Origin: a virus
Strand: one strand, 5' to 3'
IMG/VR virus record: IMGVR_UViG_3300044591_000287
Span: 1-42,438 of that record
DNA length: 42,438 nt
How positions within the stretch are numbered: position 1 is the first letter of the stretch; each line of letters opens with the position of its first letter. The translations under genes and the position numbers were made by a program. Positions 1 through 42,438 of the stretch are shown here, piece by piece. The notes under the pieces were generated by a model. That model ran no database searches and had not been told where the DNA came from. It worked only from the letters and a program-made list of their open reading frames with translations.

Positions 1-1
1 A

Positions 2-40
2 GCAATTTTGCGCGGAGAATCAGATGAACTCGATGACTGA
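2..40 (+). CDS. 3' fragment of the 83-aa hypothetical gene cut by the window start
   Basis: The last 12 codons and the TGA stop of a gene whose full copy lies at 41635-41886. The reading frame and bases are identical to the end of that copy. The truncation is due to the contig end and not to mutation. Confidence 0.75.
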   Translation, partial: AILRGESDELDD

Positions 41-269
41 CCTCTCTCCCGCCGCGCAGGCAGTGCTAGATGCGTACAACGCAGGATTTATTCAACCAGT
101 TGCTGTGCATCACAAACCGCGCATCGCTGCCGCCCTGCGAGCTGCTGCGGATCAGGTATTAGCTGCCCAATGGGAAGGGCAAATACATCCCGATGCAGCG
201 CACAGTCTCGGTATCAACTGGACCCGCGACGCGCTGCACGCCATCGCCGCCGAGCTGGAGGGCCAATGA
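24..269 (+). CDS. Hypothetical phage protein, 81 aa (first copy)
   Basis: An Ala-rich, probably all-helical protein that starts MNSMTDLSPAAQAVLDAY and ends in a second helix, DALHAIAAELEGQ. I cannot assign a function. Translation could begin at the ATG at 24, which lies inside the end of the upstream gene, or at the ATG at 33. The stop overlaps the next start as ATGA, so the two genes are translationally coupled. A second copy at 41870-42115 differs by only two residues (Q-I-H against R-I-E near position 52) despite several silent changes, which shows the protein is under purifying selection and is really made. Confidence 0.7.
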   Translation: MNSMTDLSPAAQAVLDAYNAGFIQPVAVHHKPRIAAALRAAADQVLAAQWEGQIHPDAAHSLGINWTRDALHAIAAELEGQ

Positions 270-589
270 TCCGCCTTGCATTGCTGCTGTTGCTACAAAC
301 ACCCGCCATGGCGCAGCCCAGCAGATCCGTTACCGCCACGGTCTACGACGGCTGGTTCCATGGCCGCGTCACCTATTGCGGCCAGACGTACCAGCACTGG
401 GGCGTCAGCGCCGCGCACCCATGGCTGAGCTGCGGCACCCGTGTTCGCGTCAGCCATCAAGGCCGCACGCTGGTGGTGCCGGTGACCGATCGCTGCGACT
501 GCAGCAGCATCGACCTCAGTGCTGGCGCTGCGCACCGCTTAGGCGTGCCGCTTGACGGCATCGCAACCGTTCGCATCTCACACCAATGA
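266..589 (+). CDS. Secreted RlpA-like double-psi beta-barrel protein
   Basis: A 107-aa protein with a clear signal peptide: Met-Ile-Arg, then a Leu-rich stretch ending at AMAQ. The mature part has the RlpA-like double-psi beta-barrel pattern: TATVYDGWFHG near the start, a conserved Gly-Thr-Arg-Val-Arg-Val strand, then VPVTDRC and S-I-D-L-S before the last strand. RlpA relatives are lytic transglycosylases or glycan-binding proteins of the cell wall. The Asp in TDRC is the position equivalent to the family's catalytic Asp. The start at 266 is chosen because the signal peptide begins there and it overlaps the upstream stop. Its place among early genes, far from the endolysin, suggests wall modification during infection rather than lysis. 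That role is inferred. Confidence 0.8.
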   Translation: MIRLALLLLLQTPAMAQPSRSVTATVYDGWFHGRVTYCGQTYQHWGVSAAHPWLSCGTRVRVSHQGRTLVVPVTDRCDCSSIDLSAGAAHRLGVPLDGIATVRISHQ

Positions 590-789
590 ACGACCCAGTC
601 AACCACCCATCGCATTACACGCAAGGCGGCATCGAGTGCATCGAAGCTATCCAGGCAGCACTGACGCCAGAAGAGTTCAAAGGCTACTGCAAAGGTAACG
701 TGCTGAAATATGTCTGGCGTGAGCAACACAAAGGCGGCACTGAGTCACTGCGCAAAGCCAATTGGTACATGCAATGGCTGGTCAAATAA
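586..789 (+). CDS. DUF3310 family protein
   Basis: A 67-aa protein with the DUF3310 signature: VNHPSHYTQGGIECIEAI at the N-terminus, then GNVLKYVWREQHKGG and the closing ANWYMQWL. The family is widespread in phages and is sometimes labelled as a nucleotide kinase, but its biochemical role is not established. The start overlaps the RlpA stop as ATGA. In the right-hand copy of the repeat only the first two codons (Met-Ser instead of Met-Asn) are present before the window ends, which fits a strain variant of the same gene. Confidence 0.85.
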   Translation: MNDPVNHPSHYTQGGIECIEAIQAALTPEEFKGYCKGNVLKYVWREQHKGGTESLRKANWYMQWLVK

Positions 790-1010
790 ACAAAGGCCGC
801 AACTTTACGGTCAACATCCGCATGAGCCGTGAAGAGATCGAAGCTGCTCGCAAACTAGGCGACGGCAACATTAGCATGGGCTTCCGTCATGCCATCCGGT
901 ATGCCTGCTGGAAGAACATGCGCCCGATTAAGCTCAGCACCATGCTGCGCAGTGCGGCCGTCATGGCACAGGATCTAGAAGATGCCCGCGATTCAAGTTC
1001 AATGCCCTAG
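774..1010 (+). CDS. Small hypothetical protein, possible DNA-binding regulator
   Basis: A 78-aa protein. A short basic start (MAGQINKGRNF) leads into a strand-like VNIRMS, then EEIEAARKLGDGNISMGF and a helical tail. The order short strand, helix, Gly-Asp-Gly-Asn turn, helix recalls ribbon-helix-helix phage proteins, but the match is weak. The ATG at 774 is preferred to a TTG at 762. It overlaps the DUF3310 gene by 16 bases, and its 3' end overlaps the zinc-ribbon gene. Confidence 0.65.
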   Translation: MAGQINKGRNFTVNIRMSREEIEAARKLGDGNISMGFRHAIRYACWKNMRPIKLSTMLRSAAVMAQDLEDARDSSSMP

Positions 1011-1206
1011 CTGCACATCTAGGCAGACATACATCGTCATGACCAATCAACTTGACGATGGCACTATTGTTAGACGTCGCCACTGCAGGGCCTGCGATCA
1101 TCGGTGGTACACGCAGCAACCAGCCGAAGTGCAGGTGCCGCGCTGCCTATTGCAGTGGTCCAATAAAAAGTACATCATCGCTATCCGCAACAATGATCCT
1201 TTGTGA
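982..1206 (+). CDS. Zinc-ribbon protein, NrdR-like N-terminal type
   Basis: A 74-aa protein with two Cys pairs, C-P-S-C at residues 8-11 and C-R-A-C at 35-38. Between them sits an Arg-Arg-Arg strand, as in the N-terminal zinc ribbon of NrdR-type regulators (V-R-R-R-H-C-R-A-C). It lacks the ATP-cone domain of real NrdR, so it is a free zinc ribbon, perhaps a nucleic-acid or protein adaptor. It overlaps its upstream neighbour by 29 bases and the dcd start by 14 bases. Confidence 0.65.
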   Translation: MPAIQVQCPSCTSRQTYIVMTNQLDDGTIVRRRHCRACDHRWYTQQPAEVQVPRCLLQWSNKKYIIAIRNNDPL

Positions 1207-1744
1207 CACCGAGATCCACGACCTGATCGAACAGGGCATGGTGCAGCATCACCAGCAAGAGCTGATCAACCCTGCCAGCTTGGACCTGCGACTTGGCAAT
1301 CTGATCATGCTTGAATCGGTGGAGTCGCACCAGATGATTCCACTGTCGATCAAGGACTACACCGCCGAGCATCCGTATCAGTTGGTGCCAGGGCAGTTCA
1401 TCCTTGCGCAGACCATCGAGACGTTCGTCATGCCGGAGGATGTCGCCGGGTTGTTCTTCCTAAAGTCAAGCCGCGCACGCGAGGGTTATGAGAACCTGCA
1501 CGCCGGCTATGCCGACCCAGGCTGGCATGGCAGCGCACTAACGCTGGAACTCAAGAATGCCCGGCAGTTGCAGCCGCTGCCGATCTATCCAGGGCTGAAG
1601 ATCGGGCAAATGGTATTCTTCCGCATGAGCCAACGCCCGGCACTGAGCTACGCGCTGACTGGCAGCTACAACAACGACCAGCTAGTCGCGGCCTCCAAGC
1701 AGTTCAGCAGCCGCAGCCAGATGCCACGGTTCAACGCTGCATGA
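1193..1744 (+). CDS. dcd: dCTP deaminase
   Basis: A 183-aa protein of normal length for the dCTP deaminase/dUTPase-fold family, which turns dCTP into dUTP in the cytoplasm. Visible landmarks are INPASLDLRLG near the N-terminus, the substrate-binding S-S-R-A-R motif, ADPGWHGSALTLELKN (the Glu after the Trp-Gly turn is the position of the catalytic base) and the PGLKIGQMVFF strand. The ATG at 1193 gives the family start M-I-L-C-D. Two longer in-frame extensions lack the fold. No dUTPase or thymidylate synthase was seen nearby, so the product either feeds host enzymes or the protein has both activities. Confidence 0.92.
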   Translation: MILCDTEIHDLIEQGMVQHHQQELINPASLDLRLGNLIMLESVESHQMIPLSIKDYTAEHPYQLVPGQFILAQTIETFVMPEDVAGLFFLKSSRAREGYENLHAGYADPGWHGSALTLELKNARQLQPLPIYPGLKIGQMVFFRMSQRPALSYALTGSYNNDQLVAASKQFSSRSQMPRFNAA

Positions 1745-1924
1745 GCGCATCGCTTCAGCGATTAACCACTTGATCTGTGATCGCTGGCTGGCCTCTTGTT
1801 CAGCCAGCAACAGCGCATACTCCAGCAGTGCGTTGTAGTCCTTTGCTGCATGTAGCTCACGCAACATTTGGGCATTGGCTGCGCCGTGAAATTGTGCTTC
1901 CATTGTGTGAACTAACGGATTCAT
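1682..1924 (-). CDS. Hypothetical helical protein on the opposite strand
   Basis: About 80 aa and strongly helix-forming: MNPLVHTMEAQFHG, then repeated Leu-Glu-Ala patterns such as ALLEYALLLAEQEASQ and IKWLIAEAM. It fills the otherwise empty gap of 181 bases between dcd and the sigma gene, and overlaps the end of dcd. ATGs at 1927 and 1939 are alternative starts, and none has a strong ribosome site. It is transcribed against its neighbours, so it would need its own promoter inside the sigma gene. Composition looks like a real protein, but I do not recognise the family. Confidence 0.5.
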   Translation of the reverse strand: MNPLVHTMEAQFHGAANAQMLRELHAAKDYNALLEYALLLAEQEASQRSQIKWLIAEAMRSCSVEPWHLAAAAELLGGRD

Positions 1925-1925
1925 C

Positions 1926-2822
1926 ATGTCTGACAGCATCAAGAACTATCTCAACAGTATCGCCAAGTATCCACTGTTGACACCGCAGCAAGAGATACAA
2001 CTTGGGAGGCGCGTGCAGCGGTTGCGTGAGCTGCAATCACTGGATCGCCCGTTGACCAATGCCGAACAGCGTGAGAGGCGCAGCGGTGAACGCGCCCGCC
2101 AGCGGTTCATCCAGTGCAACCTGCAACTGGTCGTGCATGTCGCCCGCAGGTACGACAAGCGCAACAACAAGACCATGGAGCTACTCGACCTGATCCAAGA
2201 GGGCAACATCGGCCTATCGCGTGCTGTTGAGCTGTTCGACCCGAGCCGCGGCTACAAGTTCTCGACCTACGCCTACTGGTGGATCCGCCAAGGCATCACG
2301 CGCGCATTGATCAGCAGCGATGCCATCATCCGGCTGCCAATCGGCGTGCACGAGACGATGTACAAGATCAACCGCACGATCCAGGCTCTCAGCCATCAGC
2401 TCGGCTACCAACCGACCATCACCAGAGTGGCAGAAGAGATTGACATGGACCCCGGCGAGTTGTCCAATTTGCTCCGGCAAACCTATACCGTTACCAGCAT
2501 CGACCAGCAAATCAACAACTCAGAAGGCCATAGCATTGTCGACACCATTGCTGACCCCAATGTAGTTGACAATGACATCAGCCAAGATGTGCAGATCATG
2601 CTGCGTTACGTTGACCAGTACCTAGACGATAGAACCAAAGCAGTTATTGAAGCGCGGTCGTGTTATCCAGCCGTCACATGGACGCAGCTTGAACGCGAGT
2701 ATGGCATCTCAAAGACTGCCCTGTACGACATCTATAAGCGCGGCGTCGGTCGCATCCGTATGCTGATGAGCAACCCCCTGACGGACACGCCCCTTGGAAC
2801 CAACGATCAAGCGTCACGGTGA
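1926..2822 (+). CDS. Sigma-70 family RNA polymerase sigma factor, group 2-like
   Basis: A 298-aa sigma factor. Region 1.2 is at residues 4-34 (IKNYLNSIAKYPLLTPQQEI). Region 2 is at 55-135, with the core-binding NLQLVVHVARRY, then LLDLIQEGNIGLSRAVELFD and the -10-reading helix FSTYAYWWIRQGITRAL. Region 3 is at 140-215 and a divergent region 4 at 225-281 ends in a helix-turn-helix. The wording of regions 1.2 and 2 is like group 2 sigma factors of cyanobacteria. Region 4 is much less conserved, so its -35 preference may be phage-specific. It is the last gene of the rightward block and could redirect host polymerase to late promoters. That regulatory role is an inference. Confidence 0.93.
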   Translation: MSDSIKNYLNSIAKYPLLTPQQEIQLGRRVQRLRELQSLDRPLTNAEQRERRSGERARQRFIQCNLQLVVHVARRYDKRNNKTMELLDLIQEGNIGLSRAVELFDPSRGYKFSTYAYWWIRQGITRALISSDAIIRLPIGVHETMYKINRTIQALSHQLGYQPTITRVAEEIDMDPGELSNLLRQTYTVTSIDQQINNSEGHSIVDTIADPNVVDNDISQDVQIMLRYVDQYLDDRTKAVIEARSCYPAVTWTQLEREYGISKTALYDIYKRGVGRIRMLMSNPLTDTPLGTNDQASR

Positions 2823-2823
2823 C

Positions 2824-2967
2824 ATGTGGCGCGTCTGTATCAACGGCATGTGCCGTGATCATGCGCAAGATTGGCAGGCGCTTATCTTCTATCATCAGAT
2901 GTTGAATCAATCAACCAATCCTGAATCTTTAATACGCGATCAACAGTCCATGAGTCCTGACGGCTAA
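2824..2967 (+). CDS. Possible 47-aa protein after the sigma gene
   Basis: An open frame that starts one base after the sigma stop codon (MWRVCINGMCRDHAQDWQAL and onward). It overlaps the 3' end of the HNH gene on the other strand by 86 bases. It has a plausible protein composition and would be translated by re-initiation, but there is no recognised family. The 59-base gap it starts in (2823-2881) also holds the small dyad ACGGCA-TG-TGCCGT at 2843-2856, in a place where convergent transcripts should end. Confidence 0.3.
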   Translation: MWRVCINGMCRDHAQDWQALIFYHQMLNQSTNPESLIRDQQSMSPDG

Positions 2968-3202
2968 ACCACTCGCGCCATTCCTCGCTGCCTTTTCTGC
3001 GGTTGCAATTGCGGCACGCTGGCACCAGATTGGTTGTAACTGTAGCGCCGCCTTTATGGCGTGGCTTGACGTGGTCCAGTGTGTCGGCTAGCGCACTGCA
3101 GTATGCGCACTGATGACCCCATGCCTCAAAGATCTGCTGCCTGAATTGATGCTTTGCACTGCGCTTAGAAACGAGATTCGAGCCATCAATCGAGTGATCC
3201 AC
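2882..3202 (-). CDS. HNH endonuclease
   Basis: A 106-aa HNH nuclease. C-A-Y-C near residue 33 and C-R-N-C near residue 63 form the structural zinc site. LDHVKPRHKGGATVTTNLV holds the catalytic His (Asp-His-Val) and the Asn, and the closing motif is CNRRKG. HNH proteins cut or nick DNA. In phages they act in packaging or as homing enzymes, but this one lies at the distal end of the late block, away from terminase, so its job is open. Its start overlaps the next gene upstream by 17 bases. Confidence 0.9.
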   Translation of the reverse strand: MDHSIDGSNLVSKRSAKHQFRQQIFEAWGHQCAYCSALADTLDHVKPRHKGGATVTTNLVPACRNCNRRKGSEEWREWFSRQDSWTVDRVLKIQDWLIDSTSDDRR

Positions 3203-3368
3203 GCAATTCGGGAATTGGTAGCACCTGAAGACTTAACCCCAGGATGTGATCGTTGGACGGCGCTAACTCAGTGAGTCGCGCTGCAAAGTCGTCCGATACC
3301 TCTCCCGGATCATCGTTGTCACTCTCAACGACGATGGTGTACTCGATCTCTAGGACGTACTGCTTCAT
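3186..3368 (-). CDS. Hypothetical acidic protein, 60 aa
   Basis: A small acidic protein (MKQYVLEIEYTIVVES, then an Asp-rich loop and DDFAARLTEL). The strand-helix-strand pattern suggests a small alpha/beta fold. No family is recognised. The start overlaps the phosphoesterase stop as ATGA and its end overlaps the HNH start, so the three genes are one translation unit. Confidence 0.65.
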   Translation of the reverse strand: MKQYVLEIEYTIVVESDNDDPGEVSDDFAARLTELAPSNDHILGLSLQVLPIPELRGSLD

Positions 3369-4219
3369 ACGGTTGGCCGGCAGGTGATGTCAACGCCACC
3401 GCGTTTGCGTGGCTTCAGCGTAAGCCAGATCCCACCAAGTGACTTAGGCATCACGATACGCTCAATGGCCCAGCCGCCAGTGCCGCCAAATTCCTGCTTG
3501 TAGGTGCCGGTTTGCAGGTGCCAGCGCTGCTCAATCCATGCCTTGCCGCTGTCAGCAATCCTGTAGCACGGATGCGCGACAATGCTGCGCTCATGGTTGT
3601 GGCCATTGACAATCACATCCGCATCTGGTGCGATGCTTGCATACCGGCCTCCACCCATGGTGCCTTTGGTGATGATGCCGCCCCATGCGCCGTGATGGAA
3701 GAACAACGTACACCGCCTGACGGCTTCATTCTCGCCACGATAGAACACAAACCGCACAAATCCTTGATAACCCATGTGCTCAGTGACGGCACCATCATTG
3801 CGCATGAGTCGGACCACGTTCTCTAGCGGGTCGATCTCTTGGTTGTTGAGCACGGCTGTTTCGTGGTTGCCGTCACCCATCATCAGGATCATGTCGCCGT
3901 ATGGCTTCAGCAGATCTGCTGATTCACGAAATACTAGGTCAAAGTAGTTGCCGCCTAGGTGCTCTGGCCTGATGTCACCCTTGCTGCCGCGGCGGTCTTT
4001 CTTGCCTTGCATCAGGCACAGCACATCACCAAAAAATAACGCATGACCGTTAGCATCACGGCATTCAGCTAAGTGTTGCAGTAGCAGTTTGCGGTTGCAT
4101 TTTGGATTGTCAAGGTGTATATCTGACGCGAGCAGGAATGTTGATTCTTCTTTGTGGCTGCTGTACGGTATCCGTATCTCTATCAATTCTGGCGATAGCC
4201 GTTTTGCGCTGATCGCCAT
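3365..4219 (-). CDS. Calcineurin-like metallophosphoesterase
   Basis: A 284-aa protein with all five metal motifs of the family: D-x-H at 33-35 (ASDIHLD), G-D at 64-65 (FFGDVL), G-D-G-N-H-E at 115-120, H at 175-176 (FFHHGAWGG) and G-H-N-H-E at 206-210. Such enzymes hydrolyse phosphodiesters or monoesters with two metal ions. The family includes nucleases, cyclic-nucleotide esterases and protein phosphatases, so the substrate cannot be read from sequence. It sits between the lysis genes and the HNH gene at the distal end of the late block. A DNA-end or signalling-nucleotide substrate is possible but unproven. Confidence 0.88.
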   Translation of the reverse strand: MAISAKRLSPELIEIRIPYSSHKEESTFLLASDIHLDNPKCNRKLLLQHLAECRDANGHALFFGDVLCLMQGKKDRRGSKGDIRPEHLGGNYFDLVFRESADLLKPYGDMILMMGDGNHETAVLNNQEIDPLENVVRLMRNDGAVTEHMGYQGFVRFVFYRGENEAVRRCTLFFHHGAWGGIITKGTMGGGRYASIAPDADVIVNGHNHERSIVAHPCYRIADSGKAWIEQRWHLQTGTYKQEFGGTGGWAIERIVMPKSLGGIWLTLKPRKRGGVDITCRPTV

Positions 4220-4247
4220 GCCGTGTGTAGCGGCTTACACCAGCAGT

Positions 4248-5309
4248 CTAATAGTCCCAGCGCACGCGAGGCCGGCCTTTGCGGACGCCAAGGTGCACGA
4301 ACCCTTTAGGTGCACCGTATCCAACGCTGTAGGGCCAGTTCTTGTCGCACCATGCCTGGACTGCGTTGATGTCGGCGCCTTGGATGTAGAAGTCCACTGC
4401 ACCGACGCTTGGCGCGTCGTATAGGTGCTCGCTGCTGCTGGCACCGCCAACCGAGCGGTTGATCGCCGCTGGCCTGTAGCCGCTGGTGATCACCACTGGT
4501 TTGCCGCCGAACGCGCCGCGTGCCCGCTCAAGGAACGCCGCCAGCTCGGCAGCGGTGTCCACTTGGTACTGGTGGTCAAAGCGCCGCGCATCCTGCCCGA
4601 GTGCAAACTCGCCCAGGGTGATGTGTGGGGTGATCCGTGCCGTGAACGGGCTGCTCGGTGTCAGCTTGGCGGTTTGCTGCTCGACTCCCCACATCCGACC
4701 CTCAGCCTGGCGTCGGCGCAATAGACCGGCTTCGACATTGGTGCCAGGGTTGCGGTACAGCAGCAGCGCGTCGGGCACCGCTGCCCAGTCCTTGTCCTTC
4801 AGGCACTTGCTGATCGTCTCGAATCCGGTGGTGCCGTAGAACCCGCTGCCCAGGTTGTAGGCGAAGCTGATCAGCGCAGACTGCTTGTCGCCGGACATGG
4901 CATTCCAGAACGGCACGGTCGCCCGCAGCTTCTCGGCGACACGTTCGATCTCAAGGTCCAGCAGCTTGCCAGCGTCGATGACGGTGATCTTGTCGCCGCG
5001 CTGCACCTTGCGGCCATCGCTGTACCTGGTGGTGCCGTAGCCGATGGTCCATGGCTCACCGCCACTGAGCGGATCGGGATAGGCCGACAGGTGACAGCCC
5101 TCGAACTCTTTGATCAGCTTGACGGCTGCGTCATAGCTGTGCACCTTGCCGCCTTGGCTCCATGTCTGGAACCATGGCTGATCCCTATTAAACAAATCAG
5201 GCGCAACCTTTAACAGCTCAGCTTCCAGTTCAACGATCGCCGCCTGCTGATGCGGCAGCGCCTTCCAGTACCGGAACAGGTCGCTGGGTTTGATCGGTGC
5301 TTTAGCCAC
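4248..5309 (-). CDS. Bimodular endolysin: GH24 muramidase plus M15 peptidase
   Basis: A 353-aa endolysin with two catalytic domains. Residues 1-50 are an uncharacterised helical leader. Residues 58-208 are a T4-type lysozyme domain: catalytic Glu70 in KEFEG, then AYPDP and TIGYGTT. Residues 222-353 are a D-Ala-D-Ala-type M15 peptidase: ITSGYRP, the zinc ligands His295 (SSSEHLYD) and Asp306 (GAVDF), and His339 in FVHLGV. The protein should cut both glycan and peptide bonds of peptidoglycan. It has no signal peptide, so it needs a holin. Two small membrane proteins lie directly upstream, and its start overlaps the first of them by 8 bases. Confidence 0.92.
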   Translation of the reverse strand: MAKAPIKPSDLFRYWKALPHQQAAIVELEAELLKVAPDLFNRDQPWFQTWSQGGKVHSYDAAVKLIKEFEGCHLSAYPDPLSGGEPWTIGYGTTRYSDGRKVQRGDKITVIDAGKLLDLEIERVAEKLRATVPFWNAMSGDKQSALISFAYNLGSGFYGTTGFETISKCLKDKDWAAVPDALLLYRNPGTNVEAGLLRRRQAEGRMWGVEQQTAKLTPSSPFTARITPHITLGEFALGQDARRFDHQYQVDTAAELAAFLERARGAFGGKPVVITSGYRPAAINRSVGGASSSEHLYDAPSVGAVDFYIQGADINAVQAWCDKNWPYSVGYGAPKGFVHLGVRKGRPRVRWDY

Positions 5310-5442
5310 GCTTGGGGAACATCAACTTAAGGGCCTGCAGCAGAAGCTGGATCCAGCTATTGGACTTGAGCGGCGTCAGCGCGATGATCTCGCTGCCAGC
5401 AGCAAGAACGATGGCGACAACGGCAACAGTCTGGGCGTCCAT
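5302..5442 (-). CDS. 46-aa membrane protein, probable lysis cassette member
   Basis: A short protein: MDAQTVAVVAIVLAAGSEII is one hydrophobic helix, followed by a polar middle and a second amphipathic stretch ending in FPKRG. The last 8 bases overlap the endolysin start, and the next upstream gene encodes another membrane protein. Size, single membrane helix and basic tail fit a holin or pinholin partner, but this is inferred from context. Confidence 0.7.
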   Translation of the reverse strand: MDAQTVAVVAIVLAAGSEIIALTPLKSNSWIQLLLQALKLMFPKRG

Positions 5443-5444
5443 AG

Positions 5445-5693
5445 TTAGCGGTGTGGTCGTGCCTCAAGCGTAGCGACGCGCTGCTCAACGCCATTGAGCC
5501 GCTTGAACGTCTCCTGGCGGTCGGCGCGGATGTCGGTGTGCATGACCTCAAGCTGCGTGGCGATGTGCTCCACTGCAGCGGTGAGCCTGATCACTGCCTC
5601 ACGGGCTTCATCGTTGCGACGGCTGAACCCCATGGCGCCCATAGCCGCCACGCTGATGGATGCGCCCGCAACAGCAGCGATCAGCTCGATCAT
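5445..5693 (-). CDS. Holin-like or XhlA-like membrane protein with coiled coil
   Basis: An 82-aa protein. Residues 1-22 are a membrane helix (MIELIAAVAGASISVAAMGA). Residues 28-78 are a charged, heptad-like helix with I-R-L-T-A-A-V and V-E-Q-R-V-A-T-L-E. The topology, one membrane anchor plus a cytoplasmic or periplasmic coiled coil, matches XhlA-type lysis accessory proteins and some spanin or antiholin subunits. It stands directly before the 46-aa membrane protein and the endolysin, so a lysis role is likely. Confidence 0.65.
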   Translation of the reverse strand: MIELIAAVAGASISVAAMGAMGFSRRNDEAREAVIRLTAAVEHIATQLEVMHTDIRADRQETFKRLNGVEQRVATLEARPHR

Positions 5694-5702
5694 GCCACTA
5701 GT

Positions 5703-6008
5703 CTAAGCAGCCCAGGGTAAGCCACTGGCCTTGCTGGGATGGCGCTGCTCATCGAGTTGGCTTTGCAGTGCTGCCTCGATCTGCTCAACGTCCAACCGTT
5801 CCTTGACCCAGCCGATGACGATCTCTTCGGTGAGGTCAGCGAAGGGGATCATGTCCTCCTCGGGACGCTCGAAGCCGATCGAGCCATAGGCGCCGGCTTT
5901 GTAGGTGCCGTCGTTGGCGTCGATGGTGTAGTGAGCCGTGAAGACGTAGCCGTCTGCGGTCTCGCGCTCCAGTTGAGCGATGTGCCAGGTGAAAACGGTG
6001 TCGGACAT
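5703..6008 (-). CDS. Conserved phage protein, 101 aa, between tail fibre and lysis genes
   Basis: The protein starts with strands FTWHIAQLERET and YVFTAHYTIDAND, a Gly-rich middle (GAYGSIGFERPEE) and an acidic helix with VIGWVKERLDVEQIEAAL. I recall this kind of protein from cyanophage genomes near tail genes, but no function is established and I do not assert a family name. It probably belongs with the baseplate or fibre group, judging from position alone. Confidence 0.7.
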   Translation of the reverse strand: MSDTVFTWHIAQLERETADGYVFTAHYTIDANDGTYKAGAYGSIGFERPEEDMIPFADLTEEIVIGWVKERLDVEQIEAALQSQLDEQRHPSKASGLPWAA

Positions 6009-6044
6009 GGTTAGTGAGTGACTGTGTAAGTGTAATACGGGTGT

Positions 6045-7703
6045 CTACGCTGCCTCAAGGGCTGACAAACGGGCTTCCAAATTGGCAATAATTTCCTGCT
6101 GCTGCTGAATTGCCTTGATCAGCACAGGACAAAGCTGAGATTGATCCAGTGTCCAAACACTTTCGCTGTCATGGTCAATGGATCCATCTTCCTCTTTGCG
6201 CGGAGCATTGACGACAAAAGGCAGAACTTCAATTAGCTCTTGAGCGATTAGACCAGTCCATTTGCCGCGAGCGTTGCGGTTGTTATAACTGGTGTCGGTA
6301 GGGTCGTCCCAAGTAAAATCTTTAACTTTAATCTTGCTGATCGCGGCAAGTGCATCAAGGTTAGTGTCTTCTATGTCTTTCTTTAGGCGTACATCAGAGC
6401 TGACTTGAATTGCAGCGTTGCCGATATACAAAGTGCCACTAGAAACAGCAAAAGAGCTTCGGCCAATTCGATAAGCGCCATCTGCTGTTGTCCCTACAAA
6501 AAGACCACTACCAGACTGACTAATCATTAAATCTTGAGCGCTGGTTATCCTTAGCGCTTCCGTCGGGCTGCTCGCCCCATCGGCCGTAGTGGAGAACACT
6601 AGGCGGCCTGGCATGTCGGTAGTATCGCCGGAGGTATTTGGCTCACCATCGACATAAACAGAAATCAGCGCAGCTTCTTCAAAGCCGCTACCATCATTAC
6701 CTTGGAAGCTAATGCGTCCAATTTCATCTCCATTTTGTACCGTCGTATTGCCCGTGCCACGACTCTTCGCCAAGAAAAGAATTGGGGCACCCGCATCGTT
6801 GTTGTTCCGGGTCAAGCTGGCAAACGAATCCGCTCCAGAACCCTCAATTTGAAGTCTTGCTGATGTTCCGCTACTAAAAAATGCGTCACGCGCACTAGAC
6901 GTGCCAACTAACAGGCGGCCTGCGGCGTCAATGCGAAGACGCTCTGTGTTTGTTGTGCCAAATCTGACAGGCGTGTTGTCTGTATTGTTTATGTAGAGGC
7001 CATTTGTCGCATCAAATGACACTGTCGTGCGAGTAAAGTCACCATCGGAAACGTTTATTGTTCCCGCTACGTGCAATCTTTGAGTGGGGCTCGTAGTGCC
7101 AATCCCTACGTTGCCTGCGCTATCAATGCGCATCCTTTCGGTTGGCGATGATGCGCTATCGGCCGTTGTGCTGAAGACGAGGCGGCCGGGAAAATCACCC
7201 GCCGAGGTGGTTGCGTCTGTATCACAACGGATTTGAGCAAATTGCCCAGCGCCAGTATCCGTGAAGTTGATTGTGCCAATATCTGCGCCGGCGCTCAATC
7301 CAGTAGCAGCGCCGCCATAGCCGATTGAAAAGTACCCGCCGAATGCGTTTGCGCTATTACCCTGAACAGCTAACTTGCTGTATTGAGAAGATGAACCGGT
7401 AAGGGCACTAGACGTCCCCACTAACAGGCGGCCGGAGCTGTCGATGCGGACGTGTTCGGTGCCGCCCGTGCTGATCGCAACCTGATCCGCGCCAGGCCGG
7501 TAGATGCCGGTGTTGGGGTCGCTCTCAAAGCCGATGCTGGGTGCTGCCGCGGTGCCGTCAGGTGCGCCGCGGAGCAGTTCCTCGATCGTGATGCGCTTGT
7601 TCTTGTTGGCGGCTGATGCCTCGCTGATGTCAACGATCGGCAGGTAGTCGCCTGCAGCAGGCGCCGTAAGCGCTGTCAGGTCAGAGATCTTACGGTCGGC
7701 CAT
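6045..7703 (-). CDS. Tail fibre or spike with S74 intramolecular chaperone
   Basis: A 552-aa protein. Residues 1-50 are a short particle-binding region. Residues 55-430 hold repeated short beta modules such as GRLLVGTSSA (three times) and PGRLVFSTTAD (twice), the Gly-rich pattern of trimeric fibres. Residues 436-552 are a peptidase S74 chaperone: S-D-V-R-L-K places the self-cleaving Ser436 and Lys441 five residues apart, as in endosialidase-type chaperones, followed by GLIAQELIEVLP and a C-terminal coiled coil. The chaperone trimerises the fibre and then cuts itself off. This is likely a receptor-binding protein that contacts the cell surface. Confidence 0.9.
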   Translation of the reverse strand: MADRKISDLTALTAPAAGDYLPIVDISEASAANKNKRITIEELLRGAPDGTAAAPSIGFESDPNTGIYRPGADQVAISTGGTEHVRIDSSGRLLVGTSSALTGSSSQYSKLAVQGNSANAFGGYFSIGYGGAATGLSAGADIGTINFTDTGAGQFAQIRCDTDATTSAGDFPGRLVFSTTADSASSPTERMRIDSAGNVGIGTTSPTQRLHVAGTINVSDGDFTRTTVSFDATNGLYINNTDNTPVRFGTTNTERLRIDAAGRLLVGTSSARDAFFSSGTSARLQIEGSGADSFASLTRNNNDAGAPILFLAKSRGTGNTTVQNGDEIGRISFQGNDGSGFEEAALISVYVDGEPNTSGDTTDMPGRLVFSTTADGASSPTEALRITSAQDLMISQSGSGLFVGTTADGAYRIGRSSFAVSSGTLYIGNAAIQVSSDVRLKKDIEDTNLDALAAISKIKVKDFTWDDPTDTSYNNRNARGKWTGLIAQELIEVLPFVVNAPRKEEDGSIDHDSESVWTLDQSQLCPVLIKAIQQQQEIIANLEARLSALEAA

Positions 7704-7709
7704 GTGCTA

Positions 7710-8423
7710 TCAGGACTCGTACACTATGTTAACCGTACCAGCGTCGAAGGTATCTGGCGTGCTAGTGCTAGTCAACCGCACTTGTGTCAGCACTGCACCA
7801 AGGGTGGCATCACCGGCACCATAGGCGCTAGTTGTAGTACCTGAAACTGCAGCGCGCTTTACGTTTGACGTGTAAACCCAATTGTTGCCGTCAACCCTGA
7901 TCATGTGCACTATGCCTGAGTGCAGATATGTGTTTAGAGTTGTGTTTGTAAGAAGAAACCCAGCGCTGCTGTATTGACTAGATGTAGCTGCGACGCTTTC
8001 CGAGTTGGAGTTGTAACCGCTTGTGACAAAACCGCTAGCAGTACCAAGCTGAACAATTAGCTCATTGCTGCCGTTAGTGCTGACGCCATACAGCATCATG
8101 ATGATCCGATTGGCCCAGCTTGGAATGCTGCCAAACGTGATCGCCGTGCCAGACGTGGATGCCTGTGCAGTTGCGCGCCTGTATTTTTGCAATCCAAGGT
8201 TGTCGAGCGTTGCATCACCGACCTCGATGTAAGCGCTGTTAGCGCCGTTGCGGATGTACAGCGTTGCCGGTGCATCGGTGTCAACGTGCCACTGGTAGGC
8301 AAACGTCGTCGAGGGTGCCGTGGTTCCGCTGTTGTTGGTCGCGATAGCCGACAGCGCATTGTTCAGGTCTGACCGAAACGCAGCGCCAGCCTGGTTGGCA
8401 ATGTCATAATCGTGTTGCGCCAT
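7710..8423 (-). CDS. Tail fibre protein
   Basis: A 237-aa protein. The N-terminus (DYDIANQAGAAFRSDLNNAL, then SGTTAPSTTFAYQWHVDT) is the phage fibre pattern that presents a short coiled base followed by a small beta domain. The C-terminal part is Ser, Thr and Gly rich and beta-strand forming. It lies between the J-like tip protein and the S74 fibre, with the start overlapping the J-like stop by one base. It probably forms a second distal fibre. Confidence 0.75.
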   Translation of the reverse strand: MAQHDYDIANQAGAAFRSDLNNALSAIATNNSGTTAPSTTFAYQWHVDTDAPATLYIRNGANSAYIEVGDATLDNLGLQKYRRATAQASTSGTAITFGSIPSWANRIIMMLYGVSTNGSNELIVQLGTASGFVTSGYNSNSESVAATSSQYSSAGFLLTNTTLNTYLHSGIVHMIRVDGNNWVYTSNVKRAAVSGTTTSAYGAGDATLGAVLTQVRLTSTSTPDTFDAGTVNIVYES

Positions 8424-11400
8424 TAGGTGATCTCCTTGCCGTAACCGACGGCGGTGTATTGGAAGTTGCGTGCGACTGGCTTGTCGCTGTTGTCCTGGAT
8501 CACAAGATCAACGCCAGTGCGCGATAACGTGTCCAGTGTATAGTAGTCGCCGCTATCTGCGTTGAAGATGGTGATCCCCATCGTAGGCGACTGGTAGAAG
8601 TTGTCAACGAAGTCGATCAGGAATGGCCCAGCAGCAGTGCCGGTCCCGGTACCCGGTCCAGTTGCGGTGAACTTGGTGCCAGGATTGTTGTTGGCCGCGC
8701 CGATTAACGTGAAGTTGGTCGTCCCTGCGCTCACAATGGTGTAGTCCCTGCCAGCCTGGATCTCGGCTGCTGCGTTCAGTGTGTCGTGCACGTCCGAGAT
8801 CTCGGCACGCTGCTGCATCTCGACTGTAACGCCGACATCAGTAATCAATATGTTCTGCGATGGGTCGATGGTTGTTGCGACCACCTTGAACTGGAATGCA
8901 CGACCGCGGACCGTTGCGTTGGCGAACTCGCGCCATTCGCCCCAGGTTGGCGACCCCGATGGATTGTCGGTCGTGCTGCGGACATACATCGACGCATTTG
9001 GGCCGTCAGGCGCAGCATCGTCAATCAGCCCCCAGTCGTCGATATAAAGCGTTTTGTCATCAATTAGGGCGCCGGCCGTCAGCGTGGTGAACTCAAGCGT
9101 CCGTCTGATGTTGATGTCATAAACATGGGTCAGGTCAAGCGTGTCACCCAGCTCGTAGGTGCCTGCCGGCAGGATGTCGCCGATGCTGTCAATCGAGCCA
9201 AGGTCGTCCCAGGTGCCCATGTCATCCACCAGCACCGTGCCCGCCAGCAAGATGCCTTCGGATTCGGCCGAGTAGAACATGCCGGTAAAGGTGCCATCAA
9301 ACGGCGGATGCGTGTAGGTCTGCACGATCAGCCGCGGCAGTGGCGTCGGCAGGTCAACGATGATTGCGGACGCCGTGCTGCTGCGGTTGCCGGTATCGTC
9401 CTCGAACTTGAGCAGATAGGTGCCCTCCAGCAATGGCACCTGCTTCTGGGTCTGGCTACCGGCCGCCGCGGCAACGATCTCCTGCGCGTTTTCCCAGGAT
9501 GCACCGGTCAGTACCGGTTGATGCCGGATCAGCACCTTGCCGTTCAGGATCACATCCAGCTCTTGGCTGCGGTTCCAACTGATGACGGCCGAGGCCTCGT
9601 CGATCGCAACCAGGCTGAGGCCGGTGGGCGACGCCGGGGGAGCCGTCTTGCCCAGGGCGGTGATGGTATTGGTGGCGGGCGATGACGAGCGAAGGTTGGT
9701 GGGGCTGACGCTGTAGACCTCGATCTGATAGACGCCTGGCGTGGTGTCGAGGATCTCGTAGTCAGGTCGCTGGACCGTCAGATCAGTCCAGTTGTTGTCC
9801 TCCAGTCGATACCTGAATCTGTAGGTGCCAATACCATCGACTGGGACCCAACTGATCACCAGCTTTGACTGGACGACGCCGTTGTTGTCGTAGAGCGCTT
9901 CGGTTGCCGTGAGCCCAGTTGGCGCCGGAGGAATGACGTTAAGGTTTGTGACATCACGCTCTTGCAGTGGTTGACTGCGCTCGATGTAGTCGTACTTGCT
10001 GCTGTTGTAGGCCATCGCAGTGATGCTGTACTGCGCTTGGTCTTGCTCGGTGATGCCGATCACGCGCCAGGTGGAGGCTTCGATGTCAGCGGTTTGATAG
10101 ATCCAAATGCTGTTTGGGTTAGGCGCTGCTGAATAGGCGCTGCTGACCGTGATCACACTGCCGACGATGGATGACACCGTTTTGGATTCAACCGCACCGG
10201 TTGGCAGGATCACCGACAGCGTCGGGCTAGTACCGAGCACCAAGCCAGTGGCACTGTCGACGGTGATTGCTGTTGTCGTTGCGGATGTGATCCGCCCACC
10301 GCGGCGCTCGGAGCTGCGGGTGGGATCGGAGACCTCGATCACCTGCCCCGGGCGCACCACCACACCGGCATCGATGGATGTCGTGAAGCTGATCACCTCG
10401 CCTTCGTAGCGGTTGGTGTAGAGCAACCACTCGCCAAGCCTCCGTGCTTGCTTCCGGCTGGTGCAGGCAAAGGCGCTCAGTTCTGTGGTGATCACGCCAA
10501 AGCGGTTGATCCCGTCGCGGTCCTCGACCACTTCCTTGGCGATGTCCCGCAGCTCCAGGTCCAGGTAGCTAACCACAGCTACCGTCGGCTTGGACTTGAG
10601 ACTGGCGCCTTCGTAACTGAAGCCTTCGGGGGTGACATTTGCCAGTGTGAATAGGTACGCCGGATCTTGCGGCTTGTCTTGATTGATTGTCAGTGCGCCC
10701 GCAGACCAATATGGCATCACTCGGAATACCGAGCACATGTCATTGATCAGCTTGTACGCTTCCTCTGCTGTTTGGATATTGACGTTGCAGGAGAATCTAG
10801 GCTCGCCGTCAACTTGCTCCGAGCAGTATTGCGATGCGGCGTAGAAAGCGAACTTGTCAAGCTGCGCAGCAGTGATGTGATCGCCAAATCCATAGCGAGT
10901 GCTGGTCAGCAGATCCCATAGAATCCAAGCTGGATCCGTGGTCCACTGAGCGGCTCCAAAGGTGCCGTCCCAGGCGCCAGAGTATGTGATGCTGCCATCG
11001 ACAGCGCTGATCGTGCCATTGCTAGGGATCAACACCTTGATGCCGCGCACCAGATAGCTGCGGGCCGGGATGTTGCTGAACTGCTCAGCGTCAACGCGAA
11101 TGCCGATGAGGCCGCTGTTGCCGTAGCGCAAATTGGCGCGGGTGATTTCGGTGTAGCTGGTCCACTGAAAGGCGTTGCTGACTTTCGCGCTTGTGGAGTC
11201 CGGCGTGATGCGTGAGACGCGGATGTTGACCGGGAATGCACCATCAAGCTCGATCTCGTAATCGCGCTGGTACTTGTCGGCAGATCGACCCTTGATGGTG
11301 CCATCAAGGCCGCTCACCTTGGTCTCGAATCCGCCACCGGCATATTGAATTTCAATCTTGAGTTCAAAGCTCTGGCCGACAATGTCGCCTTGGTTGTTGA

Positions 11401-11785
11401 AAGCCTGGAGTTGCGGCACCGAGATGGTGATCCGCACCGCGTCAATGCTGTTGTCGGTGATCGTGCGAACGACGGGCGTGTCCTTTTCGACGGTGACGCC
11501 GACCGGGACTTCGTTCGCAGGCCCAGATCCAAACGGGATTGGCTGCTGCACTGTTGAACCAGTGCCAGTGCGCTCATGCCATTCGACATTCTTAAAATTA
11601 AACTCACCGCTTTCATTAACTAACGGTGTGTTATCCAAAAAGATAGATTTCGCGCCATCCTTCAAGCCATAGATCTCGCCTTCGCTAATCAGGTCGATGA
11701 CCTCGGCGTACTGCGTTGAGATCAGGTTGTCTTTGGCTTCCGATGGCGACCGGCCACCACTTGCGCCGCCTTTGCCGCCGATCAT
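8423..11785 (-). CDS. Tail tip attachment protein, lambda J-like
   Basis: A 1120-aa protein of the size and order of lambda gpJ. The N-terminus (GGKGGASGGRSPSEAKDNL, then VIDLISEGEIYGL) and the block with RGIKVLIPSNG and TDPAWILWDLLTS are typical of the conserved J core. Residues around 610-800 look like two fibronectin type III modules (PPAPTGLTATEAL and PPASPTGLSLVAID). The C-terminal 300 residues vary and are likely the receptor-contacting end. J sits at the tail tip, starts tube assembly and usually decides host range. Confidence 0.93.
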   Translation of the reverse strand: MIGGKGGASGGRSPSEAKDNLISTQYAEVIDLISEGEIYGLKDGAKSIFLDNTPLVNESGEFNFKNVEWHERTGTGSTVQQPIPFGSGPANEVPVGVTVEKDTPVVRTITDNSIDAVRITISVPQLQAFNNQGDIVGQSFELKIEIQYAGGGFETKVSGLDGTIKGRSADKYQRDYEIELDGAFPVNIRVSRITPDSTSAKVSNAFQWTSYTEITRANLRYGNSGLIGIRVDAEQFSNIPARSYLVRGIKVLIPSNGTISAVDGSITYSGAWDGTFGAAQWTTDPAWILWDLLTSTRYGFGDHITAAQLDKFAFYAASQYCSEQVDGEPRFSCNVNIQTAEEAYKLINDMCSVFRVMPYWSAGALTINQDKPQDPAYLFTLANVTPEGFSYEGASLKSKPTVAVVSYLDLELRDIAKEVVEDRDGINRFGVITTELSAFACTSRKQARRLGEWLLYTNRYEGEVISFTTSIDAGVVVRPGQVIEVSDPTRSSERRGGRITSATTTAITVDSATGLVLGTSPTLSVILPTGAVESKTVSSIVGSVITVSSAYSAAPNPNSIWIYQTADIEASTWRVIGITEQDQAQYSITAMAYNSSKYDYIERSQPLQERDVTNLNVIPPAPTGLTATEALYDNNGVVQSKLVISWVPVDGIGTYRFRYRLEDNNWTDLTVQRPDYEILDTTPGVYQIEVYSVSPTNLRSSSPATNTITALGKTAPPASPTGLSLVAIDEASAVISWNRSQELDVILNGKVLIRHQPVLTGASWENAQEIVAAAAGSQTQKQVPLLEGTYLLKFEDDTGNRSSTASAIIVDLPTPLPRLIVQTYTHPPFDGTFTGMFYSAESEGILLAGTVLVDDMGTWDDLGSIDSIGDILPAGTYELGDTLDLTHVYDINIRRTLEFTTLTAGALIDDKTLYIDDWGLIDDAAPDGPNASMYVRSTTDNPSGSPTWGEWREFANATVRGRAFQFKVVATTIDPSQNILITDVGVTVEMQQRAEISDVHDTLNAAAEIQAGRDYTIVSAGTTNFTLIGAANNNPGTKFTATGPGTGTGTAAGPFLIDFVDNFYQSPTMGITIFNADSGDYYTLDTLSRTGVDLVIQDNSDKPVARNFQYTAVGYGKEIT

Positions 11786-12378
11786 GCCTTCACCTGCACG
11801 GTGTCAATGCCAGCGCTGATCACCACGCTACCGACTAGGGTCTCGCCGTAGACAATCGGAACCGGCACGCCCTGACGGCTGGTGTTCTGCACACCGCTGA
11901 AACTGTAGCTCTTGCGCGGGTCGTTGGCACCGTCATTGCCGAGCGATAGCTGGGGAGTTGGCGTCAGCAGTCCAGCCACACCACCAATGGTCATAAATAA
12001 GCCAATGCTTGCGACCAGGCCCTTCACCGCAATCGGCGCCGACAATCCAAGCGTGCCAATCGCAGCAGCGCCTGGAATGAAGAACGAGCCGATAACCAGT
12101 GCAACCCCTAGCAAGATTTGCCCAACATCCCCGCCAGCACCACCGATCACAGGGATGATGCGAATCTCCTGTTGCCCCAACGGATGGTGCAGGTCATCAA
12201 GCGTCAGGCCAAAGCCGCCAACCGTGACGCGGTAGTACTGGGCGCTCATGTGCCGCTCCAGCCACGGAAAATTGACCAGCAAGAATCGGACGGCCTCGGC
12301 GGCACTGCTAACGGCTGCCTTGAACGTGCGTTGTCCAAGCAGCTTGGCAAGATGGCCGTAGACCCGAATCGTCTGCAT
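11782..12378 (-). CDS. Tail assembly protein, lambda I-like
   Basis: A 198-aa protein. The N-terminus ([16 protein letters not shown]) has the ubiquitin-like fold region of lambda gpI. The middle is hydrophobic and Gly-rich ([20 protein letters not shown]), and the C-terminus ends in [14 protein letters not shown]. It helps build the tail tip together with K and J. The stop overlaps the J start by four bases. The start lies 71 bases inside the K gene, an unusually long but lambda-like overlap. Confidence 0.88.
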
Positions 12379-13069
12379 ATCTCAGTTTAAGCCCTGTGCA
12401 CTTCTGCAACCAGCCACCATAGATGTCGCGGCTGCTTAGCCGATTGCGCAATTGATGCAAGACTAATTGATCGTCGATGTAAACACCGCAATGATTAAGG
12501 CCGCGGTTGCCGATCTGAAATAGCAACAGGTCGCCGTATTCGAGGCCTTCATCCGGCAGTAGTTGCCGGAACCCGGTCGATTCCCAGCAGTCGGCGAACA
12601 TCGGCTGCTGTTCGAACTGCTCGGCCGTTGGCGGCCGCGGCCAATCCCGCAGCACCAGGCCGTGATGCTCGTACCAGTCCCGGGCCAGGCTCCAGCAGTC
12701 GGTCACGCCCCACACCCAACGGCGTCCAACCAGCGGCGGCCTGTAGCCGCATGGCAACAGTTCATCACTCCACTCACCGGTTGACGGCGACACGATGAAC
12801 CAGGGCAGCCCGCTGCGCTCGATCGCGGTGCGGTCTACCTCGCTGGGTGCCGGTGGTGTGTGCGGGTGGCTGTGGAACACGGCCAGGATTTCGCCGGCAT
12901 CCTCGGCCGCGGCAAAATCGATCGGGTCGAGCACGAACAGCTCGTCGCTACTGCCGATGTTCTTGCAGGGCCAGTAGCGCTCCTTGCCCTTGACCACCAC
13001 GAGCAACCCACAGGCCTCGCGTGGGTATTCAGCACGGGCGTGCTCCAGTGCAGCGTCGCGCCAGGTCAT
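12308..13069 (-). CDS. Tail assembly protein, lambda K-like (JAMM plus NlpC/P60)
   Basis: A 253-aa protein with two hydrolase domains. Residues 1-110 are a JAMM/MPN metallopeptidase with Glu18 (REACG), H-S-H at 66-68 and Asp79 (SEVD). Residues 118-235 are an NlpC/P60 domain with Cys125 (TDCWSLARD) and His193 (NHCGVYI). K acts in tail tip assembly and may open peptidoglycan during entry. All visible catalytic residues are present, so both domains could be active. Confidence 0.9.
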
Positions 13070-14568
13070 GTGTAGTAAGAGCCGACGCCTGGGAATGCGC
13101 CGAACGGTAGGACGCCCTGGTCGCGCAGGGTGTAGTTCCTACTGGGCGGCGAGAACGTGTAGGTCTGCGACGACTGCGCCGGGATCGTGTAAAACTCGAA
13201 GGTCCCGCTGTTTCCCGTGACAGTAGCCGCATAGGTCGTCTGCACCCATGACGGATAGAAGTACTCCGCATCAGCATTGGTGTAGATCGCGCTCACCTTT
13301 GCGTTGGCGGTAGATGGGATGCCCGGGCCGACGATGAACTGACCCACTGCGATGCCGGTGGTGCTGTTGACCGTGATCACGGTGCCTACCACTTCGCCGC
13401 TGTCGTCTCGGCCGCGACCGTAATAGCTCTCGCTGGAGTCGATGTATCCGGTGGTGCTAGCAGCCGCTGCGCCCTTGATCAGGGTCCAGTCCACTGCCTG
13501 TCCCAGGGTGATCGTCGTGCCAGCGATCGCAGTGATGACCGTGCCAGTGCCGATATTGGGACCAGACACCGTCATGCCAACGCTGAGTCCGGTTGCGCTG
13601 GCGACGATGATCTGCGTCCGGTTGGTCTGAAGAGTGCCGGTGGTAGTCACGTTGGTTGTGGCAGTTGCAGCCGCGCTCATTGTGATCGTGTTCCCGGCCA
13701 CGCTGACCACGGTCGTGGATGCCGGAACGCCAAAGCCACGCACCGGCGAGCCGGCTTCAACCGTGGTGGCCGTATCGAGCACCAGCGCGGTGCTGCCAGT
13801 GGTCACCGTGCCGGCCCTGACGACCTGGTCGAACCGCAGCCGGCAACTGTCCAATCGCTTACCGCACACATCCTCGGCAAGGGTTGCCACGACTTGATCA
13901 TTCTCGTTGTAGTACGCGTTGCCGTTGTAGCTGCACTCGGCCGAACGGTACTCCCACTGGCAGAAGCTGCTGATGCACTGACGCTTGGGCGCTCTGACGC
14001 CAGCTAGGTCGAATGATGCCGCCAGCTCAAACTCGATCGCATCACGCGTCTCTGTCGCCTTGCGGTCGATGTAATAAATCTCCCGCGGGAACTCAGCCGT
14101 GGGATCCGGGCTATAAGGGCTGATCCCATCGGGCCAATTGGCGGCATCTAAGTAACGCAACAGTGTGCGGATGCGGGTCACCTTGGCACCCTCGATGCCG
14201 CGCGGCAGCGTCAGGATTAAGCCAGTGATGGTGCCCAGCAGATTGCTGATCCGCAACTTTGGCCTTGGAAGTTGACCGGTGCCGCTGTATTCAAAGCCAT
14301 CGGCCTCAAGCGGAAATCTGGTGTAGGCGCTACCAGCCCACACCACGTCAAAGTAGTCAAGCTGATCCAGCTTGAACTTGTCGCCATCTTCCAGCAACAA
14401 ATCATCGCCATCTTCCAGCAGCAGGAATCCTGGTGTGTTGGCATTAGCGCCGGCATGAAACCGATAGGTTTCGTTAACACCATGCTGAGCGGTGTTCAGC
14501 TCCAGCTCAAACAGCTCAATGACGGCGCCAGGGTTGATCTCCTGCAGCGCTGAGACCGGTACAGCCAT
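13066..14568 (-). CDS. Minor tail protein, lambda L-like, with a large beta-repeat insertion
   Basis: A 500-aa protein, about twice the usual length of lambda gpL (about 232 aa). Residues 1-248 are the L body. Cys203, Cys212, Cys235 and Cys242 have the same spacing (9, 23 and 7) that I remember for the four iron-sulfur ligands of lambda gpL. The normal C-terminal motif LPFGAFPG lies at 487-494. Between them is a Thr, Val and Gly rich insertion of about 235 residues with at least three repeats of the type [19 protein letters not shown]. The N-terminal 50-63 repeats the string LLLEDGD. The insertion may decorate the tail tip. Confidence 0.9.
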
Positions 14569-14912
14569 CAGGGTTCAAATACCTGCCGGAACGTGGCAGT
14601 GATCACCGCCCTGCCGGTGTACGGGATCGACTTGGTCCAGCTACTGCACACCCACTTGTAAGACGTTGCTTCGTCTGGCGGCGTCCAGTCAAAGGAAGCA
14701 CCATCAGCAGCGCGAGCATCAAGGAAGGTCTCAATCGTATCCGCATTGGATTCAGTGATGTTATTCCAGGTCAGTGACCACTCTTTTGGGTTTTGATTCC
14801 TGCCAAATGTCAACCGGTGCTCGTAGCCATCACCGAACTGCACAACCCGTTGCCGTGGTGTGCTGCGCTTTTCAGCGCCATAGGCAGGTGTGATCGCTGG
14901 GAAGGTGGCCAT
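14568..14912 (-). CDS. Minor tail protein, lambda M-like
   Basis: A 114-aa protein with the gpM pattern: QRVVQFGDGYEHRLTFG near the start, then EWSLTWNNIT and a closing ATFRQVFEP strand. M joins the tape measure to the tail tip. Its start overlaps the tape-measure stop by one base, and its own stop overlaps the L start by one base. Confidence 0.92.
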   Translation of the reverse strand: MATFPAITPAYGAEKRSTPRQRVVQFGDGYEHRLTFGRNQNPKEWSLTWNNITESNADTIETFLDARAADGASFDWTPPDEATSYKWVCSSWTKSIPYTGRAVITATFRQVFEP

Positions 14913-17350
14913 TATGCGAGCAATCCTCCGGGACGTTTCTGCTTGACGATCTCTTGCTGCACTGCGACAGACACGATCCTGCCAAGCTGATTGGCCCGCT
15001 GGTCATCACCCTGCACGCTACTGCCGCTGGCGTCAACGTTGACGACCACACTAACGCCACCGCCAAAGCTGCCGGTTGGTGCGATGCCGCCGCTACGTCC
15101 TGGCATGAACAGCTCAGGACCACGCTCGCCGACCAGGTATGGCTGACCAGCGCGGACACTGCCGCCCATGGCACGGAAGCCAAGGCCAATCGTGCTGAAT
15201 GGCGTCGCCGTGAAGTCGCCAGACAACATTGAAGTGCCAAGGGCGCTGCCCTTTACGCCTGCATAAGATAAGCCGCCGCCGCCACCGCCGCCAAGTCCGC
15301 CTAAAAATCCGCCAATAGCATTAATTGCCTTTTGTATAACGAAGACCCGCAGCAGTTGGTTGGCGATGTCGATCAGCACGCCAGAAGCGATACGCCGCAG
15401 GCTGGTGCCAAAGTCCTCGCTGCCTTGAATCAGCGCATTAAACGAAGATGTCAATCCTTCACCAATGGTGGTGGCAAGGCTGTCAGCAACGGCCTTCTGC
15501 TGTTTTTGGCCTTCGGTCAGTTCAGCCTGCAGATTGATTTGATTTTCAAGCGCTGCAATTTGATTTCTAGCGCTTTCGTTCTGTAGCTCCGTTAGCTCGC
15601 GTTGGATTTCCCGTTGATTAGCGATCAGTGCTGTATTGCCTTCATAAATAATGGCTTCTTGGGCTCTGATGTCTTTTTCTTGCGCCAGTGCCTGCGCGTA
15701 GCGATATTGAATGTCCAGTTCTTTCTCTTGCCCTTTGAGGCGTACTGCAAGCTGCTTGTCGCCGATTGCCTCTGCGGCGGCAATTTTATCCTGCAGGCCA
15801 GATTTAATCTGTATCAGTTGCCCTTCTGCCAGTCGATCACGGATCACCTGCGCAACGCGTTTTTGCTCCTCAGCAGCAGCTTTTGCTGCGCGCTCGGCAT
15901 CACGGGCTCTTTTTCTTGCTTCTCTTTCTCTTTCTTTTTCTGCATCTGGATCATATGTCCCACCGCCTCCGACTCCGCCAACAGCATTGCGCAGTCTCTC
16001 CGGAATAGCAGGTCCTGCTGGTTGATTCTTTGCATCACGCTTGCGCTTTGCTGCTCCAAGTCCTGCGACACCTAACAGCAGCTCACTACTTCCTGCTGTA
16101 AAGATGCCGGCCATAATTCTAAAAGCTGCATTGCGACCAAGTTCATTGAATCTTCCAATTGATCGCAGCAATGGACCATCGAGCGATGCAATCGCGCTTC
16201 CTAGCCCTCCAAATGCACCAGCTAGTACCTCAATACCGACTCTAAAGTCGCGCATTACAGTAGCGGCTTCATTGAGTTTATCTATTGCTGTTTGCAGCGC
16301 TGCACCAATGACAGGTGCAAAAGTGGTTAGGACCTCATTGCTTAAGTTTTTGAAAGCACTATCTAATCCCTTAAGTTGGTTTTCTAGGCTTTCTTTCATT
16401 TTGTCAAAGTCGCTTTCTGTCTTACCTGCCGCATCCTGTAATCCTTTTAGGATCTCCTGATAGTCCTTGCCGGCTTTTGCATTGGCAGCAAAAACCCCTC
16501 TCATGCCTTCTTGTGATCCAATTAATCTGGCTGCGGCTTCTTTGTTGGTAGTTTGAGCTTTCGCTAACTCGGCCATCAAGCCAGTAAATCCTTTGCCCTG
16601 TACGCCGGCAAGATTCCATTGAATGCCAAGAAACTTTGCAGCATCTTTTGATTCTTTAGTCGGTTGCAGGATCTGCGTCAGTGCTGCACCTAATCCAGTG
16701 AAAGCAACTTCAGCGGTAGCGCCATTTTTCGTTGCCGCGGCAATAAACGCATTGACTTCATCTAGGCTGACACCAGCAAGTGCCGCAATAGATGCAACCC
16801 TGCCAAGTTGGCTGGTGTAATCAGACCACTCGACTTGTCCGTATTCGATTGCCTTGCTGATGCTGTCGGTAACTCTGATTGCTTGCTCACCACTGATGCC
16901 ATAAGCATTGAGGGTTTTTGTTAGCACTTCGGTGACTTGTGTCGTATCAGCAAGTCCACCAATGGCAGCTTTGGTTGCAGCTTCTACTAACTTTAAATTG
17001 CCTGCAGTATCGCTGAATCCAGCCGACAATGCTTGGTAACTTGCTGCTGCCAGCTCGGCTTTGCCTGCAACTCCACCAAGCCTAGTGCTTAAGTTTCCAA
17101 GCCCTTCATCCAATGCTTTAATATCTCCACCAGCAGTCCCAAGTCTTCTTATGTTTCTATCGAGTTCTTTGTAATCGTTGATTGCTTTGGTGATTGCAAA
17201 TCCACCAGCCAATCCACTGGCTAGCCCTGCCAAAGATTTCTGCAGCTGCCCGATTGATGTGTCAAGCTGCCCTGACGCCCGGTTGACATCACGCAGCGCA
17301 TTAACCGCCTGCCGCGAGTCAACCCTTAGCTCGACGTTTGAGACTGCCAT
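14912..17350 (-). CDS. Tape measure protein
   Basis: An 812-aa protein. The N-terminus has the helical tape-measure pattern (NVELRVDSRQAVNALRDVN). A TP901-like core spans roughly residues 60-330. A hydrophobic patch is near 380-430, and a charged coiled coil lies at about 470-510 (EKEREREARKRARDAERAAK). The C-terminus is Gly-rich (FLGGLGGGGGGGLSYAG). At about 0.15 nm per residue the length predicts a tail near 120 nm. It begins ten bases after the stop of the frameshifted GT frame, as in lambda. Confidence 0.93.
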   Translation of the reverse strand: MAVSNVELRVDSRQAVNALRDVNRASGQLDTSIGQLQKSLAGLASGLAGGFAITKAINDYKELDRNIRRLGTAGGDIKALDEGLGNLSTRLGGVAGKAELAAASYQALSAGFSDTAGNLKLVEAATKAAIGGLADTTQVTEVLTKTLNAYGISGEQAIRVTDSISKAIEYGQVEWSDYTSQLGRVASIAALAGVSLDEVNAFIAAATKNGATAEVAFTGLGAALTQILQPTKESKDAAKFLGIQWNLAGVQGKGFTGLMAELAKAQTTNKEAAARLIGSQEGMRGVFAANAKAGKDYQEILKGLQDAAGKTESDFDKMKESLENQLKGLDSAFKNLSNEVLTTFAPVIGAALQTAIDKLNEAATVMRDFRVGIEVLAGAFGGLGSAIASLDGPLLRSIGRFNELGRNAAFRIMAGIFTAGSSELLLGVAGLGAAKRKRDAKNQPAGPAIPERLRNAVGGVGGGGTYDPDAEKEREREARKRARDAERAAKAAAEEQKRVAQVIRDRLAEGQLIQIKSGLQDKIAAAEAIGDKQLAVRLKGQEKELDIQYRYAQALAQEKDIRAQEAIIYEGNTALIANQREIQRELTELQNESARNQIAALENQINLQAELTEGQKQQKAVADSLATTIGEGLTSSFNALIQGSEDFGTSLRRIASGVLIDIANQLLRVFVIQKAINAIGGFLGGLGGGGGGGLSYAGVKGSALGTSMLSGDFTATPFSTIGLGFRAMGGSVRAGQPYLVGERGPELFMPGRSGGIAPTGSFGGGVSVVVNVDASGSSVQGDDQRANQLGRIVSVAVQQEIVKQKRPGGLLA

Positions 17351-17359
17351 GGCACCATT

Positions 17360-17874
17360 CTACCGAGGTCGTGCCTTGTCCTCGCGTTCTTTTCTGGTCT
17401 GGTAGTACGCCGCAAAATGCACGAACTCAGAATCGGTCAGCTCAGTCCGCAGTCGGCTGACCGTCATGCTTAGTTCAGTAGCCAGGAAAAACTCGAAGAA
17501 TAGCCAGTTATCCTGGCTCAGCCTTTTTTTGCTTCCTCTAGACCAGCATCATCACCAAGACCGAACAGGAACAGCTCCAGTTCGTTCAGCACGCGCTCGG
17601 GCAGCTCGCGTTGCAGCTTGGCTGCATCAGCCGGCGCGAATGCCTTGGTGCCGTTCTCCAGCTCAGCAATCTGGCACAGCATTTGCGTGCTGACCTCCAG
17701 TGCCTCATCAGACCCCGCCAGCGCTGTTGCACGTTTACGGTCTGCGCGGGTGATCGGCTTAAAGTAAAGATCCAGCACCGTATCACCAGCATCATTCTTG
17801 ATGCTGAACTTACGGCGCTGGTTCAGGTCAAATGCACCGGCGAGCAGATCAACCGGGCGTTGTGAGGCAGGCAT
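17360..17874 (-). CDS. Tail assembly chaperone GT-like, made by -1 frameshift
   Basis: A 171-aa fusion formed when ribosomes slip back one base at 17524-17530 near the end of the 118-aa frame. The first 117 residues are shared. The extra 54 begin RLSQDNWLFFEFFLATEL and include LTDSEFVHFAAYYQTRKERE, which looks like the T part of lambda gpGT, before a TAG at 17360-17362. G and GT keep the tape measure soluble and recruit tube subunits. The slip site, the frame, the position and the T-like extension agree, so I am fairly sure. Confidence 0.85.
17518..17874 (-). CDS. Tail assembly chaperone G-like (unshifted product)
   Basis: The 118-aa zero-frame product ends EEAAKKG-like right after the A-tract (the actual end is GLEEAKKG). 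It is mostly helical with a Lys-Arg rich middle (KPITRADRKRATALA). It lies between the tube genes and the tape measure, the fixed position of lambda G. Its start overlaps the stop of the tube gene upstream by one base. Confidence 0.85.
   Translation of the reverse strand: MPASQRPVDLLAGAFDLNQRRKFSIKNDAGDTVLDLYFKPITRADRKRATALAGSDEALEVSTQMLCQIAELENGTKAFAPADAAKLQRELPERVLNELELFLFGLGDDAGLEEAKKG
17524..17532 (-). promoter_or_regulatory. Slippery site for programmed -1 frameshift
   Basis: On the minus strand the codons read GCA AAA AAA GGC TGA. The heptamer A-AAA-AAA is in the exact phase needed for two-site slippage, two codons before the zero-frame stop. The -1 frame then stays open to 17360. This matches the G/GT recoding of lambda-like tails. 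Confidence 0.85.
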
Positions 17875-18293
17875 CAGATGCTAAGCGTGAGGGTTCCGCT
17901 GGAGACGAAGTTGATCGTGATGATCTCGATCTCGCCAACCGTAGCGGAGTATTCGCTACTTGTCACCACGATGGTACCGGTGATCTTCTTGCCGCCGGTT
18001 TCGTCCAGATACAGCTCAACCGCTGCATCGGCCTCGTCGGTGACTTGGTTGGCATCCTTGATCAGGTCCAGCTTGTCGCCAGATCCAGGGGCGTCGTACA
18101 TCACCTCGATGGTGCCTGATCCACTGATCAGGCCGCCGATGTTGGCGCGGTAGGTGGCGCCATGGGTAGTGGCGTCGTAGGACTCCTTCTCAACGGTCAT
18201 CGACCATGACCGCACCGATGCGATCTCAGACAGACCGCCGCTGCCAGCCTTGTCAAAAAAGACTGTCCCTTGTTGCCCGCGATAGAAAGCCAT
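17874..18293 (-). CDS. Major tail tube protein, paralogue 1
   Basis: A 139-aa beta-rich protein that starts MAFYRGQQG. It has the typical tube elements: R-S-W-S-M-T-V-E-K-E-S, GATYRANIGGLISGSG and a closing SSEYSATVGEIEIITINF. Such proteins form hexameric rings that stack into the tail tube around the tape measure. It is about 60 percent identical over its length to the next gene upstream, so the two arose by tandem duplication. Confidence 0.88.
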   Translation of the reverse strand: MAFYRGQQGTVFFDKAGSGGLSEIASVRSWSMTVEKESYDATTHGATYRANIGGLISGSGTIEVMYDAPGSGDKLDLIKDANQVTDEADAAVELYLDETGGKKITGTIVVTSSEYSATVGEIEIITINFVSSGTLTLSI

Positions 18294-18295
18294 GA

Positions 18296-18712
18296 TCAGA
18301 TGTCGAGGGTGATGGTTCCGTTGGTCACGAAGTTGACCGTGATCACTTCGATCTCGCCGACTGTTGCAGAGTACTCAGCCGATGTGATCACACCGTCAAA
18401 GCTGATCTTCTTGGTGCCGCTTGTATCCAGGAACAGCTCGAACAGTGCGCCGCCCTCGTCGGTAGCGGTGTTGGCGTGCTCGATGAACACGTTGGTCTCA
18501 TCAGCGCTGCTGGCGGTGTACATCAGCTCAACAGTGCCGCTGCCACTGATCAGCCCGCCTACGTTCGCCCGATAGGTTGCACCTAGGGCGGTGGTGTCGA
18601 GTGATTCCTTCTCGACGGTCAACGACCAGGAGCGGGTACTGACGATAGTTGCGGCAGTTGTTCCGGCATCATCGAACTTGACGCTGCCTTGCTGCCCTCG
18701 GTAAAAAGCCAT
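18296..18712 (-). CDS. Major tail tube protein, paralogue 2
   Basis: A 138-aa protein with the same start (MAFYRGQQG), the same core (GATYRANVGGLISGSG) and the same end (AEYSATVGEIEVITVNF) as its neighbour. Differences cluster in the middle loop (residues 68-95). Both copies keep intact frames and their own starts two bases apart, so both are probably made and may alternate or share the tube. Confidence 0.87.
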   Translation of the reverse strand: MAFYRGQQGSVKFDDAGTTAATIVSTRSWSLTVEKESLDTTALGATYRANVGGLISGSGTVELMYTASSADETNVFIEHANTATDEGGALFELFLDTSGTKKISFDGVITSAEYSATVGEIEVITVNFVTNGTITLDI

Positions 18713-18714
18713 GG

Positions 18715-19140
18715 CTAGAGATCCTCGAAGGTTTCAAAGGTCAGTCTGACCTGTGTTTGGAAGAAACCCTCCGGCGCCGGCGCAGCCACTACCTCGGGTC
18801 CGATCGGCGGGTCAAAATGAACACCGCTGACTATGACCCTATTGTAGAGGTCCCTGATCCGTTTGCCGATCGTTAGGTTAGCGCCGGGGCCAACACCTAA
18901 CGGCGTAAAGATGTTGATCGCAATCACGCCAATCACGCTATTGCTGCTGCCTGTAGTGCCGCCCATGGTGAGGTACTCGTTGGCGCCAAAGCTGACCAGG
19001 CATTGCACCCATGAGCTATTAGGCGTCGGCACATAAGGCTGGTTGTGGAAGACCACCGGGATAGCCGGCGACAGCGCCAACTCGGTTGCAAGCCGGGCCT
19101 CAATGGTGGCGCGGACGGTGTTGAGGTTGACCGCAGCCAT
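18715..19140 (-). CDS. Tail terminator-like protein
   Basis: A 141-aa protein with an N-terminal helix (VNLNTVRATIEARLATEL), then short strands and VIGVIAINIFTPLGVG, ending in RLTFETFEDL. This size and pattern, placed directly before the tube genes, fits the lambda U / HK97 gp10-neighbour class of tail terminators, which cap the tube at the head-proximal end. Confidence 0.75.
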   Translation of the reverse strand: MAAVNLNTVRATIEARLATELALSPAIPVVFHNQPYVPTPNSSWVQCLVSFGANEYLTMGGTTGSSNSVIGVIAINIFTPLGVGPGANLTIGKRIRDLYNRVIVSGVHFDPPIGPEVVAAPAPEGFFQTQVRLTFETFEDL

Positions 19141-19586
19141 CAGCCTTGCCTCCTGATGCGCTCCCAGTTGGTATCAACAAAGCGCTGCATCTCGCGAGCG
19201 GTAAGGTCCACCCAGCCTGCTGGTGCTTGCGAGCTGTGGCCTTGGGCCAGTGACTCGGCATAGGGCAGGTTGTTGTGCACGCTGTAGACATTGCCCAGCT
19301 TCTCGAATGTTGGCGTGTAGTTCACGCCCCGAGCCAACGGGGGCGCCGGGTTTGCTGGTGGTGATGTGCGCGTCTTGCTGTTTGGGTCAGACGCCTGCTG
19401 CGGCCCAGCATCATAGATACCTGTGGTGTTTTCGCCGATCTGCCAACTGAATCGAAATCGGCCAGTGTCTACTGGGCTGCGCTCTTTGAGCTTGCGATCG
19501 GTTGCCAGCACTGTTGCACGCAGCAATTGCTCGACTTGATTTTCGCAATAGCTGCCGATTTCGCCAATGCGGATGGAACGCGTCAT
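19140..19586 (-). CDS. Neck or tail-completion protein, HK97 gp10-like
   Basis: A 148-aa protein with the hallmark SPVDTGRFRFSWQIG and later VHNNLPYAESLAQGHSSQAP, the pattern of HK97 gp10-type head-tail joining proteins. Start and stop overlap both neighbours by one to four bases. It likely helps fix the tail to the connector. Confidence 0.82.
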   Translation of the reverse strand: MTRSIRIGEIGSYCENQVEQLLRATVLATDRKLKERSPVDTGRFRFSWQIGENTTGIYDAGPQQASDPNSKTRTSPPANPAPPLARGVNYTPTFEKLGNVYSVHNNLPYAESLAQGHSSQAPAGWVDLTAREMQRFVDTNWERIRRQG

Positions 19587-19939
19587 GCTCTTAGGATCAG
19601 CTCGTAGGTGATCGCGGTGTTGTCCTGCTCGATCGTGGTCACGCGGATGATCTGATGCACCACGTTGCTGATCAGTACCTTATCGACCGTGGTCGGCGCC
19701 TGCGCTAGGTCAAATGCAGCGACGATCAGCTTCTTGTCGCCAGCCTGCACCAGTTCGTTCACCTCGCGTGCGTTGACCTGATCCAGTACGCCCTGAACCG
19801 CTGCATCGCTAGTGGTCTCGGTGATCGCACCTGTCGCGGTGTTGTAGGCGCCAGCAGACACCGTGCGGATGGTCACAGCACCGCCAAGCTCTGCCATCAG
19901 CTTGCTAGCAACCTTTCGCAGCGGCCTGGCTAGGCTCAT
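19583..19939 (-). CDS. Head-tail connector or head closure protein
   Basis: A 118-aa beta-rich protein (GGAVTIRTVSAGAYN, then KKLIVAAFDLAQ and a final ITYELILRA strand). The order and size fit the head-closure proteins of siphoviruses (SPP1 gp16-like). The assignment rests on position and secondary structure more than on a firm motif. Confidence 0.65.
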   Translation of the reverse strand: MSLARPLRKVASKLMAELGGAVTIRTVSAGAYNTATGAITETTSDAAVQGVLDQVNAREVNELVQAGDKKLIVAAFDLAQAPTTVDKVLISNVVHQIIRVTTIEQDNTAITYELILRA

Positions 19940-20148
19940 GCAGCCTCCAGTTGCATCTTGTCACCGTCTTCGTACAACAGCCGGTCAAGGTCCTCTGTAG
20001 CGATGAACTCAAGCACCTGCGTGCTGATCGTTGGCGCCAGCTTCAGCTCACCGTCAAGTCCGATGATGAACGTATCATTGCCGTAGATCTGCAACAGGTC
20101 GATGCCTTGCAGGATCTGACCAGTGGCAACATCTAGGCGCGTCATCAT
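19936..20148 (-). CDS. Small structural-region protein, 70 aa
   Basis: The sequence includes LQGIDLLQIYGNDTFIIG and ends RLLYEDGDKMQLEAA. That tail resembles the LLLEDGD string in the L-like protein at 13066-14568, so a shared short structural element is possible. No family is recognised. ATGA-type overlaps tie it to both neighbours. Confidence 0.6.
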   Translation of the reverse strand: MMTRLDVATGQILQGIDLLQIYGNDTFIIGLDGELKLAPTISTQVLEFIATEDLDRLLYEDGDKMQLEAA

Positions 20149-20354
20149 CAGCTCCTGGTAACGGTCAGCAGATTGTCGTTGGCGTCGTAGGTCATGGTCA
20201 GCGTGGCAACCAGCTTGCCGCCGGATCCGCCGCGGTAGTACTCGACCTCGGTCAGGTTGCCGCTGCCGTCGTAGGTGTTGCTGATGTAGTCATGCGTCGG
20301 GATCTCAAGTCCTGCGCGCATCACTGCATCACCACCGCCTAGGAAATAGCTCAT
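20148..20354 (-). CDS. Small beta-rich protein, 68 aa, conserved in head modules
   Basis: It begins MSYFLGGGDAVMRAGLEIPT and has two YD-repeat-like strands (NTYDGSGNLTEV and MTYDANDNLLTV). Similar small proteins occur in the head-tail region of related phages as I recall, without known function. It may be a minor head or decoration component. Confidence 0.6.
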   Translation of the reverse strand: MSYFLGGGDAVMRAGLEIPTHDYISNTYDGSGNLTEVEYYRGGSGGKLVATLTMTYDANDNLLTVTRS

Positions 20355-20914
20355 GACCGTCGGATTGCGATGTTGCCAGGTCCACTAATTCTAAGCCCTG
20401 TCAGGTAACGCTCCATCAACGGCGGCACCTTATCAGCACCCACGGCGCCGTAGCCGTTGCTAGGTGTCACGTCAATGCTGCCGATCTTCACATTCTTGTA
20501 ATCTTCCAGGCCGCTCAGCCCCAGTGCATCGGTGTTGTTGTTCAGGTACACCGCCAGCACGACCTCGGCATATTGCACCTGCACCGGGATCTCGTTGTCG
20601 TCGAAGTAGTCCGTCGTGATGCGGAACGGGAACCCAACGGCGTAGGTATTGATGTAGGTGTCAGGCCGCCTCACGCCAGTCCGAGGCCATTGCAGCGCCT
20701 GGGTGTCGGTGCTGCGTGCACCTAGGAACCGCTCACGGTCGAGCCGTTGCGTTGCGGTGAACAGCGCCCGGTTCTTCTGATCCGTCGTTGCAGATGCCCA
20801 TGCGATGACGTCATCGTCTTGGATGAAGCCGTCAACGATCGCCTGCGCTGCTGCCAGGGTCAGGTAGCTGTTTGCGTCGGCCGCGCCTGGCGTGGCCACG
20901 ATTGCGATTGCCAT
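20351..20914 (-). CDS. Head-tail adaptor, DnaT-like / gp6-like fold
   Basis: A 187-aa protein with the pattern PGAADANSYLTLAAAQAI, then LFTATQRLDRERFLG and QALQWPRTGVRRP. This is the phage class often labelled putative DnaT-like, which in head modules acts as the adaptor ring below the portal. The short C-terminal tail ends in the Arg-rich NIAIRRS. Confidence 0.75.
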   Translation of the reverse strand: MAIAIVATPGAADANSYLTLAAAQAIVDGFIQDDDVIAWASATTDQKNRALFTATQRLDRERFLGARSTDTQALQWPRTGVRRPDTYINTYAVGFPFRITTDYFDDNEIPVQVQYAEVVLAVYLNNNTDALGLSGLEDYKNVKIGSIDVTPSNGYGAVGADKVPPLMERYLTGLRISGPGNIAIRRS

Positions 20915-21020
20915 CGTCAGGTTCCGGTATGTCTAGTTTAGGCTCCGCCATAGAGAAAGAGGCCACCTCCGTAGAGGCAGCCTCCCGTTCACGCAGTCGC
21001 CGGAAAGCGAACAGACCCAT
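20832..21020 (-). CDS. Small hypothetical protein after the decoration gene
   Basis: A 62-aa protein that begins MGLFAFRRLREREAASTEVA and ends in a very basic, disordered tail. It starts on the last base of the decoration-gene stop codon, a good coupling position, and fills the gap of about 105 bases before the adaptor gene, which it overlaps by 83 bases. The N-terminal half looks protein-like. The overlapping C-terminal half could be chance. Confidence 0.45.
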   Translation of the reverse strand: MGLFAFRRLREREAASTEVASFSMAEPKLDIPEPDDGNRNRGHARRGRRKQLPDPGSSAGDR

Positions 21021-21439
21021 CAGATGCGCTCAAGCAGCACGCTGATGATCACACCAGCCAGAGCGGTGGTGGTGCCGGTGACGTCCAGAGACAGGCGGTC
21101 GCCAGCCTCCAGGGTCAGGTTGGCGGTGGTGCTGGTCAGTTCACCAGAATCGGCAGCATCGAACTTTTGCTCAGTCAGAGCAGTGCCCTTGAAGTCGATC
21201 TTGGTGGAACCGAGCAGGTCATCACCAGCGGTGGCAGCCTCGGTGCCTTGGCAACGACGGATCGTGCCAGAAACAGCAGAGCCGTCACTGCCGGCGGTGG
21301 CATGCACCTCGCGGATGGTCACCACTTGACACTTCACCGGAGCGGTGAAGAACTGCACATCAGCCACCGAAGAGGCGATGTAGTGGTCAGCAACGATGTA
21401 CTGCTCAGTGGACAGTTCAAACTGGGAAGGTTGTGCCAT
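21020..21439 (-). CDS. Probable capsid decoration protein
   Basis: A 139-aa beta-rich, Ala, Thr and Gly rich protein directly after the major capsid gene. It has a helical N-terminus (STEQYIVADHYIASSV) and a strand-rich body (VVTIREVHATAG) ending in LAGVIISVLLERI. The position and composition fit head decoration or stabilisation proteins. Confidence 0.7.
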   Translation of the reverse strand: MAQPSQFELSTEQYIVADHYIASSVADVQFFTAPVKCQVVTIREVHATAGSDGSAVSGTIRRCQGTEAATAGDDLLGSTKIDFKGTALTEQKFDAADSGELTSTTANLTLEAGDRLSLDVTGTTTALAGVIISVLLERI

Positions 21440-21450
21440 GGCTAGTTACC

Positions 21451-22449
21451 TCAGTAGTTAGAAGTACAGGTAGCACGCACGATACCAATGTTCTTGGTCT
21501 CGTACACCTTCGTCCAGTTGCCAATCGTCGCCAGTTGTGCCTGGGTGGGGTTGACAGTGCCGACAGTCCACTTAGCACCAACCGGGTGGTAGCAGTAGTG
21601 CAGGTCGATCGACATGGCATCGCTCTTGGCGAGGATGTCACGATCGGTTTCGGTCTGCATTGCCATCTGCTCACCGCTGGCGATAGCGCCGGCAGTGAAG
21701 AAGTACACCGGATAATTGGTGCTGGTAGGTGCCAGGTCGTCCGAGACGATCACGCGCAGACCCATGTAGGTCGGAACGCTCACCTCGCCGAAGGCAGCAG
21801 CAATCGAGCCGCCCGATTGGGTGGACGTGGTGCCGCGTGCATCAGTGGTGGCGACATAGTCGATCGCTTTGCGCTCAACCAGGTCGTAGTAGATCGCCGA
21901 GTGCATGGCAACGGCGGTCAACTTGTCGCCTTGATCGCCCAGCTTGGCGCGAACCTTCGCAACAGTGCGAGGGCTCAGGGTGCCCATGCCGGCCGTGTCA
22001 ACACGCAGATCAGTGAACGCAGGGCTATCGGAGCCAGTGAGGCTACCGAAGACACCTTCGAGGCACTTGATCAGGTCCTTCTGCCGCTGGTTGGCGACAT
22101 AGTCGGCCACCTTGGCGCCGATGGCAGCCATGGGATCAGCGCCAGCAGCCAGGGCTGCCAGGTCGCGGCTTTCGAAAGCACGACCACGGTGCAGGATCAC
22201 GCCAACTTGTTTGTCAGCGGTAATTTTGCCAGGGGTCAGCGAGGTGCTGTCAGACAGCACTTCAAAGTCACCAGTCAGATTTGCCTTGAAGAAAGGAACG
22301 TTGATGTAATCACCACCCTCAGTAGCGTTCAGCTCAGCCATCGGCTGCACCACACCGCTAGCCAGGAAGGCATCGCGTTGGGTGGTCTGCTCAATGACGT
22401 AAGGCGTAAAAACCTCAGGGATGATGATGTCAGAGCGAAGAGTCGCCAT
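21451..22449 (-). CDS. Major capsid protein
   Basis: A 332-aa protein with the features of an HK97-fold coat protein: LRSDIIIPEVFTPYVIEQTT at the N-arm, a long spine helix region around AVMHSAIYYDLVERKAID-like text at 185-205, and VPTYMGLRVIVSDDLAP before the A domain. It lies between scaffold and decoration genes. It assembles the icosahedral shell around the scaffold protein encoded upstream. Confidence 0.9.
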   Translation of the reverse strand: MATLRSDIIIPEVFTPYVIEQTTQRDAFLASGVVQPMAELNATEGGDYINVPFFKANLTGDFEVLSDSTSLTPGKITADKQVGVILHRGRAFESRDLAALAAGADPMAAIGAKVADYVANQRQKDLIKCLEGVFGSLTGSDSPAFTDLRVDTAGMGTLSPRTVAKVRAKLGDQGDKLTAVAMHSAIYYDLVERKAIDYVATTDARGTTSTQSGGSIAAAFGEVSVPTYMGLRVIVSDDLAPTSTNYPVYFFTAGAIASGEQMAMQTETDRDILAKSDAMSIDLHYCYHPVGAKWTVGTVNPTQAQLATIGNWTKVYETKNIGIVRATCTSNY

Positions 22450-22519
22450 GATGAATCACCAGAAATGGTTTACGGTGTGGGCGCAGCCCGTATCACCAGC
22501 GCAGCCGGTTAGTTGCAGC

Positions 22520-23182
22520 TTAGCGGTTAGCGGTTGCCTTCATGCGCTCGTATAAATCACGATCGGTGCGGAATAGTCTGGCCTGCTCAGTCAGGTTGAA
22601 CGATTCACGGCTGAACGGATTTGACATGCCAGTCGGGATGCTGCTGCTGACACCACCAGATGGCGCGCCACTGCCTTGCGGCTTGGGTTGCTTTTGCATC
22701 CATGCCGGCAGTGTCTTGGCCCATTCCTGCACTGGTGTGCGCTGGTACCCATCAACGACGACGACAGTGCCATCAGGATCGCGTTCGATCTGATCGGCAC
22801 TCAGCTTGGTCTTGAGCACCATGTCTGGATCGTGCACGATGTCAGCCAATGCCGTCACGGCTGGCGTGACCAACTCCAGCTCACGCACGCGGGCCTCAAG
22901 TGATGCAATGCGCTGGTCCTTCTCCGCCGTCGCCTCACGGAACTGCTGCTCCAGAGCCTGTCGCGCCTCTTGATACTTGCCTTGCGACTCAAGCTGCTGC
23001 TGTTCATAGTTGCGCTTGAACTCCAGCAGTTCATTGACATCTACGCCATCAGGAACAGCAGGCCCTTTCTTTGCAGCGCGTAGTTCAGCAATCAGTTCTT
23101 TATTCTTGCGTTCTAATGCTTCAACACTTCGTTGCAAATCCTCAGTCGCCGCAGGCTCCTGGGTTTGTGTTTCATCCGACAT
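22520..23182 (-). CDS. Capsid scaffolding protein
   Basis: A 220-aa acidic, helical protein. It contains an N-terminal coiled coil (LQRSVEALERKNKELIAELR), a second long coil (EARQALEQQFREATAEKDQR) and a Pro, Ser and Gly linker near 165-185. Such proteins guide shell assembly and leave before or during packaging. The 70-base gap to the capsid gene contains a direct repeat of GCGCAGCC but no clear hairpin. Confidence 0.88.
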   Translation of the reverse strand: MSDETQTQEPAATEDLQRSVEALERKNKELIAELRAAKKGPAVPDGVDVNELLEFKRNYEQQQLESQGKYQEARQALEQQFREATAEKDQRIASLEARVRELELVTPAVTALADIVHDPDMVLKTKLSADQIERDPDGTVVVVDGYQRTPVQEWAKTLPAWMQKQPKPQGSGAPSGGVSSSIPTGMSNPFSRESFNLTEQARLFRTDRDLYERMKATANR

Positions 23183-23231
23183 GAATAACCCGCAGGGTTA
23201 AGTACGCTGCCATCGTATCAGCTAGACGGCA

Positions 23232-23495
23232 ATGGCACGGGAATGGGACACACCAATCCGTGAACCGTGGAATCCGTTGATCAAAGCGTGCCTTAATGCC
23301 ATCGACCGCCACGAGCACCTGTACCGCAGCACCGGCAACGGCTGGCACGCAGCCAAAGCACATGAGCTGCGGCGGTATGTGTCAGAGCTGAAGGACTGGA
23401 TTCACCAACAGGAATCAGTTACCACTTCACCTTGTCCGCCCAGTAAGCCGGGGACATCTTCCCGCGGGCAATGTTACTGGCGTGCCTTGCCTTGA
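23232..23495 (+). CDS. Hypothetical protein read against the late operon
   Basis: An 87-aa frame on the plus strand inside the leftward capsid operon. Residues 1-63 look like a genuine helical protein (EPWNPLIKACLNAIDRHE and HAAKAHELRRYVSELKDWI). The last 24 residues, which overlap the 3' end of the gene on the other strand, are low complexity and may be chance read-through. No family is recognised. It fills a region that is otherwise noncoding on the minus strand (23183-23418). Confidence 0.55.
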   Translation: MAREWDTPIREPWNPLIKACLNAIDRHEHLYRSTGNGWHAAKAHELRRYVSELKDWIHQQESVTTSPCPPSKPGTSSRGQCYWRALP

Positions 23496-23691
23496 ACGAT
23501 TCTCGCCTAGCCTTGGCAGCGGCTGATTCGCCTTCACGCGGTGGGCTACCGCTGACGCCTTGCTGACCGAACCTGATCAGCTTGACGGTCTCACCTTCCT
23601 TGGCGAGCACCACATGGGACTTAGTCGGGTGCCCTGGCGTCCGCTTGGGTTTGTTGTACCCCTCGAACTGCTCGCCGCGGTAGGTGATCAT
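23419..23691 (-). CDS. Conserved phage protein with the FKARHAxNI motif
   Basis: A 90-aa protein. SHVVLAKEGETVKLIRFGQQ is followed by a basic ESAAAKARRESFKARH and a closing KMSPAYWADKVKW. This small, Lys-Arg rich pattern recurs in many tailed phages, including T4-like and T7-like cyanophages as I remember, but its function is unknown. It overlaps the next gene upstream by four bases. Confidence 0.8.
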   Translation of the reverse strand: MITYRGEQFEGYNKPKRTPGHPTKSHVVLAKEGETVKLIRFGQQGVSGSPPREGESAAAKARRESFKARHASNIARGKMSPAYWADKVKW

Positions 23692-23909
23692 CGCCGTGGT
23701 GCAGGTTTCAGCTCTGACCGCTTTTTGATGACCGCGTTGCCGGTTGACTCGGATTTGATCCGCACGATCGGATCGTCCATGCTGCCGACGCGGGTGACAC
23801 TGCCACCGCCTTGCGTTGGTATGGTCTCCCGCTCGCCGCCAATGCTGGTGATCACGCCAAAGGTGCGCGTGCCTTGGTAGTTCCAGCTAACCCGGTCGCC
23901 GCGTTTCAT
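23688..23909 (-). CDS. TUDOR-like protein (hypervirulence-associated family, DUF2945-like)
   Basis: A 73-aa protein that starts MKRGDRVSWNYQGTRTFGVI and ends VIKKRSELKPAPRR. The small SH3/TUDOR-like barrel pattern G-D-x-V-x-W ... G-x-I matches the DUF2945 type. Such barrels bind proteins or nucleic acids. Its role in the head region is not known. Confidence 0.7.
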   Translation of the reverse strand: MKRGDRVSWNYQGTRTFGVITSIGGERETIPTQGGGSVTRVGSMDDPIVRIKSESTGNAVIKKRSELKPAPRR

Positions 23910-23974
23910 TTCTTCTTGCCGCCTTTCTTGGGCATGGGCTTTTGAGGCTTGGCTGGTCCGGTGTACTTAGGCAT
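23906..23974 (-). CDS. 22-aa Lys/Pro-rich micro-protein
   Basis: The frame reads [20 protein letters not shown] plus two Lys. It starts on the last base of the upstream stop (TGATG) and overlaps the next start as ATGA, so it sits in a coupled chain with no spare bases. Very basic short proteins are hard to call, but the tight coupling supports translation. Confidence 0.5.
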   Translation of the reverse strand: MPKYTGPAKPQKPMPKKGGKKK

Positions 23975-24117
23975 CACTTTTTACCTTTGGGTTTACGGGC
24001 TTTGCCGGCCTTGGACAGGGCAATGGCGACGGCTTGCTTTTGCGGCTTGCCGGCCTTCATCTCGGTTTTGATGTTGGCCGAGATGGTCTTTTGGGAGCTA
24101 CCTTTCTTTAACGGCAC
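23974..24117 (-). CDS. 47-aa basic protein, DUF6496-like, GTG start
   Basis: It begins with a GTG read as Met ([10 protein letters not shown]), followed by [20 protein letters not shown] and a Lys-rich end. The [17 protein letters not shown] string is a familiar small phage family (DUF6496-like, from memory). The 5' end overlaps the MuF gene by 20 bases. It is probably nucleic-acid binding, which is inferred only from charge. Confidence 0.75.
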
Positions 24118-25321
24118 CGTACCTAGCGCGCAACTGATCTAAGGTTAGCTCTGACCCATCATCGCGGACGAGTTTCGTGATCGCTGCGCTAGGGCCGTAC
24201 TTCTCGGACAGCTTGTCAAAGTAGGCCACCTTGCCAGCGCCGAGGGCCTTTGCCTTGACCGCCAACGGCTGCTTAGCTAACCACTCGCCGTAGGTGGTGT
24301 CGGCCGGTACCTGCCCGCCAGCGCTTGCGCGGGTGCCTTCTGGTGGTGGCGTGAACCCGAGGCCCTCGTAGTCGATCACCGGCACTGTCGTGCTGCGGCA
24401 GTTGAAATGCTGCGGTGGTGTCGGTCCCTTGCCGTATGGGAACTCTTTCCCATCAAGCGCCCGGCAGATCGCGCTGGTCCTGGTGTCAAGCGTGGCGACG
24501 TAGCGATACTTGCTGGTGATGTCTGAGTTGGCCTCATACACCTGTTGGCTGGCGGTGTTGGCCACCTGGTTGATGCTCGTGCGAACGAGGGCCACCACTT
24601 GGTTGTCCGCTACTGCTGTGGCTTGCCCGCCTGCGGCCACTAGCTGTCTGACGGTCTTGCCCTCCTCGCCGAACTGCAGGCTGCCGATCAGCCGCTTAGC
24701 AATGGCAGGCGTCGGCTCACCGGTCAGCAGTCCCTGCCGGACCACCTGCGAGAACCGCTCAGCCTGATCCACCGCAATGCCCCTGAACGCTTTGCTGATC
24801 ACCTCGCCATTGGGCAGCGTGATCGTTGCACCCTTGGCCGCGGTGAGGCTGAAGGTGCCAGTGCCAGCCTGCTGCGCTAGGGCCTCTGCGCCATAGACCG
24901 ACTTGAACAGGTCATCCGACAGCGCGACCACATTGAGCTGCGTGGGGTCGGTCGTGACCACGCTCTGCGCAAACTGCGGGCTGATCTCAACCGTGCGCAC
25001 CGCATCCCGAGCGCCAGCAGGCAGCGCACGGCGCAACTGGTCGGTGACAAACTCAGACTGCAACTGCGCGATGCCTTGCAGCTCGGTCGCCGTTAGTTCG
25101 GTCGCATCACCTGCCCAGGTGCCGAGGCTGTCCTTCAGTTGCGCCAAGATCGCCCGCAACCGTGCCGCCTTGACCGGTGCTGCTAACTCATCAATGGTGC
25201 GCAGTTGGTTGACGGCGTCAATGATGATGTCGTTGTAGGCATTGATGATGCGCCGCGCAACGCTGTTGCTATAGCGGTTCAGGTCAATTGCGTTGCGGTA
25301 TAGCGCTTCTGGTGTGCTCAT
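24098..25321 (-). CDS. Head morphogenesis protein with MuF domain
   Basis: A 407-aa protein. The N-terminal half is helical. The MuF domain lies near residues 270-330, with [19 protein letters not shown] and [14 protein letters not shown], the conserved Cys-His-Cys pattern of SPP1 gp7/Mu F proteins. These bind the portal and enter the head, and are carried or ejected with the DNA. The C-terminal 90 residues are an additional helical tail ([17 protein letters not shown]). Confidence 0.9.
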
Positions 25322-25572
25322 GAAATGATGCCAAGATGCTCGGGTCTGTACTGCGACCTGATGCTGACATTAGCGCCGCGGTTTAATGCACCCTGCACCG
25401 CTGCAGCGAAGGCGTCGTAACCGTTCTGGCCGTCTTCCATGATGCGCAGTTCGTCTACCTCATCAGCCTTGCCGTCCTTGTACCAGGTCAGACGGATGAC
25501 AGCCAGGATCTCATCAGGAAGGTTGCATATCGTATAGTCCAGTTCCTGTTTCCTAGGCTTCTTCGGCTCCAT
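25318..25572 (-). CDS. Hypothetical protein, 84 aa, between portal and MuF genes
   Basis: It begins MEPKKPRKQELDYTICNLPD and has a strand pair (ILAVIRLTWYKDG and VDELRIMED), a helix (YDAFAAAVQGAL) and a final SIRSQYRP. The start at 25572 overlaps the portal stop by 20 bases. Longer in-frame starts exist to 25671 but add a hydrophobic run that only copies the portal's last codons in another frame. No family is recognised. Confidence 0.65.
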   Translation of the reverse strand: MEPKKPRKQELDYTICNLPDEILAVIRLTWYKDGKADEVDELRIMEDGQNGYDAFAAAVQGALNRGANVSIRSQYRPEHLGIIS

Positions 25573-26983
25573 CCATATCATCAGATCCACTAGCCAGTCT
25601 GTCAGCCGGTCCAGCAGACTGTAGATCAAGGCCCGCATTAGAGGTCGCCTCCAGCTCTTCATCCACATCAAAGTTATCGCCCAGCACGTCGCCCTCGGCT
25701 AGCTCACGCAGCAAGGTCTCCTGGCTAATGACGCCTGCGACATACAGATCCCGGAGGCTGTTGATGTCTGCGGGCTCAAGGCGTGCGCCGAGGAAGTCGC
25801 GGTTGACGTAGCTGCTGCCTGCGGCTGCGGGATTGCCCAAGTAGGTGGCGTGCCACTGCAGGCAGTTGTCGATCATGTCCTGCATGTTCTGCGCGATCAC
25901 CATCATGGTGCTGTCGCCTTGGCTGCGGTCGATGCGCTTTGCCTCAGCGGTCTCAGCGCTCAGCTTCTGGCCCAGCACTGCTGACAGGCCCAACTCGTTG
26001 ATCTGCATCGCAAGCTGCTCAAGCCTGCGGAACTGCGACTCAAAGCTCTTGCCTGCCGGCTCGATGTACTCGGCACGTCCTTCGGCCGGGAACGCGATCG
26101 CCTCGCCGGGTCCTGCTGATACCTCTTCAGCGCTTGACGGGAACCCGTAGAACGCCAGCATCGGCACTGCCGAGATGTGAAGCTGGTTGTCCAGATCGGA
26201 CTGCACCTGGTAGGTCTTCAGGTTCAGCTCGGCGATGTCCTCCAGCGGTGGCCGCGACTCCATAAACCCATGGCGTTGGGCGTAGGCGATCGTGAACGGG
26301 ATCTCACTCAGACTGGTGCGACCCTCGTCGACGACAATGAAGTCGCCGTTGTCTTGTTTGCGGTGTATGCGGTACTCGCCAGGCGTCAGCACCCGGATCT
26401 GCTCGGCAGCCTTCTCGCCGAACTCGCCATCGGGCACGGTGACCACTTCCGCCAGCCGTAGCTGCGTCAGCACCTGCTTGCCTTCTTGCGTCTCGGTGCG
26501 CCAACCAAGGATCTGCCGCGGCGTGTAGGTCACCCAGTAGGGTCTACCCCCAGTAGCAGGTGCATCCACCAATGTGCCAACGTGGCCATAACGGACCATC
26601 TTGCGGGCTGCTTCATAGGTCCAGACGTTGAGGTCATTGCCTTGTAGATCGACATCGAATAGTTGCTCACGGATCACGTCAGCGGTGTCATCCAACCGCA
26701 CGGGCTTACGGGTCAACATGCCAGCCAGCATCCGCTCGAGGCGGATGTAGTAGGGCGGGCAGACGCTACGGGCTAGGCGGTTGTCGTAGGACTCATCTTG
26801 CTCGCGTGGCTCTTGCGGCAGGTAGCGACGATGCTTCTTGCGCATCCCGTAGGTGCCTTGCAGCAGATCCTCGATCAGGATCCAATGCGGCTCTTGCGCA
26901 AACCAAGTCGTGTTCGGGTCGTTGACCTTGGTGACGGTGCGCTGTGCTAGCGGCCGGTCGTATGCGTTGAAGCCTGTGTACAC
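25553..26983 (-). CDS. Portal protein (DUF4055-like)
   Basis: A 476-aa protein that follows the small and large terminase genes in the transcription direction. Landmarks are HWILIEDLLQGTYGMRKK, YYIRLERMLAGMLTRKPVRL, a central EIPFTIAYAQRHGF and a long crown helix region with RRLEQLAMQINELGLSAVL. This is the DUF4055 portal type. Twelve copies form the DNA entry ring at one capsid vertex. Confidence 0.88.
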   Translation of the reverse strand: MYTGFNAYDRPLAQRTVTKVNDPNTTWFAQEPHWILIEDLLQGTYGMRKKHRRYLPQEPREQDESYDNRLARSVCPPYYIRLERMLAGMLTRKPVRLDDTADVIREQLFDVDLQGNDLNVWTYEAARKMVRYGHVGTLVDAPATGGRPYWVTYTPRQILGWRTETQEGKQVLTQLRLAEVVTVPDGEFGEKAAEQIRVLTPGEYRIHRKQDNGDFIVVDEGRTSLSEIPFTIAYAQRHGFMESRPPLEDIAELNLKTYQVQSDLDNQLHISAVPMLAFYGFPSSAEEVSAGPGEAIAFPAEGRAEYIEPAGKSFESQFRRLEQLAMQINELGLSAVLGQKLSAETAEAKRIDRSQGDSTMMVIAQNMQDMIDNCLQWHATYLGNPAAAGSSYVNRDFLGARLEPADINSLRDLYVAGVISQETLLRELAEGDVLGDNFDVDEELEATSNAGLDLQSAGPADRLASGSDDMDGAEEA

Positions 26984-27012
26984 GACCGCTAGCTAGTGAC
27001 AATGGTGTCAGT

Positions 27013-27156
27013 TTACGGCTTCAGTCCCTGATGACAGGCGGGATGGTTGTGATGAGCTTGTACGACCTGATCACGGCCCATGCTGACGCCAACGGCGTAG
27101 ATCATGAACAGAAGGGCCAGAGATGCGATGCGGTTGATCATGGTGTTGGTGGTCAT
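27013..27156 (-). CDS. 47-aa membrane protein
   Basis: It reads MTTNTMINRIASLALLFMIY and continues AVGVSMG, giving one membrane helix at residues 7-27, followed by a His-rich tail (QAHHNHPACH). The gene sits between the portal gene and a 60-aa gene. No family is recognised. Its length and the intact frame with a canonical ATG support it. Confidence 0.5.
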   Translation of the reverse strand: MTTNTMINRIASLALLFMIYAVGVSMGRDQVVQAHHNHPACHQGLKP

Positions 27157-27184
27157 GGTTGGGATGGTAGGAGCCCCGAAGGGC

Positions 27185-27367
27185 TTAGGCGGGTTTCTTG
27201 GCGCGGGTGACAGCCCGATTGCCGAGGTACATGATCGCCTCGTTCAGGGTGCAACGGCGACCACAGATGACCAACATGCCTTCAGGCGTAACCGTCAAGC
27301 CGTCGTGCCACATGGTGGTGCCGGTCTCGATGGCCATGCGCTTGAGCTGAAGGACTGAAGTGTGCAT
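27185..27367 (-). CDS. Hypothetical protein, 60 aa
   Basis: It contains TVTPEGMLVICGRRCTLNEA and IMYLGNRAVTRAKKPA, with a possible small alpha/beta fold and two Cys eight residues apart (C-G-R-R-C nearby). The ATG at 27367 or that at 27337 could be the start. It is the first gene after the promoter-like element at 27422-27446. Confidence 0.55.
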   Translation of the reverse strand: MHTSVLQLKRMAIETGTTMWHDGLTVTPEGMLVICGRRCTLNEAIMYLGNRAVTRAKKPA

Positions 27368-27374
27368 CTGAAGC

Positions 27375-27390
27375 GCAGCCTCTGGGCTGC
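27375..27390 (-). other. Stem-loop in the leader of the structural operon
   Basis: GCAGCC-TCTG-GGCTGC makes a perfect 6-bp stem with a 4-base loop. There is no T-run, so it does not look like an intrinsic terminator. It lies between the proposed promoter and the first gene of the structural operon, where it could protect the transcript end or act in regulation. Confidence 0.4.
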
Positions 27391-27421
27391 CGAGTGGAGG
27401 ACCGTTGCCCCCGATGCACTG

Positions 27422-27446
27422 ATCCTACACCATGGTCAGCCGTGGT
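27422..27446 (-). promoter_or_regulatory. Promoter-like element shared with 38076-38100
   Basis: On the minus strand it reads ACCACGGC, five variable bases with one match region, then CATGGTGTAGGAT. It matches 22 of 25 bases of the plus-strand element at 38076-38100, including an exact 13-mer (CATGGTGTAGGAT). TAGGAT would be the -10 box. The -35 position is not consensus here, so an activator or the phage sigma factor could be needed. It lies in the 97-base gap after the terminase gene and points at the structural genes. The gap holds nothing else besides the stem-loop. Confidence 0.55.
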
Positions 27447-27464
27447 GCGCCTTTGTTGCAAACC

Positions 27465-28814
27465 TCAATACAGCCTCACCCCAGTGCCGCGGCCAGCGCC
27501 AGCGTGCAACGGGTTGAACTCACGCCAGACCAGATACCCGAGCGCGTCGTTCATGTGGTCGAACCCTGCGTCCTTGTCCGGTTCACCCTTATCGCTGTAG
27601 CACTGAAGCTCAAGGCACTCGATCACCCGTTTGCAGTGCTCGGCCACCTGCAATCGGACCTGGCCCTTGCCGTTCTCCAACAGCGCCTGCACGGCTGCCA
27701 CTCGGTCACGAACTGGCGGGTTGCTTCGTGGTGACTGGTTTGACATGCCGTAGGACTCAAGGATCTGGATGTCGGTCTGACTCGCGTTGGTGCTGCGACT
27801 GCCGCCGCTCGCGTCTGGGTAAACGTAGATCTGCTGCTGCGGATGCCGCCTGCGGATCTCCTGCGCTAGGGCGTCGGTGTCATGCGCGCCGGCGATCTCG
27901 TCGATCACCAGCAGACCGTTGCCAAGCCGTACGGCGATCACCGCAGACATGTTGCCCACATTGAAGTCCACGCCAATGCGCAGCGGTTCCCTGCTGGTGT
28001 CAGGCATGGCGGTGGTGACATGCTTCACCCGATCGAACCGGTCATATACCTGCCCAGTGGTCAGGTTGACAAACTCGCCGTCGAGGTACGCCCGCAGCAG
28101 GCTTGGGTCGTAGTTGGCCTCCAACCGCTCGATGAAGTCCGGCGGCAGGTGCGGGTTGTCCGCCGTGCGCATCTTGATTAGATGGCGGTCTGGCCTGGCT
28201 TTGGCTTCGTCGCTGCCGAATGTGTTCCACATCCATCGGAACCCCTCCGGTGTCGATGCCGCACCAAACTGCCGGACATTGCCAGATCGCAAACGGCCAA
28301 GGATCTTAGGGAATGCCTTGTTGGCAATGCTGGGCGTCACCGTGTCGATCTCATCAGCGAGCACCCATGCAAGGTTCAGGCCGATGATGCGGCTCCAGTT
28401 CTCAAAGCTGCGGCACAGGATCTTGGTGTCGCCGCCCGGCAGGTGCAGCATGTACTCCGGCAGCGGGCTAGCCCTGAACGTGTACGGGATGCCATAGGCA
28501 TCAAGAAAGTCGTCAAAGTCCGTCTGCCAGATGTCCCGGATCAACGGGCCAGTGGGCTCCATCACCGCGCCGATGAAGCCTTGATTGGCCGCGGCCAGCA
28601 TTACCGCTTTGGCGCACAGCGCTCGGGTCTTGCCAGCGCCATAGCCAGCACTGATGCCAATAATCTGCGTTGCGGTGTCATCCACGAACGCAAGCTGCCC
28701 AGGGTGCAGGTCGTCGCGGATGCGGGTGATCAGGTCTGCGGTGTCCTCAGGCGTCTGCTGCTGCAGGAACGACAACAGCGGAACGTCCTCGCAAATGCCT
28801 GCCAACAGGCTCAT
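27465..28814 (-). CDS. Terminase large subunit
   Basis: A 449-aa packaging motor. The ATPase domain has a Walker A at 57-63 (GYGAGKT), a Walker B at 149-155 (AWVLADE) and a coupling motif (GAASTPEG). The RNase H-like nuclease has Asp283 (GVDFNVGN), Asp334 (VYPDASGG) and Asp423 (HMNDALGY). It drives DNA into the procapsid and cuts it. Whether it uses cos or headful packaging cannot be told from the sequence alone. Confidence 0.94.
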   Translation of the reverse strand: MSLLAGICEDVPLLSFLQQQTPEDTADLITRIRDDLHPGQLAFVDDTATQIIGISAGYGAGKTRALCAKAVMLAAANQGFIGAVMEPTGPLIRDIWQTDFDDFLDAYGIPYTFRASPLPEYMLHLPGGDTKILCRSFENWSRIIGLNLAWVLADEIDTVTPSIANKAFPKILGRLRSGNVRQFGAASTPEGFRWMWNTFGSDEAKARPDRHLIKMRTADNPHLPPDFIERLEANYDPSLLRAYLDGEFVNLTTGQVYDRFDRVKHVTTAMPDTSREPLRIGVDFNVGNMSAVIAVRLGNGLLVIDEIAGAHDTDALAQEIRRRHPQQQIYVYPDASGGSRSTNASQTDIQILESYGMSNQSPRSNPPVRDRVAAVQALLENGKGQVRLQVAEHCKRVIECLELQCYSDKGEPDKDAGFDHMNDALGYLVWREFNPLHAGAGRGTGVRLY

Positions 28815-29134
28815 GACATCTCAAACTGCAAAAGCCGAGCCTGCTTCTCAAGCGCGATCAACGCAGTGTTGAGCTGATCCTTTTCGGATGCCCGGCGCTC
28901 GTACTCCATCGCTCGTGCAATTGCTCCCTCTAGCCACTGGGGGCGAGCCAACTCAGCGTCAAGCGCCAGCAGCTTACGCGCTGCGGCCAAATAATCGCGC
29001 ACTTGTCTATCACTTACCCCCCACTTTTCGGAACCGTACTGAACGATTTGATGATGATTCCAGGCGCGCAAAAGCAAACCATAAACCTCATTGACCCGGT
29101 TTTGGATCTCGTCTTTGGTGCTTTTGCGCGCCAT
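28811..29134 (-). CDS. Terminase small subunit
   Basis: A 107-aa protein with an N-terminal helix-turn-helix (EVYGLLLRAWNHHQIVQYGS, then GVSDRQVRDYLAAARKLL) and a C-terminal helix (YERRASEKDQLNTALIALEK) for oligomerisation. The overlap of four bases with the large subunit and the order support the call. It recognises the packaging site. Confidence 0.88.
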   Translation of the reverse strand: MARKSTKDEIQNRVNEVYGLLLRAWNHHQIVQYGSEKWGVSDRQVRDYLAAARKLLALDAELARPQWLEGAIARAMEYERRASEKDQLNTALIALEKQARLLQFEMS

Positions 29135-29138
29135 TGTA

Positions 29139-30179
29139 TTACTCCCGGATTTGAATTGGCATGATGAGATATGTCTGCTCTGTCATGCTAGTCGGCGTCA
29201 ACACCACTGGGGTTGTTGCGCTGTTGGCTGACAGTGTAACAGTCTCCGCCGATCGCATAGCCTTCAGGCCATCGAGCAGGTAGTGCACGTTAAACGCCCA
29301 CGACCCAGTGGCAGAGCCCTCGAAGGTGATCAGCTCTTTGCCGTTATTGGCATCGGCTTCAGCGGTGATGGTGAGCGCACCACCCTTGGCCGTGAGCTTG
29401 ACGGCATTGTTGTGCGCCTCAGCGATCAACGCGACGCGCTCTAGGCATCGGGTGAACCGGTGCCGGTCCATGGTCATGGCGTGCTCGAAGCTGGCGGGGA
29501 TTAGCGCTGCCACGTTGGGATAGGTGCCATCGAGGATGCGGCTGTACATGACGATGCCATCACCAGCGTCAATGACCGCCTGCCCCTTGGCTGCTGCTAC
29601 TGTCACCATCCGATCCTGCAGCAGCTTCATAGTCGCTGCCGGCAGCACCAGGTCAATGCCATCGGGCAGCGCCACAGGCACGCGCATGAGCCGATGGCCG
29701 TCTGTGGACTCCATGAACCCAGCAGCGAGGTGAATGCCCTGCAGGATCTGCTTACTGGCATCGGTGCTGACGGCTGCCATGCAAGCACGCACGCCAGCGG
29801 TGAGGTCCAGCTCAGCACCAGGAGCCTCCACAGCGGGCAATGCCGGATAATCCGCCGCATCCTGCACAGCAAGGCCGTAGGAGCCGCTGGAGGCCGTCAC
29901 AGCGCCGTCTGACAGGGTCACAGGCTCACCGTCGTCCATGCGGCTCACAAGGCCAGCCAGCAGCCGATACGGCAGCGCCACGGTGCCAGATGTGTCTACG
30001 GCTGCGGGAACGGTGACCGTGATGCCGAGGTCCAGGTTGAATCCGGTGACGGTCATGGTGCCGCCGCTGGCAGCTACCAGGCAGCAGGACAGGATCGGAT
30101 GGCTGTTGCTGGTGCTGATGGCCGGCGCAATGGTGCGCAGTGCATGGCTGAGATCAGCCTGTGTGGTGATGAGTTTCAT
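29139..30179 (-). CDS. dnaN: DNA polymerase III beta sliding clamp homologue
   Basis: A 346-aa clamp with the three-domain pattern. Domain 1 has PAISTSNSHPILSCCL and MTVTGFNLDLGI. Domain 2 has LQGIHLA and FMESTDGHRLMRV. Domain 3 has the final YLIMPIQIRE, like the HLIMPVRL end of bacterial clamps. It would encircle DNA and tether polymerase. The window contains no replicative polymerase, so this clamp probably serves the host Pol III or displaces the host clamp. Its place between the regulator genes and the terminase genes is unusual. Confidence 0.92.
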   Translation of the reverse strand: MKLITTQADLSHALRTIAPAISTSNSHPILSCCLVAASGGTMTVTGFNLDLGITVTVPAAVDTSGTVALPYRLLAGLVSRMDDGEPVTLSDGAVTASSGSYGLAVQDAADYPALPAVEAPGAELDLTAGVRACMAAVSTDASKQILQGIHLAAGFMESTDGHRLMRVPVALPDGIDLVLPAATMKLLQDRMVTVAAAKGQAVIDAGDGIVMYSRILDGTYPNVAALIPASFEHAMTMDRHRFTRCLERVALIAEAHNNAVKLTAKGGALTITAEADANNGKELITFEGSATGSWAFNVHYLLDGLKAMRSAETVTLSANSATTPVVLTPTSMTEQTYLIMPIQIRE

Positions 30180-30376
30180 GATGCAGCTTCGGTGAGGATT
30201 GAAACCAGCCGGTTGTAGTCGGCTGCGAATGACGCGACCAGTTCAGCAGGGATGGGCTGCTGATCGTCTTGGGCATTGTCGCGGATCGCAGCAGCATACG
30301 CCAATGCGTGCTCCATGGCGTCATGGAGCCGGTTGATCACGGGTTGCTGCTTGGCTGCGATGTCGATGAGTTCCAT
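30176..30376 (-). CDS. Hypothetical helical protein, 66 aa
   Basis: An all-helical protein (INRLHDAMEHALAYAAAIRD and PAELVASFAADYNRLVSIL). It overlaps the clamp start by four bases and the RHH gene by 40 bases. No family is recognised. It may be a clamp partner, but only the position suggests that. Confidence 0.6.
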   Translation of the reverse strand: MELIDIAAKQQPVINRLHDAMEHALAYAAAIRDNAQDDQQPIPAELVASFAADYNRLVSILTEAAS

Positions 30377-30609
30377 GTGAGGGTGAATGCAACAAGCTGC
30401 TCAACCAATCGCCGTGGGATGTCACCACGAACACTGGCAAGCGCATCTGACACTAGGCGGTGATAACCAGCAACGGTAAGGCCACCTTTGCAATCCGACA
30501 CAAGCGCCCGACTGCGGATCAACTGCGACCGGCTGACACCTGCCGCCGCTGCTGCTTGGTCGAGCGCCACCAGATCCGCAGGCTCAAACCGGACTTTGAC
30601 TTCCTTCAT
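30337..30609 (-). CDS. Ribbon-helix-helix regulator
   Basis: A 90-aa protein. The N-terminus (MKEVKVRFEPADLVALDQAA, then AGVSRSQLIRSRAL) is a ribbon-helix-helix DNA-binding domain: one strand, helix, turn, helix. A C-terminal helical part may mediate oligomerisation. The ATG at 30609 is preferred to one at 30636 because the strand starts there. The gene lies directly downstream of the repeat patch at 30628-30885, so it is a good candidate to bind those repeats and regulate its own operon (inference). Confidence 0.72.
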   Translation of the reverse strand: MKEVKVRFEPADLVALDQAAAAAGVSRSQLIRSRALVSDCKGGLTVAGYHRLVSDALASVRGDIPRRLVEQLVAFTLTWNSSTSQPSSNP

Positions 30610-30627
30610 GGCAGGCACCATAAGGGG

Positions 30628-30885
30628 GTTCCCCACCTAAAAGCAAGGTGGGACGGGGTGGGGTACCGCAAAACCCAGTCCAGCACTGGCGGTTCCCCAC
30701 GTACCCTACCTAACCCCACCTATATCAAAGCAAATAAAGGAATAGAGAGACGCGTAGGGGAACGTAGGGAAGTCTCAGACCTAGGTGGGACGCGAGTCAG
30801 GTGAGGTACCTGCTCCAGATCCGTTGCAGCGCAGTGGATCTGAGCAATCCATAGGTGGGGTACCCGTCCTACCTAGGTGGGGTAC
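30628..30885. repeat. Cluster of TAGGTGGGGTAC repeats: candidate origin or operator
   Basis: About 250 noncoding bases hold at least ten copies of a 12-mer, TAGGTGGGGTAC. Exact copies lie at 30852 and 30874, spaced 22 bases (two helical turns). Near copies on plus are at 30645, 30655, 30782 and 30798. Inverted copies are at 30628, 30692, 30701 and 30711, the last three about ten bases apart. Between the inverted and direct groups is an A+T-rich stretch (30720-30748). Arrays of this kind are iterons of replication origins or operators. The flanking genes encode the primase-helicase and an RHH protein. I saw no other feature in this gap. Confidence 0.8.
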
Positions 30886-32924
30886 TAGCGGCGGTACACA
30901 TAGGCCCTGGTTGACCCTTTGCCGCTGCGGTACCGCTTGAACCCAAGCCGCTTGAGCACGTCCGCAACCTGCATCTGGTCCGCCTTGGTCTGCCGTTCTA
31001 CGGGCTTCTTGATGGCCTCAGTGAGCAACCTTTCAGTGGTCAAATCAATCTCGCCGTGTCTACGCAACCAGTCTTCAATCTCTGCCTGCCAAGGGTTATC
31101 AACGACGTATGATTCATTCTCTTCGGCAAGCTGCCGTTCATGCTCAGCAGGCAACCGACTGGTCTCACCTGCACGGTATGCAGCAACAGCGGCAGACCAT
31201 ATTGCATCGCGTTCTAGCAATAGCGTTGCGGTGTCAATCTGATCCGACTGCGTCTTGGTTGTAGGGATCACCCAGAAGCGGCGGTTACCAGTTTCGTCCA
31301 CCAAAAACCCAGTGGTGCGGTTAGTGGTGCCGACGATAATGCCGCGCCTTGGGAATGCCTCAGTGGCCTTTCCATATGGCACGCGGAACATATCAACTGC
31401 CTGCGATAGGAACGCCTTGACCTGCCCTGCGTGTTTGCGATTGGTTACATGGTCCAGCTCTGCCCACTCCATGATCCATGACCGATGCAGCACCATGAGA
31501 TCGTCTTTGGTGCTGATGTCACCAAGGGCATCACTGAAGAAGTCATGGCCGAGGCACGCCCAGAACGATGACTTGTAGGCACCCTGATCGCCCATGATCA
31601 CGCAGGCTGAGTCGTGCTTACAGCCAGGGTTGTAGGCACGGGCAACAGCACCGATCAACGTGCGCTTGAGCATCTCGTCGTAGATGGTGCCAGGCGTGTC
31701 GCCGGGTCGCAGGTATCCGGTTGACAGGGCCTCGATGTAGGCAGGTGCCACAGTGGCTGCGACGCGATCGAGGTATTCGACGACCGGGTCATAGGGCGAC
31801 TCGTTGGCTACCTGCACGATGCAGTCCAGGGCTACTTCTTTGGATACCTTGTATCCCATCTCAGCGAGCGTGAGATAAAAGCGCTCTGCGCCTTCGATGG
31901 GTGCGCCATCTACCTCGATCCGTTGGGTGAACGTGTTGTACCTGTAGCTGCTGTCACCATGGCGCAACAGGTTGAGCAGCTCTGCAGCATTCATCGGCTG
32001 GAGCTGCGGGTTTACTGCTGACGGCGGTTGCTTGCCTGCAGGGCGCTCTCGACGGACTGGCTCTTGCTGCTGCCGGCCACGCCAACCATCCTGCTTGGCT
32101 AGTTGGCCAAGGGTGCCGAGGGTGATGCCACCGCCGGACTTGAACCCGCGCCACTTGTGCTCGCAGTCACCTGGCTTAAATTTGGATGACTGCGACGACC
32201 AATTGATCCAATCCGCCAGCAGGGCATCATCGACGCTATGGAGCGCCATGCCGACCTCAAGCCACTGGTCATAGTCATCAGCGCGACTGGGCTGCAACAC
32301 CTCGAGGAACGACCGAGCGCGCGCCGTGTCATCAGTGCCGCCACTGACCAGCGGCAACGGCGCCTGTACCGGTTGCCGCAGCATCCGCGCTATCAGGTCT
32401 GCCGGTGCTTCGGCAATATCTACATCTGTTGGCGATCGCCCTGGCACCCAGCTATAGCCACTGGTTAGCGGGTGTGCGCCGGCAACGATGGACTGGCAGC
32501 CATCCCAGCGCAGTTCTACCTGCTCAGGCTTGCCTTCGGCATCGGTGACGCCAGTCTTGTATTTGCGGGTGCGGATGTCTGCCCAATAGTGCTCAGGCAC
32601 CTGGTAGATGATCTGAAACCGCCCGTCACGACCGGAGGTTACGGTCCATGACGGCGGCAACGAGCTGACCGGGATGCCCCAATCGTCAAACAACCGCGAT
32701 GCGGATTTGCCGTCATGGTCCACGAACAGCAATCCACCACTAGGCGTGCCGCAGCAAACGCCGATCGCCTTGGCACGACCGGACTGCAGTTCCTTGCCGA
32801 GCTGGATGCGGGTGATGAAATTCTTCTGCCAGTTGTCCATGTACGGACGCTTCTGGCCGTCAACTGCCACATAGGACCAATGGCGCGGCAGTGCTGCTAG
32901 CTGCCCGAGTAGGTCGCTGGTCAT
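30885..32924 (-). CDS. Primase-helicase (Prim-Pol plus VirE/D5-like ATPase)
   Basis: A 679-aa replication protein. Residues 10-180 are a bifunctional primase/polymerase domain: LLFVDHDG holds the metal-binding Asp69 and Asp71. Residues 195-285 are a small primase C-terminal helical domain (DQWLEVGMALHS). Residues 365-600 are a virulence-E-type SF3-like helicase with Walker A at 445-452 (GDQGAYKS), Walker B at 484-491 (IMEWAELD) and the sensor GTTNRTTGFLVDETGNRRFW. It should prime and unwind phage DNA. The stop codon abuts the repeat cluster that could be its origin. The start overlaps the RHH gene upstream by four bases. Confidence 0.92.
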   Translation of the reverse strand: MTSDLLGQLAALPRHWSYVAVDGQKRPYMDNWQKNFITRIQLGKELQSGRAKAIGVCCGTPSGGLLFVDHDGKSASRLFDDWGIPVSSLPPSWTVTSGRDGRFQIIYQVPEHYWADIRTRKYKTGVTDAEGKPEQVELRWDGCQSIVAGAHPLTSGYSWVPGRSPTDVDIAEAPADLIARMLRQPVQAPLPLVSGGTDDTARARSFLEVLQPSRADDYDQWLEVGMALHSVDDALLADWINWSSQSSKFKPGDCEHKWRGFKSGGGITLGTLGQLAKQDGWRGRQQQEPVRRERPAGKQPPSAVNPQLQPMNAAELLNLLRHGDSSYRYNTFTQRIEVDGAPIEGAERFYLTLAEMGYKVSKEVALDCIVQVANESPYDPVVEYLDRVAATVAPAYIEALSTGYLRPGDTPGTIYDEMLKRTLIGAVARAYNPGCKHDSACVIMGDQGAYKSSFWACLGHDFFSDALGDISTKDDLMVLHRSWIMEWAELDHVTNRKHAGQVKAFLSQAVDMFRVPYGKATEAFPRRGIIVGTTNRTTGFLVDETGNRRFWVIPTTKTQSDQIDTATLLLERDAIWSAAVAAYRAGETSRLPAEHERQLAEENESYVVDNPWQAEIEDWLRRHGEIDLTTERLLTEAIKKPVERQTKADQMQVADVLKRLGFKRYRSGKGSTRAYVYRR

Positions 32925-33094
32925 AGACCCCTCGGGCCGGTAGCTGGCAGCAGGCCTTGCTTGTCAAGGCGCATGGCCTGCTCGACCACAAGCCTGAGCA
33001 CAGCGCTACGAGACAGGCCGGCAACGCGGCGGGCGTCAAGCCATGCCATCTGCTCTGGCGTGAGCTGCACGGCAAGCGGGTGTGATAATGGCAC
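32921..33094 (-). CDS. Small ribbon-helix-helix-like regulator, GTG start
   Basis: A 57-aa protein. Starting at the GTG at 33094 it reads M-P-L-S-H-P, then LAVQLTPEQMAWLDARRV and GLSRSAVLRLVVEQAM: strand, helix, turn, helix, as in RHH proteins. Longer in-frame starts reach 33229 but run through the divergent promoter region and give low-quality protein. The stop overlaps the primase start as ATGA. It likely controls the divergent region upstream. Confidence 0.65.
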   Translation of the reverse strand: MPLSHPLAVQLTPEQMAWLDARRVAGLSRSAVLRLVVEQAMRLDKQGLLPATGPRGL

Positions 33095-33110
33095 GAGTCC
33101 TAGCGGATAC

Positions 33111-33139
33111 TTGCGCAGTCTACCGGGTTGCGCTAGGGT
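33111..33139 (+). promoter_or_regulatory. Possible rightward promoter in the divergent gap
   Basis: TTGCGC (33111-33116) and TAGGGT (33134-33139) are separated by 17 bases in the 69-base gap between the leftward RHH gene and the rightward accessory cluster. The boxes are imperfect, but the spacing is right and some promoter must lie in or near this gap. Confidence 0.35.
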
Positions 33140-33163
33140 TGCAGGGCCACTCCGGCACCACAG

Positions 33164-33337
33164 ATGAACCCTATCTATCGAATCACCTACCAACGCCCTT
33201 GGGGCCCTTGCGTTGTCAACACAACCCAATTTGCCAATGAAAACGATTTAAGAGCAAGATTCAATCAATCATACAAAAATTGTGAGATTCTAAAAATAGA
33301 AGACGTAACCTTAGAGTTTTTGCCCAAGGGAATATGA
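33164..33337 (+). CDS. 57-aa hypothetical protein at the head of the accessory cluster
   Basis: It reads MNPIYRITYQRPWGPCVVNT, then a helix (FANENDLRARFNQSYKN) and strands (CEILKIEDVTLEFL). The gene is A+T-rich, about 25 percent GC in its middle part, unlike the 58 percent of the neighbouring primase gene. Its stop overlaps the next start as ATGA, so it is coupled to the PAPS-reductase-like gene. No family is recognised. Confidence 0.65.
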   Translation: MNPIYRITYQRPWGPCVVNTTQFANENDLRARFNQSYKNCEILKIEDVTLEFLPKGI

Positions 33338-34650
33338 AAACCTATTTAGAAATAGACGTCTACCAAGCCGCCATTGAGCGCTTGGATTTTATTTTTGAGC
33401 ATTTCAGCCGCGTTTACGTCTCTTTTTCTGGCGGCAAGGACAGCGGCGTTCTCTTGAATCTTGTTTGCGATTATGTCAGAAATCGAAAACTGCCAATAAA
33501 GATTGGCGTCCAAATAATGGACAATGAAGCCAACTATACTCATAGCGAGGAGTTTATGCACCGCATTCTCCAAGCTAATCGCGACATCCTAGATATTTAT
33601 TGGTGCTGCCTGCCAATTACTTTGCCATGCACTGTTTCGTCATATGAAATCGACTGGCAGTGCTGGGGCGAACACGATCGACACCGCTGGATTCGCCCAA
33701 TGTCAAAACACGATTACATTGTAAACCTTGAAAATCACCCCTTTGGCGATTTGTTCGTTGAAAACATGGACTACGCTACTTTTTGGGACATGTTTGCAGA
33801 GTGGTATAGCCAGGGGCAGCCATGCGCCAACTTGATCGGCATTCGTACTGTTGAATCTCTTAATCGTTTTCGAGCTATTCTTAACCAGGACAAAGAGACC
33901 ATGCTAGGTCGGATGTGGACAAAGAAAAATACAGATCACACTTACAACTGTTATCCAATTTACGATTGGCGGACTGAAGACATTTGGACCGCCAACGCAA
34001 AGTTTGGATGGGATTACAACAAACTTTACGACGTGTTCTATATGGCCGGCATTCCTATTAAAAAAATGCGTGTTGCTTCGCCTTTTATGTCAGAGTCAAA
34101 ATCAAGCCTTGCAATGTATCGGGTGATTGACCCGCAAGTATGGGCTAGGTTATGCGCTAGGGTTGGCGGCGCTAATTTTATGGCTACTTATGGGAAACAA
34201 CTTGATTATAAATCTTTTAAGCTCCCAGCTGGTCATACCTGGAAATCATTTGTAAAGTTCTTGCTTGCTACGTTACCGGATCAGTCAAGCGCAAATTTTA
34301 AGCAGCGCTTCATTCAGTCAATCCGTTACTGGGGACGAGTGGGGCGCGGACTACCCGAGTTTATTATTGATGCCCTTGGTCGTATTGGCATTCGTTTCTA
34401 CATCAATGGCACCACACGGCACGGCGGCAACAATCTACGCCGTGTTGTAATCAAGGTGCCACCTGATCAACTTGATGATTTGCCATGCCATAACAGCATG
34501 GTCACTTCATGGAAACGCTTTGCTATCACGGTTTTAAAAAACGACCACACGTGCAAATACCTGGGACTGGCGCCAACCCAAGAACAACAGCGCCGCCAAA
34601 GGTCAATCCAACGCAAGTACAGCCAAGTCCTTAATCGCTCCATCAAATGA
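33334..34650 (+). CDS. PAPS-reductase-like / IbrA-like PP-loop protein
   Basis: A 438-aa protein. The PP-loop S-G-G-K-D-S at 32-37 binds ATP or PAPS. NEANYTHSEEF follows, and IGIRTVESLNRFRAI carries the conserved Arg and Glu of the family. Residues 150-320 contain NCYPIYDWRTEDIWTANAKF. The C-terminus holds SWKRFAITVLKNDHTCKYLG, typical of the IbrA group, not of assimilatory CysH. IbrA relatives occur in phages beside a ParB protein, as here. They are related to DndC, which works in DNA phosphorothioation. The gene is much A+T-richer than the phage backbone, so it is probably acquired. The true reaction is unknown. Confidence 0.88.
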   Translation: MKTYLEIDVYQAAIERLDFIFEHFSRVYVSFSGGKDSGVLLNLVCDYVRNRKLPIKIGVQIMDNEANYTHSEEFMHRILQANRDILDIYWCCLPITLPCTVSSYEIDWQCWGEHDRHRWIRPMSKHDYIVNLENHPFGDLFVENMDYATFWDMFAEWYSQGQPCANLIGIRTVESLNRFRAILNQDKETMLGRMWTKKNTDHTYNCYPIYDWRTEDIWTANAKFGWDYNKLYDVFYMAGIPIKKMRVASPFMSESKSSLAMYRVIDPQVWARLCARVGGANFMATYGKQLDYKSFKLPAGHTWKSFVKFLLATLPDQSSANFKQRFIQSIRYWGRVGRGLPEFIIDALGRIGIRFYINGTTRHGGNNLRRVVIKVPPDQLDDLPCHNSMVTSWKRFAITVLKNDHTCKYLGLAPTQEQQRRQRSIQRKYSQVLNRSIK

Positions 34651-35588
34651 AAATCCTAAACGTTTCTCAGCTCTCTTCTGATCGCATCGTTAACTGTCCC
34701 AAAGGTGGTTTTACCAGCCATCGCTTGTTAACAGAAGACGATGGCATGGGATACAGCATGACCAAGACCATTGTGCATCCCGGCAAACCACACCGTTGGC
34801 ACTATCAACACCACCTCGAAACTTGCTACTGCGTCAGCGGCAAAGGTCTGCTCATTAACGAAGCAACACAAGAGATTCACGTTATCGGGCCTGATGTGAC
34901 TTATGTGCTTGACAAGCATGATCCTCACATTTTTGAAGCTCTAGAACCGACCACGCTTATTTGCGTTTTTAACCCGCCACTTAAAGGCAATGAGCTACAT
35001 GACGAGAACGACTCTTACCCTTGGCGATCCCCGGTTTATTCCGTACGCAGTATTCCTATCGAGAAAGTTACCGCCAATGATTACAACCCCAACTCTGTGG
35101 CGCCGCCTGAAATGGCACTACTCGAAACATCCATCTGGGAAGATGGTTACACGCAACCTGTCGTTGTCGTGCATGATGCCGAGCGTGACCTTTATGTGGT
35201 CGTTGACGGTTTTCACCGTTATTTAACTCTAAGGAACAGTCAGCGCATCCGCGAACGCGAAGGCGGCCGGTTGCCTGTAGTAGTACTGCGCAAAGAATTG
35301 CATGACAGGATGGCATCAACCATCCGGCACAATCGCGCTCGTGGTTCGCACAACATTGAACTGATGAGCGTAATTGTTGCTGAGCTGATTGAGATGGGCA
35401 AAGGCGACGCATGGATTTGCAAGCACATTGGCATGAGCCCTGATGAACTTTTGCGCCTTAAGCAAGTTACAGGCTTGGCCTCGCTGTTTTTGGGTAAAGA
35501 TTTCAGCAAGGCGTGGGACGTGGAACAAATCGACAACTTGACGGAGGATCTAGAACATGAAGCTCAAGAGAATCTGGTTACCCATTGA
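34647..35588 (+). CDS. Fusion of an ectoine-synthase-like cupin with a ParB (IbrB-like) domain
   Basis: A 313-aa protein. Residues 1-125 look like EctC, a cupin enzyme: Glu58 (HHLETCYCVSG), Tyr86 (TYVLDKHD) and His94 (HDPH) match the metal ligands I remember for EctC at 57, 85 and 93. CVFNPPL and NELHDE match substrate-contact parts (Cys106, Phe108, Glu116, His118). Residues 130-285 are a ParB/Srx domain with VVVDGFHRYLTL, followed by a helix-turn-helix-like end (ICKHIGMSPDELLRLKQV). The start overlaps the PAPS-reductase stop as ATGA. EctA and EctB are absent, so the cupin may sense or modify another small molecule. I know of no described EctC-ParB fusion. Confidence 0.88.
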   Translation: MKILNVSQLSSDRIVNCPKGGFTSHRLLTEDDGMGYSMTKTIVHPGKPHRWHYQHHLETCYCVSGKGLLINEATQEIHVIGPDVTYVLDKHDPHIFEALEPTTLICVFNPPLKGNELHDENDSYPWRSPVYSVRSIPIEKVTANDYNPNSVAPPEMALLETSIWEDGYTQPVVVVHDAERDLYVVVDGFHRYLTLRNSQRIREREGGRLPVVVLRKELHDRMASTIRHNRARGSHNIELMSVIVAELIEMGKGDAWICKHIGMSPDELLRLKQVTGLASLFLGKDFSKAWDVEQIDNLTEDLEHEAQENLVTH

Positions 35589-35982
35589 TGCCTGGGAGGA
35601 GATCCACTGCAACATGTGGGGCGAGGTAGCTAATCGCCGCCTCTACCTGCAAAGGGCCGTTATCTTTACCGGCAATCACCGCCTCTACGGGCGCTATATG
35701 CAACGGGTCACGGTGGAGTGGCCCAACAGCTGCATCAACGCGCTGACTGACTACAACCTCAATCGCAAAGCATGGATCGGGCACGCAGCTTGCGCGCTGG
35801 CTCTTCGATGCCCTGAAGACATCACCAGACAAGCATGGGGACTTTTAACCGATGAGCAACGGACATTGGCGAACCGACAAGCGAATCGAGCCATTCGCGC
35901 CTGGGAGATGCGCTACCGCCAGAGTCTCGGAATACGTGCGGACGTGGAAAACCCGCTGTTATTCGCACGAGATTCCCGATGA
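35557..35982 (+). CDS. Conserved small protein of the IbrAB-type cluster
   Basis: A 141-aa protein. It has DAWEEIHCNMWGEV, VEWPNSCINALTDYNLNRKA, WIGHAACALALRCPEDITRQ and AWGLLTDEQRTLANRQANRA. It is helical and well structured. I recall similar proteins beside ParB-like genes in other phages, but no function is known. A good ribosome site (GGAGG at 35542-35546) precedes the ATG. It overlaps the cupin-ParB gene by 32 bases. Confidence 0.8.
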   Translation: MKLKRIWLPIDAWEEIHCNMWGEVANRRLYLQRAVIFTGNHRLYGRYMQRVTVEWPNSCINALTDYNLNRKAWIGHAACALALRCPEDITRQAWGLLTDEQRTLANRQANRAIRAWEMRYRQSLGIRADVENPLLFARDSR

Positions 35983-36184
35983 AGTGCCGGCCAAGGTTGC
36001 AGCCTCAGGCCGTGCTCCATCTTGGAAAGCTGTAGCACTTGCTTTGCTGCAAAATGACCTGCACCTTTATCAACTGGGTTATTCGCGTCCTGCATACGAG
36101 CGACAACGACGTGCCTTGACAATGGCGCAAATTGCTATTCATGGAACGCCAGCCGAAGGTACGCAACTGGAACTGCCACTATGA
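35852..36184 (+). CDS. Stand-alone copy of the IbrA C-terminal (DUF3440-like) module
   Basis: A 110-aa frame. The useful part is residues 28-85: VRTWKTRCYSHEIPDEVPA, then PSWKAVALALLQNDLHLYQL and GYSRPAYERQRRAL. The second half matches the last part of the PAPS-reductase-like protein (TSWKRFAITVLKND, then an L-G and a Gln-Arg-Arg run). DUF3440/IbrA proteins carry IPDE and SWK-ND motifs in one chain, as I remember. The start is uncertain: ATG at 35852 overlaps the previous gene by 131 bases, and GTG at 35936 also fits. The stop overlaps the helicase start as ATGA. Confidence 0.68.
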   Translation: MSNGHWRTDKRIEPFAPGRCATARVSEYVRTWKTRCYSHEIPDEVPAKVAASGRAPSWKAVALALLQNDLHLYQLGYSRPAYERQRRALTMAQIAIHGTPAEGTQLELPL

Positions 36185-37728
36185 ACCTCCGCCCTTACCA
36201 ACAACAACTCATCACTGACATCCGCTTGCAGTACCAGCTAGGGCACCGCACTGTGCTAGCGGTGCTGCCCACTGGTGGCGGCAAGACGGTGTGCTTCAGC
36301 TACATTGCCCAGTCTGCCGCCCGCAAAGGCAACCGGGTCTGCATCTTGGTGCACCGCGCCGAGCTGCTGGACCAGGCCAGCCGCAGTCTCACGGCTATGG
36401 GCGTGCCCCATGGCCGCATTGCAGCCGGCCGCAGCATGGACCTAAGCCATGCGGTGCAGGTTGCCTCGATCCAGACCGTGGCCCGCAGGCTTCACAAACT
36501 GCCGGCTGGGTTCTTCCAGCTCTTGGTGGTGGACGAGGCACACCACACCAATGCCGGGCAATGGGCAACGGTGCTGCAGCACTTCCAACAGGCGCATGTC
36601 CTAGGCGTGACCGCCACGCCATGCCGCGGTGATGGCCGCGGCTTAGGTGACCACTATCAGGCCATGGTGCTCGGCCCGAGCGCTGCATGGCTGACCGACA
36701 ACGGCTACCTCGCCAGTGCCCGTGTGTTGGCACCTCCGGGGTTTGACAGCACTGGGCTGCGCAAGCGCATGGGTGACTTCGACACCAAGGACGCCGAGCA
36801 GCGCGTCGGCACCATCATGGGCGACTGCTGCAGTCACTACCGTAAGCACCTAGCAGAGCAGACGGCGATTGCGTTCTGCTGCAGCGTGGCACATGCCGAG
36901 GCGGTGGCTGCCCTGTTCATGTCGCAAGGCATCCCTGCCGCCAGTATTGACGGCACCATGACCACTGACCAGCGCAGAGACCTACTGCAGGCACTCGGAA
37001 CCGGTCGCATCAAGGTGCTTACATCGTGCTCACTTATTGGTGAAGGCGTAGACGTGCCAAGCGTCGGGGGATGCATTCTGCTCAGGCCAACGCAGTCAGT
37101 CGGCCTGCACTTGCAGATGATCGGTCGTTGCCTGAGACCGTCACCGGGCAAGCCTGCTGCTGTGGTGCTGGACCACGTCGGCAACACGCTCAGACTGGGC
37201 CATCACCTCGAGGACCGCGACTGGAGCCTTGACGGCATCAAGAAGCGCGATGCCGACCGTGCGCCATCGGTCAAGGTGTGCCCGGTGTGCTTTGCCACCA
37301 GCATGAGCGCCACGCAGGTGTGCCCTGACTGCGGGCATGTGTTCGCGCCGCAGGAGACCAGGGAGCTAAAGGTGGTCGAGGGTGAGCTTATAGAGATGCA
37401 AACAGGCGGCATCAAGGTTGGCGACTATGTGACGGTTAGCGACCGTCGGATTGCATCTAGGTATCCAGGATCGTGGCGCATTCACGCGATTGATCACATT
37501 GTCGATTCCTACGCATTTATCACCAAAATCAAAACCGGCGATCCAGGTGGCGACGGGCATTGGTTAAAAATCTCAAGGTTGCGGCTTGATTCCAAGGCTG
37601 GCAAACGCGAGCAAGGCAGTGCACAGTCCTTGGAGGACCTCCGCCAACTGGCGCAGCAACGTGGCTACAAACGCGGCTGGGCAGAGCGGGTCTATCAGGC
37701 TAGGTTGGCTAAACGGCATGGGTTGTGA
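36181..37728 (+). CDS. SF2 DEAD/DEAH-box helicase with zinc ribbon
   Basis: A 515-aa helicase. Walker A TGGGKT is at 31-36, DEAH at 118-121, motif III TAT at 144-146 and motif VI QMIGRCLR at 312-319. Residues 367-384 form a C-P-V-C ... C-P-D-C zinc ribbon. The C-terminal 130 residues have a small barrel-like part (IKVGDYVTVSDRR). It belongs to the restriction-subunit-like phage helicases that unwind or translocate DNA. Together with the following nuclease it is a likely replication or recombination pair. Confidence 0.92.
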   Translation: MNLRPYQQQLITDIRLQYQLGHRTVLAVLPTGGGKTVCFSYIAQSAARKGNRVCILVHRAELLDQASRSLTAMGVPHGRIAAGRSMDLSHAVQVASIQTVARRLHKLPAGFFQLLVVDEAHHTNAGQWATVLQHFQQAHVLGVTATPCRGDGRGLGDHYQAMVLGPSAAWLTDNGYLASARVLAPPGFDSTGLRKRMGDFDTKDAEQRVGTIMGDCCSHYRKHLAEQTAIAFCCSVAHAEAVAALFMSQGIPAASIDGTMTTDQRRDLLQALGTGRIKVLTSCSLIGEGVDVPSVGGCILLRPTQSVGLHLQMIGRCLRPSPGKPAAVVLDHVGNTLRLGHHLEDRDWSLDGIKKRDADRAPSVKVCPVCFATSMSATQVCPDCGHVFAPQETRELKVVEGELIEMQTGGIKVGDYVTVSDRRIASRYPGSWRIHAIDHIVDSYAFITKIKTGDPGGDGHWLKISRLRLDSKAGKREQGSAQSLEDLRQLAQQRGYKRGWAERVYQARLAKRHGL

Positions 37729-38076
37729 GTGACCGAGCAGCGCATACAGCAACAGATCCGAATTGCCTGCAGCACTGGTGACACCAGGCTGTTCCGCAAC
37801 AACACCGGCACCCTGCGCGACCAGCATGGCCGCCCGGTGCAGTTCGGCCTGTGCAAGGGCAGCGCTGACCTGATCGGCTGGCGGACTGTCACGGTCACGC
37901 CTGACATGGTCGGCACTCAGGTGGCTGTGTTCCTCAGCATCGAGGTCAAGACACCAACCGGCAGGCTGAGGCCCGAGCAGCAGCAGTGGCTCGATGTGGT
38001 GCAGGCAGCCGGCGGCATTGCTGGCGTGGCGCGCAGCGTCGAGGATGCGTTACGCATTGTGACTGAGCACGCTTGA
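37729..38076 (+). CDS. VRR-NUC domain nuclease, GTG start
   Basis: A 115-aa protein. KGSADLIGW and LSIEVKTPTGRL carry the D ... E-x-K catalytic residues of the VRR-NUC (PD-(D/E)XK) fold, followed by QQQWLDVVQAAGGIAGVA. Stand-alone phage VRR-NUC proteins cut branched DNA such as Holliday junctions. The GTG start directly follows the helicase stop, so the two are coupled. Confidence 0.9.
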   Translation: MTEQRIQQQIRIACSTGDTRLFRNNTGTLRDQHGRPVQFGLCKGSADLIGWRTVTVTPDMVGTQVAVFLSIEVKTPTGRLRPEQQQWLDVVQAAGGIAGVARSVEDALRIVTEHA

Positions 38077-38100
38077 CCACGGCGGCACATGGTGTAGGAT
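38073..38100 (+). promoter_or_regulatory. Sigma-70-type promoter for the rightward small-gene operon
   Basis: TTGACC (38073-38078), a 16-base spacer, then TAGGAT (38095-38100). Bases 38076-38100 match 22 of 25 with the minus-strand element at 27422-27446. The first gene starts at 38127, 26 bases after the -10 box. A start for that gene at 38073 would put the promoter inside coding sequence, which is another reason to use 38127. Confidence 0.6.
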
Positions 38101-38126
38101 GTGGGGGTCCCAAACGGATTCCACCC

Positions 38127-38267
38127 ATGACTACCTGTCCCTTCAAGCAGCACAACGACTACAAAATCAACTGGCAAGCTGCCGAGATGCCTGCACCGAA
38201 GCAGCTTGCTGAGCCTAAGGCACCTGCAACTGACGACGATCTTGTCGCCGTCAAGTACGAGGCCTGA
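38127..38267 (+). CDS. 46-aa hypothetical protein
   Basis: It reads MTTCPFKQHNDYKINWQAAE and continues with a Pro, Ala and Lys rich middle and an acidic DDDLVAVKYEA end. It is the first gene after the promoter-like element. No family is recognised, and it looks partly disordered. Confidence 0.6.
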   Translation: MTTCPFKQHNDYKINWQAAEMPAPKQLAEPKAPATDDDLVAVKYEA

Positions 38268-38272
38268 ATCCA

Positions 38273-38452
38273 ATGACAACCACACTGACCCTGATCCTTG
38301 CCCTGTTGCTGCTGCCGTTGCTGGTGCTGCTGTGGGCGACGGAATCAACCGAGCAGCGCGCTAAGCGGCTGCGTGGCTACGGCTGGTCGCAGCGGCGCAT
38401 TGCCGAGCATCTCGGCATCACCCGCTATCGCGTCCGCGTAGCACTGGCATGA
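38273..38452 (+). CDS. Membrane-anchored helix-turn-helix protein, 59 aa
   Basis: Residues 3-22 are one Leu-rich membrane helix (TTLTLILALLLLPLLVLLWA). Residues 25-59 are basic and end in a helix-turn-helix (GWSQRRIAEHLGITRYRVRV). A membrane anchor plus a DNA-binding fold in one tiny protein could tether phage DNA to the membrane or sense the envelope. The frame has a canonical ATG and lies in an otherwise empty interval. The function is inferred. Confidence 0.75.
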   Translation: MTTTLTLILALLLLPLLVLLWATESTEQRAKRLRGYGWSQRRIAEHLGITRYRVRVALA

Positions 38453-38458
38453 GAAAAC

Positions 38459-38479
38459 AGGGCGGCCCATCACCGCCCT
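38459..38479. terminator. GC-rich hairpin, possible terminator
   Basis: AGGGCGG (38459-38465) and CCGCCCT (38473-38479) form a perfect 7-bp stem around a 7-base loop. An A-rich run lies on its left, which reads as a T-rich tail (TGTTTTC) on the minus strand. No clear T-run follows on the plus strand. It lies just after the membrane-HTH gene. Confidence 0.45.
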
Positions 38480-38505
38480 TCGATCCTCACAACACCATTC
38501 TACCT

Positions 38506-38694
38506 ATGACATCTGACGACTTCTGGACCCTCCAGACCGCCAAGCAACATGGCGGCGGGTTCATCTCCCGCCTTGCCGATGCAGGGCTGGTCGCTGATCC
38601 AAGCAACCGGCACACGCTGTTCGAGGCATTCCCGCAACTGTTGCACTGCTTCGGACCCCAAACCCTGATCCACCGCCAACTGAGGCAGAAATGA
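38506..38694 (+). CDS. Hypothetical protein, 62 aa
   Basis: It reads MTSDDFWTLQTAKQHGGGFI, then SRLADAGLVADPSNRHTLFE and a closing helix. I prefer 38506 over the in-frame ATG at 38449 because the longer form would run through the hairpin and add a Pro-rich leader. The shorter form begins with a sensible helix. No function is known. Confidence 0.65.
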   Translation: MTSDDFWTLQTAKQHGGGFISRLADAGLVADPSNRHTLFEAFPQLLHCFGPQTLIHRQLRQK

Positions 38695-39077
38695 GCACTT
38701 ATGTATGGATTACGGATCGAGACCCTGAAGAGTTTGATTTTGACATCCACGGGCATGTACACATTCAAGATCTTCCAGGCGATGGTGCAGTGCGCGTTCA
38801 TGAATCCAATTACAAGCCAGGGACTCCATGGCGCCATACACAACGAAAAAGACGCAAACGCAAAGTAGAAGATACGCATCCGCAGCATGTTCTTTTTACA
38901 AGCACTGACCAATGGTGCTCAACTTGCCGATTTTTTGATTCTCTTATGGCCACTCGCCAAGGCATTTGCAGGCGTTACGCGCCAAAACCCACAACGGGCG
39001 ACAAGGAACATTCCTCAGCATTTTGGCCTGAAGTTGTTGGTTGGTCTTGGTGCGGCGAATGGGAGGCAAAGGCGTGA
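38691..39077 (+). CDS. Hypothetical protein with four conserved Cys
   Basis: A 128-aa protein. The N-terminus is acidic (VWITDRDPEEFDFDIHGHVH), and a basic linker (RKRRKRK) follows. The C-terminal part W-C-S-T-C-R-F-F ... G-I-C-R-R-Y ... SWCGEWEAK holds four Cys that could bind zinc or an iron-sulfur cluster, a pattern I recall in small phage proteins. It is A+T-richer than its neighbours. Its start overlaps the upstream stop as ATGA. Confidence 0.7.
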   Translation: MSTYVWITDRDPEEFDFDIHGHVHIQDLPGDGAVRVHESNYKPGTPWRHTQRKRRKRKVEDTHPQHVLFTSTDQWCSTCRFFDSLMATRQGICRRYAPKPTTGDKEHSSAFWPEVVGWSWCGEWEAKA

Positions 39078-39859
39078 TCAGCAACTTTGACTACCACTCC
39101 GATCCAGCCGTCAGCGCCAGCCACCTGAAGGCGGTAATGCAATCGCCTTACCACTACTGGAGCCGGTACGTTGACCCCAGCCGCAGCCCGGTTGAGCCGA
39201 CTGCTGCGATGAAGCTCGGCAGCTTGGCCCATTGCGCCATCCTTGAACCAGACGAGCTGCTGAACCGCTACGGCATCTGCGCACCGCGCAACACCAAAGC
39301 CGGCAAGGAGCAGGCTGCGGCTATGGAAGCCGAAGGCATCGAGGTGGTCACCAGTAGCGACATGGCACTGGCCATGGGCATGAGCGCTGCAGTGCAGGCG
39401 CACCCTGCAGCAGCAGCACTGCTGAAGCAAGGCAAGGCCGAGCAGTCCTTCTGGTGGGATGACCTGCCCACCGGGATGCGATGCAAGTGCCGTCCTGACT
39501 GGTACTACGGCAGCACTGTGGTGGACATCAAGACCACCACCGACGCCAGCCCGCAGGCATTTGCCCGCAGCGTGGCCACGTTCGGTTACCACGTCCAGGC
39601 TGCGCACTACCTCGCTGGCCTGCATGGTGCCGAGCGGTTCGTGTTCGTCGCAGTCGAGAAGACTTACCCGCACGCCGTTGCGGTGTATGAGCTGGACAGC
39701 GAAGCCCTTGCATTAGGGCGGACCATGCGGGACAATGGCATGGACGTGATCGCCGGATGCCATGCCGCCAATGTGTGGCCGGGCTACGGCGACACGTTCA
39801 TCCAGACCATCAGCCTGCCTCGGTGGGCGACAAATCCCATTCAAACTGAGATCTTCTGA
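39074..39859 (+). CDS. PD-(D/E)XK exonuclease, RecE/DUF3799-like, GTG start
   Basis: A 261-aa nuclease. KLGSLAHCAILEPDE is the leading motif. C-R-P-D-W, then STVVDIKTTTDASPQAFARS, carry the Asp, Asp and Lys of the active site, and YHVQAAHYLAG is the Q-x-x-x-Y motif. The GTG at 39074 has a GGGAGG ribosome site at 39061-39066 and overlaps the upstream TGA. An ATG at 39041 would lengthen the overlap. This enzyme resects double-strand ends and pairs with the RecT protein two genes later. Confidence 0.9.
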   Translation: MISNFDYHSDPAVSASHLKAVMQSPYHYWSRYVDPSRSPVEPTAAMKLGSLAHCAILEPDELLNRYGICAPRNTKAGKEQAAAMEAEGIEVVTSSDMALAMGMSAAVQAHPAAAALLKQGKAEQSFWWDDLPTGMRCKCRPDWYYGSTVVDIKTTTDASPQAFARSVATFGYHVQAAHYLAGLHGAERFVFVAVEKTYPHAVAVYELDSEALALGRTMRDNGMDVIAGCHAANVWPGYGDTFIQTISLPRWATNPIQTEIF

Positions 39860-40107
39860 TGACCACTCAAACATGGCTACGAACCCCTGACGCAGCAACT
39901 TATCTTTGCTGCTCACAGAATCACTTGAAAAGAAACCGCGACATAAACGGTGGTCCATTAATCGGTGGCGTGCATTACTGCCTAGGCAATAGTCATAGTG
40001 CGGCCATCACATGGAATGTAAATGAAATTAGAAAATTATGGCATCAGCAAGGAATGATGCGCAAGCAAGTCGCAAATCAAATCATCAACGAACTGCAAGC
40101 ACAATGA
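39859..40107 (+). CDS. Small helix-turn-helix (excisionase-like) protein
   Basis: An 82-aa protein. [20 protein letters not shown] is a winged-helix or MerR/Xis-type start, a wing-like [16 protein letters not shown] follows, and IRKLWHQQG closes it. It separates the exonuclease from RecT with TGATG and ATGA junctions, so it is co-translated with them. Despite the fold there is no integrase in the window, so a role in excision is doubtful and transcription control is likelier. Confidence 0.7.
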
Positions 40108-40850
40108 CCAGCGCTTCAATCACCACCTGGACGCCTGATCAGGTGCAACTGATCAGCAGCACCATTGCACCGGGCTGCACCAATGACGAGCTGCGCCTGT
40201 TTGCGTATGCCTGCCAGCGCACTGGGCTGGATCCGTTCAGCAAGCAGATCTACGCCATCAAGCGCGCAAACAAGCTGACCATCCAGGCCGGCATTGACGG
40301 CCTCCGTGCCATTGCCGAGCGCACTGGGCAACTGGATGGATCCGAGACCTACTGGTGTGGCGAGGAAGGCGACTGGCGTGATGTGTGGCTGTCATCCAAG
40401 CCACCTGCCGCGGCCAAGACGATCGTGCACCGCAAGGGCAGCAACCATGCCTTTGTTGGTGTCGCCCGGTTTGCGGACTACAACGCTGGCCAGGGACTGT
40501 GGTCCAAGATGCCTGCTGCGATGATCGCCAAGTGCTCCGAGGCACTGGCACTGCGCAAGGCGTTCCCTGCTGACATGTCCGGCGTCTACACCACCGATGA
40601 GATGGACCAGTCTGAGCCGGTCACCGTTACCACCGAGAGCGCTCCTGCATTGCCTGCGCGTAAAGACACCAGTAAGTTCTTCACTGCCGGCGCTGCTGCC
40701 ATCGCCAAGGCCAAGAGCCTGCAGGACCTTGAGGACCTGCAACCGCGCATGGCAAAGCGGCTGGAAGATGGCGATCTGACGCAAGAGCAGCATGACAAGC
40801 TGCTGCAGCAGATGCTTGAGAAGGAGGCTGATCTTGTATCTGACGACTGA
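40104..40850 (+). CDS. RecT/Bet-family single-strand annealing protein
   Basis: A 248-aa protein with the family block: [57 protein letters not shown] and [20 protein letters not shown], then [17 protein letters not shown]. It anneals complementary single strands after the exonuclease acts. A longer in-frame start at 40038 lies inside the upstream gene and adds nothing conserved, so ATG 40104 is used. The C-terminal 70 residues are helical and less conserved. Confidence 0.93.
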
Positions 40851-41037
40851 ACAGCTAGCAGCGCGTTGGGGTCTGAAGCCAAGCAGCATCAAATCCCAAC
40901 GGCTGCGGGGCCAAGGGCCGTCCTATTACACGGTCCCGCGGTTCGGCTTGCCGTTAGGCGAGTCGCGGGTCAGGTATCCCATAGCGGACGTCCTGGCCTT
41001 TGAAGAGTCCAATTCCATTACCCCTGTCAACCCATGA
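40834..41037 (+). CDS. Helix-turn-helix (AlpA-like) protein, TTG start
   Basis: A 67-aa protein. After the TTG start it reads [20 protein letters not shown], then [11 protein letters not shown] and [14 protein letters not shown], the pattern of AlpA or excisionase-type winged helix proteins. The ribosome site AAGGAGG at 40821-40827 is spaced well for the TTG at 40834, while the longer frame from 40792 has no site and a Cys-rich leader. It overlaps the RecT end by 17 bases. Confidence 0.75.
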
Positions 41038-41375
41038 GCCTTTATGCTTCCGGCGTCGTTCGTATTATTAGCGAACCGCAGATCAAGTTTTTTGATTCTG
41101 GCACTTGTGTTTGCAACTTCGGTGGTGGCATCAGCGAAGGCAAAGATAAGGACGGCAATTACATCAACAACGCCATCGACGTAGAAGTCTGGGGCAAAGG
41201 CGGCCAGATGATCGCCGACAACTGCAAGAAAGGCGACAGCATCATGGTGACCGGTGCCATCCGCCGCCAAGACTGGAACGACAAGGACACCGGCACCAAG
41301 CGCAGCAAGCATGTGCTGAACGTGCAGCGGTTCGAGTACCTGCCGCGTGCCAAATCAGAAGAGGCTGCGTTCTGA
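41034..41375 (+). CDS. ssb: Single-stranded DNA-binding protein
   Basis: A 113-aa OB-fold SSB (LYASGVVRIISEPQIKFFDS, then VCNFGGGISEGK, IDVEVWGKGGQMIADNCKKG and SIMVTGAIRRQDW). It is shorter than cellular SSB and ends EEAAF instead of the usual acidic DDIPF tip, so contact with host partners may be weak. It covers single strands in replication and annealing next to RecT. The start overlaps the HTH gene stop as ATGA. Confidence 0.9.
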   Translation: MSLYASGVVRIISEPQIKFFDSGTCVCNFGGGISEGKDKDGNYINNAIDVEVWGKGGQMIADNCKKGDSIMVTGAIRRQDWNDKDTGTKRSKHVLNVQRFEYLPRAKSEEAAF

Positions 41376-41518
41376 TGACTGACATTAAGCAGGACAACGA
41401 GCGCCAAGAGCTGCTTGAGCGCTTATACCACGAGGACGGCCGGGATAATCCCGACCATCCAATGCACTCACTCTACACGGGGCTTTATGAACAGCACATC
41501 AATCAAAGCAGCCTTTGA
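41375..41518 (+). CDS. Hypothetical protein, 47 aa
   Basis: It reads MTDIKQDNERQELLERLYHE, then DGRDNPDHPMHSLYTGLYEQ. It starts on the last base of the SSB stop and overlaps the next start by 32 bases. It is acidic and helical, with a His-Pro rich middle. No function is recognised. Confidence 0.65.
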   Translation: MTDIKQDNERQELLERLYHEDGRDNPDHPMHSLYTGLYEQHINQSSL

Positions 41519-41642
41519 CGCATGGTGGCGTGACAGCTATGGGGTGCCTCCGGGCACCCATGCCGTCATGACCCACGTCGCCTTTGCTGAGCACATCCTC
41601 AAGCTGGTGGAGCTGATGGAGGAGGAGTCCGACCGTGACTGA
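41487..41642 (+). CDS. Hypothetical protein, 51 aa
   Basis: It reads MNSTSIKAAFDAWWRDSYGV, then PPGTHAVMTHVAFAEHILKL and an acidic end. It is strongly helical with a Trp-Trp pair. I start at 41487 rather than 41415, because the longer form is an alternative frame of the previous gene. No function is known. Confidence 0.65.
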   Translation: MNSTSIKAAFDAWWRDSYGVPPGTHAVMTHVAFAEHILKLVELMEEESDRD

Positions 41643-41886
41643 CCTCTCCCCCGAATACGTTTGGGAAATCAGTGGCCCATGTCGCGAGCACGACTCGTAC
41701 ATACTGCCACATGACGACGACGCTAGATGGATGTCAGCAAGAGATTTTGCGCTTGCTTGGCTTGAAGAACTCATGGATCAAATGGAAGTCGGTAGCCCTG
41801 TGTTGGGCATCGAAGTTCAACTTAGGGCTGCAACAAAATCGGACTTAGCAATTTTGCGCGGAGAATCAGATGAACTCGATGACTGA
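41635..41886 (+). CDS. Hypothetical protein, 83 aa, GTG start
   Basis: It begins with a GTG and reads M-T-D-L-S-P-E-Y-V-W-E-I-S, then DDARWMSARDFALAWLEELM and LGIEVQLRAATKSDLAILRG. A strong GGAGGAGG ribosome site lies at 41618-41627. It is acidic and mostly helical. Its last 12 codons are repeated at the window start (2-40). Confidence 0.68.
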   Translation: MTDLSPEYVWEISGPCREHDSYILPHDDDARWMSARDFALAWLEELMDQMEVGSPVLGIEVQLRAATKSDLAILRGESDELDD

Positions 41887-42115
41887 CCTCTCTCCCGCCG
41901 CGCAGGCAGTGCTAGATGCGTACAACGCAGGATTTATTCAACCAGTTGCTGTGCATCACAAACCGCGCATCGCCGCCGCCCTGCGAGCTGCTGCGGATCA
42001 GGTATTAGCCGCCCAATGGGAAGGGCGAATAGAACCCGATGCAGCGCACAGTCTCGGTATCAACTGGACTCGTGACGCGTTGCACGCCATCGCCGCCGAG
42101 CTGGAGGGCCAATGA
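41870..42115 (+). CDS. Hypothetical phage protein, 81 aa (second copy)
   Basis: The same protein as 24-269 except for W-E-G-R-I-E-P in place of W-E-G-Q-I-H-P. It continues directly from the complete upstream gene, so this copy shows the true gene order: 83-aa gene, 81-aa gene, RlpA-like gene. Confidence 0.7.
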   Translation: MNSMTDLSPAAQAVLDAYNAGFIQPVAVHHKPRIAAALRAAADQVLAAQWEGRIEPDAAHSLGINWTRDALHAIAAELEGQ

Positions 42116-42435
42116 TCCGCTTTGCATTGCTGCTGCTGCTCCAAGCGCCCGCCATGGCGCAGCCCAGCAGATCCGTCACAGCAACCGTTTACGACGGCTG
42201 GTTCCATGGCCGCGTCACCTACTGCGGACAGACGTACCAACACTGGGGCGTCAGCGCCGCGCACCCATGGCTGAGCTGCGGCACCCGTGTCCGTGTCAGC
42301 CATCAGGGCCGCACGTTGGTGGTGCCTGTTACTGATCGCTGTGACTGCGGTTCGATTGACCTTAGCGCTGGCGCAGCACACCGACTTGGTGTTCCGTTAG
42401 ATGGCATTGCAACCGTTCGCATCTCACATCAATGA
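42112..42435 (+). CDS. Secreted RlpA-like protein (second copy)
   Basis: A 107-aa protein that matches 266-589 apart from Leu4 to Phe, Thr12 to Ala and a Ser to Gly change after C-D-C. Nearly all other base changes are silent. The signal peptide and TDRC motif are kept. The gene overlaps its upstream neighbour as ATGA. Confidence 0.8.
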   Translation: MIRFALLLLLQAPAMAQPSRSVTATVYDGWFHGRVTYCGQTYQHWGVSAAHPWLSCGTRVRVSHQGRTLVVPVTDRCDCGSIDLSAGAAHRLGVPLDGIATVRISHQ

Positions 42436-42438
42436 GTG

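Follow-up and report, generated by a model that had tools for sequence, protein, structure and literature searches.

A mobile phage cassette of IbrA, an ectoine synthase-type cupin–ParB fusion and two small proteins as a candidate DNA-modification module

A compact island of overlapping genes in the 42,438-nt record of a cyanobacterial virus studied here (the window, meaning the whole stretch of DNA analysed) interchanges with known DNA-modifying genes in phage genomes. Since the cassette repeatedly swaps with DNA methylase genes, it probably brings about a chemical change to viral DNA, and we consider it somewhat probable that this is a mobile module with which the phage modifies its DNA to evade restriction, doing the job of the DNA methylase of sister phages. 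IbrA and IbrB homologues are carried by more than 200 sequenced phages and by E. coli K-12 (ybdN/ybdM), and this trading of places gives them a testable function.

The five overlapping ORFs of the original prediction are all present at 33164-36184 (Table 1), with successive overlaps of 4, 4, 32, 131 and 4 nt from g57 through IbrA, EctC::ParB, g141 and g110 to the helicase. The foreign base composition ascribed to the island was borne out: GC/GC3 values in gene order are 0.39/0.41, 0.45/0.49, 0.49/0.52, 0.56/0.66 and 0.55/0.48, placing the first genes at GC 0.39-0.49 versus 0.56-0.64 (GC3 0.68-0.79) for most backbone genes; a tape-measure-like gene is also low (0.51/0.45). Judged by sequence comparison, the unit has a core of four genes, to which a 57-aa ORF, g57, may be added, so the predicted five-gene set stands for its conserved core and not for g57, which occurs in some relatives only, is missing from cassettes of other backbones and also lies upstream of the other type of IbrAB that occupies this slot at loci L408 and L426. 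The helicase, despite its overlap with g110, belongs to the backbone and lies outside the unit. At the opposite border, the true start of g102 probably makes it shorter than called.

Table 1. Positions of the island genes, their domains and the slot borders in the window
Feature	Position	Strand	Basis
g57, accessory ORF, 57 aa	33164..33337	+	ORF list, comparison with relatives
IbrA-like protein, 438 aa: N-type ATP pyrophosphatase (PAPS_reduct, 27-235) + DUF3440 (239-420)	33334..34650	+	Pfam, phrog_2302
PP-loop motif FSGGKDS, IbrA residues 31-37	33424..33444	+	51-sequence alignment
EctC::ParB fusion, 313 aa	34647..35588	+	PF06339, ParB_N, phrog_2159, motif alignments
EctC-type cupin domain, fusion residues 11-126	34647..35024	+	PF06339, residue alignment
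ParB N-terminal (ParB/sulfiredoxin-fold) domain, IbrB type	35043..35240	+	Pfam, profile matches
g141, all-alpha, 141 aa, outside known families	35557..35982	+	AF2 model, fusion ORF, alignment
g110, 110 aa, stand-alone relative of DUF3440 C-terminal part	35852..36184	+	profile and sequence matches
SF2 (DEAD/ResIII) helicase, backbone gene, slot border	36181..37728	+	domain search, slot comparison
Primase-polymerase/VapE gene, opposite slot border	30885..32924	-	domain search, slot comparison
g102, small, adjoins primase; kept with most slot contents	32921..33229	-	ORF list, slot comparison

The co-occurrence across phages on which the original prediction hung was found. Nearly all of 80 related loci keep the four core genes in order, down to 65-70% identity, and the ATG start of g110 lies inside g141 in 77 of 78 distinct loci; conservation of the genes across loci rules out a composition artefact or spurious ORFs. 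The same arrangement is found in dozens of phage contigs as well as in isolated phages of Mycobacterium and Pseudoalteromonas, with complete cassettes in Gaia and Nebkiss (both on M. smegmatis mc2 155) and in XCL1123 (on Pseudoalteromonas). Gaia (gp103-107) and XCL1123 share the four genes and their order with the window but differ from it in detail, a GIY-YIG-like ORF being inserted before g141 in Gaia and EctC and ParB being separate ORFs in XCL1123. The Gaia fusion is already annotated as an 'ectoine synthase/ParB multidomain protein'. The IbrA proteins of EctC type fall into a separate clade (support 100/100). The IbrA/IbrB pair itself is already known; we found no literature description of the four-gene form.

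Comparison of 59 distinct primase-helicase slots revealed the cassette in 16, another pair (IbrB::g141 with IbrA) in 2 and a helicase with a DNA methylase in ~17, the rest holding other inserts or nothing; IbrA and a methylase stood together in none of the 59. Since HNH and RuvC/DEDD-like genes occur there as well, the slot is not reserved for modification alone. Across whole records, N6/N4 methylases were present in 0 of 24 with the IbrA cassette versus 17 of 25 without it (Fisher p 2e-7), the cassette-free set consisting of helicase/primase relatives and the cassette set coming partly from other backbones; restricted to the same backbone, the counts were 0/7 with IbrA and 17/25 without (p 0.002). 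A search for MT-A70 gave no signal even in its controls and carries no weight here. Mapped onto the helicase tree, the IbrA label switches at least 5 times, and among independent pairs the methylase moves opposite to IbrA in about four of five and the same way in none (p 0.125, with few pairs). A C5 methylase occurs in 3 of 24 cassette records, which limits the exclusion to N6/N4 enzymes. Among isolated IbrA phages, a set without matched controls, 1 of 16 carries an N6/N4 methylase.

In cluster-B mycobacteriophages, IbrAB occupies the position of the dpdA and preQ0 genes of relatives: before the terminase, CRB2 has ParB-DpdA-QueC-QueD-QueE-FolE and Phlyer has ParB (48% identical)-gp2-gp3-IbrA-IbrB. 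In Rosebush, which has the same pathway as CRB2, dPreQ0 replaces ~28% of G (PMC6884629). ParB-type partners are a feature of Dpd and CmoX/CmoY DNA hypermodification (PMC12839542, PMC12783734, PMC6392294). Streptococcus phage D4276 shows the order AcrIIA5-ORF-SNF2 helicase-IbrA-IbrB, and the neighbours of distant IbrA genes include a methyltransferase with a second ParB and, elsewhere, a methyltransferase, an acetyltransferase and glycosyltransferases. Because the island or its relatives replace methylases or the dpdA/preQ0 operon, and because AcrIIA5 is adjacent in the Streptococcus phage, the DNA-modification or anti-defence role put forward at the outset gains support. The AcrIIA5 neighbour would also suit enzymes that target a host signal nucleotide or cofactor and not DNA, as would the small-molecule substrates of EctC (PMC6344544); such a nucleotide-pool or other anti-defence role is rather improbable, as the DNA-binding-like ParB/HTH domain and the methylase exchange favour DNA.

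The IbrAB label proved apt, in that a PAPS_reduct and DUF3440 protein adjoins an IbrB-type ParB, the same two families that are adjacent in ECOR-9 IbrAB, K-12 YbdN/YbdM and phage PAPS reductase + ParB pairs. Unlike in the plain pair, IbrB in the window forms one protein with an EctC cupin, and g141 and g110 come after it. Its IbrA matches PAPS_reduct (PF01507, E 9.5e-9) and DUF3440 (PF11922, E 4.3e-53), both above cut-off, as well as phrog_2302 (E 2e-108), aligns with E. coli K-12 YbdN at 31% identity and is matched by 215 phage records. The PP-loop and active-site residues are invariant in IbrA alignments, with S32, G34, K35, D36 and S37 in 51/51 sequences and G33 in 49/51. Purifying selection on IbrA is very strong, judging from a dN/dS of 0.009-0.035 versus more distant phages, where most flanking-gene comparisons give 0.11-0.40.

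The original prediction had also drawn a parallel with Dnd-type sulfur modification of DNA or a nucleotide, IbrA being the DndC analogue and the ParB domain the DndB analogue. Although the PAPS-reductase fold, weak DndC matches and DG-x-HR in the ParB domain agree with this, no Cys is invariant in the 51 IbrA sequences (best C92 44/51, C407 39/51), the island ORFs include no DndD, DndE, DndA or desulfurase partner, PADLOC returned a weak partial DndC match only (1.4e-6) and no DndB, and profile comparison puts the adenylyltransferase CysD nearest among solved structures, with FAD synthase adenylyltransferases also close. An IbrA without an invariant Cys leaves phosphorothioate-like chemistry unsupported; phosphorothioation as the leading idea was rejected after this Cys-conservation test, the parallel fell with it, and Dnd/Ssp-like sulfur modification is now very unlikely.

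The predicted cupin-ParB protein is indeed a fusion, its cupin now specified as an ectoine synthase (EctC) domain (PF06339, E 2.9e-37) that is joined to a ParB_N match, with phrog_2159 matching the fusion at E 7e-77. Aligned phage cupins keep the Fe ligands Glu57/Tyr84/His92 (P. lautus numbering), and Trp21 of the ectoine synthase substrate pocket is Phe or missing in them and Phe in the window (residue roles from PMC6344544). Annotations such as 'PAPS reductase' and 'ectoine synthase' might suggest auxiliary metabolism in host cysteine/sulfate assimilation or ectoine synthesis, which is very unlikely given that IbrA has no invariant catalytic Cys and the island no ectA/ectB; the loss of Trp21 and the lack of ectAB in the island led us to reject ectoine synthesis.

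The IbrB-type domain carries DGFHR at fusion residues 187-191 and a helix-turn-helix-like C-part, shows the motifs NPN, DG[FY]HR and IRxNRAxGxH, and has profile matches to Noc, ParB/Spo0J and free serine kinase; the scanned neighbouring ORFs include no ParA partner such as a partition ParB would have. The main rival to DNA modification, though an unlikely one, is a transcription switch in which IbrB/ParB would bind promoters through its HTH with help from IbrA, on the model suggested for IbrAB activation of eib genes in E. coli ECOR-9. It draws on the ParB domain with its HTH-like region, on the family annotation 'co-activator of prophage gene expression' and on the prediction of E. coli ybdM as a transcription factor (PMC9068703). 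It leaves unexplained an ATP-pyrophosphatase site held at dN/dS ~0.02, an iron-cupin enzyme, and the replacement by methylases and the dpdA/preQ0 operon. The two readings are not exclusive, since a modification could alter transcription. Two further points count against modification: E. coli K-12, a carrier of ybdN/ybdM, is not known to have an exotic base, and the one phenotype reported for the IbrAB family is said to be the switching-on of prophage eib genes, credited to Sandt 2002.

The AF2 model of g141 is all-helical (mean pLDDT 90.9). A structure search returned nothing from the PDB at E<=0.001 and a sole confident viral match, 61% identical, and Pfam search gave chance-level hits only. 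The protein is fused to IbrB in L408 and L426, as seen in the fusion ORF and alignment, and was not found in Streptococcus, Lactobacillus, Fusobacterium and other IbrAB phages. The 110-aa protein, predicted to be DUF3440-like, is a relative of the C-terminal part of that domain (hhalign 96.4%; E 1e-9 against Amjad_SA IbrA), DUF3440 proper being the C-terminal half of IbrA; its structure model (pLDDT 70) was too weak for fold search.

For the favoured DNA-modification reading, the candidate modification would be other than methyl and probably free of sulfur. In this scheme, IbrA would spend ATP on adenylating a group carried by DNA or by a nucleotide precursor; nucleotide and DNA would be bound, and the target site presented, by IbrB/ParB together with g141; and the EctC-type iron cupin would make or tailor what is attached, for instance through cyclodehydration. 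A putative role for g110 is that of an additional C-terminal DUF3440 subunit. The resulting modification would block host nucleases. More tentatively, PP-loop IbrA/DUF3440, ParB/Srx, g141 and iron cupin could constitute a new hypermodification class, installing a non-methyl, non-sulfur and possibly cyclised group. If so, the 200-odd phage IbrA homologues would mostly be DNA modifiers, not gene co-activators, and a new enzyme combination, iron cupin included, would join phage DNA chemistry.

Three known systems invite comparison. Dnd/Ssp likewise pairs a PP-loop/PAPS-reductase-like enzyme with a ParB/Srx-fold protein; the island differs in its want of an invariant Cys and of DndD/E/A. The CmoX/CmoY cytosine hypermodification of Synechococcus phage S-B43, also a cyanophage system, combines an adenylating enzyme with a nearby ParBc protein (PMC12783734), whereas the island has no CmoA/CmoX methyltransferase and its IbrA, a PP-loop enzyme, comes from a different family. 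Unlike the Dpd 7-deazaguanine system (DpdA and ParB-like DpdB with QueCDE and FolE), the island has no DpdA/preQ0 gene among its genes, yet Dpd resembles it in its ATP dependence, its ParB partner and the matching slot in cluster-B mycobacteriophages.

The portal and head proteins of this 42,438-bp IMG/VR virus record are 71-78% identical to those of Synechococcus phages KBS-S-2A and S-H1, and its helicase is 65-67% identical to those of S-LBS1 and S-H1, which on sequence similarity identifies the source as a siphovirus-like cyanophage. All five ORFs of the predicted island exist and are joined by overlaps (4, 4, 32 and 131 nt), and a further 4 nt are shared by the last ORF, g110, and the helicase gene. 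The A+T-richness ascribed to the first genes was likewise evident, with GC of 0.39-0.49 in the first three versus mostly 0.56-0.64 in the backbone; g141 and g110, the last two, stand at 0.55-0.56.

Features of the window and of two compared viral loci
Feature	Record	Positions	Strand	Remarks
Sigma factor, phage RNA polymerase	window	1926-2822		phrog_351, E 2.5e-62; likewise in S-LBS1 and KBS-S-2A
Low-GC stretch	window	15501-17350		in 812-aa tape-measure-like gene; GC3 0.45
AT-skewed stretch	window	15501-16000		same gene; strong AT skew, -0.42
Primase	window	30885-32924	-	slot boundary
g57	window	33164-33337		57 aa
Cassette	window	33334-36184	+	IbrA, EctC::ParB, g141, g110
SF2 helicase	window	36181-37728	+	slot boundary
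g110 homologue	L256 (Mycobacterium phage Gaia)	8856-9134		start inside gp106; gp107 annotation (from 8946) misses start
N6/N4 methylase	L381 (cassette-free relative)	12775-13983		402 aa; ParB-like N-terminal region, adjoins terminase, outside slot (as read from sequence)

Co-occurrence of the genes elsewhere was confirmed for a four-gene core: IbrA, EctC::ParB, g141 and g110 keep a near-constant order across 80 related viral loci, some of them at 65-70% identity, whereas the fifth predicted member, g57, is present only in some relatives. Within the slot, g57 accompanies two different IbrAB types (62% identity between the window and locus L408) and is absent alongside methylase-type contents. 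Gaia carries the cassette with an inserted GIY-YIG-like ORF, Pseudoalteromonas phage XCL1123 encodes cupin and ParB separately, and Pseudomonas phage Amjad_SA and Microcystis phage Mwe-JY13 show the order ParB-g141-IbrA without a cupin. IbrA proteins of the EctC type group in a single clade (100/100), apart from the g141-without-cupin type that clusters with E. coli YbdN, and g141 therefore occurs in two separate IbrA clades. IbrA and EctC::ParB remain 92-96% identical even where helicase and primase identity to the window falls to 41-57%. Because synonymous sites are highly diverged despite this identity, dN/dS is low (~0.017-0.05, versus 0.19-0.40 for helicase and primase in the same phage comparisons), revealing strong purifying selection on the enzymes, more than recent transfer alone.

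The 438-aa IbrA combines a PP-loop/PAPS-reductase domain with a full DUF3440 domain; by profile, the solved structures closest to it are the adenylyltransferases CysD and FAD synthase, followed by PAPS reductases. Invariant in 51 aligned sequences are S32, G34, K35, D36, S37, D63, E65, W111, G169, R171, E174, R178, P208, D211 and D216, with no invariant cysteine. Since sulfur-inserting PP-loop enzymes, to our knowledge, use conserved cysteines, the sulfur transfer implied by the Dnd-like modification of the original prediction is unlikely. IbrA has one in-frame TGA in the records of loci L079 and L159, attributable to decay, sequencing error or recoding.

The 313-aa protein joins an ectoine-synthase cupin to an IbrB-type ParB domain that retains DG[FY]HR and has Noc, ParB and free serine kinase as nearest relatives. 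All three iron ligands of EctC persist in the cupin, as do several EctC substrate residues. Trp21, a residue that true and orphan EctC proteins alike conserve (PMC6344544), is replaced by Phe or missing. The domain is probably an iron cupin of related chemistry acting on a different substrate. The 141-aa g141 matched no known family. Its AlphaFold model is confident and all-helical (mean pLDDT 90.9), structure searches returned no PDB relative and a single, unnamed viral homologue, and in L408 and L426 it is joined to the IbrB C-terminus. The 110-aa protein is a relative of DUF3440, as predicted, but corresponds only to its C-terminal part, standing alone (BLASTP E 1e-9 against Amjad_SA IbrA; hhalign probability 96.4%). 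In 78 distinct loci the g110 gene begins within g141, with overlaps of 77-206 nt and, in 77 of them, an ATG start.

In S-LBS1 and S-H1, an SF2 helicase and a DNA methylase fill the position flanked by the divergent primase and the homologue of the window's helicase; in S-H1 they immediately precede that homologue. Given this equivalent position, the slot was cut out of all fetched contigs, affording 59 distinct slots. The cassette occupies 16, an IbrB::g141 plus IbrA pair two, helicase with N6/N4 methylase about 17, and an MT-A70-like gene one; several contain either HNH genes or a RuvC/DEDD-like gene of about 350 aa, a few are near-empty (211-229 bp), and none of the 59 combines IbrA with a methylase. 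The roughly 350-aa protein in the slots of L301, L317, L336, L339, L344 and L414 has a RuvC/DEDD-nuclease-like start (GCDYGSGYFHLH...VVIENAHMQPKARSLAQVF). Across whole records, N6/N4 methylases (PF01555), at least one of which (L381) sits outside the slot, occurred in 0/24 with IbrA versus 17/25 without (Fisher p 2e-7), and in 0/7 versus 17/25 among same-backbone records only (p 0.002). C5 methylases ran in the opposite direction (3/24 versus 0/25). On the helicase tree the IbrA label changes at least five times on supported branches; methylase is opposite to IbrA in about four of five independent pairs and never in the same direction, too few pairs for significance (p 0.125).

These genomes show the cassette and methylases taking each other's place. 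Most likely, the cassette is mobile and modifies phage DNA in a way that involves neither methyl groups nor, probably, sulfur, yet serves the same end as methylation; its enzymatic steps are inferred. The main rival is transcription activation by IbrAB, reportedly the sole function described for the pair (cited as Sandt 2002). SF2/SNF2 helicases repeatedly adjoin IbrA or the alternative methylase in unrelated phages (the window; L258, L259, L260, L261, L274) and may be their working partners. Streptococcus phage D4276 has the order AcrIIA5, small ORF, SNF2 helicase, IbrA, IbrB; some distant IbrA genes adjoin a second ParB and a methyltransferase, and another neighbourhood holds a methyltransferase, an acetyltransferase and two glycosyltransferases.

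The IbrA/IbrB pair has been described before, and the Gaia genes carry domain-level annotation; a literature search turned up no account of the module in its four-gene form. Mycobacteriophage CRB2 begins with ParB-DpdA-QueC-QueD-QueE-FolE-terminase and Phlyer with ParB-gp2-gp3-IbrA-IbrB-terminase, their ParB proteins being 48% identical. Experiments on the related phage Rosebush tie a pathway of the CRB2 type to dPreQ0 at about 28% of guanines (PMC6884629). ParB-type proteins accompany DNA base modifiers in known systems, namely DpdB (PMC12839542; PMC6392294) and the CmoX/CmoY system of Synechococcus phage S-B43 (PMC12783734).

Follow-up and report, generated by a model that had tools for sequence, protein, structure and literature searches.

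An EctC-like cupin fused to IbrB as part of a phage IbrA/IbrB module

The locus and its genes

The window, that is, the whole stretch of DNA analysed, comprises the 42,438 nt of the IMG/VR virus record IMGVR_UViG_3300044591_000287 (positions 1 to 42,438). Between positions 33334 and 36184 it carries the genes of an IbrA-type protein, of a fusion between an EctC-like cupin and IbrB, and of two further proteins named here X and Y (Table 1). The fusion is almost certainly the middle of a phage module with the order IbrA, cupin::IbrB, X, Y. Elsewhere in the window, a sigma-70-type factor with regions 1.2, 2 and 3 and an adjoining dCTP-deaminase-like protein are encoded at 1926-2822 (+) and 1052-1744 (+), and the gene at 29139-30179 (-) specifies a DNA polymerase III beta sliding clamp of bacterial type, complete in its three domains.

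Table 1. Genes, domains and motifs of the IbrA, cupin::IbrB, X, Y locus (positions in the window)
Feature	Position	Strand	Evidence and remarks
IbrA-type protein, 438 aa, PP-loop PAPS-reductase-like (SGGKDSG) + DUF3440	33334..34650	+	PF11922 4.3e-53; PF01507 9.5e-9; PHROG 2302 2.2e-108
EctC-like cupin::IbrB fusion, 313 aa	34647..35588	+	4-nt ATGA overlap with IbrA; AlphaFold2 model md79fdfb9ddd1, pLDDT 88.4
EctC-like metallo-cupin domain, residues 1-126	34647..35024	+	Pfam 2.9e-37; PDB 5bxx sequence E 3e-26; Foldseek 5bxx; 83/83 conservation
Predicted iron ligands of the cupin domain	E58 34818-34820, Y86 34902-34904, H94 34926-34928	+	
ParB-CTPase-fold domain of IbrB, residues 133-231	35043..35339	+	Pfam ParB_N; Foldseek KorB 8qa9, Noc 7nfu, ParB 7bm8
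DGFHRY motif, residues 187-192	35205-35222	+	
Helical segment of IbrB, residues 237-280	35355..35486	+	Predicted helices 237-249, 254-261, 265-280; KorB/Noc/ParB structure match
Protein X, 141 aa, uncharacterised	35557..35982	+	Starts inside the fusion gene after GGAGG
Protein Y, 110 aa, detached relative of the IbrA C-terminal tail	35852..36184	+	Overlaps X in another frame

The reading frame of the fusion runs through its 313 codons without interruption. Residues 11-126 match the Pfam family Ectoine_synth PF06339 (2.9e-37, 128 bits against a curated cut-off of 27), and the protein scores 135.7 against the NCBIfam family PRK13290 'ectoine synthase', whose cut-off is 128. Residues 133-198 match ParB_N slightly under the Pfam cut-off (8e-5), and residues 75-306 match the ParB-like family PHROG 2159 (6.8e-77). 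These assignments, with which the predicted folds agree, bear out the sequence-only reading of the gene as an EctC-like cupin and a ParB domain in one protein. The DGFHRY motif to which that reading had pointed lies in the second half, and its DGFHR part is invariant in all 83 aligned phage proteins.

A search of other phages retrieved 80 independent IMG/VR loci, on other viral contigs, that encode the fusion at whole or nearly whole length, and its dN/dS of 0.02-0.07 indicates strong purifying selection in both halves. Hence the fusion is real and maintained, and an assembly or frameshift artefact is ruled out. A small-molecule enzyme domain joined to a DNA- or nucleotide-type domain, as proposed from the letters, is therefore present as an intact open reading frame that recurs in phages. 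The fusion was also considered as the partition protein of a ParABS system; this was ruled out, no ParA partner being found among the window proteins scanned and the family cut-offs being missed (18.4 against 58.45 for parB_part, and likewise under the cut-off for ParB_N).

The layout had been taken to be undescribed, but it is already on record: gp104 of the Mycobacterium phages Gaia (KJ567043; UniProt A0A068F3J9) and Nebkiss is the same cupin::ParB fusion (65.8% identity, 313 aa), located directly after a PAPS-reductase (IbrA) gene as in the window. The Gaia gene, slightly shorter than that of the window, is annotated 'ectoine synthase/ParB multidomain protein', and the same name is given in the Pseudoalteromonas phage XCL1123, where both halves are two adjacent genes. 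A literature search for the fusion returned no paper on its function. Nor is the fusion an isolated novel protein, as had been supposed, for it is the IbrB partner of the adjoining IbrA within a multi-gene module. The original observation is thus confirmed and its interpretation partly supported; what has been found is more aptly regarded as a variant of the phage IbrAB module that carries an EctC cupin.

Predicted structure and pocket of the cupin

An AlphaFold2 model built from an alignment of 24 near-identical fusions reached a pLDDT of 59.6 and was discarded. With a 90-row alignment that included single-domain relatives of both halves, and with no template, the mean pLDDT rose to 88.4; the cupin rows of this alignment include chromosomal EctC proteins, and the predicted fold is thus partly guided by EctC. 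When the model was superposed on known structures by Foldseek, both folds were recovered. The top match was EctC 5bxx (TM 0.96 over the target, rmsd 1.0), the other cupins listed reaching a TM of at most about 0.78, and the second half matched KorB 8qa9, Noc 7nfu and ParB 7bm8. The first domain is therefore predicted to be an EctC-type cupin with its pocket rather than a generic one, in line with the initial proposal. On the model, residues 237-280 of the IbrB half may be read as a helix-turn-helix.

The pocket was compared between 83 aligned phage proteins and the EctC of P. lautus and S. alaskensis. Residues E58, Y86 and H94 of the fusion correspond to the iron ligands Glu-57, Tyr-84 and His-92 (P. 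lautus numbering) and are invariant in 83 of 83, so that the claim that the three metal ligands are kept stands. The companion claim, that substrate contacts of EctC are kept as well, held for S24, R26, T41, Y53 and C106, each invariant in the 83 proteins (F108 is found in 82), and failed for Trp-21, replaced by Phe, and for Asn-38, replaced by Thr. The Trp-21 column is Phe in every one of the 83 proteins with a residue there (F22 in the window protein), and the Asn-38 column, His in S. alaskensis EctC, is Thr in 81.

The loss of Trp-21 extends to the module cupins at large, fused and separate, among which Trp is found in 0 of 40 (Phe in 32, Gly in 6 and Cys in 2), against 41 of 51 chromosomal EctC-type proteins; nor was a Trp present near that column, at residues 15-30, in 20 aligned cupins. 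In EctC, Trp-21 shifts between the substrate- and product-bound states, its replacement by alanine (W21A) leaves 9.7% of the activity, and it is conserved in 437 EctC and 145 orphan EctC proteins, in some of them displaced by two residues (Czech et al., PMC6344544). Module cupins have in common with EctC (5BXX, 5ONM/5ONN/5ONO) and orphan EctC the cupin fold, the E/Y/H iron ligands, R25, T40, Y52, F106 and the C-terminal lid motif, and R25, T40 and Y52 together with the metal ligands are kept in all module cupins compared. They differ from EctC in having lost Trp-21, in having gained C60 and, almost always, W51, in being fused to or adjoining IbrB without EctAB, and in their phylogeny. In the cupin tree, which has few columns and is reliable only for the module-versus-chromosomal split, the 40 module cupins form one clade with a support of 100, apart from the 51 chromosomal EctC-type proteins. 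The simplest reading of these residues is a working metal site with an altered pocket. Since Trp-21 is lost in all 40, the substrate of the cupin is probably different from that of EctC.

The IbrA/IbrB pair and proteins X and Y

The C-terminal half of the fusion is recognised as the IbrB of an IbrA/IbrB pair because the IbrA gene adjoins it by the ATGA overlap, which most of the 80 loci retain; the ParB half is, moreover, 60.7% identical to the annotated IbrB of Streptococcus phage CHPC1230. Among plain IbrB loci IbrA adjoins in 79 of 80. The ibrAB genes of E. coli prophages and of Streptococcus, Lactobacillus and Flavobacterium phages have the same IbrA (PAPS_reduct + DUF3440), the same IbrB (ParB fold + HTH), the same order and the same adjacency; unlike the window, such plain loci are without cupin and mostly without X and Y, and their IbrA comes from other clades. 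The window IbrA falls short of the PAPS reductase family cysH (16.2 bits against a cut-off of 165.1), and a PDB profile search with it gave nothing useful. A known defence system was rejected, as neither the fusion nor X has a PADLOC match and IbrA has only weak ones, to DndC/BrxP. Phage records label IbrA/IbrB as 'co-activator of prophage gene expression', a label which, as cited in PMC10434257, traces to Sandt et al. 2002 (J Bacteriol 184:3640).

Sampled bacterial genomes were screened with IbrA, which was found in 10 of 798 (7 of 399 and 3 of 399 in the two phyla). A cupin beside IbrA was seen in none of these ten; a motif scan with fused cupins only says little about separate cupins. In the 33334-35588 region of the window the GC content is 45% for IbrA and 47% for the cupin half, against 57% for the whole window, which suggests that both may have been acquired from elsewhere.

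Of the 106 cupin loci, many of them near relatives of the window, 98 have an X homologue and 93 a separate Y; of the 135 cupin-less IbrAB loci, 31 and 5 do, respectively. The Y profile also matches the C-termini of IbrA proteins (1e-7 to 1e-16), and the N-terminus of Y is common to the Y proteins of loci L237 and L082. For X no Pfam, PDB or PADLOC family was found, one member matching PHROG 7052 weakly. The order of the genes varies, being IbrA-cupin-X-Y-IbrB in L347, X-Y-IbrA-cupin-IbrB in L364 and IbrA-X-Y-IbrB in L311, and X::Y and Y::IbrB fusions occur (L392, L393). From this linkage X and Y are taken to be members of the module, which is new here. The genes of X and Y overlap by 131 bases (35852-35982) in different frames, and L237 has a similar arrangement.

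An exchangeable slot and the clade of IbrA that carries the cupin

In some plain loci 390-440 bases separate IbrA and IbrB, and they contain either an EctC-like cupin or an acetyltransferase. A separate cupin gene was detected, in a scan with IbrA, in L335, L343, L346, L347, L350, L361, L364, L365, L369, L373, L379, L380, L389, L393 and others; its presence between IbrA and IbrB in many phages is new here. So is the occupation of the cupin slot by acetyltransferases in other IbrAB loci (L321, L322, L325, L286, L288, L295, L305, L260, L351 and, more weakly, L276 and L372), the Pfam GNAT assignment being confirmed for L286, L260 and L351 and not for L276 or L372. The slot genes of L383 and L400 were assigned by tblastn. 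That the same operon slot is filled by a cyclase in some loci and by an acetyltransferase in others suggests that the product of IbrA and IbrB is chemically tailored.

A few loci have other genes at this position. Two cupin-clade loci (L390:3868-4617 and L359:5519-6181) have a gene for a 1-Cys peroxiredoxin within or beside the slot, a curious neighbour since IbrB belongs to the ParB/sulfiredoxin superfamily. A PD-(D/E)XK-like nuclease gene occupies the slot of L269 and L391, in the latter by similarity only. The peroxiredoxin and nuclease genes indicate that the slot may take unrelated cargo too. Inspection by eye also showed a homing-endonuclease-like (HNH/NUMOD-like) tail in frame with the IbrB start at L263:2404-3492 and L272:2299-2982.

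Among 112 dereplicated IbrA proteins placed in a tree, the 31 rows that had been labelled with a cupin all fall in one clade of 35 rows (SH-aLRT 100, branch 0.43). A tblastn check revealed a cupin in three of the other four rows of this clade as well, which brings the count to 34 of 35, although in L359, counted among the 34, the EctC-family cupin is short and diverged. The exception is L390, in which the peroxiredoxin gene fills the slot. Among the other IbrA rows the cupin label was found in 0 of 77. In this tree the cupin is hence restricted to one IbrA clade, which is new here. A Fisher value for this link takes no account of relatedness among the rows, and cupin and clade are to be seen as a single tight association rather than as the result of many independent gains. 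The clade is set apart by 33 IbrA columns and by a Cys tetrad (C91, C92, C99 and C110), as expected if the cupin accompanies a changed substrate. The loci with the fused form do not group as a single clade in the IbrA tree, an indication of repeated fusion or fission.

Viral ectoine synthases and the ectoine pathway

Two scans of viral contigs were made, one with a mixed alignment and the other with chromosomal EctC proteins only. Examination of the best 80 matches per scan, by which a rare true EctC could be missed, gave 117 distinct viral EctC-family cupins, of which 69 are fused to IbrB and 45 have IbrA and IbrB within 4 kb. The remaining three are located where the contig ends, and beside them at most one of the two partners was visible; one of the three runs into the start of IbrB. 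Therefore 114 of the 117 sampled viral cupins are tied to IbrA/IbrB, a result that is new here. The observation that no other ectoine gene accompanies the fusion was upheld: searches of the window and of the complete records of Gaia and XCL1123 found neither EctA nor EctB. These are phage records only, and the host may supply the enzymes.

The missing EctA and EctB, together with the loss of Trp-21 in 40 of 40 cupins, rule out a true ectoine pathway in the module. It might be argued that the cupin is nevertheless a genuine ectoine synthase, encoded by an auxiliary metabolic gene that would help the host to withstand osmotic stress: it scores above the cut-off of the NCBIfam ectoine synthase family, viral ectoine synthase is so interpreted in a 2026 virome paper (PMC13079714), and an orphan EctC of P. 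syringae yielded ectoine in a heterologous host (PMC5924519). Given the absence of EctA and EctB from the three phage records, the replacement of a residue whose loss leaves so little activity in EctC (PMC6344544), and the linkage of almost all sampled viral EctC-family genes to IbrA/IbrB, such a role seems very improbable. Synthesis of the salt protectant ectoine is thus probably not the role of viral 'ectoine synthase' genes; their function may instead be to tailor a chemical modification, possibly one carried by nucleic acid. For viral ecology this is a warning, as genes that have been read as auxiliary genes for osmotic stress (PMC13079714) are, in the sampled viral collection, almost all parts of the module.

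Proposed function

PP-loop enzymes use ATP for substrate activation, and EctC achieves ring closure through the elimination of water. The explanation that best fits the data, although its probability falls somewhat short of even, is a modification module built on IbrAB, in which the tailoring enzyme can be exchanged. The module would attach or tailor a chemical group, the carrier being nucleic acid or a bound metabolite. IbrA, as a PP-loop ATP-pyrophosphatase, would activate a substrate by adenylation. IbrB would bind a nucleotide and, by its helix-turn-helix, contact nucleic acid, most likely DNA, so that the tailoring enzyme would be held at its work site. The iron cupin would close (or open) a ring by an EctC-like water elimination on an acyl-amine group other than N-gamma-acetyl-diaminobutyrate, and X and Y would be partners in the complex, Y replacing the IbrA tail. 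ParB-fold proteins do bind NTPs and act as NTP switches, their nucleotide specificity being unreadable from sequence (PMC12704722). The weakest step is the placement of the product on nucleic acid, suggested by the helix-turn-helix-like segment and by other phage modules. Two results count against the proposal: the scanned proteins of the window yielded no further DNA-hypermodification enzyme, and the peroxiredoxin and nuclease genes of a few loci indicate that the slot may take unrelated cargo. Against the nucleic-acid reading it also counts that GNATs and cupins can act on proteins or free metabolites. A broader proposal is conceivable though rather doubtful. In it, IbrAB would form the centre of a phage pathway, so far undescribed, for the modification of nucleic acid, and the exchangeable tailoring enzyme would be an EctC-like cyclase (fused or separate) in one IbrA clade and an acetyltransferase in others, with X and Y as further components. 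Chromosomal EctC proteins would then be relatives of an enzyme that acts on a substrate bound to or destined for a macromolecule.

The same genes could be explained by a ligand-gated regulator, in which the cupin would be a sensor that switches an NTP-dependent ParB-type clamp, IbrB, with IbrA co-activating phage or prophage genes. The label that IbrA and IbrB carry in phage records, the resemblance of the IbrB half to KorB, Noc and ParB, and the known behaviour of ParB-fold proteins as NTP switches (PMC12704722) would favour it. A sensor, however, sits poorly with a cupin that retains a complete metal site and most catalytic contacts, and acetyltransferases in the cupin slot elsewhere fit a tailoring enzyme better; an ATP-pyrophosphatase-type enzyme such as IbrA would also be unusual for a regulator. 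On balance such a regulatory role, and with it the ligand-controlled DNA binding first proposed, appears unlikely but is still a serious rival. Counter-defence or signalling chemistry, with the module acting on free metabolites or nucleotides (an NTP, say, or a signal of host defence) rather than on nucleic acid, is in our estimation a distinctly unlikely function: the HTH-like segment of IbrB points to a nucleic-acid partner and the PADLOC results, weak matches of IbrA apart, give no link to defence, even though the module is enriched in phages (the bacterial genomes sampled seldom have IbrA and have no cupin), PP-loop, GNAT and cupin enzymes often use small molecules, and the ParB-fold relatives SerK and SbnI phosphorylate free serine (PMC12704722).

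That the cupin would merely serve IbrB as a catalytically dead structural or dimerisation domain could be suggested by the dimeric state of EctC (PMC5924519) and by the occurrence of IbrB without cupin in many phages. Metal ligands and pocket residues are nonetheless invariant over 83 divergent proteins, and the cupin also occurs alone as a separate gene, by which a dead domain becomes highly improbable. The cupin variant of the module provides a strong handle on the role of IbrA/IbrB, a widespread phage pair, since the tailoring enzyme travels with one IbrA clade and acetyltransferases are found in others. It also offers a defined system for the role of non-ectoine EctC proteins, a question posed in PMC6344544 and PMC5924519.

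Relation to other systems

Fusions of the ParB-CTPase fold were surveyed in PNAS in 2025 (PMC12704722), where the fold is joined to lineage-specific enzyme domains and is common in phages; the main text of the survey contains no mention of an EctC/cupin fusion or of IbrB. Phage DNA hypermodification by, for example, CmoA/CmoX/CmoY (PMC12783734) likewise combines activating and tailoring enzymes, often with ParB-domain proteins nearby. Pathways of this type have, however, no core enzyme homologous to the IbrAB module. Cysteine dioxygenases are themselves cupins. In the M. abscessus prophage prophiGD21-3, genes 20 and 23 are cysteine-dioxygenase-like and PAPS-reductase-like (PMC8092301), and for this reason they may be an IbrA-cupin module under another name.
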